Shown: piece after piece, positions 1-64,000 of the stretch
Layout of the letters: each line of letters starts with the position of its first letter
How positions within the stretch are numbered: the first letter of the stretch is position 1
Source of the DNA: Billgrantia tianxiuensis
Lineage (GTDB): Bacteria > Pseudomonadota > Gammaproteobacteria > Pseudomonadales > Halomonadaceae
NCBI RefSeq assembly: GCF_009834345.1
Contig: NZ_CP035042.1
Span: forward strand, 1,674,001 to 1,738,000
Direction: 5' to 3'
DNA: 64,000 nucleotides
Position numbers and translations under genes: made by a program
The notes under the pieces: generated by a model
Database searches by the model: none
Told to the model about the DNA's origin: nothing
The model's input: only the letters and a program-made list of their open reading frames with translations

Positions 1-2
1 GT

Positions 3-905
3 GGCACGTTGTGTCGCTTCTACCCCGATGCCCGTCGCCTGTTGGAGGCCTGGGCGCAGTGGGAGGCTCTCCTACCGGAGGGGGAGCACCCTCCGCTGGT
101 CAATGAGATCCGCTGGCACCTGGACGATCCCGGAAGTCCTTTCCACTGGCTCGATTGGCAGGCAAGCCAGTGGCAGGAGCCGGGGCCGCGGCCCACGCTG
201 TCGCGCTTCACCGCCATGGCGCTGGTGGGGCCGCTGAACAATGCCATCTGGAGCGAGCCGCCGGTGGAGAGCGAGCGCGAGGCAGTCTCGATCCGCGAGT
301 GGATCGATGGGCATTACGGCCTGCATGGCCGGGACGAACTCAACGAGTTTCTCGATTTCCTGCTCGAGGCGGGGGATCGCCAGGAGTACCAGATCAATTA
401 CGCCCCCTATACGCTGAATGCCCAGCGGCTGGCCTCGGAGATCGCCATGTTGGAAAGCGGCGACTGCAGCGAAGAGGACCGCAACCATTTGCTGCGCCTG
501 CAGCGGGTGCGTGACAACACCGATGGCTGCAATGAGCTGGACATGACCGCCTGGGACCTGGCCCAAGCGGTGGACCTGGCGATCGCTGGGCGTCAGCTGG
601 GCTGGCTGGAAGATGCCGCTTTCGCCGGTGTGCTGGAGCGAGCCCATGCGTTGGCGGCAGAGCACTATGGCAGTTGGGAGGCCTATGCGCGGGGCCTCTA
701 TGCGGGTTTCTCGTTCTTCATGGGTGAGACGCCTGAGCGCGAAGGCTTCCTGAGTGGCTTCCGCCAGGCTCTGGTCGCGTGGCTTTCGGGGGCGCCGCCA
801 CTGGCCGGCTCCTGGGCCAGCCTGGATTTCCCCGGGGCCAGGCCACGTCATTGGGCCCCCATGCATATCGACACATTGCCAGGCGATGTCAAAACGCTAC
901 ATTAG
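3..905 (+). CDS. DUF1266-like protein, 5' end cut by the window edge
   Basis: The reading frame is open to the first bases of the window, so the true start is probably outside; a TTG at 9 is the first possible in-frame start. About 298 residues are visible. The C-terminal part (around residues 180-250) carries WDLAQAVDLAIAGRQLGWL followed by a glycine/aromatic-rich YARGLYAGFSFFMGE stretch. This resembles the DUF1266 family (E. coli YbeU/YbeR type), whose function is unknown. There is no signal peptide or membrane segment in the visible part. It ends with TAG at 903-905, about 50 bases before a terminator-like hairpin. The family call is from memory of the motif pattern, so it is moderate. Confidence 0.6.
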   Translation, partial: GTLCRFYPDARRLLEAWAQWEALLPEGEHPPLVNEIRWHLDDPGSPFHWLDWQASQWQEPGPRPTLSRFTAMALVGPLNNAIWSEPPVESEREAVSIREWIDGHYGLHGRDELNEFLDFLLEAGDRQEYQINYAPYTLNAQRLASEIAMLESGDCSEEDRNHLLRLQRVRDNTDGCNELDMTAWDLAQAVDLAIAGRQLGWLEDAAFAGVLERAHALAAEHYGSWEAYARGLYAGFSFFMGETPEREGFLSGFRQALVAWLSGAPPLAGSWASLDFPGARPRHWAPMHIDTLPGDVKTLH

Positions 906-956
906 GGCTCGCTCTGGTTAGGAAATGTGGTTTATAGTCAGCTGGTTTATGAAACG

Positions 957-978
957 GCTCCGTATGTGACGGAGCTTT
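957..978 (+). terminator. Putative terminator after the first gene
   Basis: Perfect 7-bp stem GCTCCGT / ACGGAGC (957-963 and 969-975) with loop ATGTG, followed by TTT. It lies 52 bases after the stop of the DUF1266-like gene. The T run is short, so efficiency is uncertain. Confidence 0.45.
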
Positions 979-1137
979 CACCCATGTCATCGTGAGCCGC
1001 CACAAGGCCGCTCTGGCAGTGGTACGGGCGCGGGGCGCCAAGCACCACTACCACAGCGATCCTCCCGGGGTCATCAGGTAGGGCAATTCGCCCGACCCGT
1101 GGACGCGTGCGGCTCAGGGAATGAGGACTTCGCAAGC

Positions 1138-1760
1138 ATGGTTGCCACGGGATCGAGTCGTATCGTTGTGCTCGGTGTGTCGCTGGCGTTGTTGGCCGGG
1201 TGTGCAGGATCATCGAAATCGTCGTTGCAAGCGCCGGACGACTACTTCGCTCGACAGTTGCCTGGCATGTCGTCTTCCTTCAATCCCATGATGTCCCCAG
1301 TGGACAACCCCATCCTCCGGGTGGACAGCCTGCACAATCCGTCCCCGAGCTGATCCGATCAGCCCTGCTGGCGCAGCACGAGCGCTGGGCCGGCACGCCT
1401 TACCGGATCGGTGGCACGGGGCGCAACGGCATCGACTGCTCGGCGCTGGTGCAGAACGTGTTCAGCGAGACCTTCCGCCTGCAGCTGCCTCGCTCCACCA
1501 GCGAGCAGGTGCGGGAGGGCACCCAGGTGTCCCGCGATGAGCTCCAGGTTGGCGATCTGGTATTCTTCCGCCCTCCCGGCCGCTACGATCACGTGGGCAT
1601 CTACGTCGGCGACGGTTACTTCCTGCATGCCTCCACGTCCCAGGGCGTGATGCTTTCCGAACTCGACAGCAACTACTGGCGGCGCTACTACTGGCAGGCA
1701 CGCCGGACCCTGGAGCCGACCACCCTGGCGCAGCGCGTCACTGAACCGGGCGAAGGGTGA
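1138..1760 (+). CDS. NlpC/P60 (C40) family cell-wall peptidase lipoprotein, frameshifted
   Basis: Predicted outer-membrane-anchored peptidoglycan endopeptidase of the Spr/NlpC type. The ATG at 1138 follows GAGGAC and starts a lipoprotein signal with lipobox LALLAGC. The catalytic domain lies in another frame, from about 1346 to 1760. It has the Cys motif DCSALVQNVF and the His motif HVGIYVGDGYFLHAS. The first frame stops with TGA at 1351-1353. Adding one C to the CCCC at 1343-1346 joins the two parts as ...NPSPELIRSALL..., giving a normal-length protein of about 207 residues. I therefore read this as one gene with a one-base deletion, probably a sequencing error. A real null allele cannot be excluded. 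Confidence 0.85.
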
Positions 1761-1792
1761 GAAGAGAAGGGCCGAGCGCTGGCGTTTCACTG

Positions 1793-2680
1793 TCATAAGA
1801 CTTCGCGGTGGGCAATGACATACTCCACAAAGGCGCTCTCCGCCCGCGACAGGTAGGCATCCCGCGCCCAGGCCAGCGACAGCTCCAGCCAGGCCGGGCT
1901 AGCGAAGGAGACCGCCGCGAGGCCGGGCTCGTCCACCACCCGCCGCAGGAAAGTGGTAATGCCGAAGCCCTGGCGCACGATAGCCTTGGTCAGCGGTATC
2001 AGGTTCGACTGGAAGGCGATGTTGGCGTCCAGTCCGGTCTGTCGAGACAGGGCGTCGACGAATTCGCGGTGAAAATAGCCATCCTGGAACAGCACCAGCG
2101 GTTCCTGAAAGAACTCTTCGGCGGTCACGCTGCAGCGGTCCGCAAAGGCGTGCGCACGTGGTACGCATACCACCATCTCTTCGCGAATCAGTCGCCGCCG
2201 CTCCATGTGGCGGCTCTGCTCATCGTCTATGACCACGCCGAGATCCAGCTCGCCGTCGGCGATCATGCGCTGCAGCCGGCGCGCGCCGGCTTCCACCACG
2301 GTCAGGCGAATGCCGGGATGCTGCGCCTTGAAGCCCATCAGCAGCGGCGGAAAGTAATATGAGCCGAGCATCGAGGGAATGCCGATACGAACTTCGCCCT
2401 TGACCAGGCCATGCAGCTCTCGCATGGCCAGGTGAGTGGCCTCGGCCCGCTCCAGCAGCTCCCGGGCATGGGCATAGAGGGTCTCGCCCTCGGGTGTCAA
2501 GGTGATGCGTCGCTCATGACGGTGAAACAGCGTCAGCTCCAGCTGGCGTTCGAGGTTGGCGATGGTCTGGCTGACGGCGGACTGGGCCACGTGAAGCTCG
2601 CGGGCCGCGGCACTGAAGCCGGCTCGATCGGCTACCGTGACGAAGACTCGCAGGGTGCGCAGGTCGAAGGGTAGTGCCAT
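1793..2680 (-). CDS. LysR-family transcriptional regulator
   Basis: 295 residues, normal length for the family. The N-terminal winged helix-turn-helix (residues about 6-65) contains FSAAARELHVAQSAVSQTI. Residues about 90-290 form the periplasmic-binding-protein-like effector domain. The start ATG is preceded by GGAGCGCTC. The gene is divergent from an MFS exporter with a 114-bp shared intergenic region. This is the same arrangement as the E. coli ynfL/ynfM pair, so it probably controls that transporter and itself. The inducer cannot be read from the sequence. Confidence 0.9.
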   Translation of the reverse strand: MALPFDLRTLRVFVTVADRAGFSAAARELHVAQSAVSQTIANLERQLELTLFHRHERRITLTPEGETLYAHARELLERAEATHLAMRELHGLVKGEVRIGIPSMLGSYYFPPLLMGFKAQHPGIRLTVVEAGARRLQRMIADGELDLGVVIDDEQSRHMERRRLIREEMVVCVPRAHAFADRCSVTAEEFFQEPLVLFQDGYFHREFVDALSRQTGLDANIAFQSNLIPLTKAIVRQGFGITTFLRRVVDEPGLAAVSFASPAWLELSLAWARDAYLSRAESAFVEYVIAHREVL

Positions 2681-2794
2681 GAGCGCTCCGTGCTTGGTGA
2701 TAAGTTGATCAGATGGCTACGATCTTTTTATTCTGTTTGGCTTATCATTTTGCCTGCCTGATCATGGAAGGCAAATCTCTGCCAGGTTTGCTGC
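2681..2794. promoter_or_regulatory. Divergent LysR/MFS promoter region
   Basis: 114-bp AT-richer gap between two divergent starts. It contains a spaced inverted repeat GATAAG (2699-2704) / CTTATC (2741-2746) and two TGATCA palindromes (near 2706 and 2759), which are plausible LysR operator parts. No experimental support; the assignment rests on position and symmetry. Confidence 0.4.
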
Positions 2795-3997
2795 ATGATC
2801 ACCGTCCGTTCTCGCGCCTGGTGGCGCGCTACCCTGGCGCTCTGCCTGGGCTCTATCCTGGTTTTCGTCAATCTGTATGCACCGCAGCCGCTGCTGCCGG
2901 AGCTGCGTCAGCTCTATGGCGTGTCGACCCTGGGTGTCAGCCTGGTCATGTCGGTGGCCACGCTCGCTCTGGCGGGGGCACTGCTGGTCTTCGGCCCGCT
3001 GTCGGATGCCATCGGGCGCGGCGGCATCATGCGCGTGACACTGCTCCTGACCGGGCTGTGTTCGCTGGGGCTGGCCTTGGCGCCCAGCTTCGAGACTCTG
3101 TTGGCGCTTCGCCTGGTCCAGGGCTTCGTGCTCGGCGGGCTGCCGGCGGTTGCCATTGCCTGGATGGGCGATGAGTTCGACCGACCGGCGTTGCTGGCGG
3201 CGGTGGGCCTGTATATCGGCGCCAATACCCTGGGTGGGATCGGTGGGCGACTGATCGGCGGGGGCGTCGGCGAGATCGGCGGCGCCGGCGCTGGTTTCCT
3301 GACGGTGGGCATGGTGACCCTGGCCGGGGTGGCGCTGTTCTGGAAGCTGCTGCCAGCACCTCGCCAGTTCAAGCCGCGTCGTTTCGAGCTGCGTGCCGCC
3401 GTGACGGACCTGGGCGGGCACTTGCGCCATCCGCTGCTGCTGGCCGCCTACCTGCTCGGTGGTATCAATTTCCTCATTTTCATCAACCAGTACAGCTATA
3501 TTACCTTCCGCCTGGCCGAAGCTCCTTTCGATCTCAGTGCCCGCTGGCTGGGAATGATCTTTCTCACCTACCTGGGTGGCACCCTGAGTTCGGCGCTCTC
3601 CGGTCGCCTGACCCGCCACTTCAGCCAGCCAGCCTGCATGACGCTTGGCATCCTCATCCTGATGGGCGGTACCTTCGTCACCCTGGTGGATTCCCTGGCC
3701 TGGATCATCGCCGGGCTGACCATCAATGCGGTGGGGTTCTTCCTGGCCCACTCCATGGCCTCCAGTTGGGTCAGCCGCCAGTCGGAGCGGGCGAGGGGCA
3801 GTGCCTCGGCGCTCTATCTGGTCTTCTACTATCTTGGGGCGAGCCTCGGCAGCCTCTGGCTCGAGCCGTTCTGGCAGCGTGGCGGATGGCTCGGCGTGGC
3901 CATCGGCTCCTGGCTTCTGCTCGGCGTCACACTGGGCATTGCGCTGTGGCTATGGCGCGGCGAACGAATCAGTGAACGGGTCTCACTGGCGCGCTAG
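2795..3997 (+). CDS. MFS transporter, YnfM-like drug/sugar efflux
   Basis: 400 residues with about 12 hydrophobic segments and the MFS motif A loop between the second and third helices (GPLSDAIGRGGIMR, near residue 68). The sequence resembles E. coli YnfM and related exporters in the inner membrane. Its partner is the divergent LysR regulator. The substrate is not deducible. The ribosome-binding site upstream of ATG 2795 is weak (CAGGT). The 3' end overlaps the convergent msrA by 15 bases. Confidence 0.85.
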   Translation: MITVRSRAWWRATLALCLGSILVFVNLYAPQPLLPELRQLYGVSTLGVSLVMSVATLALAGALLVFGPLSDAIGRGGIMRVTLLLTGLCSLGLALAPSFETLLALRLVQGFVLGGLPAVAIAWMGDEFDRPALLAAVGLYIGANTLGGIGGRLIGGGVGEIGGAGAGFLTVGMVTLAGVALFWKLLPAPRQFKPRRFELRAAVTDLGGHLRHPLLLAAYLLGGINFLIFINQYSYITFRLAEAPFDLSARWLGMIFLTYLGGTLSSALSGRLTRHFSQPACMTLGILILMGGTFVTLVDSLAWIIAGLTINAVGFFLAHSMASSWVSRQSERARGSASALYLVFYYLGASLGSLWLEPFWQRGGWLGVAIGSWLLLGVTLGIALWLWRGERISERVSLAR

Positions 3998-4600
3998 TCC
4001 GCCCGCTTCATCATCCCACACCGCTTCGAGGCGGCGTTCGCGTCCGCAGGCCGCCTTGTAGTAGTTGTAGCGCACCGGATTCTTGCGATAGTAGTCCTGG
4101 TGGTACTCCTCGGCGGGATAGAAAGCCTCGAAGGAGCTGATCTCGGTAGCGATCTCGCGCCCGAAGCGCTCGGCGAGTTCGTCGCGGGTGGCTTCGGCCA
4201 GGGCTTGCTCCTCGTCGCTGGAATAGTAGATCACGCTGCGATACGCCTCGCCCACGTCACAGAACTGCCGGTCGACGGCAAACGGATCTATGTTGCGCCA
4301 GAACACGTGCAGCAGCGTGGCGTAGTCGACCACCTCGGGATCATACTCGACCCTCACCACCTCGGCATGGCCGGTATTGCCATCCACTACCTGCTGGTAG
4401 CTGGGATTCTCGACGTGTCCGCCACTGAAGCCGGAAGTCGTGGAGGTCACGCCCGACACCTTGTCGAAGGCCTCTTCCACGCACCAGAAGCAGCCGCCCC
4501 CGAACACGGCGCTGGCGGTTTCGTCGTTCGCAAGGCCCTGGCCGAAGGGCAACATCAGCAGTAACGGCACCCACGGCAGGGCATTTCGCATCCTGGGCAT
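3983..4600 (-). CDS. msrA: Peptide-methionine (S)-S-oxide reductase MsrA, exported
   Basis: Reduces the S-epimer of methionine sulfoxide in oxidised proteins. The catalytic motif GGGCFWCVEEAF lies near residue 35, with the downstream YHQDYYRKNP motif. The chosen ATG at 4600 has GAGG at a good distance (GAGGTAGCCATC) and opens a clear signal peptide, MPRMRNALPWVPLLLMLPFG...LA. This copy therefore probably works in the periplasm, whereas most MsrA proteins are cytosolic. The stop lies inside the 3' end of the MFS gene on the other strand. An msrB without a signal peptide lies far away at 57.6 kb. Confidence 0.92.
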   Translation of the reverse strand: MPRMRNALPWVPLLLMLPFGQGLANDETASAVFGGGCFWCVEEAFDKVSGVTSTTSGFSGGHVENPSYQQVVDGNTGHAEVVRVEYDPEVVDYATLLHVFWRNIDPFAVDRQFCDVGEAYRSVIYYSSDEEQALAEATRDELAERFGREIATEISSFEAFYPAEEYHQDYYRKNPVRYNYYKAACGRERRLEAVWDDEAGGLARQ

Positions 4601-4708
4601 GATGGCTACCTCGTTTCGTTGTGTGGCGGTTTGTAAGGTTGGAAGCTGTCGCACGACACAGGTTCCGTATAGCCTTTGTTAACACCACCTGCCAATTCGG
4701 AGTCGCCC

Positions 4709-6928
4709 GTGACGCGTCGTCGCTTGATACTGCTCCTGGTTCTTGCCGCCAGTGTGGCCGCCTACTTTCTCAGCGGCGCCAATGAGGTGCTGACACTGGC
4801 CAATCTGCAAGTCGAGCAGGCGCGCTTCCAGGCCTGGCTGGCCGATGACCCGGTCACGGTGGTAGGGGGCTTCTTCGTCATCTACGTGCTCATGGCGGCG
4901 CTTTCGTTACCCGGTGCCGCGCTGATGACGGTGTTGGGCGGCGCCCTGTTCGGGCTTGGCTGGGGGCTTTTGATCATCTCCTTTGCCAGCACGCTGGGAG
5001 CGACCCTGGCCGCTCTGATCGCACGCACCCTGGCTCGGGCACCGTTGGAAAGGCGCTTCGCGCCGCAACTCGAGCGTATCAATGCCGGAATCCGGCGCGA
5101 GGGCGCCTTCTATCTCTTCACCCTGCGACTGATCCCGCTGTTTCCCTTTTTCGTCATCAACCTGGTGATGGGGCTGACCCGCATGCGCCTGTGGACCTTC
5201 TACTGGGTCAGTCAGCTGGGCATGTTGCCGGGCACGGCGGTCTACGTGAATGCCGGGCGCGAACTCGGCAACCTGCAGTCGCTGTCCGGAATACTCTCGC
5301 CGGGGCTGATTGGTTCTTTCGTGCTGATCGGTCTGTTTCCCTGGCTGGCTCGCGGCCTGGTGGCCATTGCCAAGCGCCGGCGACTGGCGCAGCGTTTCCA
5401 CCGCCCGGCGCGTTTCGATTATGACATCGTGGTGATCGGCGGCGGTTCGGCTGGGCTGGTGGCGAGCTACATCGCGGCGGCAGTGAAAGCCAGGGTGGCG
5501 CTGGTGGAGCGTGACCGCCTGGGCGGCGACTGCCTGAATACCGGCTGTGTGCCGTCGAAGGCGTTGATTCGCGCGGCGCGGGTGGCCGAGGAAATTCGTG
5601 GGGCCAAACGCTATGGTGTTCATGCTGGCGAGCCGCAGGTCGACTTCGGTGCCGTGATGGCGCACGTGCAGCGTGCCATTCGCGAAGTGGAGCCCCACGA
5701 CAGCCGGGAGCGCTACGAGAAGCTGGGGGTCGAGGTACTCACCGGTGAAGCTTGCCTCCAGGATCCGTGGCGGGTTCGCGTGGCGGGTGACGTGGGTGAG
5801 CGAGTGCTCACTACGCGACATGTGATCATCGCCAGTGGGGCAAGACCGAAGGTGCCGCCGCTGCCAGGAATCGAAGCCATCGAAGTGCTGACCTCGGACA
5901 ATCTATGGCAACTCGAGACCCTTCCTGGTCGATTGGTGGTGCTGGGTGGCGGCCCCATCGGCTGCGAGCTGGGGCAGAGTTTCGCCCGCCTGGGAAGCCG
6001 GGTGAGTCTGGTCGAGATGGGGCCTCAACTGCTGCCACGCGAGGATATCGATACCGCCGACCTGCTGCGCCAGCGCTTTGCCAGTGAGGGGCTCGAAGTC
6101 TGGCTCGACACTCGTGCGCTATGTGTCGTGCCGGACGAGGAGGCCGGTAGCGGCCATGTGCTGGAGGTGGAGCATCGCCTGGCCTCGGGTGAAGTCGAAG
6201 TGCACCGGCTGCCCTTCGATCGCCTGCTGGTCGCGGTGGGGCGCCAGGCCAACGTGACTGGCATGGGGCTCGAGTCGTTGGGCGTCGAAACGCGGGAGGA
6301 CGGCACCCTGGCGGTGGACGAGAGCCTGCAGAGCGTGCTGCCCAATGTCTGGGCCTGTGGTGACGTGGCCGGCCCGTTCCAGTTGACCCATGCCAGTGGC
6401 CATCAAGCCTGGCATGCCACGGTGAATGCGCTGTTCGGTGAGTTCAAGCGCTTTCGCGTCAGCTATCGGGCGCTGCCGGCGGTCACCTACACCGCGCCGG
6501 AAGTGGCACGGGTGGGGCTCAGCGAGGGCGAGGCGCGGGCCCGCGGCATCGAGTTCGAGGTTACCCGTTACCCGCTCGCCGAGCTGGACCGGGCCATTGC
6601 CGAGGGCCAGACCGAGGGCTTCGTCAAGGTACTGACGGTGCCGGGCCGGGATCGTATCCTCGGCGCATGCATCGTGGGGCAGGGGGCCGGCGAGACGTTG
6701 GCCGAATTCACCCTGGCAATGACGCACGGCATCGGTTTGAACAAGCTGCTGGGCACGGTCCATCCCTATCCCACCTGGTCGGAGGCGGCCAAGGCCACGG
6801 CGGGGGTATGGAAGAACGCGCACAAGCCCGAGCGCCTGCTGGGCTGGCTCGAGCGCTACTTCGCCTGGCGCCGGGGGGCAGGGCCGGCATCGGCCGCAAC
6901 GGATGAGATGAGGAGGAAGGATGCTTGA
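4709..6928 (+). CDS. TVP38/TMEM64 membrane domain fused to MerA/Lpd-like FAD-dependent disulfide oxidoreductase
   Basis: About 739 residues from GTG 4709, which follows CGGAG by 6 bases; an in-frame TTG at 4676 is less likely. Residues about 1-225 are a membrane domain of the TVP38/TMEM64 (SNARE-associated Golgi) type, with GAALMTVLGGALFG and FTLRLIPLFPFFVINLVMG. From about residue 235 there is a complete flavin disulfide reductase. It has FAD motif DIVVIGGGSAGLVAS, redox pair GGDCLNTGCVPSKA, NAD(P) motif VVLGGGPIGCELGQSF, GDV motif WACGDVAGPFQ, and dimer-interface HPYPTWSEA near the end. There is no N-terminal HMA domain and no C-terminal vicinal Cys pair, so it is unlikely to be a true mercuric reductase. 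Its stop overlaps the next start by 8 bases, pointing to coupled translation. The substrate is unknown. Confidence 0.9.
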   Translation: MTRRRLILLLVLAASVAAYFLSGANEVLTLANLQVEQARFQAWLADDPVTVVGGFFVIYVLMAALSLPGAALMTVLGGALFGLGWGLLIISFASTLGATLAALIARTLARAPLERRFAPQLERINAGIRREGAFYLFTLRLIPLFPFFVINLVMGLTRMRLWTFYWVSQLGMLPGTAVYVNAGRELGNLQSLSGILSPGLIGSFVLIGLFPWLARGLVAIAKRRRLAQRFHRPARFDYDIVVIGGGSAGLVASYIAAAVKARVALVERDRLGGDCLNTGCVPSKALIRAARVAEEIRGAKRYGVHAGEPQVDFGAVMAHVQRAIREVEPHDSRERYEKLGVEVLTGEACLQDPWRVRVAGDVGERVLTTRHVIIASGARPKVPPLPGIEAIEVLTSDNLWQLETLPGRLVVLGGGPIGCELGQSFARLGSRVSLVEMGPQLLPREDIDTADLLRQRFASEGLEVWLDTRALCVVPDEEAGSGHVLEVEHRLASGEVEVHRLPFDRLLVAVGRQANVTGMGLESLGVETREDGTLAVDESLQSVLPNVWACGDVAGPFQLTHASGHQAWHATVNALFGEFKRFRVSYRALPAVTYTAPEVARVGLSEGEARARGIEFEVTRYPLAELDRAIAEGQTEGFVKVLTVPGRDRILGACIVGQGAGETLAEFTLAMTHGIGLNKLLGTVHPYPTWSEAAKATAGVWKNAHKPERLLGWLERYFAWRRGAGPASAATDEMRRKDA

Positions 6929-7559
6929 TCGCTGGACCATGCCGTTGACACAGGCACCTCTCGGTGCCGTGGCGAGGCGCTTCCAGGCATGGGGCATCGA
7001 GCCCGACCAGGTAACCCTGGCGGCCTTCGTCATCGGTATGCTCAGCCTGCCGCTGCTTGCCATGGAATGGTATTTGGCCGCTCTGGTGGCGATTCTGCTC
7101 AACCGCCTGGGCGATGGGGTGGATGGCGTCCTGGCACGGCTTGTGGACAGTCCTAGCGATGCCGGCGGTTTTCTCGACATCGGCCTCGACTTCGTTTTCT
7201 ATGCCGCCGTGGTATTGGGCTTCGCCCTGGCCAATCCAGCCGCCAATGCGCTAGCGGCCGCCTTCCTGCTGTTCGCCTTTATCGGCACCGGCACCTCGTT
7301 CCTGGCCTTTGCCATCATGGCGACCCGCCATGGGCTCGAGCGTCCGCGTTTCCAGAAGAAGGCCTTCTACTACCTGCATGGCCTGACCGAAGGCACCGAG
7401 ACCATCCTTGCCTTCGTGCTCTTCTGTCTACTGCCGCACCATTTTGCCCTGTTGGCCACACTGTTTGCCGTGGCGTGCCTGATTACCACCATCACGCGGC
7501 TATGGGGAGGATACCGCATGCTCAAGGCGCTGGAGCCAAATGGCGCCAGGAATTCCTGA
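6921..7559 (+). CDS. CDP-alcohol phosphatidyltransferase family membrane protein
   Basis: 212 residues with about six hydrophobic segments. The family's metal-binding signature is intact: D-GV-DG-VL-AR, then GGFLDIGLD, with the expected spacing (residues about 57-82). Such enzymes transfer a phosphoalcohol from a CDP-linked donor in the inner membrane. The acceptor here is not known and the protein need not be a housekeeping PgsA or PssA. The start overlaps the end of the TVP38-flavoprotein gene, so the two probably form an operon. Confidence 0.85.
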   Translation: MLDRWTMPLTQAPLGAVARRFQAWGIEPDQVTLAAFVIGMLSLPLLAMEWYLAALVAILLNRLGDGVDGVLARLVDSPSDAGGFLDIGLDFVFYAAVVLGFALANPAANALAAAFLLFAFIGTGTSFLAFAIMATRHGLERPRFQKKAFYYLHGLTEGTETILAFVLFCLLPHHFALLATLFAVACLITTITRLWGGYRMLKALEPNGARNS

Positions 7560-7640
7560 GGCTGTCTCACTTCAGGCAAGCGCCTCGAACTAGTACCTCG
7601 AACAAGTGCACAGGAACGAGCGGGTAGGAACGAGCACATA

Positions 7641-7666
7641 GAAAGAGGGCAGCCATCTGGCTGCCC
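7641..7666 (-). terminator. Intrinsic terminator of slyD
   Basis: Perfect 8-bp stem GGGCAGCC / GGCTGCCC (7647-7654 and 7659-7666). On the minus strand it is followed by CTCTTTCT. It lies 27 bases beyond the slyD stop. The rest of 7560-7692 shows nothing else. Confidence 0.7.
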
Positions 7667-7692
7667 CTGGCATGTCCTGGACGTGCTGACGC

Positions 7693-8175
7693 TTAGTGCT
7701 GATGCCCGCCTTCGCCGTGCACGTGACCGTGTTCGATCTCTTCCTGGCTGGCTTCGCGCACCTCGGCGATCTCGACGTCGAAGTTGAGCTTCTGCCCGGC
7801 CAGCGGGTGGTTGCCGTCGACCGTCACGGTGTCGCCTTCCACCTTGGTCACGGTGACCATCAGCGGCCCGCCCTGGGTCTGGGCCTGGAACTGCATGCCC
7901 GGCTCAACGGACTCGACGCCCTGGAAGGCATCGCGCGGCACTTCTTGCACCAGTTGAGGCTGTACTTCGCCGTAACCCTCTTCGGGGGCAACGGTCACGT
8001 TGAGCTTGTCGCCGGCTTCGCGACCTTCGAGCTGCTTCTCCAGGCCCGGAATGATATTGCCGGCGCCGTGGAGGTAAGTCAGCGGCTGACGGCCTTCCGA
8101 ACTGTCCAGCACCTCACCTGCATCGTTGGTCAGGGTGTAGTGGAACGCGACAACGGAATTTTGCGCAATCTGCAT
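7693..8175 (-). CDS. slyD: FKBP-type peptidyl-prolyl isomerase, SlyD-like
   Basis: 160 residues from the ATG at 8175, which follows AAAGG; an upstream in-frame ATG at 8205 lacks a site. The sequence has the FKBP fold with an inserted-flap domain: VAFHYTLTNDAGEVLDSS, YLHGAGNIIPGLEKQLEG, and PEEGYGE. The insert covers about residues 70-125. The tail EHGHVHGEGGHQH is histidine-rich, like the metal-binding tail of SlyD, which serves nickel delivery in E. coli, though much shorter. A cytosolic folding helper is the expected role. Confidence 0.92.
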   Translation of the reverse strand: MQIAQNSVVAFHYTLTNDAGEVLDSSEGRQPLTYLHGAGNIIPGLEKQLEGREAGDKLNVTVAPEEGYGEVQPQLVQEVPRDAFQGVESVEPGMQFQAQTQGGPLMVTVTKVEGDTVTVDGNHPLAGQKLNFDVEIAEVREASQEEIEHGHVHGEGGHQH

Positions 8176-8388
8176 TGATGAACCTTTCGGTGAGTGCATG
8201 TACAAACCATGGTAACGCGCGAGGCCGGAGCTGTCAGGGGGGATGCAGTTTTTTCAGGTTATGAAGCCCCTTTCTGAGTCGCATTCACGCCTTTTGGCGG
8301 TGTTGCGCCCCCTTGGCCTCGCGGCTACCCTAGCGTGACCCAAATTTTCGTCCTATCGAAATCCGTCTTTCTACTCTGGAGTGAGCCC

Positions 8389-8673
8389 ATGACCGAAATC
8401 GTGATCTGGCTGATTGCCTTTGCCCTCATCCTGTTCTTCAGCATCAAGATGTGGGAAACGACCGTCAGCGCCGGTTTGAACAAGGTGGTACCGCGCGTCA
8501 TCAAGAGCGGTGATGACAACCGTTGGGTCTGGAGCGTGGCACTCGCCGTGTTGGGGGCCACGACGCTGGTTCGTCCCATCGACATGCTGCTGACTGTGAT
8601 CGTGCTGGCCATTTTGGCGTTGGTCATCAAGAAAGTGACTGGCTGGGCGATGGGCAGGGCCAACTTCCATTGA
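8389..8673 (+). CDS. Small inner-membrane protein of unknown function
   Basis: 94 residues from ATG 8389 (site TGGAGTG upstream). There are three likely membrane segments: residues about 3-20, 46-65 and 68-87. Between the first two is a short polar stretch with KVVPRVIKSGDDNRW. I do not recognise the family beyond conserved hypothetical membrane proteins of gammaproteobacteria. It is monocistronic, with its own promoter region (8206-8388) and a strong hairpin 3' of it. Confidence 0.75.
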   Translation: MTEIVIWLIAFALILFFSIKMWETTVSAGLNKVVPRVIKSGDDNRWVWSVALAVLGATTLVRPIDMLLTVIVLAILALVIKKVTGWAMGRANFH

Positions 8674-8707
8674 TCCTTGGTGCGCCGCCCAACGGCGGCG
8701 CACGGAA

Positions 8708-8753
8708 ACGATGAGGGCCCGCGGCGTCATCAAACACCGCGGGCCCTCATCGT
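8708..8753. terminator. Strong 17-bp hairpin between convergent genes
   Basis: Perfect inverted repeat ACGATGAGGGCCCGCGG (8708-8724) with its complement at 8737-8753 and a 12-base loop. There is no long T run on either side. It is placed between the small membrane protein (+) and the glycine-zipper lipoprotein (-), so it probably terminates both. Confidence 0.65.
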
Positions 8754-8838
8754 GTTGCTGTGGCAATTTTGTCGCTAGGCCGAATGTGCTGCTATGCCGA
8801 GTGGCTGACGGGCTCAGACCAGGCGGGGGCGATCCGGA

Positions 8839-9306
8839 TCAGTAGGGGGCCACGGTCACGTTGGCGCCGCTGCCGATCATGCGTACGCGCTGGCCGACCT
8901 GGAAGGGACGGTCGGCTTTCTGCACGATCACGACGTTCTGGCCGTCGTCGCGACGGATCTCCATTTCCCAGGCGCGTACGCGATTGGTCGATTCCTCGAT
9001 GGCGCTACCCGCCACGGCGCCACCGATGACGCCTGCTGCGGTTGCCAACTGCCGGCCGGAGCCTCCGCCCACCTGGCGGCCGAGCAAGCCACCCACCACG
9101 GCCCCGCCGCCGGTGCCGATGATGCCGCCCGCGCGGCTGTCGGCCTGGACCTGCACCTGACGCAGCGCAGTGATGGTGCCGAAGGTGACGGTCTGGGCGG
9201 TGCCAGCCTGAGAGCCCCGATAGACGTCACCGCCCATGGTCGAGGTATTGGCACAGCCAGCCAGGGTCAGCATGCCAATGGCCAGCACGGGAAGAAGACG
9301 CTTCAT
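8839..9306 (-). CDS. Glycine-zipper 2TM-domain lipoprotein (SlyB/Pcp-like)
   Basis: 155 residues from the ATG at 9306, which follows AGGAGGTGTAC. Signal with lipobox MLTLAGC; the mature protein starts at Cys 17. The centre (residues about 55-105) is rich in Gly and small residues, with AGGIIGTGGGAVVGGLLG and a second zipper AAGVIGGAVAGSAIEE. This is the glycine-zipper 2TM pattern of SlyB-type outer-membrane lipoproteins. The C-terminal part is a short beta domain. The likely role is envelope integrity; nothing nearby narrows it. Confidence 0.88.
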   Translation of the reverse strand: MKRLLPVLAIGMLTLAGCANTSTMGGDVYRGSQAGTAQTVTFGTITALRQVQVQADSRAGGIIGTGGGAVVGGLLGRQVGGGSGRQLATAAGVIGGAVAGSAIEESTNRVRAWEMEIRRDDGQNVVIVQKADRPFQVGQRVRMIGSGANVTVAPY

Positions 9307-9534
9307 GTACACCTCCTGAGGCAAGGCGATGCCCATATGTATGTGGGGTGTCGTCGTTGCCGGGTTATGGAAACACTGTTTGCTAACTAGCTTAACCAGC
9401 CATACCGTATTTGACCAGTGCCGAATGACAGGGTGCCGTGCCTCGATGCGCCAAAGTCGGCAAAAAAAGAGGAAGATGAGACGACCGCCCCGGTTCCGAC
9501 CGTGTGGCCAGCAGAATAGTGCAAGAAAAAGACG

Positions 9535-9560
9535 AAAAAAAGGGAGGCGCGAGGCCTCCC
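9535..9560 (-). terminator. Intrinsic terminator of aceA
   Basis: On the minus strand, stem GGGAGGC / GCCTCCC (9542-9560) is followed directly by seven T residues (9541-9535). It lies 31 bases past the aceA stop. A textbook rho-independent terminator. Confidence 0.9.
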
Positions 9561-9591
9561 AAGGGTTCCAGTCGTTACCGCTACGCCATGC

Positions 9592-11187
9592 TCAGCCGAA
9601 CTGGTTCATGGTGTTGTCCTTGCCACCAGCCTTGAGTGCGGCTTCGCCGTGGAAGAACTCCTTGTGGTCGTCACCGATGTTGGAGCCGGCCATGTCCTGA
9701 TGCTTGACGGTGGCGATGCCCTCGCGGATCTCGCGGCGCTGCACGCCAGCGACATAGGCCAGCATGCCCTCGTCGCCGAAGTAGCCCTTGGCCAGATTGT
9801 CGGTGGACAGCGCGGCGGTGTGGTAAGTCGGCAGCGTGATCAGGTGGTGGAAGATGCCGGCCTCGCGCGAGGCGTCGCGCTGGAAGTTGCGTGTCCACTC
9901 GTCGGCCAGCTTGGCCAGCTCGGTGCTGTCGTACTCCTCGCTCATCAGCTTGCTGCGGTCGTAGGCGGAGACGTCCTTGCCTTCCTTCTCCCAGGCGTCG
10001 AACACCTGCTGGCGGAAGTTCAGGGTCCAGTTGAACGAGGGCGAGTTGTTGTAGACCAGCTTGGCGTCCGGCACCACTTCGCGGATGCGATTCACCATGC
10101 TGGCGATCTGGCCGACATGGGGCTTCTCGGTCTCGATCCACAGCAGGTCGGCGCCGTTCTGCAGGCTGGTGATGCAATCCAGCACCACGCGGTCCTCGCC
10201 GGTGCCCGGCTTGAACTGGTAAAGGCCGGAGGCCAGGCGCTTGACCTTGACCAGCTTGCCGTTCTGCTTGATCACGACGTCGCCGTTGTCGATGTCGGAA
10301 GCGGAGGTGATCTCGTCGCCGTCGAGGAAGCTGTTGTACTGGTCGCCCAGGTCGCCTGGCTCCTTGGTCACGGCGATCTTCTGGGTCAGGCCGGCGCCCA
10401 GGGAGTCGGTGCGGGCGACGATCACGCCATCTTCAACGCCCAGCTCGAGGAAGGCGTAGCGCACGGCATTGATCTTGGCCAGGAAATCCTCGTGAGGCAC
10501 GGTGACCTTGCCATCCTGGTGGCCGCACTGCTTCTCGTCGGACACCTGGTTTTCGAGCTGAATGCAGCAGGCACCCGCTTCGATCATCTTCTTGGCCAGC
10601 AGGTAGGTGGCCTCGGCGTTGCCGAAACCGGCATCGATATCGGCGATGATCGGCACCACGTGGGTCTCATGGTTGTCGATCTTGGCGATCAGCTCGTCGG
10701 CCTTGGCCTTGTCACCCGCCTTCTGGGCGGCTTCCAGATCACGGAACAGGTGGTTGAGTTCCCAGGCGTCGGCTTGACGCAGGAAGGTGTAGAGCTCCTC
10801 GATCAGGCTCGGCACGCTGGTCTTCTCGTGCATGGATTGGTCGGGCAGCGGGCCGAACTCGGAGCGCAGGGCGGCGACCATCCAGCCGGAGAGGTAGAGG
10901 TAGCGGCGCTTGGTGGTGCCGAAGTGCTTCTTGATCGAAATCAGCTTCTGCTGGCCGATGAAGCCGTGCCAGCAGCCCAGCGACTGGGTGTACTGACCGC
11001 TGTCGGCGTCATAGGCGGCCATGTCCTCACGCATGATTTTTGCGGTGTAGCGGGCAATGTCCAGACCGGTCTTGAAGCGGTTCTGGGCGCGCATACGGGC
11101 GGCATTCTCGGGGCTGATGCTGGCCCACTTGCCTTGCTGGGCTTCGCGCAGTTGAGCCAGTGCCTTGATGTCGTCTTTGTATGACAT
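9592..11187 (-). CDS. aceA: Isocitrate lyase
   Basis: Splits isocitrate to succinate and glyoxylate, the first step of the glyoxylate bypass. 531 residues from the ATG at 11187 (GGAAGGATGGCACC upstream), matching the long class of isocitrate lyase found in Pseudomonas and relatives. The catalytic loop is QCGHQDGKVTVPHEDF, in place of the KKCGH of the short class. ENQVSDEKQCGH and VARTDSLGAGLTQKI are other conserved blocks. It competes with the two isocitrate dehydrogenases encoded 12-16 kb downstream. It stands alone with its own terminator; no malate synthase gene is in the window. Confidence 0.96.
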   Translation of the reverse strand: MSYKDDIKALAQLREAQQGKWASISPENAARMRAQNRFKTGLDIARYTAKIMREDMAAYDADSGQYTQSLGCWHGFIGQQKLISIKKHFGTTKRRYLYLSGWMVAALRSEFGPLPDQSMHEKTSVPSLIEELYTFLRQADAWELNHLFRDLEAAQKAGDKAKADELIAKIDNHETHVVPIIADIDAGFGNAEATYLLAKKMIEAGACCIQLENQVSDEKQCGHQDGKVTVPHEDFLAKINAVRYAFLELGVEDGVIVARTDSLGAGLTQKIAVTKEPGDLGDQYNSFLDGDEITSASDIDNGDVVIKQNGKLVKVKRLASGLYQFKPGTGEDRVVLDCITSLQNGADLLWIETEKPHVGQIASMVNRIREVVPDAKLVYNNSPSFNWTLNFRQQVFDAWEKEGKDVSAYDRSKLMSEEYDSTELAKLADEWTRNFQRDASREAGIFHHLITLPTYHTAALSTDNLAKGYFGDEGMLAYVAGVQRREIREGIATVKHQDMAGSNIGDDHKEFFHGEAALKAGGKDNTMNQFG

Positions 11188-11500
11188 GGTGCCATCCTTC
11201 CGATCTGAGGTGGGGTCGTCGGCTTCGATTGCCTGCGGCGGCGCTCGCTGCCTCGTCGGTCGCTTGCTTGCTGCATCGTGCCGGTCGGGCCGGGTTATGC
11301 TGCAACTGCGAAGTATTACCAGATTCAACCAGCTGACAGGGATTGTCTCTACGGCCTTGGTCGAATCCGAGTCGGCGTTAAAATTGAACCGGGTCGGGAG
11401 ATTTTTTGCTTGCTACCGAACAGGTGTTTTAACGCTGCCATGAAACCACTATGCCCCATGTTCTCTGGGCCGGACAATCAACACTTGGGGGGAATAAGGG

Positions 11501-11554
11501 TTGTAGTTCGACTACAAGAGTGGCCTTTTGGGGGCCATTCCTGTAGTCGTTTTT
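11501..11554 (+). terminator. Orphan terminator with two competing hairpins
   Basis: Arms 11509-11525 and 11533-11549 form a 17-bp stem (one mismatch, one G-U) followed by TTTTT on the plus strand. The 5' arm can instead pair with the segment before it (TTGTAGT 11501-11507 with ACTACAA 11511-11517). The region 11188-11586 is about 400 bases with no protein gene. It must hold the aceA promoter (minus strand), but no plus-strand gene precedes this terminator. It may also end the minus-strand acetyltransferase gene, although that side lacks a T run. Confidence 0.6.
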
Positions 11555-11586
11555 CGATCGGTGGAGCGGTTGGGTGTTGTCTGGCC

Positions 11587-12012
11587 TTACAACGAAAGGC
11601 GCATGTTGCGGTGCGGAATACCGGCGTCCATGAAGACTTCGCCAAACGCGACGAAGCCCAGGTTCTCATAGAAGGCAAGGGCATGGGTCTGGGCAGCGAG
11701 CTCGACCTGCGCATGGCCCAGGCGGCGTGCCGTGTCGATGGCGGCCTGCATCAGGGCCGCGCCGATACCCAGGCCGCGTGCTTCGCGCAGCACGGCCACT
11801 CGGCCGACATGCCCGTCGGGCAGCAGGCGTGCGGTACCGAGTGCGCTGTTGCCACGTAGAGCGAGGAAGTGGCGACATTCATCGTCGCGTCCGTCCCACT
11901 CCTCCTCCAGCGGTACCCGCTGCTCCTCGATGAACACGACACGGCGGATCTCGCCGGCCAGGTCGCCAAGCTCCTCCCAACTGCCTTCCTTGACGACGAT
12001 GCGGTGCGTCAT
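11587..12012 (-). CDS. GNAT-family N-acetyltransferase (YjcF-like)
   Basis: 141 residues covering a single GNAT domain. The front half has RRVVFIEEQRVPLEEEWDG. The acetyl-CoA loop is VGRVAVLREARGLGIGAAL (residues about 68-86), matching the R/Q-x-x-G-x-G/A signature. The end FYENLGFVAFGEVFMDAG is also typical. The substrate is unknown. The start lies 4 bases after the stop of roxA, so the two are almost certainly co-transcribed. Confidence 0.88.
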   Translation of the reverse strand: MTHRIVVKEGSWEELGDLAGEIRRVVFIEEQRVPLEEEWDGRDDECRHFLALRGNSALGTARLLPDGHVGRVAVLREARGLGIGAALMQAAIDTARRLGHAQVELAAQTHALAFYENLGFVAFGEVFMDAGIPHRNMRLSL

Positions 12013-12016
12013 GACG

Positions 12017-13189
12017 TCATTCCTCCTCCATGTTCCAGGTCAGGCTGCCGGCATCGAGCAATGTGGCAAACAGCTCGGCGGCTCCCTCGTATGCCAGTAG
12101 TTCAGCATCGATAGGAGTGTCCGAGGCCACGGCCCGAGCCAAGGGTAGGGTGCACTCGACTCCGTCGCCGTCGGCGAACAGGGTGGCGCGATGCTCGCTC
12201 AGGCCGCGCCAGGCGAAGCGCGAGCCGGGACTGCGCAGGAGTTCCTCACCCTCATGTAGTAGAGCGACAAGCTCCTCGACGTCGGTAGGGGTCTCGCTCG
12301 GTATCAACTGATCGACGTACTTGGGTTGCGTCATCACCCGGCCGAACCACTGGGCGAGCTGGGCAGGGTCGTCTAGGGTCGCAAGAATCAAGCGACGCAT
12401 GCGCGCGAGCGAGTCGTCATCGAGCTCCGCCGGATCGGCTGGCGGGGTCATGCCGGCGTCGCTGTAGCGACTCGAAGCGGGCAGCTGTTCGCCGAGGTAA
12501 TCGGCGAAGGAGGTGATCGCCTCGTCCGCCGAGGGGGCACGGAAACCCACCGAATAGGTCATGCAGTCGTCGGACTGGCTGACGCCGTGGTGGGCCCAGC
12601 CCGGTGGCAGGTAGAGCATGTCGCCGGGTTCCAGCACCCAATCGTCGCCCGGCTCGACGGTGAAGCGCTGGAGAATGCGCAGGTCGATGCCGTCGAGTAT
12701 GGGGGCATCGTCAGGTACCTTGCCGCCGAGCTGCCAGCGACGCCGGCCCAGCCCCTGGATCAGGAACACATCGTACTGATCGACGTGGGGACCGACGCTG
12801 CCGCCCGGTGGGGCGTAGCTGATCATGATGTCGTCGAGCCGCCAGCGGGGCAGGAAGTCGAAGTGCTCGAGCAGCTCGGCTACCTCGGGTACATAATGGT
12901 CCACGGCCTGCACCAGCAGGGTCCAGTCGCGCTCTGGCAGCTCGCTGAACACGGCTTCGTCGAAGGGGCCGTGGCTGATCTGCCAGGGCCCGTCCGGCCC
13001 TTCCTCTTCGACCAGTCGGGCCTCGATGCCCTCCTCGCAGGCGAGCCCGGCCAGCTCGTCGGGGTCGAGCGGGCTTTCGAAGTCGGGCAGGGCGCCACGG
13101 ATCAACAGCGGCTGGCGCTGCCAGTAGTTGCGCAGGAACTCAGCGGGCGTAAGGCCACCCAGCAGAGTGAGAGGAGCGTCGGTGGACAT
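12017..13189 (-). CDS. roxA: Ribosomal oxygenase RoxA (YcfD-type, cupin/JmjC), 50S L16 arginine hydroxylase
   Basis: 390 residues. An Fe(II)/2-oxoglutarate oxygenase that hydroxylates an arginine in ribosomal protein L16 in E. coli. The double-stranded beta-helix domain has the iron ligands HVD in GGSVGPHVDQYDVF (near residue 127) and the distal His in LPPGWAHHGVS. The start context FLRNYWQRQPLLIRGA is typical of the family. The C-terminal half is the helical dimerisation and winged-helix part. It lies upstream of the GNAT gene in the same operon. E. coli ycfD is also not far from purB, which supports the assignment. Confidence 0.93.
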   Translation of the reverse strand: MSTDAPLTLLGGLTPAEFLRNYWQRQPLLIRGALPDFESPLDPDELAGLACEEGIEARLVEEEGPDGPWQISHGPFDEAVFSELPERDWTLLVQAVDHYVPEVAELLEHFDFLPRWRLDDIMISYAPPGGSVGPHVDQYDVFLIQGLGRRRWQLGGKVPDDAPILDGIDLRILQRFTVEPGDDWVLEPGDMLYLPPGWAHHGVSQSDDCMTYSVGFRAPSADEAITSFADYLGEQLPASSRYSDAGMTPPADPAELDDDSLARMRRLILATLDDPAQLAQWFGRVMTQPKYVDQLIPSETPTDVEELVALLHEGEELLRSPGSRFAWRGLSEHRATLFADGDGVECTLPLARAVASDTPIDAELLAYEGAAELFATLLDAGSLTWNMEEE

Positions 13190-13297
13190 GGTGTCTCGCT
13201 GTCAGGCAGTTGGCACGAAAGTCTGCAGGCGAACCGGCTGGCTGGCCTGCAGGGGAAAACGTAATGGTAGCGTATTGCTGTGAGCGAGGCTCGAGGC

Positions 13298-13860
13298 TTA
13301 GCGGTTGGCGCCGGGCACCCACAGCACGTCGCGCTGGCCGTTGCCGTTGGCCCGGCGCGCGGCAACGAACAGCAGGTCGGAGAGGCGGTTGAGATAGCGC
13401 AGCACCTCGGGATTGACCGGCTGTTCCTCCATCAGCGCCGTGACCAGGCGCTCGGCGCGGCGGGTCACGGTGCGGGCCAGATGCAGATGGGCGGCAAGCG
13501 CGGTGCCGCCCGGTAGGATGAACGAACGCAGGGTGTCGAGCTCGGCATTGCAGGCGTCGATGCGTGCTTCCAGATACTCGACCTGGCCAGCCGTGATCCG
13601 CAGCGGTGGTACTCCGGCGCCTCCTGTTCGGGCGTGCACAGGTCGGCACCGACGTCGAACAGGTCGTTCTGCACGGTGGCGAGGATATCGCGCAGTTCGC
13701 CCGTGGCATGCAACTGGGCCAGGCCGATGACGGCATTGGTCTCGTCCACGGTACCGAAGGCCTCGACGCGCAGGTCGTGCTTGGCCACGCGGCTGCCGTC
13801 GCCAAGACCGGTATCGCCCTTGTCACCGGTGCGGGTGTAGATCCTGGTGAGCTTGACCAT
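13298..13860 (-). CDS. ATP:cob(I)alamin adenosyltransferase (PduO/MMAB type), frameshifted
   Basis: Adenosylates reduced corrinoids to make coenzyme B12. The ATG at 13860 has a perfect AGGAGGCAACG site. The first part MVKLTRIYTRTGDKGDTGLG carries the ATP-binding signature. The frame then breaks at EAPEY. The second frame continues PPLRITAGQVEYLEARID and then FILPGGTALAAHLHLARTV, typical of the family's centre, with RAERLV after it. One missing C opposite 13608-13609 restores a normal protein of about 187 residues. I regard the break as a likely sequencing error. There are no other cobalamin genes nearby. Confidence 0.88.
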
Positions 13861-13889
13861 CGTTGCCTCCTGCGTTGCCCGCGCTGGCC

Positions 13890-15949
<2,060 letters not shown>

Positions 15950-15953
<4 letters not shown>

Positions 15954-17062
15954 GCGGCTGGCTCCATGGCATTCCAGATATCGCGGATCACGCCGCCGCC
16001 CAGACAGATCTCGCCGTCGTAGAGCACCAGCGACTGACCGGGAGTGACGGCACGTTGGGGCTCATCGAAGAGAACTTCGACGCCGCCATCCTCCCGCGTG
16101 CGGACCGTGCAGGGCACGTCGGTCTGACGGTAACGGGTCTTGGCGGTGTAGCGGCCCTCGGCGGCGGGCGGCTCACCGGCCACCCAATCCATCGCCTCGG
16201 TGGCCAGCGAATCGGTGTAGAGCAGCGGGTGATGCTTGCCCTGCACCGCGATCAGTACATTGCGCTCGAGATCCTTGTTCGCCACGTACCAGGGCGCCTC
16301 CGGGTGGTTGGCCAGCCCACCGATACCGAGTCCCTGACGCTGCCCCAGGGTGTAGTACATCAGCCCCATGTGCTCGCCGATGACTTCGCCTTCGGGCGTC
16401 TCGATCACGCCCGGCTGGGCCGGCAGGTATTGCTGCAGGAAATCGCGGAAGCGGCGCTCGCCGATGAAGCAGATGCCGGTGGAGTCCTTCTTGCGCGCGG
16501 TGGCCAGGCCATGACGCTCGGCGATGGCGCGCACCTCAGGCTTCTCCAGCTCACCGACGGGAAACAGCGTACGGGCGATGGCAGCCTCCGGCACGGCGTG
16601 CAGGAAGTAGCTCTGGTCCTTGTTGGCATCGATGCCCTTGAGCAGCCGCGGCCGACCGTGGCGCACGCCGCCACGAACATAGTGGCCGGTGGCGATCTTC
16701 TCGGCACCGAGCATCTCGGCGTACTCGAGGAACACCTTGAACTTGATCTCGCGGTTGCACAGGATGTCCGGGTTCGGCGTGCGCCCGGCCTTGTACTCGG
16801 CCAGGAAGTGCTCGAACACGTTGTCCCAGTACTCGGCGGCGAAGTTGGCGCTGTGCAGCTTGATGCCGAGCTTCTCGCACACGGCCTGGGCATCCGCCAG
16901 GTCGGCCTTGGCGGTGCAGTACTCGGTGCCGTCGTCCTCGTCCCAGTTCTTCATGAACAGGCCTTCGACCTGATAGCCCTGCTCGAGTAGCAGCAGCGCG
17001 GATACGGAGGAGTCGACGCCGCCGGACATGCCGACGATCACCTTGCCTGAGGTGGCGGTCAT
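15950..17062 (-). CDS. mnmA: tRNA-specific 2-thiouridylase MnmA
   Basis: Thiolates U34 of tRNA-Glu, -Gln and -Lys using ATP and a persulfide. 370 residues. The PP-loop motif is [14 protein letters not shown] near residue 12. The first catalytic Cys is in [13 protein letters not shown] (about residue 101) and the second in [13 protein letters not shown]. Both of the family's catalytic cysteines are therefore present. The stop overlaps the hflD start by 4 bases. Upstream lies the TetR operator region rather than nudJ, which is the usual neighbour. Confidence 0.97.
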
Positions 17063-17162
17063 GGGCGCTCTCGGATTGAGTGGTTCGCAAATGGGCGGGA
17101 ATTATACCCCAGGTTGGCGCATGGCTTCATCCGATGAGGACATGGCCCGGTCATGGATAATT

Positions 17163-17182
17163 AATTGACCGGTCGGCCAGTT
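17163..17182. promoter_or_regulatory. TetR operator, copy 1
   Basis: AATTGACCGGTCGGCCAGTT, an imperfect palindrome 17 bases before the tetR start. The same 20-mer with two substitutions recurs at 17821-17840 before the efflux genes. Two near-identical palindromes flanking a tetR gene are strong evidence for the autoregulatory operator. Confidence 0.85.
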
Positions 17183-17199
17183 AAGGCTATCTTCGCCGC

Positions 17200-17802
17200 A
17201 TGAACCAGAAAACCCAGACACGCGATCCGGAACTGACCCGCGCCCGTATCCTCGAGGCGGCGGAAGCGCTGTTCGTCGAGCAGGGTTTCTCCGCGGTCAA
17301 ACTCAGCGAGCTGGCACGCTCGGCCAAGGTCACCAAGAGCTTGATCCACCACCATTTCGGCAGCAAGGAACAGCTCTGGGAGGCAGTCAAAAATCGCGCC
17401 TTCGAGCGCTATTTCACCGCTCAGATGGCGATGCTGGAGGAAGCCGGCGAGCCGGATGCCGCGCTGCTGCGCCGTTCGGTGGAAGCCTACTTTTATTTCC
17501 TGCGCGACAACCCCGGCGTGGTGCGACTGTTTGCCTGGACCCATCTGGAGGGGGACAGCCACTGCAGCGAACTCGACAACCAGCTCGTTGGGGCGGGTGC
17601 CGAGTGGGTTCGCCAGACCCAGATGCGCGGCCTGCTGCGCAAGGATATCAACCCTACTCATGTGATCGCCGTGTTCGTGATGACCTGCACCCAGTGGTTC
17701 GAGGCCAAGTGTCATCACGAGCACTGGCCGGGCATGGGCAGTGACGAGGCGTTCCTGGAAGATTTCCTGAAGATCTTCATGGAAGGCGTCCCTCGGGAGT
17801 GA
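17200..17802 (+). CDS. TetR/AcrR-family transcriptional repressor
   Basis: 200 residues. The N-terminal helix-turn-helix is ILEAAEALFVEQGFSAVKL then ARSAKVTKSLIHHHFGSKE (residues about 13-60). The rest is the variable ligand-binding and dimer domain. It is followed after 68 bases by an RND adaptor and pump gene. Identical palindromic sites lie before its own start and before the adaptor, so it most likely represses both itself and the pump. The inducer is unknown. Confidence 0.92.
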   Translation: MNQKTQTRDPELTRARILEAAEALFVEQGFSAVKLSELARSAKVTKSLIHHHFGSKEQLWEAVKNRAFERYFTAQMAMLEEAGEPDAALLRRSVEAYFYFLRDNPGVVRLFAWTHLEGDSHCSELDNQLVGAGAEWVRQTQMRGLLRKDINPTHVIAVFVMTCTQWFEAKCHHEHWPGMGSDEAFLEDFLKIFMEGVPRE

Positions 17803-17820
17803 GCGTTTTTTTTCGTCAAC

Positions 17821-17840
17821 AATTGACCGGCCGACCAGTT
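17821..17840. promoter_or_regulatory. TetR operator, copy 2
   Basis: AATTGACCGGCCGACCAGTT, differing from copy 1 at two positions. It sits 30 bases before the start of the RND adaptor, in the 68-base gap after tetR. This implies a separate repressed promoter for the pump operon. Confidence 0.85.
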
Positions 17841-17870
17841 CATGCGGCTGTTCCATGAAGGAGAATGACT

Positions 17871-18945
17871 ATGGGGAGGGTGGCGAGAGGCAGCCTGGCG
17901 GTCTCGCTGATGCTGGGCATCATATTGCTGTCGGGGTGCGATGCCGCTCCGGCTCAGATCGAAACCGGTGAGACGGTCCTGCCCAGCGTGCGCAGCGAGA
18001 CGGTGCGCCTATCCCAGGCCGAGACGAGATACCGCTTTCCCGGCACGGTGCGGGCCAGCGAACGGGCGACTCTCGCTTTTCTGCATCACGGCGTGCTGCG
18101 TGAGCGGCATGTGGCGAGGGGGCAGCGGGTCGAACGGGGAGAGCCGCTGGCGACGCTGCACAATCCGGCCATGGCGCCGGCGCTCGTGGCCGCCGAAGCG
18201 CGGATAAGCGAACTCGACGCTCGCCTGCGCCGCATGGAACGCGACGTCGAGCGGGCGCGCGTGCTGCGCGAGCGCAACCTCAGCGCCGAGGAGGAACTGG
18301 ATCGCCTGCGTTCGGAGCGCGAAGCCACCGTGCAGGCGCGTGAGCAGGCCCTGGCCCAGCGTGACGAGGCCCGGGCACAGCTCGATGAACTCACCCTGCG
18401 CGCCCCGTTCGCGGGCGTGGTGACCGACCTCGAGGCCGAGCCCGGCGATTTTCTGGCCGCCGGCCAGCCGGTCTTGGGGTTGGTGGGGCTTACGGGGCGC
18501 GAGGTGGAGATTCGCGTGCCGGCGGCCTTGCCGCACGGCTGGAGGTGGGCCAGGAGGCGAGCCTGGTGGCAACGCTGGGGGCGCGGCGCTTCCCCGGCGG
18601 GTCACCGACATCGGCCAGGCGGGAGAGGGCATGGCGCCGGTCATCTTGGCGATCGATGCCGACCCCGGCCCGGCGCTGGGCGAGCCGGTCAGGGTGCAGC
18701 TGTCGCTGGATGCGCCGCCCCTGCTTCAGGTGCCGTTGGCGGCGGTGGTCGACCCCGGCGGGTACGACCCGCACGTGCTGATGCTGAGCGCTGACGATAC
18801 GGTCCAGCGCATTGCCGTGACTCCCGGCCGGCTGGATGGCGGCTGGGTCGCAATCGCGGCGTCGTCGCTGGCTGCGGGCGACAGGGTAGTGACGGCTGGG
18901 CAGGGGCGCCTGGAAGAGGGCAACCGGGTGAGGGTGCTGCCATGA
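17871..18945 (+). CDS. RND efflux periplasmic adaptor (membrane fusion protein) lipoprotein, twice frameshifted
   Basis: Links an inner-membrane RND pump to an outer-membrane channel. ATG 17871 is 7 bases after AAGGAG; the ATG at 17865 is too close to it. The lipobox is IILLSGC. A lipoyl/barrel-sandwich part brackets a long coiled coil rich in Arg/Glu (residues about 100-170). The frame breaks twice. Adding a G at 18537-18538 gives PHGLEVGQEASLVATLG. Adding a C at 18592-18595 gives RFPRRVTDIGQAGEGMAPV. Together they restore one protein of about 358 residues ending EEGNRVRVLP. The stop overlaps the pump start as ATGA. No outer-membrane channel gene is adjacent. Confidence 0.88.
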
Positions 18946-21944
18946 GCTGGCTGCTCGCCTCGTTGCGCTACAAGCGACTCATCCTGACCGTTACGCTGCT
19001 GCTGGCCCTGCTCGGCCTGGTGGCCTGGGTGCAGATGGATCGTCAGGAGGATCCTTTCTTCCCTTATCGCTTCGGCCAGGTGCTGGTGCCCTACCCAGGG
19101 GCCGAGCCGGAGCAGGTCGAGCGCCTGGTGCTCAACCCCCTGGAGGAGGAATTGGCCCAGGTAGAGGAGGTCAATGACATCATCGGCACTGCGCGTCTCG
19201 GCGTGGCTCACGTCACCATCGAGATGCACGAGCACGTCTACGACACCGATGCCGCCTGGGAACGGGTGCGCATCGCCGTGGACCGGGCCAGCCGCCAGTT
19301 TCCCGATGGCGTGGGCGAGGCCGAGATCAGCGACCGCGACTCCGATGCCCACGGGATCGTGCTGGCACTGACCGGCTCCGACGATCTGCTCGAACTGCGC
19401 GAGGCGGCCAAGCGGTTGCGCCGCGACCTGTTCCGGCTCAAGGAGGTGGCCCGCATCGATCTGCTGGCCGATCCGGGCCAGCAGGTGGCGATCGGCTGGG
19501 ACGATACCCTGGCCGAACTGACAGGCCTCGACGCTAGGGCGCTTGGCGAGCAACTGGCCGCGCGCAACCTGACCGCTTCCGGCGGCAGCCTGGCGATCGG
19601 GGGACGCTCCCTGGTGCTCGACCCGCGCACCGAATTCGGTTCGCTGGAAGAACTCGCCGCCACGCCGATACGCACCGTGCGCGGCGACCAGGTGCCACTC
19701 GGCGAGCTGGCCGACCTGCGGCTGATGCCCGAGGAGCCCGTCACCGAGCGCATGTGGCACGATGGCCGGCCGGCGGTGGCGCTGGGGCTGGTGCTCTCCA
19801 ACGATCAGGTCAATGCCGTGCGCTTCGGCAGCCGGCTGCGTGCGCTGGTGGATGAACTGCGTCCCGCCTATGCGCCGCTCACGATCGAGGAGAGCTTCTA
19901 CCAACCGCGCTGGGTCGAACGACGGTTGGCGGAACTCGGTTTCTCGCTGCTGCTGGGTATTGGCATTCTCGGCACGCTGCTGTTCCTGGCCATGGGGCTG
20001 CGGCTGGGCCTCGCGGTGATGGTGATCGTGCCACTGGTGACCTTCTCCTCGCTGGCGCTCTACGCCATGGGCGGCGGGGTGCTGCATCAGATCGCCGTGG
20101 CCGGCATGGTGATCGCGCTCGGGATGCTGGTGGATAACGCCATCGTCATGGTCGAGAACATCCAGTTTCACCGCGATCAGGGGCGCTCGGCCATGCAGGC
20201 CGTTACCCGCTCGGTACGGGAGCTGGCCACGCCGTTGTTGGCGGCCACCGGCACCACCTTGGCCGCCTTCGTGCCGCTGCTGCTCTCCAGTGGCAACACC
20301 GCCGACTTTACCCGTGCCATTCCTGTCATGGTGATGCTGACGCTGGCGGTGAGCTATGTGTATGCCGTGTTCGTTACGCCGGTGTTTGCCGCTGGCATCC
20401 TCCGGCCAAGGCTGGCAGCACGGCGTGAGCGGCTACAGGCAGCAGGCGAGCGCCTGGGACGGATCGCCGTGCGCTGGCCGGCCGTGGTGCTGTCAGGTGC
20501 CGGCCTGCTGCTGGTCGGTGCCGTGGCCATGGTACCGCTGCTCAATCACGATTTTTTTCCCGATACCGATCGCAACCAGTTGATCGTCGATCTCAACTTT
20601 CCTGAAGGCACCCATCTCGACACCACCTCCCATCAGGCCGAGGCGTTGGCCACGGCATTGGCCGAGCGACCGGCGGTGCGGGCGGTACATCGCTTCGTCG
20701 GCTTCAGTGGCCCGCGCTTCTATTACAACCTGGTCGAACAGCCGCGCCAGCCGCACCTGGCCCGGCTGGTCGTGGAAGCCGAGGACGCCGCCGATCTGGC
20801 GGGGCTGATGACGTGGGTGCGTGCGGTGGCGCCGGAGTGGCTGCCCGAGGCCGAAGTGGTGGCCCGCCGCTTGGGCCAGGGGCCGCCGCTGGAAGCGCCG
20901 GTGGAGATTCGCGTATTCGCCGAGGACCGCGCCGCGCTGGCCGATGCCGCTGGTCGCATCCTCAGCGTGGTGCGCGCTGCCGAAGGCGCTCGCGATGCGC
21001 GTCACCGTCTGGGTGAAGGCTTGGCCACGCTGCGGGTCGATACCGATGACGCTCGCGCCGCCGAGTACGGGCTATCGCGGCGCGATGTGGCCACGGTCCT
21101 GGCTGGTGCCAGCCGCGGGGTCGAGGTGGGCACCTGGCGTGCGGCCCGGGACCCGGCGCCGCTGCTGATCCGTGCGCCCGAGGGTGAACGCTTCCCCACC
21201 GACGGGCTCGAGGGGCTGCGCCTCGCCGCTGCCGACGGGACCTCGGTGCCACTTGGTGAAATCGCCTCCCTGGAACTGACCTGGCGCCCGGCGGTGATTC
21301 AACATCGAGGCCTGCGTCGCATGACGGCCGTGCTGGCCGAGGTGGCCGACGGCTGGACCTACGACGGCGTGCTGGGCGAGATCCTGCCGCAACTCGAGGC
21401 GCTCGAACTCCCCACAGGCGTGAGCTATACCATCGGCGGGGCAGCGGAGTCGGCCGGCGATGCCAACACCGCACTGTTCCAGACCTTGCCGTTCGGCGGC
21501 CTGCTGCTGATGGTGTTCCTGCTCGCGCAGTTCAACTCCTTCCGTCAGCTGTGCATCGTGCTGACGACCGTGCCGCTGTCGATCATCGGTGTCGTGCCGG
21601 GCTTGTGGCTGACCGGCCAGCCGTTCGGTTTTACCGCCATCCTCGGCGTGGTGGCGCTGGTCGGCATCGTGGTCAACAACGCCATCGTGCTGATCGACCT
21701 GATGAACGCCAATCGCAAGCAGGGGCTCGACGTGAGGGAGGCGGTGGTATCGGCGGTGGCGCGGCGTACTCGGCCGGTGCTGCTCACCACCGCTACCACG
21801 GTGGCCGGCCTGGTGCCGCTGACCCTGACCCAGTCGACGCTGTGGCCGCCCATGGCCTGGGCGATCATCTCCGGGCTGGTCGCCTCCACGCTGCTGACGC
21901 TGCTGGTGATTCCGGCCTTGTACCGGTTGTTAATAAGAGACTAG
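18942..21944 (+). CDS. RND-family multidrug efflux pump, inner-membrane subunit
   Basis: 1000 residues, AcrB/HAE1-like architecture. There is one N-terminal membrane helix, a large periplasmic loop, then a block of helices from about 330. The pattern then repeats. The proton-relay helix contains GMVIALGMLVDNAIVMVEN, and the second repeat has FTAILGVVALVGIVVNNAIV. The family's usual length is about 1020-1050. It is driven by the proton gradient and probably exports a toxic or lipophilic compound controlled by the adjacent TetR repressor. The 3' end overlaps nudJ (opposite strand) by 4 bases. Confidence 0.93.
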   Translation: MSWLLASLRYKRLILTVTLLLALLGLVAWVQMDRQEDPFFPYRFGQVLVPYPGAEPEQVERLVLNPLEEELAQVEEVNDIIGTARLGVAHVTIEMHEHVYDTDAAWERVRIAVDRASRQFPDGVGEAEISDRDSDAHGIVLALTGSDDLLELREAAKRLRRDLFRLKEVARIDLLADPGQQVAIGWDDTLAELTGLDARALGEQLAARNLTASGGSLAIGGRSLVLDPRTEFGSLEELAATPIRTVRGDQVPLGELADLRLMPEEPVTERMWHDGRPAVALGLVLSNDQVNAVRFGSRLRALVDELRPAYAPLTIEESFYQPRWVERRLAELGFSLLLGIGILGTLLFLAMGLRLGLAVMVIVPLVTFSSLALYAMGGGVLHQIAVAGMVIALGMLVDNAIVMVENIQFHRDQGRSAMQAVTRSVRELATPLLAATGTTLAAFVPLLLSSGNTADFTRAIPVMVMLTLAVSYVYAVFVTPVFAAGILRPRLAARRERLQAAGERLGRIAVRWPAVVLSGAGLLLVGAVAMVPLLNHDFFPDTDRNQLIVDLNFPEGTHLDTTSHQAEALATALAERPAVRAVHRFVGFSGPRFYYNLVEQPRQPHLARLVVEAEDAADLAGLMTWVRAVAPEWLPEAEVVARRLGQGPPLEAPVEIRVFAEDRAALADAAGRILSVVRAAEGARDARHRLGEGLATLRVDTDDARAAEYGLSRRDVATVLAGASRGVEVGTWRAARDPAPLLIRAPEGERFPTDGLEGLRLAAADGTSVPLGEIASLELTWRPAVIQHRGLRRMTAVLAEVADGWTYDGVLGEILPQLEALELPTGVSYTIGGAAESAGDANTALFQTLPFGGLLLMVFLLAQFNSFRQLCIVLTTVPLSIIGVVPGLWLTGQPFGFTAILGVVALVGIVVNNAIVLIDLMNANRKQGLDVREAVVSAVARRTRPVLLTTATTVAGLVPLTLTQSTLWPPMAWAIISGLVASTLLTLLVIPALYRLLIRD

Positions 21945-22393
21945 CGCTCGTGGACGACATCCATGGGATAAAACCGCCCCGCCAGGGCGTCGCGGATTCG
22001 GCGCAGTACCAGCGGACTGCGCAGCCGTCCCTGGCGCTCCAGCGCTTCGACCTCTTCCAGGGTCAGCCAGTGCACGGCGACGATCGAGGGATCGAGAGGG
22101 TTGCCCAGGTGGGCCAGGGCCATGCCGAAGAAGCCATGGCTATGGAAGGTCTCGCCGCCGGACGTCTGGTAGACGTACAGCCCCAGGTAGTCGGTGATCC
22201 CCACCTGCCAGGCGGTCTCCTCGCGCAGTTCGCGCAGGGCCGCCTCCTGAATCCGCTCACCGGGCTCCAGGTGGCCGGCGGGCTGGTTGAACAGGGTAGT
22301 CTGACTGCCTCTCGGTGACTCTTCCACCATCAGGAAGCGGCCGGCGCGTTCCACGACGGTGGCCACGGTTACATGCGGATGCCAGCGGCTCAT
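21941..22393 (-). CDS. nudJ: Nudix hydrolase, NudJ-like
   Basis: 150 residues from the ATG at 22393 (MSRWHPHVTVATVVER); longer upstream extensions lie in the rluE coding region. The Nudix box is GHLEPGERIQEAALRELREE (residues about 39-58) followed by TAWQVG. E. coli NudJ (YmfB) is a thiamine-pyrophosphate phosphatase and sits between rluE and mnmA. Here it keeps rluE upstream but is separated from mnmA by the TetR-RND cassette. It probably starts inside the rluE stop codon (ATGA). Confidence 0.92.
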   Translation of the reverse strand: MSRWHPHVTVATVVERAGRFLMVEESPRGSQTTLFNQPAGHLEPGERIQEAALRELREETAWQVGITDYLGLYVYQTSGGETFHSHGFFGMALAHLGNPLDPSIVAVHWLTLEEVEALERQGRLRSPLVLRRIRDALAGRFYPMDVVHER

Positions 22394-22997
22394 CGGTGAC
22401 CTCCTTGGCGGCGCGGCGAGCGCCTTGGCGTGTTGCGCGGGCGTGTAGGGTTTCCCTGCGCCACTCACCCGGGGCCAGTCCGTCCAGGCGCCAGGGGCCG
22501 ATGGCCACGCGCACCAGGCGCAGGGTGGGGTGGCCGACATGAGCCGTCATGCGCCGGACCTGACGGTTACGGCCTTCGCTGATGGTCAGTTCCAGCCAGG
22601 ACGTCACCGGGTGTCGCTTCGGGTCCACTGGCGGCGTGCGCGGCGGCAGGCCGCTCTCGGCCAGGCGCCGCACCTTGGCCGGTCGGGTCGGGCCATCCTT
22701 GAGCTCGATACCCTGGCGCAGGGCGGCCAGTGCCGCCTCGTCGGGGTTGCCCTCCACCTGTACGCGATAGGTCTTGGGCTGCTTGTGGCGCGGGTCGCTG
22801 ATGCGCTGGATCAGTGCACCGTCGTCGGTCAATAGCAGCAGTCCTTCTGAATCATAGTCCAGCCGTCCTGCCGCGTAGATGCCCGGCACCTTGATGATGT
22901 CCGCCAGTGTCGCACGCGGTGCTTCCCCCTGGCCGAGGCGATCGGTGAACTGGGAGAGCATGCGGTAGGGCTTGTGCAGGAGATAAATGGCGCTCAT
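22390..22997 (-). CDS. rluE: 23S rRNA pseudouridine synthase RluE, probably frameshifted near its end
   Basis: Makes pseudouridine 2457 in 23S rRNA (E. coli numbering). RsuA/RluE signature with catalytic Asp in GIYAAGRLDYDSEGLLLL. The C-terminal block is SEGRNRQVRRMTAHVGHPTLRL. As read, the frame runs on to 22257, deep into nudJ, giving 246 residues with an atypical tail. A single added C at the CCC opposite 22439-22441 would give a tail ending ...TPRRSPRRQGGHR and a TGA that overlaps the nudJ ATG. The total would be about 204 residues, nearer the family size. That correction is inference; the enzyme identity is not in doubt. Confidence 0.88.
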
Positions 22998-23080
22998 GGG
23001 GCAAAGCTTACCGGCAAGCGGGACGGGATGGGAGAGGGAAACGCGTCAGCCTTATTGACCATACGCCGAGGCGGGCGGGC

Positions 23081-23089
23081 TGATATAAT
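23081..23089 (+). promoter_or_regulatory. Extended -10 promoter of idh
   Basis: TGATATAAT: a perfect TATAAT (23084-23089) with a TG one base upstream. No well-spaced -35 box is visible. Transcription from about 23096 would give a leader of roughly 185 bases before the idh start. Confidence 0.6.
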
Positions 23090-23280
23090 GCGCACGCTCG
23101 CCGGGAGCGCCCTCGTCGTTACGGGCCTGCCGTGACTCCGCCACCGGGTCGATGCCAAGCGCATCCCCCGCCAGATGAGAACCGTAGGTGGAGCACGCAG
23201 GGACCCCGTTTCAGGCATCGTGAGTGCGCGCAACCGTTCCAGTTATTGCCATCGCAGCGACCAGAGAGATCAAAGCCACC

Positions 23281-25518
<2,238 letters not shown>

Positions 25519-25550
25519 AGTCCCGCTAGCTCCTTCCGGTCCTACCTATC

Positions 25551-25582
25551 GACCCCCGTTCGCCCATCGGCGGATGGGGGTC
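25551..25582 (+). terminator. Hairpin between idh and icd
   Basis: GACCCCCGTTCG (25551-25562) pairs with CGGATGGGGGTC (25571-25582), 12 bp with two G-U pairs. There is only TCCTTA after it, so termination may be partial. It resembles the icd terminator in sequence. Confidence 0.55.
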
Positions 25583-25614
25583 CTTAGGTCATATGGGCCG
25601 GTTGGGGTGGACGA

Positions 25615-25623
25615 TGCTATACT
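25615..25623 (+). promoter_or_regulatory. Extended -10 promoter of icd
   Basis: TGCTATACT: -10 hexamer TATACT (25618-25623) with TG one base upstream, 39 bases before the icd ATG. No clear -35 box. Confidence 0.55.
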
Positions 25624-25661
25624 CCGCGCTCCACTGAACATACCAGACAGGGGAGTTCTCA

Positions 25662-26918
<1,257 letters not shown>

Positions 26919-26939
26919 GCGACCCGCTGAGCCTATCGG

Positions 26940-26972
26940 GGCCCCCGTCCGCCTGGCGGATGGGGGCCTTTT
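26940..26972 (+). terminator. Intrinsic terminator of icd
   Basis: GGCCCCCGTCC (26940-26950) pairs with GGATGGGGGCC (26958-26968), one G-U pair, followed by TTTTA. It lies 22 bases after the icd stop. Confidence 0.85.
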
Positions 26973-27111
26973 ACGTATCAACCTGAACCCTGCCGGCCTG
27001 TCGTCGTCTAAGCTGGGACGTCAGATGGCCGGCTTGTCGAGATGGTGTGTGGCTTTTATGTACGAGATTGAAGACCCGAACGCATGGGAGTCGGTCGGTG
27101 TCGTGGCAGGC

Positions 27112-27441
27112 ATGACGCAACCGCCGCGTCCGGAAGAAGAGGGCGACGACGACCTGGCCGTACAGGCGTCCGACCCCGAGGTGGCGCGCCCGCCCATGTA
27201 CAAGGTGATCCTGCACAACGACGACTACACGCCGATGGAGTTCGTGGTGGAGGTGCTGCAGAGCTTCTTCCACATGGACAGCGAGACGGCCGTGCAGGTC
27301 ATGCTCACGGTGCATACTCGCGGCAAGGCGACGTGCGGCATCTTCACCCGCGACATCGCGGAAACCAAAAGCCATCAGGTCAATCAATATGCAAGAGAGT
27401 GTCAGCACCCGCTACTCAGCGACATCGAGGCGGCGGACTGA
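27112..27441 (+). CDS. clpS: ClpS adaptor of the N-degron pathway
   Basis: Delivers proteins with N-terminal Leu, Phe, Tyr or Trp to ClpAP. From ATG 27112 it has 109 residues, close to the usual length. ATGs at 27058 and 27025 would add 18 and 29 residues and none of the three has a good ribosome-binding site, so the start is uncertain. The core has [20 protein letters not shown] (N-degron pocket) and [20 protein letters not shown]. clpA follows after 140 bases. Confidence 0.92.
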
Positions 27442-27581
27442 CTCCCGGTCTGCTCGAGACGGGGTAGGAATGGCAGTCGTTGAGTGAAGAGACTTGCAAC
27501 GGCAGCGTTTGTGCCCGATGTTGAAGGTGCCGGACCACGAAAGATCCGATGCAAGCCCTAAGCGGCGAGAAGGGGACTGCC

Positions 27582-29857
27582 ATGCTGAGCAAAGAACTTG
27601 AACTGACCCTGAACACGGCGTTTACTGTGGCCCGTTCCAAGCGCCACGAGTTCATGACCGTGGAGCACCTGCTGCTGGCACTGCTCGACAACGCATCAGC
27701 GGCAGACGTGCTGAGAGCCTGTGGGGCCAACCTCGACAAGTTGCGGTCCGACCTGCAGGATTTCATCAATTCCACCACGCCTCTGATCCCGGAGGACCAG
27801 AGCGACCGCGAGACCCAGCCGACACTGGGTTTTCAACGCGTGTTGCAGCGTGCCGTATTCCACGTGCAGTCCTCCGGCAAGAGCGAAGTGACCGGAGCCA
27901 ACGTGTTGGTCGCCATCTTCTCCGAACAGGAGAGCCAGGCGGTCTACTTCCTCAAGCAGCAGAACGTGGCCCGGGTCGATGCGGTGAACTACATCGCCCA
28001 TGGAATTTCCAAGGTGGCAGGCCACGGTCAGAACCCTTCGTCCTCGCCCAATGAGGCAGAGGACGCCGAGGAGGGTGGCGGCGAGACCAGCGCCAACCCG
28101 CTGACCGGCTATGCCACCAACCTCAATGAACAGGCTCGGATGGGCAAGATCGATCCGCTGATCGGTCGTGAGCATGAACTCGAACGGGTGATCCAGATCC
28201 TGGCCCGGCGGCGCAAGAACAACCCGCTGCTGGTGGGCGAGGCCGGCGTCGGCAAGACCGCCATTGCCGAGGGTCTGGCCAAGCGCATCGTCGAAGAGGA
28301 TGTCCCCGAGGTCATCGGTGACGCCGTGGTCTACTCCCTCGACATGGGTGCGCTGCTGGCCGGTACCAAGTACCGTGGCGACTTCGAAAAGCGCCTGAAG
28401 AGCCTGCTGGCTGAGCTCAGGAAGCAGCCCAACGCCATCCTCTTCATCGACGAGATCCATACGGTGATCGGTGCCGGGGCGGCCTCCGGCGGCGTGATGG
28501 ATGCCTCCAACCTGCTCAAGCCCTTGCTCTCCTCGGGGATCTGCGCTGCATCGGTTCCACCACCTTCCAGGAGTTCCGCGGCATCTTCGAGAAGGATCGG
28601 GCGCTGGCGCGCCGCTTCCAGAAGGTCGATGTCATGGCGCCGTCGGTGGACGACACCATTCGCATCCTCAAGGGGCTGCGTTCGCGCTTCGAGGAGCATC
28701 ACCGCCTCAAGTACACCGACGCGGCGCTGGAGAGTGCGGCGCGGCTGGCGGATCGCTACATCAACGATCGCCACCTGCCCGACAAGGCCATCGACGTGAT
28801 CGATGAGGCGGGTGCTCATCAGCGGCTGCTGCCGCCGGAGGTACGGGTCGAGACCATCGACGTCGACCAGGTCGAAGCGGTCGTCGCCTCCATCGCGCGG
28901 ATTCCGCCGAAGAGCGTCTCCAGCTCCGATCGCAAGCTGCTCGAGAACCTCGACCGCGACCTGAAGATGCTGGTGTTCGGCCAGGACGAGGCCATCGACA
29001 GCCTGTCCGCCGCCATCAAGCTGTCGCGGGCCGGGCTCAAGTCCCCCGACAAGCCGGTGGGCAGCTTCCTCTTCGCCGGCCCCACCGGGGTGGGCAAGAC
29101 CGAAGTGGCCCGCCAGCTGGCGCGGATCATGGGCATCGAGCTGGTGCGCTTCGACATGTCGGAGTACATGGAGCGTCACACCGTGTCGCGGCTGATCGGC
29201 GCGCCTCCGGGCTATGTCGGCTACGACCAGGGCGGGCTGCTCACCGAGGCGATCACCAAGCAGCCGCACTGCGTGCTGCTGCTCGATGAGATCGAGAAGG
29301 CCCACCCGGAGGTCTTCAACCTGCTGTTGCAGGTAATGGATCACGGTCGACTGACCGACAACAACGGCCGCGAGGCGGATTTCCGTCACGTGATCGTGAT
29401 CATGACCTCCAATGCCGGTGCCGAGCAGCAGGCGCGTCGCTCCATCGGCTTCCAGACCCAGGACCACTCGACCGATGCCATGGAAGTGATCCGCAAGACC
29501 TTCTCTCCAGAGTTCCGCAATCGCCTGGATGGCATCATCCAGTTCCACTCCCTGCCCACCTCGGTGGTACGCAGCGTGGTGGACAAGTTCCTGGTGGAAC
29601 TGCAGGCGCAGCTCGACGAGAAGCGGGTTCAGCTGGATGTGGACGTGGACGCACGGGACTGGCTGGCCGAGAAGGGCTACGACCCCAGCATGGGCGCAAG
29701 GCCCATGGCGAGGCTGATCCAGGACAGGCTCAAGAAGCCTCTGGCGGAGCTGATCCTGTTCGGCGAGCTATCCGAACATGGGGGAGTGGTGCACGTGACG
29801 GTGGAGGATGGCGAGTTGCATCTTTCCACGGAGTCGGAAATGGCCGACGCGCCCTGA
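27582..29857 (+). CDS. clpA: ATP-dependent Clp protease ATPase subunit ClpA, frameshifted
   Basis: AAA+ unfoldase that feeds ClpP. ATG 27582 follows AAGGGG. The Clp N-domain covers about residues 1-140. AAA1 has Walker [14 protein letters not shown] and Walker [13 protein letters not shown]2 has [15 protein letters not shown] and [10 protein letters not shown]. The frame breaks at GGGG 28535-28538. One added G restores [12 protein letters not shown] and [18 protein letters not shown], giving about 759 residues, the E. coli length. The break is most likely a sequencing error since ClpA is otherwise fully conserved on both sides. A terminator follows. Confidence 0.94.
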
Positions 29858-29894
29858 TTCGCCTTGGTGCGATATCCGACTCGCCTGACCACAG

Positions 29895-29926
29895 CGCCCT
29901 GTCCCCCCGGACGGGGCGTTGTCTTT
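29895..29926 (+). terminator. Intrinsic terminator of clpA
   Basis: CGCCCTGTCC (29895-29904) pairs with GGACGGGGCG (29909-29918), one G-U pair, followed by TTGTCTTTCT. It sits between clpA (+) and infA (-). Confidence 0.8.
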
Positions 29927-29955
29927 CTAGGGCGGACGAGGCGTGGTGCGGCGGC

Positions 29956-30174
<219 letters not shown>

Positions 30175-30312
30175 ATAGGCGGTTCCTCGCTGATGGACAG
30201 AAATGGGTTGTTGGCATGCGGGGCATGGCAACGGGCGCAATACGCTGCGCCCATCCCAAAGGATAGCGCGATATTGTGCCGCAAGCCGGGCGTCAAGGCA
30301 AAGCGGGCCGCG

Positions 30313-31062
30313 TTACACGCTTGATGTCACTGCCAGCAGGCGCCGCCAATGCCGGCCTTCCAGGACTTCCAGGGGCCGGTAGGCCTCCTTGTAGGCCATC
30401 TTGCGACATTCGCGGATCCAGTAGCCCAGGTAGACGTGCGGGAGCCCCTCGCGGAAGGCCAGCTCGACCAGGCTCAACACGGCGAAGGTGCCGAGCGAGC
30501 GCCGATCCCACTCGGGATCCGGATCGAAGAAGGTGTAGATGGCGGAGAGTCCGTGCTCCAGGCGATCGAAGGCGGAGATGGCGAGCAGCTGCTCGCCCAG
30601 GCGGAACTCGAGCAGGCACGAATAGGGCTCGTCCAGGGTCAGGAAGGTGCAGTACTGCTCCCGGCTTGGCGGATACATGTCGCCATCCGCATGGCGCGCC
30701 TGGATATAGCGTTCGTAGAGCGCGTAATGCTCGTTATCGAACAGCGCGGGACGCTCGATCAGACGCAGGTCGGCGTTGCGCCTGGCCACGCGCCGCTGGC
30801 TGCGGCTGGGCTGGAAGTCGTCGACCGGAATGCGCACCGACACGCAGGCGTTGCAGCTGTCGCAATGCGGTCGGTACAGATGATGGCCGCTGCGACGGAA
30901 ACCCAGCAAGGCAAGCGAGTCGTAGATGCCTTGTCCATGGGATTCCTGAGGATCGAGAAACAACGTCGTGGCATCGCGCCCCTCCAGATAGCTGCAGGCA
31001 TGGGGCACGGTCAGGAAAAAGCGGAGATCCCTTATCGGGTGGCGAGGCGTATTGCTGCTCAC
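30313..31062 (-). CDS. bpt: Aspartate/glutamate leucyltransferase (Bpt/Ate)
   Basis: Adds Leu from Leu-tRNA to proteins starting with Asp or Glu, making them ClpS substrates. 249 residues. The N-terminal cysteine cluster HCDSCNACVSVRIPVDDF (near residue 66) is typical of the ATE/Bpt fold. The C-terminal GNAT-like part has YLGYWIRECRKMAYKEAY. It forms an operon with aat (12-base gap) and lies close to clpS-clpA, so the whole leucine N-degron route is encoded within about 5 kb. Confidence 0.95.
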   Translation of the reverse strand: MSSNTPRHPIRDLRFFLTVPHACSYLEGRDATTLFLDPQESHGQGIYDSLALLGFRRSGHHLYRPHCDSCNACVSVRIPVDDFQPSRSQRRVARRNADLRLIERPALFDNEHYALYERYIQARHADGDMYPPSREQYCTFLTLDEPYSCLLEFRLGEQLLAISAFDRLEHGLSAIYTFFDPDPEWDRRSLGTFAVLSLVELAFREGLPHVYLGYWIRECRKMAYKEAYRPLEVLEGRHWRRLLAVTSSV

Positions 31063-31074
31063 GTGATTCGCCTC

Positions 31075-31818
31075 CTAAATGAGAGCGCTCATGGTCTCGA
31101 CGCACGGCGGGTCGTCGGGCAGCGACCAGCAGGGCATCGGGTGCTGGCCGTCCGGAGGCTCCGGCGCCGCCAGGCATGATTCAAGATAGTTGATGAACTC
31201 GACGCGGGCGATGTCGCGCGCGCCCAGGCTGGCGAGATGCTGGGTATGCATCTGGCAGTCGATCAATCGCCCGCCGCCGGCGCGCATGGCACGTACCAGG
31301 TGAACCAAAGCGACCTTCGAGGCATCGTTAGCGCGCGAGAACATCGACTCGCCGAAGAACACCGGCCCCATGGCCACGCCATAGAGTCCACCGACCAGCT
31401 CGCCAGCCTGCCACACTTCCACCGAACGCGCATAGCCGAGCCGGTGCAATGTCACGTAAGCGGCATGCATCTCCGCCGTGATCCAGGTGCCGGGCTGGCC
31501 CCGGCGCGGGGCAGCGCAGGCCTCGACCACCGCATCGAAGCAGCGGTTGAAGCTCACCTGAAAACCGCCGTTGCGCAGACGCTTGGCCAGGCTGCGGGAG
31601 AGGTGCAGCTCATCGGGGAAGAGCACCATGCGTGGATTCGGACACCACCACAGGATCGGCTGGTCGTCACTGTACCAGGGAAAGATGCCGCGCCGGTAGG
31701 CGGCCAGCAGCCACTCCGGGGTGAGTTCGCCTCCCGCTGCCAAGAGGCCCTCCGGGTCACGCAGTGCGCGTGAGACGGGAGGGAAACGCACAGGGTGCTC
31801 GGGAAGCCAGGGCAGCAT
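31075..31818 (-). CDS. aat: Leucyl/phenylalanyl-tRNA--protein transferase
   Basis: Adds Leu or Phe to N-terminal Arg or Lys, creating ClpS degrons. 247 residues from the ATG at 31818 (GAGGAG 9 bases upstream); the frame is open further upstream but without a site. Conserved blocks are [39 protein letters not shown] and the [20 protein letters not shown] core. The first gene of the aat-bpt operon, divergent from ftsK. Confidence 0.95.
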
Positions 31819-31999
31819 GCAGTGGCGCTCCTCGTCAGCATTGGTTTCATTAGTCTGACGCTGGAGCCGATTTGGCTCAAGCAAGCGTCTCGGCCACTGT
31901 GCCGGGGCTTGTAGTCCCGGTATGATGGCGGCTGAATTCATTCTGCTTCATGTGAGTTGGAAAGGCACTGTCCAGGTACGGTGCGAGGGGGTTGGCGAG

Positions 32000-35113
<3,114 letters not shown>

Positions 35114-35244
35114 CCCCGTGGCGGCGCCAGGCGACGACACAACCATGCATTAATCATGAAAGCGTCGGCGGCCATGCAACCCGCCGGCTCGCAGCGGGTC
35201 CGAGAGACAGGATCCACTTGGACCTGCCCAGGGAGAGACAATCG

Positions 35245-35871
35245 ATGATGAAGAAGACCCTAGCTGCACTGGCCCTGACCCTTGCCGCCCCGGCAATCGC
35301 CCTGGCCAGTGAAGGTGCCGATCGACTGACCCGCATGCTGGAACCGCTGCAGACCTATGAGGCGAGTTTCGAGCAGTTGATCCTCGACGGCAGCGGCGAG
35401 CGCCTGCAGCAGGCCAACGGCCACATGTGGCTGTCACGTCCCGGCAAGTTCCGCTGGGAGGTCGACGCGCCCTATCAGCAGGAGGTGATCTCCGATGGCA
35501 GCGAGGTCTATCTCTATGACCCCGACCTGGAGCAGGTCACGGTGCAAGCGCTCGACCAGCGGGTTACCCATACCCCGGCGCTGCTGCTCTCCGGCAGCGC
35601 ACGCGAGCTGACCGAGAGCTACGAGGTATCGCGTCAGCAACAGGGCGGTAGCGAGACCTTCCGCCTGGTGCCGAAGGCGCGCGATACGCTGTTCGAGGAG
35701 CTGCAGATGACCTTCAACAATGAGCGTCTCGCGGCGCTGCAGATGATCGACAGCACCGGTCAGGAGACCGTGATCGAGTTTCGCGACATCCGCACTAACC
35801 ACACCATCGATGAGAGCCGCTTCGCCTTCCAGATCCCCGACGGAGCCGACGTGATCCGCGATACCCACTGA
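35245..35871 (+). CDS. lolA: Outer-membrane lipoprotein carrier protein LolA
   Basis: Periplasmic chaperone that takes lipoproteins from LolCDE to LolB. 208 residues from ATG 35245 (GGGAGAGACAATCG upstream). Signal peptide MMKKTLAALALTLAAPAIALA. The mature protein has the LolA barrel pattern: YEASFEQLILDGSGE, WLSRPGKFRWEVDAPYQQ, and LYDPDLEQVTVQALDQ. It sits between ftsK and the convergent rarA. Confidence 0.95.
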   Translation: MMKKTLAALALTLAAPAIALASEGADRLTRMLEPLQTYEASFEQLILDGSGERLQQANGHMWLSRPGKFRWEVDAPYQQEVISDGSEVYLYDPDLEQVTVQALDQRVTHTPALLLSGSARELTESYEVSRQQQGGSETFRLVPKARDTLFEELQMTFNNERLAALQMIDSTGQETVIEFRDIRTNHTIDESRFAFQIPDGADVIRDTH

Positions 35872-35930
35872 AGCAGTACCGAGCCCATCGACAGCGCCGC
35901 CCACCAGGCGGCGCTGGCGTTTCTACTCAT

Positions 35931-37273
35931 CTACTCTCCGTTGTCACCTCGATCGGCCCGCGCATCCAGCTCGGCGCGCCAGGCCATCAGCTGGGCGTAG
36001 CGCTTCTCCTGGCCGTGTTCGCTGGGCTGGTAGAAGGCCTCTCGCGGCGCTTCCTCGGGCCAGCAGTCGTGATCGCTGCCTGCGGGTAGCCCTCCGGCTC
36101 GTTGTGGGCGTAGCGGTAGCCGTGACCGTGGCCTAGCGACTCCATCAGCTTGGTCGGGGCGTTGCGCAGGTAGGTGGGCACCTCCAGGCGGGGCTGGGCG
36201 GCAACGAACGCCTTGGCGCGTTTCCACGCCTGGTCGATGGCGTTGCTCTTTGGGGCGATGGAAAGATGGATCGCGGCATGGGCGATGGCACGCTGGCCTT
36301 CGTAGTCGCCCAGGCGCAGGTAGGCGTCCCAGGCTGCCATGACCAGCGGCAGGGCGCGCGGGTCGGCATTGCCCACATCCTCGGAGGCGATCGCCGCCAG
36401 CCGGCGGATGACGTCGAGCGGGTCGCCGCCACCCTGGATGAAACGGGCAATGTAGAGCAGCGCCGCGTCCTGGCGCGACGAGCGTACCGACTTGTGGATC
36501 GCAGAGAGCAGGTCGTAGAAATGGTCGCCCTGCTTGTCGAAGGCGCTCGTCTGATGGCCAAGTGCGGTATCCAGCGCTTCGCGCGGCAGCCTTTCGCCTT
36601 CGCCCTCGGGCACGCTGAAGTCGCAGGCGGTTTCCAGCATGCCCAGGGCTCGCCTGGCGTCGCCGGCGGCGGCGCGGGCCAGGATGGCCAGCACCTCGTC
36701 GTCGACCGCGATGCGGCGCCCACCCAGCCCACGCTCCTCGTCGCGCAGGGCACGCCGCATCACCTCGATGAGTTCGCTCTCGTCGAGCGAGGTGAGCACG
36801 TGTACGCGGGCACGCGAGAGCAGTGCGGAATTGACTTCGAACGAGGGGTTCTCGGTAGTGGCACCGATCAGCGTCAAAAGACCCGATTCCACGTGAGGCA
36901 GCAGGGCGTCCTGCTGGCTCTTGTTGAGCCGGTGTATCTCATCGAGGAACAGCAGGGTAGGCCGGCCTTGGGCCTGCACGGCCCTGGCCCGCTCCACCGC
37001 GGCGCGAATCTCCTTGACGCCCGCCATCACCGCGGAGAGCCGCTCCAGGTGCGCACCGGAGTGCTCGGCGAGGATTTCGGCCAGGGTGGTCTTGCCGGTA
37101 CCGGGCGGCCCCCACAGGATCATCGAGCGCACAATGCCGCTCTCGGCCATGCGCCGCAGCGGCTTGCCCGGGCCAACCAGGGCCTGCTGGCCCACGTAGT
37201 CGTCGAGACGGCGAGGGCGCATGCGATAGGCCAGTGGGGCGTTGTCGTCGTGCGCCTGGCCGAAAAGATCCAT
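35931..37273 (-). CDS. rarA: Replication-associated recombination protein A (RarA/MgsA), frameshifted at 3' end
   Basis: AAA+ ATPase of the clamp-loader type that acts at stalled forks. Walker A is WGPPGTGKTTLAEILAEHSG, Walker B LLFLDEIHRLNKSQQ and sensor 1 IGATTENPSFEVNSALLSR. The C-terminal MgsA domain follows. The frame breaks near residue 395. An added C opposite the GGG at 36084-36086 continues as EGYPAGSDHDCWPEEAPREAF and ends KRYAQLMAWRAELDARADRG, giving about 447 residues. Without it the tail turns into a nonsense Arg-rich stretch. Probably a sequencing error. Confidence 0.93.
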
Positions 37274-37517
37274 GGAATGTTCTCCTCATGCTGACGTGCA
37301 GTGCCGGTCAGGCGGCTAGCACTAACTCAATGGGTTGCAATACGACCTTGGGCGATGTGCGGGAATGGGCCAAAGGGTCTAGGGTGATACAGCATCCCGC
37401 CATTCGTGTCGTGTCTTGTTGGCGACAGGGTCGTATCTCGATAGCGACATGACTGAACCTGCTTCCGTCCCGCGACTCCAACCACTATACCCGCTCATCG
37501 TAAGAGGAGGCCTCGAC

Positions 37518-38069
37518 ATGCCCATGCTGACCCAACTGCGTCAGGATCATGCCAACATGGCGCGCTTGTTGCACGTTCTTCAGCTCAAGCAAAAGGCCTT
37601 GGCCGATGGTGACCGGCCCAACTTCCAACTGGTGCGTGAAGTTGTCGATTACATCCTTGACTACATGGAGGATTTCACCGTTCCGCTGGAGCGTGTCTGC
37701 TCGGATCGGTTGCAGGCCCTGGCCCCGGAGTGCAAGGCCCTCACCGAGCGCTTGTCGAGCGATTACCAGGCCTTGCGGCAGCGCCTGATGCGACTGTCCA
37801 ACGATATCGACATGATCCTGATGGACGCGGTAATCCCGATGGATCGCTTCGCCGAGGACCTGAAGGCCTATCTGGATGCGCATCGCACCTACCTGCGCGA
37901 TGAACGCGAACTGCTCTTCCCGTTGATCGGTGAATATTTCGACGATAGCGACCTGGAACTCCTGGCTCAGACACTGCCTGAAGGGGCGGCAGCCAAGCTG
38001 GAGCGTTTGCAGGAGGCCTACCCGGAACTCTACGCCGAACTGCGCGAAACCCCGGAGCCGGCGGCCTGA
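37518..38069 (+). CDS. Hemerythrin-like helical-bundle protein with most metal ligands lost
   Basis: 183 residues from ATG 37518, with an excellent AGAGGAGG site. The pattern is that of bacterial hemerythrin HHE proteins: LRQDHANMARLLHVL at the start and ERELLFPLIGEYFDD in the last third. The usual HHPxED ligand block reads TVPLER, the usual DH block reads DYQAL, and the His of HxxxEExxLFP is Tyr (YLRDERELLFP). Only the first His and the last acidic ligands remain. It is unlikely to bind a normal di-iron site. It is single in its transcription unit, between rarA and murI. Its function is unknown. Confidence 0.75.
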   Translation: MPMLTQLRQDHANMARLLHVLQLKQKALADGDRPNFQLVREVVDYILDYMEDFTVPLERVCSDRLQALAPECKALTERLSSDYQALRQRLMRLSNDIDMILMDAVIPMDRFAEDLKAYLDAHRTYLRDERELLFPLIGEYFDDSDLELLAQTLPEGAAAKLERLQEAYPELYAELRETPEPAA

Positions 38070-38112
38070 AGAATACATTGGCGAAGCGAGGGCTTCAGCT
38101 CGCTCGGCATGC

Positions 38113-38121
38113 TGCTAGAAT
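38113..38121 (+). promoter_or_regulatory. Extended -10 promoter of murI
   Basis: TGCTAGAAT: TAGAAT at 38116-38121 with TG one base upstream, about 50 bases before the murI ATG. Similar TGC-TATAAT-type elements precede icd and pyrD in this window. Confidence 0.5.
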
Positions 38122-38170
38122 AGGCCCCTTCGAGTAGCAGCCGAGCGACTTCCATGAGCGCCGTTTCGCC

Positions 38171-38947
38171 ATGTCCGGCCCGATACTGATCTTCGACTCT
38201 GGCGTTGGCGGCCTGTCGGTGGTGCCGCCCCTGCGGCGCCACCTGCCCGACGCCGCGCTGGTGTATGCCTGCGATAACGCCATGATGCCCTACGGTACGC
38301 GCCCCGACGATTGGCTGGTGGCGCGCATCCTTGCGGTATGCGAGGCGGCTGTTGCCGCAAGTGGCTGCTGTGTGCTGGTGGTGGCATGCAATACCGCCAG
38401 TACCCTGGCGCTGGATGCCTTGCGTGCACACCTGAAGGTGCCGGTGGTGGGTACGGTGCCGGCGATCAAGCCCGCCGCGGCCATGAGCGCGAGTCGCCAT
38501 ATCGGCCTGCTGGCGACCAGTGCTACCGTGGCGCGCCCTTATACCGATCGCCTGATCGAGGCCTTTGCCGCTGATTGTCGCGTCACCCGGGTCGCCGCCG
38601 ACCCACTGGTGCGCGAGGCCGAGCGCTTTCTGGCCGGCGACGAGCCGGACCAGGCCATCATCGACACCGTCACGGCGCCGCTGTGGGCGTCCGCCGATCT
38701 CGATACGGTGGTGCTCGGCTGCACCCACTTCCCACTGCTTGGTGAGAGGTTGATCGCGGCGTCGCCACGGCCGATACGCCTGATCGATTCTGGCGAGGCC
38801 ATTGCGCGACGTACCGCCGAGGTGGCCGGCGACCCCACGCCCAGGACAGGGCGCGACCAGGGGCTGGCTACGGCGCCCGATGCGCGGCTCGCCCGAGCCC
38901 TGGCCCGCTTCGATTTCGACGAACCGCGCCTGCTGATCGTCGGCTGA
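38171..38947 (+). CDS. murI: Glutamate racemase
   Basis: Makes D-glutamate for peptidoglycan. 258 residues. Both catalytic cysteines are visible: VVACNTASTLALDAL (near residue 75) and VVLGCTHFPLLGERL (near residue 183). The N-terminal IFDSGVGGLSVV and ACDNAMMPYGTRP blocks are standard. trmA follows 35 bases later in the same direction. Confidence 0.95.
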   Translation: MSGPILIFDSGVGGLSVVPPLRRHLPDAALVYACDNAMMPYGTRPDDWLVARILAVCEAAVAASGCCVLVVACNTASTLALDALRAHLKVPVVGTVPAIKPAAAMSASRHIGLLATSATVARPYTDRLIEAFAADCRVTRVAADPLVREAERFLAGDEPDQAIIDTVTAPLWASADLDTVVLGCTHFPLLGERLIAASPRPIRLIDSGEAIARRTAEVAGDPTPRTGRDQGLATAPDARLARALARFDFDEPRLLIVG

Positions 38948-38982
38948 ACCCCTTTTCCTTCCTGCACACGACAGGAGTTGCC

Positions 38983-40092
38983 GTGTCCATTCCCGTTGTC
39001 GACCTCGCGCGCTACGACCAGCAGCTCGCGGCCAAGCGTGAACGCATCACCCAGCAGTTCCAGCGCTTCGCCCCGCCGGCCCTGGAGGTGTTTCCTTCAC
39101 CGCCGAGTCATTACCGCCAGCGCTGCGAGTTTCGCCTATGGCATGAAGGCGACGACCTCTACTACGCCATGTTCGAGGTCGATCGCGACGATCCCAAGCA
39201 CAAGCGGTTGATTCGCCTGGACGACTATCCCGTCGCCAGCCGGCGCATCAACGAACTGATGCCACGCTTGCGCGAGGTGCTGCTGGAAAACGACGTGCTG
39301 CGTCGCCGCCTGTTCCAGGTCGAGTTCCTGACCACGCTTTCCGGCGAGGCGCTGGTCACGCTGATCTATCACCGGCCGCTGGACGGTGCCTGGGAGGAGG
39401 CGGCCCGCTGGCTGCAACAGCACCTCGATATCTTCGTCATCGGCCGTTCGCGCAAGCAGCGGCTGGTGCTCGAGCGCGACCATGTCTGGGAGCGGCTGGA
39501 AGTGGAGGGACGCACGTTCCACTACCAGCAGGTGGAAAACAGCTTTACCCAGCCCAATGCCGAGATCAACCGGGCCATGCTTGCCTGGGCGCGGGATGTG
39601 ACCCGGGGCAGCCAGGCCGGTGACCTGGTGGAACTCTACTGCGGTAACGGCAACTTCACCGTTGCCTTGGCCGAGAACTTTCGCCATGTGCTTGCCACCG
39701 AGATCTCGCGTACCTCGGTAGCCAGTGCTCAGCAGAACCTGGCAGCCAACGCCATCGGCAATGCCGCGGTAGGGCGCATGTCGGCCGAGGAGTTCAGCGC
39801 CGCACTGAAGGGTGAGAAGGGCGGCCGGCGAGTGACCGAGATGGCGCTGGAAGCCTATGACTTCTCCACCATACTGGTGGACCCGCCTCGCGCCGGCCTC
39901 GATGAGGCCAGTTGTCGCCAACTGAGCGAATACTCGCGAGTCGTCTATATTTCATGCAACCCCGATACATTGGAGCGCAACCTGGAGACGCTGAGCCGCA
40001 CTCATCGGGTCGCTCGTTTCGCGTTGTTCGATCAGTTCCCCTGGACGCATCACTGTGAATGTGGGGTGTTGCTGGAGAGAAAGGACGCCTGA
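38983..40092 (+). CDS. trmA: tRNA (uracil-5-)-methyltransferase TrmA
   Basis: Forms ribothymidine 54 in tRNAs with SAM. 369 residues from GTG 38983 (ACAGGAG upstream). SAM motif LVELYCGNGNFTVALAENF. Motif VDPPRAGLDE and the nucleophile in VVYISCNPDTLERNL follow. The N-terminal region lacks the four-Cys iron-sulfur cluster of the RlmD/RumA relatives, which supports TrmA. The last block WTHHCECGVLLERK is typical. Confidence 0.95.
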   Translation: MSIPVVDLARYDQQLAAKRERITQQFQRFAPPALEVFPSPPSHYRQRCEFRLWHEGDDLYYAMFEVDRDDPKHKRLIRLDDYPVASRRINELMPRLREVLLENDVLRRRLFQVEFLTTLSGEALVTLIYHRPLDGAWEEAARWLQQHLDIFVIGRSRKQRLVLERDHVWERLEVEGRTFHYQQVENSFTQPNAEINRAMLAWARDVTRGSQAGDLVELYCGNGNFTVALAENFRHVLATEISRTSVASAQQNLAANAIGNAAVGRMSAEEFSAALKGEKGGRRVTEMALEAYDFSTILVDPPRAGLDEASCRQLSEYSRVVYISCNPDTLERNLETLSRTHRVARFALFDQFPWTHHCECGVLLERKDA

Positions 40093-40294
40093 TACTTCAC
40101 TTTTGGTTCGGAAAGGTTCGTCGTTGTCAAGTAGCGAAACGTTCAGTCTTGATGCACAACCGACATGCTCCATGAGAAGGCTGGCAAGTCGGTGGGGCGC
40201 GGAGCAGGGCTGCAGTAAGCTTCCCGACACGTGACCGCGAGTCACGCCGATTCTTTCCCAGGGCCGCAACGGCCCCAGGCAGCCGAGGTGAGGG

Positions 40295-43200
40295 ATGCAA
40301 TACGAGACGATCGAAGTTGGCCGGCAGGAAATTCTCAAGCAACTGCGCGAACGCCTGGAGAGCCGACTCGACAAGACGCGGGCCGAGGAGGTGGAAGCCT
40401 TCTCACGCCATTTCTATGCCACGGCGCCGCTGGAGGATCTTGCCGACCGCCGGGTAGACGACCTCTATGGGGCCACGCTCTCGGTATGGCATTTCATCCA
40501 GCACTTCGATCATGCCTCGCCCAAGGTGCGCGTCTTCAACCCCGACTTCGAAGAGCATGGCTGGCAATCCTCGCACAGCTTCGTTGCGGTATTGCACGAG
40601 GACATGCCTTTCCTGGTCGACTCGGTGCGCATCGAGCTGAACCGTCGTGGCCTGACCGTACATGCCATCCATAACGCCGTGCTGGCGGTGGAGCGCAATC
40701 GCAACCACGGGCTGCTGCGTGTCGCGTCGCCGCGAGACGCCGACGCGCCCGACAATCGCGAGTCGATGATCGCCATCGAGATCGACCGCCACTCCAACCC
40801 GGAGGTACTGGCCGAGATCGAGCAGTCGCTGCACGAGGTGCTGCGCGACGTACGCACCGCCGTGGGCGACTACGAAGCCATGTGCGATCGGGCCCGTCAG
40901 GCCGTTGCCGAACTTCAGGCCAGCCGCCCCGAGCAGATTGAGCCTGGCGATCACGAAGAAGCCGTTGCCTTCATCGAATGGCTGATACGCGACAACTTTA
41001 CCTTCCTTGGCTACGACGCCTACGACATCGAATCCGACGCCGAGGGCGACCGGCTGGTCAGGGACGAACAGAGCAAGCTGGGCGTGTTTCGCCTGGACCT
41101 GTCGCGCTACCAGGAACGTATCCGTACCGAGCTCGGCATCGATGGCAACCGTTTCGTGCTGGTACCGCAGCTGCTCTCCTTCGCCAAGAGCGCACACCAT
41201 GCCCGTGTGCATCGTCCCACCTACCCGGATTACATTTCGATCGACCGCTATGACGAGCAGGGCCGGCTGGTCGGGGAACATCGCTTCCTCGGTCTGTTCA
41301 CGTCCAGCGTCTACAACGAGTCGCCGCGCAACATTCCGCTGCTGCGGCACAAGCTCAAGGCGGTGATGGAGATCGCCGGCTTCAATCCCAAGGGGCACAA
41401 CGGCAAGCAACTGCTGCAGATCCTCGAGGTCTACCCGCGCGACGACCTGTTCCAGATCGATACCCAGGAGCTTGCCCGTACGGCGCTGGGTATCCTGGAC
41501 ATTCGCGAGCGGCGCCGGGTACGGCTGTTCATCCGTACCGACCGCTCCGGGCGTTTCCACTCGTGCCTGGTGTTCGTGCCGCGTGACGTCTTCTCCACCG
41601 ACCTGCGCGTGCGCATCCAGAACCTGCTGTGCGAGGAGCTCGACGCTACCTTCGGCGACTTCAACACCTATCTTTCCGAGTCGATCCTGGCGCGCATCCA
41701 GTTCATTCTGCGCTTCCGCGGCGACGCGCCGCGCGAGGTCAACCTCAAGCGCCTCGAGGCCAAGGTGGCCCAGTTGGCCCGCAGCTGGCGCGACGAGTTG
41801 CACGAGGCATTGGTCGAGGGGTTCGGCGAGGAGCAGGCCAACCGGCTGATGGATCGCTTCCGCGACGGCTTTCCGGCCAGTTATCGCGACGACTTCGGCT
41901 CGCGTACGGCGGTGTTCGACCTGCAGCACCTGGCCGAGCTCGATGCCGGCGAGCCGCTGGCGCTCTCGCTCTACCGCCTGGTGGAGGAGGAGGGTAGCGG
42001 GGTCAACCTCAAGCTGTTCCAGCGCGACCACACCATCCCGCTTTCCGACGTGCTGCCGGTGATGGAGAACCTGGGGCTGCGAGTGATCGGCGAGCGGCCC
42101 TACGAGATCGTCGCGCCCGACGCGCGCTACTGGCTGCACGACTTCAACCTGGAGCACCACACCAGCACCGAGGTCAGCCTGCAGAAGATGCGCGAGCCTT
42201 TCATCGAGGCGTTCAAGCGCATCTGGGTCGGTGAGGCGGAGAACGACGGCTTCAACCGCCTGGTGATCGCCGCCAACCTGGACTGGCGTGAAGTGGCCAT
42301 GCTGCGGGCCTATGCCCGCTACCTGAAGCAGATCCGCTTTGGCATGTCGCAGGATTACATCGCCACGACTCTGACCAGCTACCCGGAAATCACCCGTGAA
42401 CTGGTGGTCCTGTTCAAGCTGCGCTTCGATCCCGAGCAGCGTCCCGACGACGCCGAGATCGACGCCTGCATCGAGCGCATCAATCGCCACCTCGACGGTG
42501 TGGCGAGCCTCAACGACGACCAGCTGTTGCGCCGTTTCGTGGAGATGATCCAGGCTACGTTGCGGACCAACTACTACCAGCGCAGCGCCGATGGCGGGTT
42601 CAAGGACTACATCGCCTACAAGCTCGATCCCAAGCGGATCACCGGCATGCCCAAGCCGCGCCCGGCCTACGAGATCTTCGTCTGTTCGCCACGGGTCGAG
42701 GGCGTTCATTTGCGCGGCGGCAAGGTGGCGCGCGGTGGGCTGCGCTGGTCGGATCGCCAGGAGGACTTCCGCACCGAGGTGTTGGGCCTGGTCAAGGCGC
42801 AGCAGGTGAAGAACGCGGTGATCGTGCCGGTGGGTGCCAAGGGCGGCTTCGTCTGCAAGCGGCTGCCCGAGAGTGGCGACCGCGACGCCATCCAGCAGGA
42901 GGGCATCGCCTGCTACAAGACCTTCATCCGGGCGCTGCTCGATGTCACCGACAACCTGGTCGGCGGCGAGGTGGTGCCGCCGCAGAACGTGGTGCGGCAT
43001 GATGACGACGACGCCTACCTGGTAGTCGCGGCCGACAAGGGCACCGCGACCTTCTCCGACATCGCCAACGAGATCTCCGCCGAGTACGGCCACTGGCTTG
43101 GCGACGCCTTTGCCTCGGGTGGCGCCAACGGCTACGACCACAAGAAGATGGGCATTACCGCGCGGGGTGCCTGGGAGTCGGTGAAGCGCCACTTCCGCAA

Positions 43201-45133
43201 CCTCGGCCTGAATACCCAGGAGGAGGAGTTCAGCGTCGTCGGCATCGGCGACATGGGCGGCGACGTGTTCGGCAACGGCATGCTGCTCTCCGACAAGATT
43301 CGCCTGGTGGGCGCCTTCAACCACCTGCACATCTTCGTCGACCCGCACCCCGATGCGGCGGCGACCTTCGCCGAGCGCGAGCGCCTGTTCCATCTGCCGC
43401 GTTCCAGCTGGGAGGACTTCGATGCCTCGCTGATCTCCGAGGGCGGCGGCGTGTTCAAGCGCAGTGCCAAGTCGATCCCGATCTCGCCGCAGATGAAAGA
43501 GGTCTTCGGCATCGAGGAGGATCGCCTCTCACCCAACGACTTCATCCGGGCGATGCTCAAGTCCCACTTCGACCTGCTGTGGAATGGCGGCATCGGCACC
43601 TACGTCAAGGGCAGTGCCGAGACCGATGCCATGGTCGGCGACAAGGCCAACGACGCGTTGCGCATCAACGGCAGCGAGCTCAACTGTCGCGTGGTCGGCG
43701 AGGGCGGCAACCTGGGCCTGACCCAGCGCGGTCGCATGGAGGCGGCGGCACGTGGCGTGCTGGTCAACACCGACTTCATCGACAATGCGGGTGGCGTCAA
43801 CTGCTCCGACCATGAGGTCAACATCAAGATCCTCATCGACGAGGTGGTCAAGCGCGGCGACATGACCGAAAAGCAGCGCAACCAGTTGCTGGCCGACATG
43901 ACCGAGGAAGTGGCCGATCTGGTCATTCTCGACAACTACCGACAGACCCAGGCGCTGGACCTTTCGCAAATCCTGTCGCGCTATGGCATCGGCCCGTATC
44001 GTCGCTTCGTCAGCGAACTCGAAGCCGCCGGCCAGATCGACCGCGAACTCGAGTTCCTGCCTTCCGACGAGGAGCTGCAGGAGCGGGCCAATGCCGACCA
44101 GGGTATGACCCATCCGGAACTCTCGGTGCTGATCTCCTACGCCAAGAGCGTGCTCAAGGGCGACGTGCTGGCCTCCGATGTGCCCGACGACCCCTACATC
44201 CAGCAGTACGTGGAGCGGATCTTCCCGCGGGTGCTGGTCGAGCGCTTCCATGACGAGATGTACGAGCACCGCCTCAAGCGCGAGATCGTCACCACCCAGG
44301 TGGCCAACGACCTGGTCGATCACATGGGCATCGTCTTCGTGCGTCGCCTGATCGACTCCACCGGCGCCAGTCCGGCCGATATCGCCCGGGCCTACATCGT
44401 CGCGCGCGACAGCTTCCAGCTTTCCGACCTGTGGGAGCGAATCGAAGCGCTGGACAACCAGATTCCGAGCCAGGTGCAGTACGCCATGATGCTCGACCTG
44501 ATGCGGCTCATCCGGCGCACTACCCGCTGGTTCCTGCGCCAGCGCCTGGGGCTTTCCACTCGCGACGCCATCGAGTACTTCGCGCCGCGTGTCGCCCAGT
44601 TGCAAGAGAGCATCGGCGAGCTGCTGCGCGGCGAGGAGCGCGAGCGCTGGGAGCAGAAGCGCGCCGAGCTGCTCGAAGCCGGCGTTCCCGAGGAACTTGC
44701 CGCCACGGTGGCGGCATCGGGCAGCCTCTACGGCGCGCTGGGCATCATCCAGGCGGCGCGTCAGGCCGACGAGAAGCCGCAGCGTGTCGCCGAGGTTTTC
44801 TTCGAGATCGGCAATCGCCTCGAGCTGCCGTGGATGATCCAGCAGGTGAGCAACCTTCAGGTGCGTGACAGCTGGCAGGCCCAGGCTCGCGAGACCTTCC
44901 GCGACGACATCGATCGCCAGCAGCTGGCGCTGACCGTCAGCGTGCTCAAGGCCGAGGATGGCCGTGAGCCCGACGATCGGGTCGACAACTGGCTGGCGAT
45001 TCATGCCTCGCTGCACGAGCGCTGGTGCCGCCTGATCGCCGAGGTGCGCGGTGGCAGCCAAGCGAGCTTCCCGCTGTTCGCAGTGGCGGTGCGCGAGCTG
45101 GTCGACCTGGCCGAAAGCAACGGCGAGGCCTGA
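40295..45133 (+). CDS. gdhB: NAD-dependent glutamate dehydrogenase, large (180-kDa) type
   Basis: Catabolic deamination of L-glutamate to 2-oxoglutarate. 1612 residues, as expected for the large Bac_GDH class known from Pseudomonas and Streptomyces. ATG follows GGTGAGGG. The N-terminal ACT-like regulatory region covers about 1-700. The catalytic core has RGGLRWSDRQEDFRTEVLGL, VPVGAKGGFVCKR and the dinucleotide-binding region VVGIGDMGGDVFGNGML. A long helical C-terminal part follows. The upstream gap 40093-40294 contains a small GGGCC/GGCCC hairpin and nothing else I can name. A strong terminator follows. Confidence 0.96.
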   Translation: MQYETIEVGRQEILKQLRERLESRLDKTRAEEVEAFSRHFYATAPLEDLADRRVDDLYGATLSVWHFIQHFDHASPKVRVFNPDFEEHGWQSSHSFVAVLHEDMPFLVDSVRIELNRRGLTVHAIHNAVLAVERNRNHGLLRVASPRDADAPDNRESMIAIEIDRHSNPEVLAEIEQSLHEVLRDVRTAVGDYEAMCDRARQAVAELQASRPEQIEPGDHEEAVAFIEWLIRDNFTFLGYDAYDIESDAEGDRLVRDEQSKLGVFRLDLSRYQERIRTELGIDGNRFVLVPQLLSFAKSAHHARVHRPTYPDYISIDRYDEQGRLVGEHRFLGLFTSSVYNESPRNIPLLRHKLKAVMEIAGFNPKGHNGKQLLQILEVYPRDDLFQIDTQELARTALGILDIRERRRVRLFIRTDRSGRFHSCLVFVPRDVFSTDLRVRIQNLLCEELDATFGDFNTYLSESILARIQFILRFRGDAPREVNLKRLEAKVAQLARSWRDELHEALVEGFGEEQANRLMDRFRDGFPASYRDDFGSRTAVFDLQHLAELDAGEPLALSLYRLVEEEGSGVNLKLFQRDHTIPLSDVLPVMENLGLRVIGERPYEIVAPDARYWLHDFNLEHHTSTEVSLQKMREPFIEAFKRIWVGEAENDGFNRLVIAANLDWREVAMLRAYARYLKQIRFGMSQDYIATTLTSYPEITRELVVLFKLRFDPEQRPDDAEIDACIERINRHLDGVASLNDDQLLRRFVEMIQATLRTNYYQRSADGGFKDYIAYKLDPKRITGMPKPRPAYEIFVCSPRVEGVHLRGGKVARGGLRWSDRQEDFRTEVLGLVKAQQVKNAVIVPVGAKGGFVCKRLPESGDRDAIQQEGIACYKTFIRALLDVTDNLVGGEVVPPQNVVRHDDDDAYLVVAADKGTATFSDIANEISAEYGHWLGDAFASGGANGYDHKKMGITARGAWESVKRHFRNLGLNTQEEEFSVVGIGDMGGDVFGNGMLLSDKIRLVGAFNHLHIFVDPHPDAAATFAERERLFHLPRSSWEDFDASLISEGGGVFKRSAKSIPISPQMKEVFGIEEDRLSPNDFIRAMLKSHFDLLWNGGIGTYVKGSAETDAMVGDKANDALRINGSELNCRVVGEGGNLGLTQRGRMEAAARGVLVNTDFIDNAGGVNCSDHEVNIKILIDEVVKRGDMTEKQRNQLLADMTEEVADLVILDNYRQTQALDLSQILSRYGIGPYRRFVSELEAAGQIDRELEFLPSDEELQERANADQGMTHPELSVLISYAKSVLKGDVLASDVPDDPYIQQYVERIFPRVLVERFHDEMYEHRLKREIVTTQVANDLVDHMGIVFVRRLIDSTGASPADIARAYIVARDSFQLSDLWERIEALDNQIPSQVQYAMMLDLMRLIRRTTRWFLRQRLGLSTRDAIEYFAPRVAQLQESIGELLRGEERERWEQKRAELLEAGVPEELAATVAASGSLYGALGIIQAARQADEKPQRVAEVFFEIGNRLELPWMIQQVSNLQVRDSWQAQARETFRDDIDRQQLALTVSVLKAEDGREPDDRVDNWLAIHASLHERWCRLIAEVRGGSQASFPLFAVAVRELVDLAESNGEA

Positions 45134-45162
45134 ACGCCTCCAACACTTCAAGTGGTGACGTA

Positions 45163-45197
45163 ACGACGCGCCCCGCCGACATGGCGGGGCGCGTCGT
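45163..45197 (+). terminator. Terminator of gdhB
   Basis: Perfect 15-bp stem ACGACGCGCCCCGCC (45163-45177) with its complement at 45183-45197 and loop GACAT, then CTTGGG. It lies 30 bases after the gdhB stop, close to the pyrD promoter. Confidence 0.8.
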
Positions 45198-45213
45198 CTT
45201 GGGCCTTCGGCGC

Positions 45214-45222
45214 TGCTATAAT
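45214..45222 (+). promoter_or_regulatory. Extended -10 promoter of pyrD
   Basis: TGCTATAAT: consensus -10 TATAAT at 45217-45222 with TG one base upstream, 39 bases before the pyrD ATG. No good -35 box. Confidence 0.6.
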
Positions 45223-45260
45223 CCGCCCGCCTCGTCATTCGCCAACTGCCAGGAGCCACC

Positions 45261-46292
45261 ATGTACGCGCTTGCCCGTTCGATCCTGTTTCGTCTCGATG
45301 CCGAAACCGCCCACGGCCATGCGCTCTCGGCTCTCGATCTGGCCCATCGCCTCAAGCTAGCGGGGCTGCTGGGTGGGGCACGCGTCGAAGATCCGGTGGA
45401 GCTGATGGGGCTGCGCTTCCCCAATCGGGTAGGGCTGGCGGCGGGGCTCGACAAGAACGCCGATCATCTCGATGCGCTGGGCGCGCTCGGCTTCGGTTTC
45501 GTCGAGGTCGGCACCGTCACGCCGAAGGGACAGGAGGGCAACCCCAAGCCGCGCCTGTTCCGGCTGCCCGAGCGCGGCGCCATCATCAACCGCATGGGCT
45601 TCAACAATGCCGGTGTCGATCACCTGGTGGCGCGCGTGCGTGCCGCCCGCTTCGATGGCGTGATCGGCATCAACATCGGCAAGAACCTCACCACACCGGT
45701 GGAGCGCGCCGTGGATGACTACCTGCTCTGTCTGGAGAAGGTCCATGCCCACGCCGACTACGTGACGGTCAACATCTCTTCGCCCAATACCCCGGGGCTG
45801 CGCAACCTGCAGTTCGGCGAGCACCTCGATGCCTTGCTTGGCACCTTGCGCGAGGCGGGCAGCCGCCTGGACCAGGCCGCCGGCCGCCGGGTGCCGCTGG
45901 CGGTCAAGATCGCACCGGACATGAGCGCCGAAGAGGTGGGGCTGGTGGCGGAGAGCATCGCCAGCAGCGGGATCGATGCAGTGATCGCGACCAATACCAC
46001 GGTGTCGCGGGAAGCAGTGGCCGGGCTGCCCCATGCCGACGAGCAGGGCGGGCTCTCGGGACGGCCGGTGTTCGAGCCCTCCAACCGGGTGATTCGCGAG
46101 CTGCGCCGTCACCTGCCTGAGTTACCGATCATCGGCGTGGGCGGCATCGACAGCGGTGAGGCGGCGGTGGCCAAGCTCGAGGCCGGTGCCGACCTGGTCC
46201 AGCTCTATTCGGGTTTCATCTACCGTGGCCCGGCGCTGATCGGCGAATGTGCTCGCGCGATCAGGGCGGCTGTGGCAGCCCGGCCGCGCTGA
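45261..46292 (+). CDS. pyrD: Dihydroorotate dehydrogenase (quinone), class 2
   Basis: Fourth step of pyrimidine synthesis, membrane-associated, electrons to quinone. 343 residues. Class 2 features: the N-terminal amphipathic helix ([18 protein letters not shown]), FMN barrel with [10 protein letters not shown], the serine base in [15 protein letters not shown], and [16 protein letters not shown] near the end. CAGGAG precedes the ATG. rmf follows convergently and rlmKL beyond it, the same group as in Pseudomonas. Confidence 0.96.
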
Positions 46293-46333
46293 TGCGCGAG
46301 GCCCGGCTCGGAACTGGCCAAGCCAAACGAATA

Positions 46334-46356
46334 AAGCCCGTGCATGGCACGGGCTT
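46334..46356. terminator. Bidirectional terminator between pyrD and rmf
   Basis: Perfect 10-bp stem AAGCCCGTGC / GCACGGGCTT (46334-46343 and 46347-46356) with loop ATG. The minus-strand side is followed by TATTCGTTTGG, so it best suits rmf; it can also end pyrD. Confidence 0.75.
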
Positions 46357-46413
46357 AGCTTGGCTTCGCCACTCCGGTGTTGGCGAAGGGACGATAGGTT
46401 GGGTGGGAAAGGG

Positions 46414-46620
46414 TTATAGCACCATCGGGTTCTTGTGAATGCCGGAGACGCCGGTCATGCCGGCCCATTGGTCCCCTCGGCCTTCACGCCAACCACTCAT
46501 CCAATATTCACGTATGTTGACATCCTGACTGGGACAGTCGTCGCGGGAGCGCCCGGAAATACCGGCCTTGTAGCCATGGAGATAGGCGCGTTGGAAGCGA
46601 TCACGTTTCTGTCTTTTCAT
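46414..46620 (-). CDS. rmf: Ribosome modulation factor
   Basis: 68 residues. Dimerises 70S ribosomes into inactive 100S particles in stationary phase. The start MKRQKRDRFQRAYLHGYKAG and the block WMSGWREGRGDQW match RMF closely. AGAGGTC is the ribosome-binding site. The segment 46621-46903 (283 bases) contains its promoter and that of rlmKL; I cannot assign hexamers with confidence. Confidence 0.96.
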   Translation of the reverse strand: MKRQKRDRFQRAYLHGYKAGISGRSRDDCPSQDVNIREYWMSGWREGRGDQWAGMTGVSGIHKNPMVL

Positions 46621-46903
46621 CGGATGACCTCTTGTAAAGGTACCAATTTGGGGCGCACGACATGCACGCCCCGGCGTTCCACCGTTCGTTCGCCTAGCCG
46701 TTATTCATTCCCTTAACGACGGCAGAGCGAGGTCATGCGGGGCCAGTCTGAACCCGCGAAGTGGACGCATGCGTCTTTACAGTAGCTACCATGACTACTC
46801 TTAGCCCATCATGGGGGCCATTGTCGACCTATGTTTCGTCATAAGACAGAGACAAAATTGTAACGAAAGGAATATACCCGGCCGAAGGGGGCGGGAACGT
46901 GAC

Positions 46904-49102
46904 ATGAGTGAGTCATCGCAACGCGAAACACGGGCCTTCCTGGCCACCTGCCCCAAGGGGCTGGAAGAGTTGCTGGCCGACGAACTGCGTACGCTGGGAG
47001 CCGACGTCGACAAGACGACGGTGGCCGGCGTCCATTTTCATGGCGCGCTGGAGGCGGCCTATCGTGCCTGCCTGTGGTCGCGGCTGGCCAATCGCATCGT
47101 GCTGTGCCTGCTACGGGAGGAGGGCGTCGAGCGCCCTGAGGAACTGCATCGTGCCGTCACTGACGTCGACTGGTCCCGCCACCTGCGCCCTGGCGCCTCC
47201 CTGGCGGTGGATTTCCACGGCCGCAGCGAGCAGATTCGTCATACCCGCTTCGGCGCCCAGACCGTCAAGGACGGCGTGGTCGATGCCCTGCTGGCGCAGG
47301 GGCGGCCGCGACCGGGTGTCGACCTGCAGCGTCCCGACCTCAGGCTCTATACCCACCTGCACCGCGGGCGGCTGACGCTGGGCGTGGACCTTTCCGGAGA
47401 CAGCCTGCATCGGCGCGGCTACCGGCGTGACGTGGGCCACGCCCCGCTCAAGGAGAACCTGGCGGCGGCGCTGTTGATCCGGGCCGGCTGGCCGCAGCGG
47501 TTGCGCGACGGCCAGGCCCTGGTCGATCCGCTGTGCGGTGCCGGCACGCTGCTGATCGAGGCGGCGCTGATGGCCGCCGACATGGCGCCCAACCTGAACC
47601 GGGTACGCTTCGGTTTTCATGGCTGGGCGCAGCACGATGAGGCTCTATGGGCCGAGCTCAAGCGTGAAGCCGAGGCACGCGCCAGTATCGGCCGCAAGCG
47701 CTGCCGCAACCGGCTGCATGGCTTCGACCAGAGCCCGCCGGCACTGGCCGCGGCCAAGTCCAACGCCATGCGTGCCGGAATTCCCGCTCTGATCGAGTTC
47801 TCCGGTGCCTCGCTCGGCCAGCTGACGCGCCCAGCCGAGCTGGGCGAGGAGACGCGGGGGCTGGTCATGACCAATCCGCCCTACGGCGAACGGCTGGGCG
47901 AGCTGCCCGAACTGGTCTCGCTCTACCGCGAGCTGGGCGAGGGCGTGCGGCGCGCCTTCCCTGGCTGGCGCCTGGCGGTATTCACCGCCAATCCGGACCT
48001 GGGCCATCGTATCGGACTGCGAGCCGACAAGCAGTACTCGCTGAAGAATGGCCCGCTGGAGGCCAAGCTGCTGCTGATGGACGTGCACGCCGGAAGCGGT
48101 GAAGGCGAGGCCAGCGCAGCGGCGACAGCGGCGCCACGCAGCGAAGGGGCGCAGATGTTCGCCAACCGTCTGGAGAAGAACCGCAAGCGACTCAGGAAAT
48201 GGCTCAAGCAGAGCGGCGAGACCTGCTACCGGCTCTATGACGCCGACATGCCGGAGTATGCGCTGGCGGTGGATGTCTACGACGGCCGGGTGCATGTTCA
48301 GGAGTACGCACCACCGCGCTCGGTGAATGCCGCCCAGGCGCAGAAGCGGCTGTTCGATGCGTTGCAGGTGATTCCCGAGGTGCTTGATGTCGACCCTGGC
48401 CAGGTGGTGATCAAGCGCCGCGAGAAACAGAGCGGCAGGGCGCAGTACCGCAAGCAGGCGAGTACCGGCGAGCGTTTCCAGGTGCGTGAAGGGCGCGCCA
48501 GGCTATGGGTCAATCTGCGCGACTACCTCGACACCGGACTGTTCCTCGACCACCGTCCGGTACGGCGCATGCTTGCCGGGATGGCGCCGGGCACGCGCTT
48601 CCTCAACCTGTTCTGCTACACCGCCGCCGCCACGGTGCAGGCGGCGCTTGGTAGCGAAGAGGCCGGTGGTGCCAGCGATAGCATCAGCGTCGATCTTTCC
48701 AACACCTACCTGGAGTGGGCGCGTGACAACTTCGCCCTGAATGGCCTCGACCCTGCCCACCATCGTGTGGTGCGCGACGACTGCCTGCGCTGGCTGGAAA
48801 CCGCCAGGGCCGAGTTCGACCTGATCTTCCTCGATCCGCCGACCTTCTCCAACTCCAAGAAGATGGAAGGCACCCTGGATGTCCAGCGCGACCATGTTCG
48901 CCTGGTCACGCTGGCCATGGCGCGCTTGGCAGCGGGCGGTACCCTGGTGTTCTCCAATAACCAGCGACGCTTCCAGCTCGACGAGGGGCTGGCCGAGCGC
49001 TTCGCGGTGGAGGACATTTCGGCGCGCACCTTCGATCCCGATTTCGAGCGCCGACACGACATCCACCACGTGTTCCTGATTCGTCACCGGGAGGCCTCAT
49101 GA
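46904..49102 (+). CDS. rlmL: Bifunctional 23S rRNA methyltransferase RlmKL
   Basis: Makes m2G2445 (RlmL half) and m7G2069 (RlmK half). 732 residues from ATG 46904 (MSESSQRETRAFLAT); the frame stays open upstream without a good start. THUMP domain about residues 45-155. RlmL SAM site DPLCGAGTLLIEAAL and NPPYGERLGE. RlmK half from about 400, with RFLNLFCYTAAATVQAA and DPPTFSNSKKM. The stop overlaps the next gene as ATGA. Confidence 0.95.
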   Translation: MSESSQRETRAFLATCPKGLEELLADELRTLGADVDKTTVAGVHFHGALEAAYRACLWSRLANRIVLCLLREEGVERPEELHRAVTDVDWSRHLRPGASLAVDFHGRSEQIRHTRFGAQTVKDGVVDALLAQGRPRPGVDLQRPDLRLYTHLHRGRLTLGVDLSGDSLHRRGYRRDVGHAPLKENLAAALLIRAGWPQRLRDGQALVDPLCGAGTLLIEAALMAADMAPNLNRVRFGFHGWAQHDEALWAELKREAEARASIGRKRCRNRLHGFDQSPPALAAAKSNAMRAGIPALIEFSGASLGQLTRPAELGEETRGLVMTNPPYGERLGELPELVSLYRELGEGVRRAFPGWRLAVFTANPDLGHRIGLRADKQYSLKNGPLEAKLLLMDVHAGSGEGEASAAATAAPRSEGAQMFANRLEKNRKRLRKWLKQSGETCYRLYDADMPEYALAVDVYDGRVHVQEYAPPRSVNAAQAQKRLFDALQVIPEVLDVDPGQVVIKRREKQSGRAQYRKQASTGERFQVREGRARLWVNLRDYLDTGLFLDHRPVRRMLAGMAPGTRFLNLFCYTAAATVQAALGSEEAGGASDSISVDLSNTYLEWARDNFALNGLDPAHHRVVRDDCLRWLETARAEFDLIFLDPPTFSNSKKMEGTLDVQRDHVRLVTLAMARLAAGGTLVFSNNQRRFQLDEGLAERFAVEDISARTFDPDFERRHDIHHVFLIRHREAS

Positions 49103-49452
49103 CGCAGCTGACGCTCTATACCACCCTGGGTTGCCATCTTTGCGAACGGCTCGAGGTCATGCTTGACCTGCTGCATGACGGCGAGTATTTCCTGAAGAAA
49201 GTCGAGATCAGCGAAGACGAAGCGTTGATGGCGCGTTACGGAGTACGCATCCCGGTGCTGGTGGATGCGGCGGGCGATGAGCTCGACATGGGCTTCGAGC
49301 CGCAGCGGCTGGCGGACTGGCTGAGTGAGCGCGGGGCGCTGGACGTGGGGGCCTGGAGGCGACTGGAAGCGGGCGAGGCCGGCCCGCGAGCAGGAGGAGA
49401 GGAGAAGGCAACGCCTGGGCCGAAGTCCTCGGGGCGGCGCTACCTGGCATGA
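49099..49452 (+). CDS. Glutaredoxin-like protein (DUF836 family)
   Basis: 117 residues. Thioredoxin fold with redox motif CHLC in LYTTLGCHLCERLEVML (residues about 6-22) and the cis-Pro block YGVRIPVLVDAAG. The last 40 residues are a low-complexity Gly/Glu-rich tail. It overlaps rlmKL by 4 bases, so it is translationally coupled. Role unknown; reduction of small disulfides is likely. Confidence 0.85.
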   Translation: MTQLTLYTTLGCHLCERLEVMLDLLHDGEYFLKKVEISEDEALMARYGVRIPVLVDAAGDELDMGFEPQRLADWLSERGALDVGAWRRLEAGEAGPRAGGEEKATPGPKSSGRRYLA

Positions 49453-49559
49453 CAGGGTGAGCGTGCGTTGACCTTGGGGGACCACGGGCCGATGGTGCAT
49501 CTCTTCCTCGTGAGTAACAATCAAGAAGCGTGGGGGCAGTAGCGCGGGGGGGAATGACA

Positions 49560-52553
49560 ATGCGGGGACGGCAACCCAGGCGGGTGCACGTCGCACTGGG
49601 CTGGCTCCTGTTGGCGCTGGCCGGTCCGGTATGGGGCGCCGGAGAGCCCGACGGCATTCTGCTGACCGAGGAAGAGCGTCGCTATCTGGATGAGAACCAG
49701 CCGATCGTCTTCGTCAGCCAGACCCGCTACCCGCCCTTCGAATTCATCGACGCCAATCATGAGCGTCGCGGCATCATGGTGGAGCTGGCCCAGTGGGTCG
49801 CCACAGAAGCCGGTTTCCACGCGCTGTTCACCGATGCCGTCTTCCAGCAGGCCCAGAACATGGTGCTGAGTGGAGAGGCGCATGTCCTGACGAGCTTCTT
49901 CTATAGCGAGGTCCGGGATCAGGCGTTCGACTTCACCCAGGCGACATTCGAGGTGCCGGCCGCCATCTTCGTTGCCGCCGAGCGCCCTGATATCGCCCTG
50001 GTAGCGGATCTCGAGGGCAAGCGGATCGCCACGCAGCGAGGCGATTATGCCAAGGAGTATCTGGCTGGGCTGGGGCTCGAATTCGACCTGATCGTCACCG
50101 ACGATTTCGCCGATGCCGCACTGGCCGTGATCGAGGGCAGCGCCGACGCCATGGTCGGCGACGAGCAGATCGTGCTCTATTACCTCTACAGCAGTGGGCT
50201 GCACGAACTCATGAAACGGGTGGGCGAGCCGCTCTACGTCGGGCTCAACGCCATGGCGGTGGCGGAGGGAAACGCGCTGCTTCAATCGATCCTGAGCAAG
50301 GGAATCGAGCATGCCCGGCGCAGCGGAACGTTGGATCGCTTGCACGAAAAGTGGGTAGGAGCGCATCTGCCTGGAGTCGGGTTCGCTTGGCGCGACTACT
50401 GGTCCTATGCCGCTGGGCTGCTGGCGCTGCTGGGCCTGGTGGTGGCGTGGAACGTCAGGCTGCGCCAGGTCGTGCGGCGCAAGACAGCGGAGATCGAACT
50501 GGCCGCCAGCGTATTCCGGCATGCCCGCGAGGGGATCATCATCACCGATGCCCAGGGCGACATACTCGAAGTCAACGATGCCTTCGTGCGAATTACGGGC
50601 TATGACCGCGAAGAGGCCATCGGCAAGAATCCTCGCTTCCTCCAGTCGGGCCGTCAGAACGATACCTTCTACCAGAATCTCTGGCACGAGCTGCTCGAAA
50701 AGGGGGCCTGGGAGGGCGAGCTATGGAATCGGCGCAAGAACGGTGAGGTCTACCCGGAGTTGCTCACCATCTCCAAGGTTTGTAACAAGCAGGGGCGGGT
50801 CTCACACTTCGTCTCGGTCTTTAGCGACATCAGCAGGCAGAAGGAGTACGAGCAGCAACTGCAGAACATGGCCTTCTACGACGGCCTGACGGGGCTGCCG
50901 AACCGGATCCTGCTGGCCGACAGGTTGCGCCAGGCCATGCTGGCGGCGAGGCGCAAGGAGTGCCGGGTGTCACTGGCCTACATCGACCTGGATGGTTTCA
51001 AGGAGATCAACGATCGGTATGGCCATGAGATGGGAGACAGGGTCCTCGTGACCGTTGCCGAACGCTTGACTTCAGCCCTGCGTGAAGCCGATACGGTGGC
51101 CCGCCTGGGGGGCGACGAGTTCCTCATCGTGCTGCCCGAACAGTACGACGTAACGAGCGTGAGCGACCTGATCGCCCGCTTGCTGCAACGTATCGCGGAG
51201 CCGATCGATATGGATGGCACGCACCTCCACGTATCGGGCAGCATCGGCGTGGTTCACTTCACCCCCGATGATGAGATTGAGCCCGAGCAGCTCATCCGCC
51301 AGGCGGATCAGGCCATGTACCAGGCCAAGCAGGCGGGCAAGAATCGCTTTTACGTGTTCGATGCCGAACACGACCGCGCGGTGCGTGGCCACCACGAAAG
51401 CCTCGAGCGCATTCGCGACGCCCTGGCCAACGATGAGTTCGTGCTGTACTACCAGCCCAAGGTCAACATGGCCACGGGCGAGGTCGTCGGCGTCGAGGCG
51501 CTCATCCGGTGGCAGCATCCGGAGCGAGGGCTGCTGGCACCAGCGGCTTTTCTCCCGGTCATCCAGCAGCACCCGTTGGCGATCGAACTCGGCGAATGGG
51601 TGTTGGCCAAGGCGCTGGATCAGTTCACGGCCTGGGCCAGCGCCGGTATTCACTTGCCGGTCAGCGTCAATATCGATGCCATTCACTTCCAGCAGGCCGA
51701 CTTCGTCGAGCGTCTGAGAGCCGAGATCGCCCGCCACCCCGATGTGGTGTCCGGTGACCTGATGCTGGAGGTGCTCGAGACGAACGCATTGGAAGACGTG
51801 GCCCATGTTGCCAGCGTGATGAAGGCATGCCGCGCCCTGGGCGTCGACTTTGCTCTCGACGACTTCGGCACTGGTTATTCGTCGCTGGCCTACCTGCGTC
51901 ACTTGCCTGCCAGCATGTTGAAGATCGACCGCAGCTTCGTTCGCGACATGCTCGACGATCCGGAGGATCTGACGATTCTGGAGGGCGTGCGGGGGCTCGC
52001 CGCCGCGTTCCGGCGAGACATCATTGCCGAGGGTGTGGAGACCGTGCTGCATGGCCGCATGTTGCTGGCAATGGGCTACCAACTGGGCCAAGGCTATGCC
52101 ATCGCCCGTCCCATGCCGGCGAAATCGATACCGGATTGGCTAGAATCATGGCGCCCCGACCCTGCCTGGCGTCAGCGCAAACCTGCTCGTCCAGAGGAGC
52201 TGCAGGCCATTTATGCCATGGTCGATCACCGTGCCTGTGCCGCTAGCCTGTTGCGCTACCTTCAAGGCGAGCGTAGCGAGCCGCCAGCACAGGGCCATCG
52301 CGAGAATCGCCTGGACCAGTGGCTGGCCGCCCTCGACGTGGCGCCGGCCAAGGGCAGCAGGCGTATGGCGCGGATTACCTCTCTGTATGCTGCCTATGAT
52401 CGGCTGGTCCAGGAGGCCCTGGAGCTCAAGGCACACGAGGACAGTGCGCAGATGGAGCAGCATGCGCGGCAAGTGGCGTTCGTCAGTGAAGAGCTGCAGG
52501 CGCTGCTGCAATCCTGGATCGACGAAACCGAAGCGGCCCGCCAGGAGCTATAG
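49560..52553 (+). CDS. Periplasmic-sensor PAS-GGDEF-EAL protein (cyclic-di-GMP turnover)
   Basis: About 997 residues from ATG 49560, 7 bases after a G7 run; ATG 49554 lies too close to it. Signal peptide, then a periplasmic SBP_bac_3 solute-binding domain (about 35-265) and a membrane helix (about 280-298). PAS follows (about 318-430). GGDEF is intact (RLGGDEFLIVLP, about 514). EAL is intact (VEALIRWQHP about 644, DDFGTGYSSL, IIAEGVET). Both making and breaking c-di-GMP are therefore possible. The last 120 residues form helices that resemble a CZB zinc-sensor domain, but only the first His is obvious. The ligand may be an amino acid. Confidence 0.92.
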   Translation: MRGRQPRRVHVALGWLLLALAGPVWGAGEPDGILLTEEERRYLDENQPIVFVSQTRYPPFEFIDANHERRGIMVELAQWVATEAGFHALFTDAVFQQAQNMVLSGEAHVLTSFFYSEVRDQAFDFTQATFEVPAAIFVAAERPDIALVADLEGKRIATQRGDYAKEYLAGLGLEFDLIVTDDFADAALAVIEGSADAMVGDEQIVLYYLYSSGLHELMKRVGEPLYVGLNAMAVAEGNALLQSILSKGIEHARRSGTLDRLHEKWVGAHLPGVGFAWRDYWSYAAGLLALLGLVVAWNVRLRQVVRRKTAEIELAASVFRHAREGIIITDAQGDILEVNDAFVRITGYDREEAIGKNPRFLQSGRQNDTFYQNLWHELLEKGAWEGELWNRRKNGEVYPELLTISKVCNKQGRVSHFVSVFSDISRQKEYEQQLQNMAFYDGLTGLPNRILLADRLRQAMLAARRKECRVSLAYIDLDGFKEINDRYGHEMGDRVLVTVAERLTSALREADTVARLGGDEFLIVLPEQYDVTSVSDLIARLLQRIAEPIDMDGTHLHVSGSIGVVHFTPDDEIEPEQLIRQADQAMYQAKQAGKNRFYVFDAEHDRAVRGHHESLERIRDALANDEFVLYYQPKVNMATGEVVGVEALIRWQHPERGLLAPAAFLPVIQQHPLAIELGEWVLAKALDQFTAWASAGIHLPVSVNIDAIHFQQADFVERLRAEIARHPDVVSGDLMLEVLETNALEDVAHVASVMKACRALGVDFALDDFGTGYSSLAYLRHLPASMLKIDRSFVRDMLDDPEDLTILEGVRGLAAAFRRDIIAEGVETVLHGRMLLAMGYQLGQGYAIARPMPAKSIPDWLESWRPDPAWRQRKPARPEELQAIYAMVDHRACAASLLRYLQGERSEPPAQGHRENRLDQWLAALDVAPAKGSRRMARITSLYAAYDRLVQEALELKAHEDSAQMEQHARQVAFVSEELQALLQSWIDETEAARQEL

Positions 52554-52829
52554 CGAATCCAGCAGCGAAAGCTGCCGCACCGCCGCCTGTCCCTCGGCGC
52601 TCTCGGCTTCCACTTCGAGTACCTTGCGCAGGCCGCGGGACGACTGGATGGTGGTCTCGTCGGCCAGCCACATCATGGCCTGGTCGTGATCGTCGGCCAG
52701 CATGTGCTTCAAGCCACCGAACTGGGTGCCGATCTGGCCCCAGGCGCGGCTGAAGATCCAGTCGCCGAACATGTCCTGGTGGATATGCACCAGCACGTAA
52801 TCATGGTCACTTTCCCAGCGGACGATCAC
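52548..52829 (-). CDS. Small WGR-like domain protein
   Basis: 93 residues from GTG 52829, 5 bases after GGGAG; a GTG four codons upstream is possible. The centre HIHQDMFGDWIFSRAWGQIG followed by TQFGG matches the WGR pattern (D-x-F-G-x-W ... R-x-W-G-x-I-G). That domain in larger proteins binds nucleic acid or partners; here it stands alone. The gene overlaps the end of the GGDEF-EAL gene (opposite strand) by 6 bases. Function unknown. Confidence 0.7.
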   Translation of the reverse strand: MIVRWESDHDYVLVHIHQDMFGDWIFSRAWGQIGTQFGGLKHMLADDHDQAMMWLADETTIQSSRGLRKVLEVEAESAEGQAAVRQLSLLDSL

Positions 52830-52964
52830 GAAGACTCCCACATGCGTCTGGACGCCGCCCTGGGCGGCACGAAGGATCGGTCGCGGTATTGTAAGGTATC
52901 ATCCTGGCGGCACAAGCCATTGCCATGAATAGCGAGAAGAACAGCGAGCAGGGAGGGGGCGAAC

Positions 52965-54107
52965 GTGAGACTGCTGGTCGATGCCAACGTACCCGGTGCC
53001 GAGGCCTGTTTCGGTCCACTGGGTGAATTGGTCAGAATGCCGGGGCGTGAGATTGCCCCTGCCGACCTGCGCGACGTCGACGCGCTGGTGATCCGCTCGA
53101 TCACCCGGGTCGATGAAGCGCTGCTGGCCGAGGCGTCGCGGCTGCGCTTCGTGGGCACCTGCACCATCGGTACCGATCACGTCGACACCCGAGCCCTGGC
53201 CGAGCGCGGCATTGCCTTCGCCAGTGCGCCGGGCTGCAACGCCGAGGCAGTGGTCGACTACGTACTGGGCAGCCTGCTGACCCTGGCCGAGCGCCAGGGC
53301 TGGCGACTCGCCGAGCGCCGCGTGGGGATCGTCGGCGTGGGCAACGTGGGCGGGCGGCTGCTGGCGCGACTCTCCGTCATGGGCATCGCTTGCCTGGCTT
53401 GCGACCCGCCCAGGGCGGAAGTGGAGGGGCGCGAAGGTTTCGAGAAACTGGAGACGCTTATCGGCGAGTGCGACGTGCTCTGCCTGCATACCCCTCTGGT
53501 ACGTGATGGCCCGCACGCCACCCATCATCTGCTCGATGCCCAGCGCCTTGCCGAGCTGTCCCCCGGCACACTGCTGCTCAATGCCGGCCGCGGCGACTGC
53601 ATCGATGGCCAGGCGCTGCGGCAACGCCTGGCGGGGCAGGGCGATATCAGTGCGGTACTCGACGTATGGGAGGGGGAGCCCGGCATCGATCCGGCCCTGC
53701 GCGACCTGGCGCAGATCGCTACGCCGCACATTGCCGGCCATAGCCTCGACGGCAAGCTGCGTGGCACGCACCAGATCTATGCTGCACTGTGCCGGCACCT
53801 GGGGCTGCCGGCCCGGCTTGGCCTGGATGAACTGTTACCAGCGCCGCCCGTCACGAGAATCGCGCTCGATGGTGGACTCGAGGCCGAAGAAGCCCTCAGG
53901 CTCTGCCTGCGCACGGTGTACGATGTGCGCCGCGATCATGACAGTCTGCGGCGCGAGAGTTACCGGCTCGGCATGGCCAGGGGTTTCGATGCCTGCCGCG
54001 CGAACTACCCGCTGCGCCGGGAACTCTCGACCCTCTCTCTCGAACTGGGTCCGAAAGCCCAGGCGTTGGCACCGTGGCTGCAGGGGGCGGGCCTGAACGT
54101 GGCCTGA
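52965..54107 (+). CDS. pdxB: Erythronate-4-phosphate dehydrogenase
   Basis: Second step of the DXP-dependent pyridoxal phosphate pathway. 380 residues from GTG 52965 (GGGAGGGGGCGAAC upstream). D-2-hydroxyacid dehydrogenase fold: VGTCTIGTDHVDTRALAERG, nucleotide loop GIVGVGNVGGRLLARL, then LLLNAGRGDCIDGQAL and the catalytic His in ATPHIAGHSLDGK. The C-terminal PdxB dimerisation domain follows (about 290-380). Confidence 0.95.
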   Translation: MRLLVDANVPGAEACFGPLGELVRMPGREIAPADLRDVDALVIRSITRVDEALLAEASRLRFVGTCTIGTDHVDTRALAERGIAFASAPGCNAEAVVDYVLGSLLTLAERQGWRLAERRVGIVGVGNVGGRLLARLSVMGIACLACDPPRAEVEGREGFEKLETLIGECDVLCLHTPLVRDGPHATHHLLDAQRLAELSPGTLLLNAGRGDCIDGQALRQRLAGQGDISAVLDVWEGEPGIDPALRDLAQIATPHIAGHSLDGKLRGTHQIYAALCRHLGLPARLGLDELLPAPPVTRIALDGGLEAEEALRLCLRTVYDVRRDHDSLRRESYRLGMARGFDACRANYPLRRELSTLSLELGPKAQALAPWLQGAGLNVA

Positions 54108-54133
54108 CGGCTTCGTCCGCAAGTCCGGTAACG

Positions 54134-54163
54134 CGAAGAGCCCGCCATGTGGCGGGCTCTTCG
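54134..54163. terminator. Bidirectional terminator pdxB/htpX
   Basis: Perfect 13-bp stem CGAAGAGCCCGCC (54134-54146) with GGCGGGCTCTTCG (54151-54163), loop ATGT. It lies between convergent pdxB and htpX. There is no long T run on either side. Confidence 0.75.
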
Positions 54164-54180
54164 GTTGCAAGGGTGTTCTC

Positions 54181-55080
54181 TCAGCGGTAAGCCGCTTCCT
54201 TGAGTGCCCGGATACGATCGTCCAGCGGCGGGTGGCTGGCGAACAGGCGCTCCATGATCTTGCGGGTCTGGCCGGCGTTGATGCCGAAGGCGGTCAGGGT
54301 CTCCGGCATCTGGTTGGGCATGTCGCTCTCGGCCTTGAGCCGGGCCAGGGCGTTGATCATGGGGCCGGTGCCGGCGAGCTGGGCTCCCGCTGCGTCGGCG
54401 CGGTACTCGCGGAAGCGCGAGAACCAGGCGACGATGGCCGAGGCGATCAGGCCGAACACGATCTCGGCGACGATCACTACCGCGAAGTAGCCCATGAAGC
54501 CCAGGCCCGCGCCGTCGCTGCGCGAACGCAGGAAGTTGTCCACCAGGTGAGCCACGGCGCGGGCGAAGAACATCACGAAGGTGTTCACCACACCCTGGAT
54601 CAACGCCAGTGTGACCATGTCGCCGTTGGCTACGTGGCCGATCTCGTGGGCCAGTACCGCGCGCACCTCTTCCGGGCGCATGCGATTGAGCAGGCCGGCG
54701 GAAACCGCCACCAGGGCATCGTTCTTGTTCCAGCCGGTGGCGAAGGCATTTGACTGCTGCGCCGGGAAGATGCCGACCTCGGGCATCTCGATCCCCGCCT
54801 GCTGGGAGAGTTCGGCCACGGTGTCGAGCAGCCACTTCTCGGTGGAGTTGCTCGGCTGGGTGATGACCACCGTGCCGGTGCCGCGCTTGGCCATCCACTT
54901 GGACATGAACAGTGAGATCATCGAACCGGCCATGCCGACGATGAAGCAGAAGATCAGCAAGGCGTTGAAGTTCATGCCCTGTTCGGTCAGGTAGCCCTCC
55001 ACGCCGAGCAGGCGCAGCGTGATGCTGGCAACGACGATCACCGCCAGGTTGGTGCCCAGGAAGAGCAGAATTCTCATCAT
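54181..55080 (-). CDS. htpX: Membrane protease HtpX
   Basis: Zinc metalloprotease for inner-membrane quality control. 299 residues from the ATG at 55080 ([14 protein letters not shown], as in E. coli). The zinc site is [11 protein letters not shown] with the distal Glu in [11 protein letters not shown]. Four hydrophobic segments: two N-terminal and two after the HExxH. The end [11 protein letters not shown] is conserved. In many bacteria it is induced by envelope stress; no operator is visible here. Confidence 0.95.
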
Positions 55081-55207
55081 CGTCAGGAGTCTCCGGTCGT
55101 AAAGGGGCGGGCCGCCATTGCGACCCTGAAAAATCTGCTGAATTAGATACGGCTCTTGAACGGAGGTTTCAAGTCCGGGCCGAAAAAAAACGGGGGTTCT
55201 CCGGCGC

Positions 55208-56439
55208 TTACTGGCGATAGCGCGACAAGAAGCGAGCGAAGCGATCCAGCGCGTCACCGAGCTGGTCGGCCCAGGGCAGGGTGACGATGCGCACGTGGTC
55301 CGGCTCCGGCCAGTTGAAGGCGGTCCCCTGAACCAGCAGAATCTTCTCCTGCAGCAGCAAGTCGAGCACCAGTCTCTGGTCGTCCTGTATGGGATAGACC
55401 TTGGGGTCGAGCCGCGGGAAGGCATACAACGCCCCCTTGGCCTTGGTACAGCTCACGCCGGGAATGGCGTTGAGTTTCTCGTAGGTGATGTCGCGCTGGG
55501 CCAGCAGGCGGCCGCCGGGTAGGATCAGGTCGTTGATCGACTGGTAGCCGCCCAGTGCCGTCTGGATGGCGTGCTGGGCCGGCACGTTGGCGCACAGGCG
55601 CATCGAGGCGAGCATGTTGAGGCCCTGGATATAGTCCCTGGCGCGCTGCATCGCCACGCTGCCCGAGAGGATCATCCAGCCGGAGCGGAAGCCGGCACAG
55701 CGGTAGCTCTTGGACAGTCCGTTCAGGGTCACCACCAGTTGGTCCTCATCGGCCAGCGCGCCGGTGGAGACGTGTTCGGTGCCGTCATAGAGGATCTTGT
55801 CGTAGATCTCGTCGGAGAACACCACCAGGTCATGCTCGCGGGCGATGGCCAGCAGCTCGCGCACCACTTCGGGAGGATAGACCGCGCCGGTGGGGTTGTT
55901 GGGGTTGATGATCACGATGGCGCGGGTGTGTCCGGTCACCTTGGCACGCACGTCGGCGATGTCGGGCGCCCAGTCGGCCTGCTCGTCACAGCGGTAGTGC
56001 ACGGCGTGGCCGCCGGCGAGGTTGGCGGCGGCGGTCCACAGCGGGTAGTCGGGGGCAGGGATCAATACCTCGTCGCCGTCATTGAGCAGCGCCTGCAGGG
56101 CCATCACGATCAGCTCGGACACCCCGTTGCCGATGAAGATGTCCTCGATGCCGACGCCGGGAATCTCCTTGCGCTGGCACTCCTGCATGATCGCCTTGCG
56201 CGCCGAGTAGAGTCCCTTGGAATCGCAGTAGCCCTGGGCGGTGGGCAGGTTGCGCATCACGTCCTGGAGGATCTCCTCCGGGGCTTCGAAGCCGAATGGG
56301 CAGGATTGCCGATGTTGAGCTTGAGGATGCGCTGGCCTTCGTCTTCCAGCCGCTTGGCGTGCTCGAGCACGGGACCGCGGATGTCGTAGCAGACGTTGTC
56401 GAGCTTGTGCGATTTCCTGAACAGGGTGGGCGTGTCCAT
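55208..56439 (-). CDS. alaA: AlaA-type pyridoxal-phosphate aminotransferase, frameshifted
   Basis: Glutamate-pyruvate aminotransferase, aspartate aminotransferase fold type I. The start part reads [20 protein letters not shown] then [16 protein letters not shown], typical of AlaA. The frame breaks at LNIGNPA. An added C opposite GGG 56298-56300 continues [21 protein letters not shown] lysine in [18 protein letters not shown]. The restored protein has about 410 residues. Probably a sequencing error. It lies 65 bases after the YlqF gene stop on the same strand. Confidence 0.92.
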
Positions 56440-56504
56440 TGAGGTGTCCGAGATTGCTGTGGTGTCCGGTGGTTCCGGTCAGCCAGGCTGCCGGAACTCA
56501 GTGA

Positions 56505-57483
56505 TTATGCGGAGTTATGAGCGCCGCCGCCATCGTTGTTCGCTGCTTCGGCGGGGCTATCTGCCTCTTCCGTGGGAGCGGGGATGTCGGCCGGGGTTTC
56601 CAGCGTCAGGCGGCCCAGCTTGCCGTCGCGCAGTTCGTGCAGCAGCACCTCGGCGCCGCGATGCAGGTCGACCTCGCCGCCGGCACGCAGCCCACCGCGG
56701 CGGCTGGCGATCTCGGTGAGTATCGCATGGCCGTCGAAGCCGGCCACGGCGAGCAGGTCGATGCGCGGGGGCCGTCGGCCTCGACCCGCTCCGCCTCGGG
56801 TTGGCGGCGTAGGGCGGCAGGTCGGCCAGCTTGTAGCGGGCCTTGAGCGCCTCGGGGTAGCGTCGGGCCAGCTCGGCGGCAGTGACCACGGCCACGTCGA
56901 CGTAATCGATGGCGGTGTCGCGAATGGCGCCGGTCGCCGCCAGGCGGTAGGCGCTGGCCTGATCCTCGATTTTCGGCCACAGCACCCCAGGGGTGTCGAT
57001 CAGCGCTACCCGCCCGGCAATGCGCACCTTCTGCTGACGCTTGGTCACCGCCGGCTCGTTGCCGGTCTTGGCGATGGCCTTGCCGGCCAGGCCGTTGATC
57101 AGGGTCGACTTGCCCACGTTGGGAATGCCCATGACCATCACCCGCACGTCGCGGTCGGCGCGCACCTGCCCGGCCAGCTCGTGGCACAGCTTGGGAATGC
57201 GCTTGAGTTCGCGGGCGTTGGTGGTGGTTACGGCAAGCGCCCGGGTATCGGGTAGCGAATCGAAGTAGGCGACCCATTCACGAGTACGCTCCGGATCGGC
57301 CAGGTCGGCCCGCGAGAGAATCTTGAGCACCGGCTTGTGGCGGGTCAGGCCGGCCAGCATGGGGTTGGCGCTGGAGTAGGGCAGGCGGGCGTCGAGCACC
57401 TCGATCGCCACGTCGATTTCCGGCAGCGCCTCCTGAATCTGTCGGCGCGCCTTGTTCATGTGTCCCGGATACCAGCCGAGCAT
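56505..57483 (-). CDS. ylqF: YlqF/RbgA-type circularly permuted GTPase, twice frameshifted
   Basis: Ribosome-assembly GTPase family. The start is MLGWYPGHMNKARRQIQ (ATG 57483), a family hallmark. G4-like SRADLADP precedes G1 IPNVGKSTLINGL, as in permuted GTPases. G3 is DTPGVLWPKI. Near residue 230 the frame breaks twice, opposite GGG 56798-56800 and GGGGG 56767-56771. Adding one C at each gives YAANPEAERVEADGPPRIDL, then LAVAGFDGHAILTEIASRRG and the end LGRLTLETPADIP. The total is about 327 residues. Both breaks look like sequencing errors. Confidence 0.88.
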
Positions 57484-57554
57484 GTGCCACTCCTGCAAAC
57501 CTTACGAAGCCGCCCATCATATCAGAAGGGCGGCCTCGGCAGGGCAGAGCAGCG

Positions 57555-57956
57555 CTATTCGCCGGGGTGGAACGAGATGGCTACCGAGTTGATGCAGTAG
57601 CGCAGGCCGGTGGTCTGGGGCGGGCCGTCGGGAAAGACGTGGCCCAGGTGGGCATCGCAGTGGGCGCACACCACTTCGGTGCGGCGCATGCCGTGGGAGT
57701 CGTCGAAGCGCTCCTCGACGGCGGCCTGGCCCAGCGGGCGGTCGAAGCTCGGCCAACCGCAGTGGGCCTCGAACTTGTGCTCGTTCTCGAACAAGGGAGC
57801 ATTGCAGCAGACGCAGTGGTAGATGCCGTGCTCGTCGGTGACCTGATAATCGCCGCTGAAGGGCGGTTCGGTGCCCTGTTGCCGCGTTACACGATACTGC
57901 TCCGGGGTGAGCTGGGCACGCCACTCGGCATCGCTCTTCTCGATCTTCTTGCGCAT
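57555..57956 (-). CDS. msrB: Peptide-methionine (R)-S-oxide reductase MsrB
   Basis: Reduces the R-epimer of methionine sulfoxide. 133 residues from the ATG at 57956 (AGGAGAGAGGCC upstream). Zinc-binding pairs [11 protein letters not shown] and [17 protein letters not shown]. The catalytic Cys is in [12 protein letters not shown] near the C-terminus. No signal peptide, so this copy is cytosolic, unlike the exported MsrA at 4 kb. Confidence 0.96.
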
Positions 57957-58107
57957 GGCCTCTCTCCTGCTGTGCGACGTTGTCATCTGACACAGAAAGC
58001 TTGGCTGCTTTCCCTCCCTTCAGCCAACCCCAGGCTGGCAGTTGACAGCCTCCAGGGGCTTGAGTAACATTCGCGCCACCTCGTTGAGGCGAGAGCGAGA
58101 CGGCTGC

Positions 58108-58183
58108 GTCCCATTCGTCTAGTGGTCCAGGACACCGCCCTTTCACGGCGGGAACAGGGGTTCGAACCCCCTATGGGACGCCA
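58108..58183 (+). tRNA. tRNA-Glu (TTC), copy 1
   Basis: 76 bases including encoded CCA. Acceptor GTCCCAT / ATGGGAC, anticodon loop CCTTTCAC with TTC, T arm AGGGG-TTCGAAC-CCCCT. Closely matches E. coli tRNA-Glu. First of a repeated Glu-Gly series. Confidence 0.97.
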
Positions 58184-58232
58184 CTCGTTTCACGCTCGTT
58201 TTCAACCGGGTACCGGAGTGCAGGACCGAAGT

Positions 58233-58307
58233 GCGGGAATAGCTCAGTGGTAGAGCATCGCCTTGCCAAGGCGAGGGTCGGGAGTTCGAATCTCCTTTCC
58301 CGCTCCA
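58233..58307 (+). tRNA. tRNA-Gly (GCC), copy 1
   Basis: 75 bases including CCA. Acceptor GCGGGAA / TTCCCGC, anticodon loop TTGCCAA with GCC, T loop TTCGAAT. Identical to the two further copies at 58541 and 58757. Confidence 0.97.
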
Positions 58308-58339
58308 AATTCTGCTTCGGCAGAATGAGCAGGTTCGGT

Positions 58340-58390
58340 GAAGGGTCGGGAGCTGGTGCGCCAGTCCGGTCGAATCACCTTCCCGCTCCA
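58340..58390 (+). repeat. Degraded tRNA-Gly 3' fragment 1
   Basis: After copy 1 of tRNA-Gly comes GGGTCGGGAGCTGGTGCGCC and then a piece ending TCGAATCACCTTCCCGCTCCA-like (T loop to CCA). It has no D or anticodon arm and cannot be a functional tRNA. A similar piece follows copy 3. Confidence 0.7.
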
Positions 58391-58407
58391 ACTTCAGCTC
58401 CAGCTGC

Positions 58408-58482
58408 GTCCCATTCGTCTAGTGGTCCAGGACACCGCCCTTTCACGGCGGGAACAGGGGTTCGAACCCCTATGGGACGCCA
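58408..58482 (+). tRNA. tRNA-Glu (TTC), copy 2, one base short in the T arm
   Basis: 75 bases including CCA. Same sequence as copy 1 except that the run of five C after TTCGAA is only four (58467-58470). This would leave a six-base T loop. Given the 12 one-base losses inferred elsewhere in the window, a sequencing error is the simplest reading. Confidence 0.93.
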
Positions 58483-58540
58483 TCTTCCGGTTGCACCCGC
58501 GATAGCGGTTGCATTGCTGATAGCATAGACTGTCGTGCAT

Positions 58541-58615
58541 GCGGGAATAGCTCAGTGGTAGAGCATCGCCTTGCCAAGGCGAGGGTCGGGAGTTCGAATC
58601 TCCTTTCCCGCTCCA
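58541..58615 (+). tRNA. tRNA-Gly (GCC), copy 2
   Basis: 75 bases including CCA, identical to copy 1. It follows tRNA-Glu copy 2 after 58 bases. Confidence 0.97.
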
Positions 58616-58635
58616 GCGCACTGTCTGGCTGCTGC

Positions 58636-58711
58636 GTCCCATTCGTCTAGTGGCCTAGGACACCGCCCTTTCACGGCGGGAACAGGGGTTCGAACCCCCT
58701 ATGGGACGCCA
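58636..58711 (+). tRNA. tRNA-Glu (TTC), copy 3, D-loop variant
   Basis: 76 bases including CCA. The D loop reads GTGGCCTAGGA instead of the GTGGTCCAGGA of copies 1 and 2; the stems are intact. Third Glu of the array. Confidence 0.97.
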
Positions 58712-58756
58712 CCTTTCGGTTATACTTGTCGAGCAGGCATGGCCGATACCGATCAA

Positions 58757-58831
58757 GCGGGAATAGCTCAGTGGTAGAGCATCGCCTTGCCAAGGCGAGG
58801 GTCGGGAGTTCGAATCTCCTTTCCCGCTCCA
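58757..58831 (+). tRNA. tRNA-Gly (GCC), copy 3
   Basis: 75 bases including CCA, identical to copies 1 and 2. Last tRNA of the array; followed by a second degraded fragment. Confidence 0.97.
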
Positions 58832-58857
58832 ATTTTCATTTCAACCTCGGTATAGCC

Positions 58858-58913
58858 AAAGCTCGGCCCGGGAGCCGGGGCGCCGGACCGTCGAATCTCC
58901 TTTCCCGCTCCAA
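58858..58913 (+). repeat. Degraded tRNA-Gly 3' fragment 2
   Basis: CTCGGCCCGGGAGCCGGGGC, then CGCCGGACCG and a T-arm-to-CCA piece (TCGAATCTCC TTTCCCGCTCCA). Its GGGAGC-GG-GCGCC-G core matches fragment 1, so the two derive from a common duplicated unit. Confidence 0.7.
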
Positions 58914-59072
58914 CATCTCCAGCCTTAGCAATGCCAAGGCTCCCCCTCACAAAATTTTCGATGACCTTGCCCATGGGCGAGGACAATGGCGTTTTTCCTG
59001 TACCAGGCTTGAAAAATCCCTTCGCGCCCTAATGTTCTGAACTCGCTTTCCATCCCAACGCAAGGATGTCTC

Positions 59073-60035
59073 ATGGCCGAACCGGCGCTGTCGATCCGTG
59101 GCCTGACCAAGGTCTACGGCAACGGCTTCCATGCCCTGAAGGGCATCGATCTCGACGTCGAACAGGGGGATTTCTTCGCCCTGCTGGGGCCCAATGGGGC
59201 CGGCAAGTCCACCACCCTGGGGGTGGTGTGCTCGCTGGTGCAGAAAACCGCCGGCCAGGTTTCGATCTTCGGCATCGACATCGATCGCGACTTCGCCCGC
59301 GCCAAGTACCACCTGGGCGTGGTGCCCCAGGAGTTCAACTTCAACCAGTTCGAGAAGGTGCTCGACATCGTGCTGGCCCAGGCGGGCTACTACGGCATGC
59401 CGCGTCGCGAAGCGCTGCCGCGAGCCGAGCAGCTGCTCAAGGATCTTGGCCTGTGGGACAAGCGCAACGGCAGCGCGCGCATGCTCTCCGGTGGCATGAA
59501 GCGCCGGCTGATGATCGCCCGGGCGCTGATGCACCGGCCCAAGCTGCTGATCCTCGACGAGCCCACCGCCGGCGTCGACATCGAACTGCGCCGCAGCATG
59601 TGGGAGTACATGCGCCGCATCAATCGCGAGGAGGGCACCACCATCATCCTCACCACCCACTATCTCGAGGAGGCCGAGAGCCTCTGTCGCAACGTGGCGA
59701 TCATCAACCACGGCGAGATCGTGCGGAACACCAGCGTGCGCGGCCTGCTCGCCGAACTCGACACCGAGACCTTCCTGCTCGATCTGGCCCGTCCCGTGGA
59801 ACAGGCCCCGCAGGTCGAGGGCTTCGAGGTGCACAAGGTGGAGTCGGCCCAGCTCGCCGTGGTGGTGCACCGCGGCCAGCGCCTGAACGACGTATTCACT
59901 GCTCTGGGCGAGCAGGGCATCGAGGTGGTCTCGATGCGCAACCGCGCCAACCGGCTGGAGGAGATGTTCGTGTCAATGGTGGAGCAGGGCAACGACGAAC
60001 GTCCCAAGGTCGAGCGGGCGGAGGTAGGCAAATGA
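59073..60035 (+). CDS. yadG: ABC-2 type exporter, ATP-binding protein (YadG-like)
   Basis: 320 residues from ATG 59073 (AAGGATGTCTC upstream). Walker A GPNGAGKSTTLGV (near residue 40), signature LSGGMKRRLMIARALM, Walker B LLILDEPTAGVD, H-loop TTHYLEEAE. The C-terminal 80 residues are an added domain usual for this subfamily. The stop overlaps the permease start as ATGA. The substrate is not known. Confidence 0.93.
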   Translation: MAEPALSIRGLTKVYGNGFHALKGIDLDVEQGDFFALLGPNGAGKSTTLGVVCSLVQKTAGQVSIFGIDIDRDFARAKYHLGVVPQEFNFNQFEKVLDIVLAQAGYYGMPRREALPRAEQLLKDLGLWDKRNGSARMLSGGMKRRLMIARALMHRPKLLILDEPTAGVDIELRRSMWEYMRRINREEGTTIILTTHYLEEAESLCRNVAIINHGEIVRNTSVRGLLAELDTETFLLDLARPVEQAPQVEGFEVHKVESAQLAVVVHRGQRLNDVFTALGEQGIEVVSMRNRANRLEEMFVSMVEQGNDERPKVERAEVGK

Positions 60036-60804
60036 ACGCCGCGCAGATCGCTATCGCCCTCTGGACACTGGTCGTCAAGGAGATCAAGCGCTTCACGCGG
60101 ATCTGGCCGCAGACCCTGCTGCCGCCGTCGATCACCATGGCGATGTACTTCATCATCTTCGGCAGCTTGATCGGCTCGCGTATCGGCGAGATGGACGGCT
60201 TCAGCTATATGGACTTCATCGTCCCGGGGCTGATCATGATGGCGGTGATCACCAACAGCTACTCCAACGTGGCCTCGAGCTTCTTCTCCAACAAGTTCCA
60301 GCGCAGCGTGGAAGAGATGATGGTCTCGCCGATGCCCAACTGGGTGATTCTTGCCGGCTTCGTGCTCGGGGCATGGCCCGTGGCCTGGGCGTGGGGGCGA
60401 TCGTCACCCTCGTGTCGCTGTTCTTCACCCGCATCAGCGTGGCGCATCCGCTGCTGACCCTTGGTGTGGTGGTGCTCACTGCGGCGCTGTTCTCCATCGG
60501 CGGCTTCATCAACGCGCTGCTGGCCAACAAGTTCGATGACGTCTCCATCGTGCCGACCTTCGTGCTTACGCCGCTGACCTACCTGGGCGGGGTGTTCTAC
60601 TCGATCTCGCTGCTGCCGACTTTCTGGCAGAATGCATCGCTGCTCAATCCAATACTTTACATGGTCAACGTGTTCCGCCACGGTTTCCTTGGTGTCTCCG
60701 ATATCCCGGTAGGCTGGGCGCTGGCCGCCATCGTCGCTTTCATCGTCGTGCTCTTCGCCATCGCGTTGTGGATGTTGGAGCAGGGCAAGGGTATTAGAAG
60801 CTGA
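60032..60804 (+). CDS. yadH: ABC-2 type exporter, permease (YadH-like), frameshifted
   Basis: Six-helix permease partner of the preceding ATPase. First frame: MNAAQIAIALWTLVVKEIKR, then FIVPGLIMMAVITNSYSNV and RSVEEMMVSPMPNWVILAGF. The frame breaks at GGGG 60368-60371. One added G gives VLGGMARGLGVGAIVTLVSL and continues with FVLTPLTYLGGVFYSISLLP, the ABC-2 signature, to LEQGKGIRS. The total is about 258 residues. Probably a sequencing error. queF begins 3 bases after the stop. Confidence 0.9.
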
Positions 60805-60807
60805 ATC

Positions 60808-61644
60808 ATGAATCACAATCGCCCTGAAACGCTTGAACACGCCCCGCTGGGACGCGAGTCCGCCTACCCGGAACACTACGATGCCGGGCTGCTCTATCCC
60901 ATTCCCCGCGCCGCCAACCGCGCGCCGCTGGGTATCGAGGAGGGCAGGTTGCCCTTCGTCGGCGAGGACGAGTGGCACGCCTTCGAGGTCAGCTGGCTCA
61001 ACGGCCGTGGCAAGCCGCTGGTCGCCGTGGCGCGCTTCCGCCTGCCAGCCGAGTCGCCCAACCTGATCGAGTCGAAGTCCTGGAAGCTCTATCTAAACAG
61101 CTTCAACCAGACCCGCTTCGACAACCGTGAGCAGGTGATCGAGACTCTCGAGCGCGATCTGGCGCAGGCGGCCGGCACTCCGGTGGCCGTCGAGCTGTTC
61201 GACGTCGATGACGCGGTGCTTGCGGTATGTCGGCTGCCAGGCGAGTGCCTGGACGAACTCGACATTGAGATCGACGACTACACGCCCAGCGCCGAGCACC
61301 TCGAGGCCGGCGAGGAGATCGTCGAGGAGACGCTCTACTCGCACCTGCTCAAGTCCAACTGCCCGGTCACCGGCCAGCCCGACTGGGGCAGCGTGCTGAT
61401 TCGCTATCGTGGTCCCAAACTCGACCGCGAGGGCCTGCTGCGCTATCTGATCGGTTATCGCCAGCATCAGGACTTCCACGAGCACTGCGTCGAGCACATC
61501 TTCACCGACCTGATGGCCAGGGCGAAACCCGAGCGGCTACTGGTGCTGGCGCGCTACGTGCGTCGCGGCGGGCTCGACATTAGCCCCTGGCGCGCTACCC
61601 CCGGCGAGCGCCCACCTGAGCCCCTTCGCTTGGCGAGGCAGTAG
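60808..61644 (+). CDS. queF: NADPH-dependent 7-cyano-7-deazaguanine reductase QueF (bimodular type)
   Basis: Reduces preQ0 to preQ1 in queuosine synthesis. 278 residues, the long bimodular class of E. coli. QueF motif ESKSWKLYLNSFNQTRF (NADPH region) in the N-terminal half. Catalytic Cys in LLKSNCPVTGQPDWGS in the C-terminal half, with YLIGYRQHQDFHEHCVE. It is in line with the ABC exporter genes but functionally unrelated. Confidence 0.96.
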   Translation: MNHNRPETLEHAPLGRESAYPEHYDAGLLYPIPRAANRAPLGIEEGRLPFVGEDEWHAFEVSWLNGRGKPLVAVARFRLPAESPNLIESKSWKLYLNSFNQTRFDNREQVIETLERDLAQAAGTPVAVELFDVDDAVLAVCRLPGECLDELDIEIDDYTPSAEHLEAGEEIVEETLYSHLLKSNCPVTGQPDWGSVLIRYRGPKLDREGLLRYLIGYRQHQDFHEHCVEHIFTDLMARAKPERLLVLARYVRRGGLDISPWRATPGERPPEPLRLARQ

Positions 61645-61730
61645 GCCCGTCGAGCCAATAGGCCTGGCACGACAGTAAACGGGGCAACTGGTAGAGTTTG
61701 ATCGATCTTTCTCGATGACTAGGAAACTGT

Positions 61731-62291
61731 ATGGACGCACTCACCCTGTTGCATCAACGCAGTTCGATGGGCAAGTTGATGGGGCCGGCCCCCGGTCCCG
61801 AGCAGATGGAAGCGATCTATCGCGCCGCGCTGCGCGCGCCAGACCACAAGGAGCTGCGACCCTGGCGCTTCATCGAGTTCACCGGTGAAGGGCGCGAACG
61901 GCTGGGCGAGCTGTTCGCCGAGGCCGAATACCGCGAGAACCCGAGCATCGAGGATGCTGCCCTGGATGCGGCGCGCAAGAAGCCGCTGCGCGCTCCCATG
62001 ATCATCGCGGTGATCGCCAAGGTCACCCCCGACGTGCCCAAGGTACCCAAGATCGAGCAGGTGATCTCCGCCGGCTGCGCCGCCCACGGCATCATGCTGG
62101 CCGCTCATGCCCAAGGGCTAGGCGCCATGTGGCGCAGCGGCAAGTTCGCCTTCGACCCCACGGTACGCAAGGGGCTCGGGCTGGAGGAAGAGGACGAACT
62201 GATCGCCTTCATCTACCTGGGGCAGCTCGGCGGACGCCACAAGCCCATCGCCGAGCATCGTATCAGCGACTTCGTCGAACGCTGGACCTGA
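61731..62291 (+). CDS. Nitroreductase family protein (YdjA-like)
   Basis: 186 residues, short like E. coli YdjA. FMN-binding start MDALTLLHQRSSMGKLMGPA, then ALRAPDHKELRPWRFIEF, and AAHAQGLGAMWRSGKF. Probably an FMN-dependent oxidoreductase of unknown substrate. A thioesterase-like gene starts 5 bases after its stop. Confidence 0.9.
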   Translation: MDALTLLHQRSSMGKLMGPAPGPEQMEAIYRAALRAPDHKELRPWRFIEFTGEGRERLGELFAEAEYRENPSIEDAALDAARKKPLRAPMIIAVIAKVTPDVPKVPKIEQVISAGCAAHGIMLAAHAQGLGAMWRSGKFAFDPTVRKGLGLEEEDELIAFIYLGQLGGRHKPIAEHRISDFVERWT

Positions 62292-62296
62292 ATGCC

Positions 62297-62800
62297 ATGC
62301 GAGAAGTCGGCGTCCCCCACCCGCGTCTGCCGCTGCCCGAACCCGGCCAGCGCGACGAGCCGCAGGCGTTTCACACTTGGCTGGCCGAGGCCATCCCCAT
62401 GGTCGAGCACCTGGGCATTCGCGAGATGCGCTGGGAAGGGGAGAGCCTGGTGTGGGAGCTTGCCCTCGAGCCCAACCTCAACGACAAGGGCACCGGTTTC
62501 GGCGGGGCGTTGACCGCCCAGACCACCCTGCTGGGCTGGTGCTGGGTCACCCTGTGGCTGCGCGAGCGTGGCTACGCTCGCGATGTCGTCGTGGCCGAGG
62601 CCAGTCAGCGCTTCCTGGCGCCCGTCACCGGCGATTACCGCCTGACCTGCTCCGCGCAGAGTGAGCAGGGGCCTGCCACCTTGGTCGAGCGCTTGGCGAG
62701 CCGTGGGCGTGGCCGGATCAGCCTGGTGCAGCAGCTCTGGTGTGGCGACACCCCATGCCTGGAAGCCCACGGAGACTACGCTGTGCTGCCCGCTGGCTGA
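62297..62800 (+). CDS. Thioesterase-like protein (YiiD C-terminal domain family)
   Basis: 167 residues from ATG 62297. Hot-dog fold pattern of the putative thioesterase domain found at the C-terminus of E. coli YiiD: FHTWLAEAIPMVEHLGI, EPNLNDKGTGFGGALTAQTT, and ASQRFLAPVTGDYRL. There is no GNAT domain here. Co-directional with the nitroreductase. Substrate unknown. Confidence 0.85.
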   Translation: MREVGVPHPRLPLPEPGQRDEPQAFHTWLAEAIPMVEHLGIREMRWEGESLVWELALEPNLNDKGTGFGGALTAQTTLLGWCWVTLWLRERGYARDVVVAEASQRFLAPVTGDYRLTCSAQSEQGPATLVERLASRGRGRISLVQQLWCGDTPCLEAHGDYAVLPAG

Positions 62801-62906
62801 ATGCGGCCAAGGCGAAAAACCGGCTTGCAAACGCGCACTTAAGCCGTTAGACTTTGCGCCGTTCTGACGCACATGGCGCAGCCAAAAGGCGTGAGGACCA
62901 CAATGT

Positions 62907-62994
62907 GGAGGGGTGTCCGAGTGGTCGAAGGAGCACGCCTGGAAAGTGTGTATGTCGAAAGGCATCGAGGGTTCGAATCCCTCCCCCTCCGCCA
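62907..62994 (+). tRNA. tRNA-Ser (GGA)
   Basis: 88 bases including CCA, with the long variable arm of class II tRNAs (TATGTCGAAAGGCATC). Acceptor GGAGGGG / CCCCTCC, anticodon loop CTGGAAA with GGA, T loop TTCGAAT. Closely matches E. coli tRNA-Ser(GGA). Confidence 0.97.
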
Positions 62995-63006
62995 CAGATT
63001 CTGAAA

Positions 63007-63032
63007 AACCAGTCGCTTACGGCTGGTTTTTT
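63007..63032 (+). terminator. Intrinsic terminator after tRNA-Ser
   Basis: AACCAGTC pairs with GGCTGGTT (one G-U), loop GCTTAC, followed by TTTTCG. It lies 13 bases after the tRNA. Confidence 0.8.
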
Positions 63033-63228
63033 CGTTACTCCTCATCCTGCCTATCATGCAGCCAATTAGTGGCCTGACTGGCGCGCCGGGTTTGCCATCG
63101 CTGCACGTCCTTGCTTGTGCCGTTGCGCTCCTTAGCCTTGCTTAGCCCTGTTTGGTCGGCACAGCCCGTCCCAGGGAAGAATTCGTCTGCAAAGCTTCGC
63201 GCGCCTGGTGTCGGTCTCCGCATCGCTA

Positions 63229-63269
63229 CGTAAGCTTTTTCCTACAAATTTTGTAGTGAATCTCTTACA
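63229..63269 (+). promoter_or_regulatory. Tandem GacA/UvrY-type boxes of regulatory RNA 1
   Basis: Two 18-bp boxes of the form TGTAAG-N6-CTTACA: CGTAAG-CTTTTT-CCTACA at 63229-63246 and TGTAGT-GAATCT-CTTACA at 63252-63269, 23 bp apart. The centre of the proximal box is about 63 bp before the predicted transcript start, the distance usual for Rsm/Csr RNA promoters. A sigma-70 promoter with extended -10 TGC-CATGGT (63309-63317) is plausible downstream. Between tRNA-Ser and here (63033-63228) I see nothing. Confidence 0.75.
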
Positions 63270-63307
63270 CGGCTCTTATCCTGGGTTAAATCAAAAACCG
63301 TCTCTCT

Positions 63308-63318
63308 GTGCCATGGTG
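63308..63318 (+). promoter_or_regulatory. Conserved promoter-proximal block of regulatory RNA 1
   Basis: GTGCCATGGTG, starting 39 bp after the proximal box ends. The counterpart GTGCCATGCTG starts 40 bp after the box of the second locus. It reads as TGn plus a weak -10 (CATGGT). A GGTTAA block lies between box and this element in both loci. Confidence 0.55.
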
Positions 63319-63323
63319 CCTAT

Positions 63324-63470
63324 ATCGGGCTATGGATGGCCCTGCACGGAAGGCCGAGCGACGGAGCGCTCATACCCAGGGATGCTTGGGCAGGAGCCCA
63401 AGGTTGGTTATCCAAGGATGGGTGGAAAGAAGCGTCGATCAAAGCCCGGCCCCAGTGGTCGGGCTTTTCT
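63324..63470 (+). ncRNA. CsrB/RsmZ-family CsrA-sequestering small RNA, locus 1 (complete)
   Basis: About 147 bases with seven GGA motifs (63334, 63348, 63363, 63380, 63393, 63416, 63424). Several lie in hairpin loops: GGGC-AGGA-GCCC at 63388-63399 is perfect, and CCCA-GGGATGC-TTGGG at 63375-63390 competes with it. The end is an 11-bp stem (63441-63451 with 63457-63467, one G-U) followed by TTTTCT. The upstream GacA-type boxes and promoter block match locus 2. This is the pattern of CsrB/RsmY/RsmZ RNAs, which titrate the translational regulator CsrA/RsmA. The 5' end is estimated from box spacing. Confidence 0.78.
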
Positions 63471-63654
63471 CGTAGTAGGGGCGGTTCGCTCCGTGGCGGG
63501 GTGGCCCGCTGCACGTCAGCCCTTGTCGTTTCGATCGACTCGAGACGGTAATGCCCGATGCGAGAGATGCTAGGTCACGCGTTCTCTTGCGGGTTCGCCA
63601 AAATATCGCGTCTCATCGCACCTGACCCGGCCGCTGGTTGGGGTCTCTGTTTGT

Positions 63655-63685
63655 TCCCACCTTGCTCTTTTAGTCCCACCTTGCT
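63655..63685 (+). repeat. Short direct repeat TCCCACCTTGCT
   Basis: TCCCACCTTGCT at 63655-63666 and again at 63674-63685, a 19-bp period, both followed by TTT-like bases. It lies in the 355-base stretch (63471-63825) between the two regulatory RNA loci, where I see no gene. Meaning unknown. Confidence 0.5.
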
Positions 63686-63825
63686 TTAGGCCGACCGACT
63701 GCAAGCATTGCTTCGGTGCCGCTCCGCCACAGCACCGAGGCAAGGAAAGAGCGCTGAGCGCCTCGTGACCCGTCTAGGGAAGGCTGGCTGGATGCCTGGC
63801 GCAGTGGCACAGGATCTCCTCTCGG

Positions 63826-63867
63826 TGTAGGAATATTTCCTACATGGCTTGTCAGTTATTTCCTACA
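63826..63867 (+). promoter_or_regulatory. Tandem GacA/UvrY-type boxes of regulatory RNA 2
   Basis: TGTAGG-AATATTT-CCTACA at 63826-63844 (a near-perfect palindrome, N7) and TGTCAG-TTATTT-CCTACA at 63850-63867 (N6), 24 bp apart. This is the same two-box arrangement as in locus 1. Confidence 0.75.
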
Positions 63868-63906
63868 AGGAAGCTTATCTCAGGTTAACGGTGTTTTGCC
63901 GAAAGG

Positions 63907-63917
63907 GTGCCATGCTG
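63907..63917 (+). promoter_or_regulatory. Conserved promoter-proximal block of regulatory RNA 2
   Basis: GTGCCATGCTG, 10 of 11 bases identical to the locus 1 block, at the same distance from the proximal box. TGC-CATGCT could serve as an extended -10 element. Confidence 0.55.
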
Positions 63918-63922
63918 ATCTC

Positions 63923-64000
63923 AAGAGCAAGGATGCTCCTGCAAGGATAGCCGAGTCAGGATGACTCATATTCCAGGGAGGTTCGGTCAGGATGACCGAA
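63923..64000 (+). ncRNA. CsrB/RsmZ-family small RNA, locus 2 (3' end outside window)
   Basis: 78 bases visible with five GGA motifs (63931, 63945, 63959, 63977, 63990). Three perfect hairpins display them: GAGCA-AGGA-TGCTC (63925-63938), GAGTC-AGGAT-GACTC (63953-63967) and TTCGGTC-AGGAT-GACCGAA (63982-64000). Stem-loops with AGGA(T) loops repeated every 20-30 bases are the hallmark of CsrB-type RNAs. The terminator must lie beyond the window edge. Confidence 0.82.

Follow-up and report, generated by a model that had tools for sequence, protein, structure and literature searches.

The window, a stretch of 64,000 nucleotides of the Billgrantia tianxiuensis genome, carries near its end two tandem genes, A1 and A2, which very probably encode GacA-activated, CsrA-sequestering small RNAs of the CsrB/RsmX/Y/Z type and would be part of a multi-copy dosage system. 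The basis for this reading is the sequence itself, a fold with compensatory changes, the positions of the promoter boxes, further copies, the csrA and gacA genes of the genome, and relatives linked to csrA; from these we infer transcription, dependence on GacA and CsrA binding for both RNAs. A1 and A2 would be additional RNAs of the known CsrA-sponge type, and what is unusual is their copy number and, in relatives, a form paired with csrA. The features of the locus are as follows, the scores of the A1 GacA-type boxes being the positions, of 12, shared with TGTAAG-N6-CTTACA.

62907..62994, + strand: tRNA-Ser(GGA), the upstream neighbour, outside the RNA system
63229..63246, + strand: A1 distal GacA-type box, CGTAAG-N6-CCTACA, 10/12, ending 75 nt upstream of A1
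63252..63269, + strand: A1 proximal GacA-type box, TGTAGT-N6-CTTACA, 10/12, ending 52 nt upstream of A1
63277..63288, + strand: A1 promoter box TATCCTGGGTTA, 9/11 against the recurring TATCNCAGGTTA, 33 nt upstream of A1
63322..63471, + strand: candidate Csr/Rsm-type sRNA A1, a covariance-model match, 5' end approximate
63327..63342, + strand: A1 hairpin H1, GGGCTATGGATGGCCC, with GGA in its loop
63356..63371, + strand: A1 hairpin H2, GAGCGACGGAGCGCTC, loop ACGGAG, absent from the single-sequence MFE structure of A1
63385..63402, + strand: A1 hairpin H3, CTTGGGC-AGGA-GCCCAAG, tetraloop AGGA
63441..63468, + strand: A1 intrinsic terminator
63826..63844, + strand: A2 distal box, TGTAGG-N7-CCTACA, one base longer
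63850..63867, + strand: A2 proximal GacA-type box, TGTCAG-N6-CCTACA, 10/12
63876..63887, + strand: A2 promoter box TATCTCAGGTTA
63919..64000, + strand, and on to genome position 1738052 (L003:1153): candidate Csr/Rsm-type sRNA A2, a model match

The initial annotation of this DNA had described seven GGA motifs in about 147 bases, a GGGC-AGGA-GCCC hairpin, an intrinsic terminator and two 18-bp GacA-type boxes, and its observation is confirmed as correct, and as understated. All seven motifs were located (63334, 63348, 63363, 63380, 63393, 63416 and 63424), three of them in the loops of H1-H3; the hairpin is H3, in its longer form, and the terminator is present. Both boxes stand, but the distance of about 63 bp given for them is that of the midpoint of the pair. 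Overlooked were hairpins H1 and H2 and the second RNA, A2, which follows A1 in tandem, extends 52 bases past the end of the window and carries the same kinds of parts. The single sequence of A2 folds into all three hairpins, with a z of -3.78 versus shuffles. A1 has the layout of a free-standing intergenic gene with a terminator of its own. A coding role was considered for three open reading frames of at least 60 aa that run across it, but none has a Pfam match at E<=0.01.

Upstream of the tRNA-Ser lies a gene for a YiiD_C-type thioesterase (window 62288-62797) with 93% identity to that of Billgrantia zhangzhouensis, its next closest relatives being from other Billgrantia and Halomonas species, which places the host in this group; a PAS-GGDEF-EAL gene (L003 1447-3441) lies downstream of A1 and A2. 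At the tRNA-Ser of five other loci (L013, L016, L017, L018 and L023, from several Billgrantia) the DNA directly 3' differs from that of the window, as if this tRNA gene served as an integration site. Elsewhere in the window, six tRNA genes, Glu(TTC) and Gly(GCC) alternating, occupy 58108-58831, and similar arrays occur in many of 24 related loci scanned, some of them cut by the locus end.

The GGA density of A1 is by itself not striking: at least seven GGA per 147 nt occur in 0.7% (+ strand) and 1.0% (- strand) of window stretches, and when the 118-nt A1 body was shuffled 5000 times with its composition kept, 214 of the shuffled sequences had at least seven. Five GGA placeable in loops closed by at least five pairs were found in none of 5000 A1 shuffles, and a box of at least 10/12 in 1.55% of random 185-nt pieces. 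By RNA folding, which the initial annotation had proposed as a check, H1-H3 can form in A1, but its MFE structure omits H2 and is only mildly better than shuffles (z of -1.46 and -1.79 in two runs); copy B4, described below, is barely better (z of -0.80). The decisive support for an RNA gene is comparative evidence.

Seven clear copies and one weak copy are present in the 5.0-Mb, single-contig genome, in three places. Copy B1, the first to be found by sequence search, lies 118 kb upstream of A1 and is 77% identical to it over the matched part; by reading the sequence around it, a run of four GGA-rich units, B1-B4, was recognized. Copy C1 was reached by a promoter-pattern search, in which the reversed pattern used as a control gave equally many hits, so that the pattern count was dropped as a statistic. 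A covariance model, R1, was built from nine sequences, namely A1, A2, B1, B4, C1 and two tandem pairs from B. ethanolica (L014) and B. aerodenitrificans (L015). Its seven matches in the genome comprised the five training members and two copies from outside the training set, C2 (125.7 bits; 6.6 kb from C1) and B3 (44 bits), with the next genome match at only 17.7 bits. B2 (L004, about 3287-3470), which is GGA-rich, longer and equipped with a terminator, reached 17.6 bits with filters off; it was counted as the weak copy and is perhaps a diverged family member. Searching 79 named loci around the thioesterase and tRNA-Ser genes by blastn with A1-B4 (E<=1e-3) reached L014 and L015 only, so the covariance model was required; R1 recovered RNAs from outside its training set, at 31-75 bits, in six of these loci (L044, L045 with two, L047, L054 with two, L062 and L077). 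In a nucleotide search of plasmids (91 records), the 20 matches listed cover only query bases 1-108, the tRNA end.

An alignment of 19 sequences showed two-sided changes in 22 of 25 base pairs, and one of 108 distinct RNAs (from 113 matches at E<=1e-8 in 70 chosen loci) in 24 of 25. In the larger alignment 94.2% of the cells were paired, and the covariation score was 0.587, compared with 0.212 after shuffling and no more than 0.117 after sliding; the 19-sequence alignment (fitted with R1) and the 113-row alignment were both fitted to the model structure, and hence lean towards it. An unfitted MAFFT alignment of nine sequences gave two-sided changes in 12 of 25 pairs and a covariation score of 0.329 versus 0.200 shuffled, while one of its five measures, further pair types, was equalled by 192 of 500 shuffles. 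GGA occupies the loops of H1, H2 and H3 in 105, 107 and 106 of the 108 RNAs; the corresponding counts for the linkers are 106, 108 and 107, and all six sites are present together in 102. Three loop and three linker sites are what a CsrA sponge is built on. The possibility that A1 is a chance run of GGA-rich DNA before a terminator, with no RNA gene, draws on the 0.7-1.0% of window stretches that match its GGA count and on its unremarkable fold when taken alone, yet these two-sided changes over 108 distinct RNAs, together with the other genome copies, leave it a negligible probability.

A second alternative accepts A2 and the other copies as functional and takes A1 for a decayed, non-functional duplicate. 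A1 is indeed longer than A2 (150 versus 134 nt), lacks H2 in its MFE structure and scores lower (95.3 versus 130.8 bits with R1, and 92.7 versus 117.6 bits with R2, a refined covariance model; A1 and A2 are in the training sets of both). Against decay, A1 has kept both GacA-type boxes, the promoter box, three GGA hairpins and the terminator, its identity to B1 is 77%, and its stem and loop types recur in a copy from a different genome (L128), all of which makes this alternative very unlikely.

Upstream regions were surveyed for the rows of the 113-row alignment, of which 108 upstreams were kept after dropping rows with less than 180 nt upstream or with a repeated upstream. Of the 87 upstreams that do not belong to genus g11, 52 had a GacA-type box of at least 9/12, versus 4.6% of random pieces, a background that contains the RNA loci themselves; such boxes mostly end at one of two distances upstream of the RNA, 50-56 or 71-79 nt, or occur at both. 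A survey of 57 loci found a box of at least 9/12 upstream in 31 and downstream in eight, two of these eight (L115 and L116) being members of tandem pairs. Many family RNAs also have a TATCNCAGGTTA box about 31-36 nt upstream, A1 and A2 having theirs at about 31-33 nt, and by reading, this box is inverted in L045 and L054. Genus g11, taken to be Vreelandella because the matches of G200 (g11) and G223 (V. titanicae) share contig positions and scores, had no GacA-type box of at least 9/12 in any of its 21 upstreams and a TATCNCAGGTTA box of at least 9/11 in 20 of them. The g11 pattern is what one would expect if the RNAs were real CsrA sponges on which a factor at the TATCNCAGGTTA box acted with GacA or in its place, a view compatible with the main reading; A1, with two GacA-type boxes at distances that recur in the 52 of 87 others, and a genome that encodes a GacA/UvrY protein, speak against it, and we regard it as rather unlikely for A1 and A2.

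Both protein partners of the proposed GacA-activated sponges are encoded in the genome, which has one csrA and a UvrY/SirA/GacA equivalog (286.1 bits versus a cut-off of 280). The latter is immediately followed by uvrC and a CDP-alcohol phosphatidyltransferase gene, the usual gacA-uvrC-pgsA order. Links to csrA by gene position come from three genomes of genus g20, in which csrA is present three times (G122 and G126) or twice (G114), and one csrA is divergent from a family RNA, at a distance of 158 (G122), 164 (G126) and 161 bp (G114). The divergent csrA-RNA regions are:

L165 2920-3451: divergent csrA-RNA region, g20 genome
L166 3519-3984: divergent csrA-RNA region, g20 genome
L167 2510-3040: divergent csrA-RNA region, g20 genome

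The linked RNAs score 66 (G122), 76 (G126) and 67 bits (G114), and between csrA and RNA lie GacA-type boxes of 12/12 in G122 (TGTAAGAAAATGCTTACA), 9/12 in G126 and 10/12 in G114, the last with a second box of 10/12. A box lies 65 nt (G122) and 68 nt (G114) before the csrA start, and a further csrA adjoining the first has one 69 nt (G122) and 68 nt (G126) before its own start. Since G122, G126 and G114 share one genus, the pairing in the three genomes may be a single event; G023, from another genus, has two csrA genes, neither near an RNA match (nearest about 18 kb). NCBIfam calls all four tested csrA products CsrA, i.e. that of B. tianxiuensis, two of G122 and one of G114. The Csr/Rsm-type reading that the initial annotation had put forward is supported by these csrA-linked relatives and by the csrA and GacA/UvrY genes of the genome, as well as by the three-hairpin, six-GGA fold with its compensatory changes, the boxes at recurring distances, and a model match on E. 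coli CsrB described below.

R2 matched 133 of 201 Halomonadaceae genomes (17 of 24 genera) at E<=0.001 and 106 (10 of 24 genera) at E<=1e-8, so that 27 of the 133 have solely matches weaker than the stricter threshold; 68 genomes, at least 20 of them from the genus of B. tianxiuensis, had no match at E<=0.001. Among 40 genomes reached from the named loci, 31 were matched. The 201-genome scan scored 16 candidates per genome, and the highest copy numbers were therefore recounted in 12 genomes, namely that of B. tianxiuensis and 11 picked for many copies, which also served for the csrA counts; with 11 of 12 chosen in this way, any link between RNA number and csrA number is biased. Three g20 genomes had the most matches in the recount, with 22, 18 and 17 at E<=0.001. 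G122, the richest examined, had 22 at E<=0.001, 20 at E<=1e-7 and 12 of at least 60 bits, and after merging of matches within 50 bases, 18 separate places at E<=1e-7. Counts for four other genomes are:

B. pellis: 10 matches of at least 60 bits, 12 at E<=0.001
Litchfieldella xinjiangensis: 9 matches of at least 60 bits, 13 at E<=0.001
B. lactosivorans: 8 matches of at least 60 bits, 10 at E<=0.001
L. anticariensis FP35: 1 match of at least 60 bits, 2 at E<=0.001

In the proposed mechanism, binding of phosphorylated GacA to the paired TGTAAG-N6-CTTACA-like boxes would activate A1 and A2, and each RNA of about 135-150 nt would then offer CsrA three GGA hairpin loops and at least three single-stranded GGA linkers, titrating several CsrA dimers away from mRNA targets. 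Seven clear copies and one weak copy, set against a single csrA, would make this an additive dosage system. A broader joint reading, to which we give about an even chance, would combine a strongly expanded sponge system in Halomonadaceae, a csrA-sponge module in one genus and a rewired input in g11. Under it, genomes would carry up to about 18 sponge genes, many in tandem arrays; an added csrA and a divergent sponge would appear to share a GacA-type box that drives both; and the sponges of g11 (Vreelandella) would have lost the GacA box and retained the other promoter box. If this were true, CsrA variants and their sponge would be produced together under GacA control, from a self-contained, duplicable regulator-sponge module. 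The divergent pairs link this RNA class to CsrA through gene neighbourhood, independently of any resemblance to known sponges, and the spread of copy numbers among the genomes, between zero and about 18, offers a natural series in which to ask why sponge genes multiply.

These RNAs form a Halomonadaceae family outside what Rfam recognises, and the covariance model detects them family-wide. At the Rfam gathering threshold the window yielded tRNAs only, and the cut-offs for Csr/Rsm RNAs were reached nowhere in the window, in both scanned loci of the same genome or in 14 further locus scans (L004 is counted in both of these sets). What did exceed a cut-off in the 14 loci was a tRNA and one guanidine-II riboswitch, the latter in two overlapping loci; in G155 this riboswitch lies between tandem Csr RNAs (L128 1836-1886; L173 3084-3134). 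The initial annotation had suggested running the Rfam models and had foreseen that they might miss the RNA, as they do: neither A1 nor A2 reaches the cut-off of the CsrB, RsmY or PrrB_RsmZ model. For RsmY (RF00195, gathering score 57) A1 scored 17.5 bits, and 19 genome matches at E<=10 all fell below the cut-off; in nine the match was confined to the 3' (terminator) end, and two lay on C2 (15.4 bits) and B2 (13.1 bits). PrrB_RsmZ (RF00166, gathering score 44) gave A2 28.6 bits and a single match, of 11.5 bits, in the genome scan; CsrB (RF00018, gathering score 71) gave the part of A2 inside the window 19.9 bits and no genome match at E<=10.

Within literature chiefly outside subscription journals, no title was found naming a Csr/Rsm-type RNA of Halomonas, Chromohalobacter or other Halomonadaceae, nor was a divergent csrA-CsrB pair found there, PMC7937890 concerning other matters in its accessible text. 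Among the accessible parts of related papers, one presents a model of CsrA from H. hydrothermalis and calls for sponge sRNAs to be taken up in later models (PMC12889724), and another mentions Halomonas just for an engineered sRNA (PMC13414033).

By size, GGA motifs in loops and linkers, terminator and GacA-type box, the A1-type RNAs resemble RsmX, RsmY and RsmZ of Pseudomonas. Those RNAs are about 110-150 nt long, with GGA in loops and linkers, a terminator and a GacA upstream activating sequence. What sets the A1-type RNAs apart is a three-hairpin, three-linker plan that recurs among them, and their higher copy number. Multiplicity and tandem arrangement have precedents, as judged from the accessible text of the sources: rsmX-1 and rsmX-2 are tandem genes in Pseudomonas, P. 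syringae has as many as seven Rsm RNAs (PMC7911923), and A. vinelandii has nine, RsmZ1-7 and RsmY1-2 (PMC7366521, table). With CsrB/CsrC of enterobacteria (RF00018) the family shares repeated CAGGA hairpins, and within a 10-kb stretch of E. coli K-12 the best R2 match was CsrB, at 25.6 bits, the three matches at E<=10 all lying within csrB; CsrB, at 369 nt, is longer than A1 and A2. Closer to B. tianxiuensis, and in the same family, is Halomonas (Litchfieldella) anticariensis FP35, in which GacS/GacA regulates quorum sensing (PMC4187203, accessible text). FP35 differs from B. tianxiuensis in having one good R2 candidate (61 bits; G228, from L046; L179:2191-2333) and one weak match (26 bits) only, and the good candidate has no GacA box of at least 9/12 in the 180 nt upstream. 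The available part of a 2020 review lists for H. anticariensis GacS-GacA, a predicted CsrA and a mimic sRNA given as 'Unknown' (PMC7366521), and the family described here would supply candidate RNAs for that link between GacS/GacA and CsrA in Halomonas.
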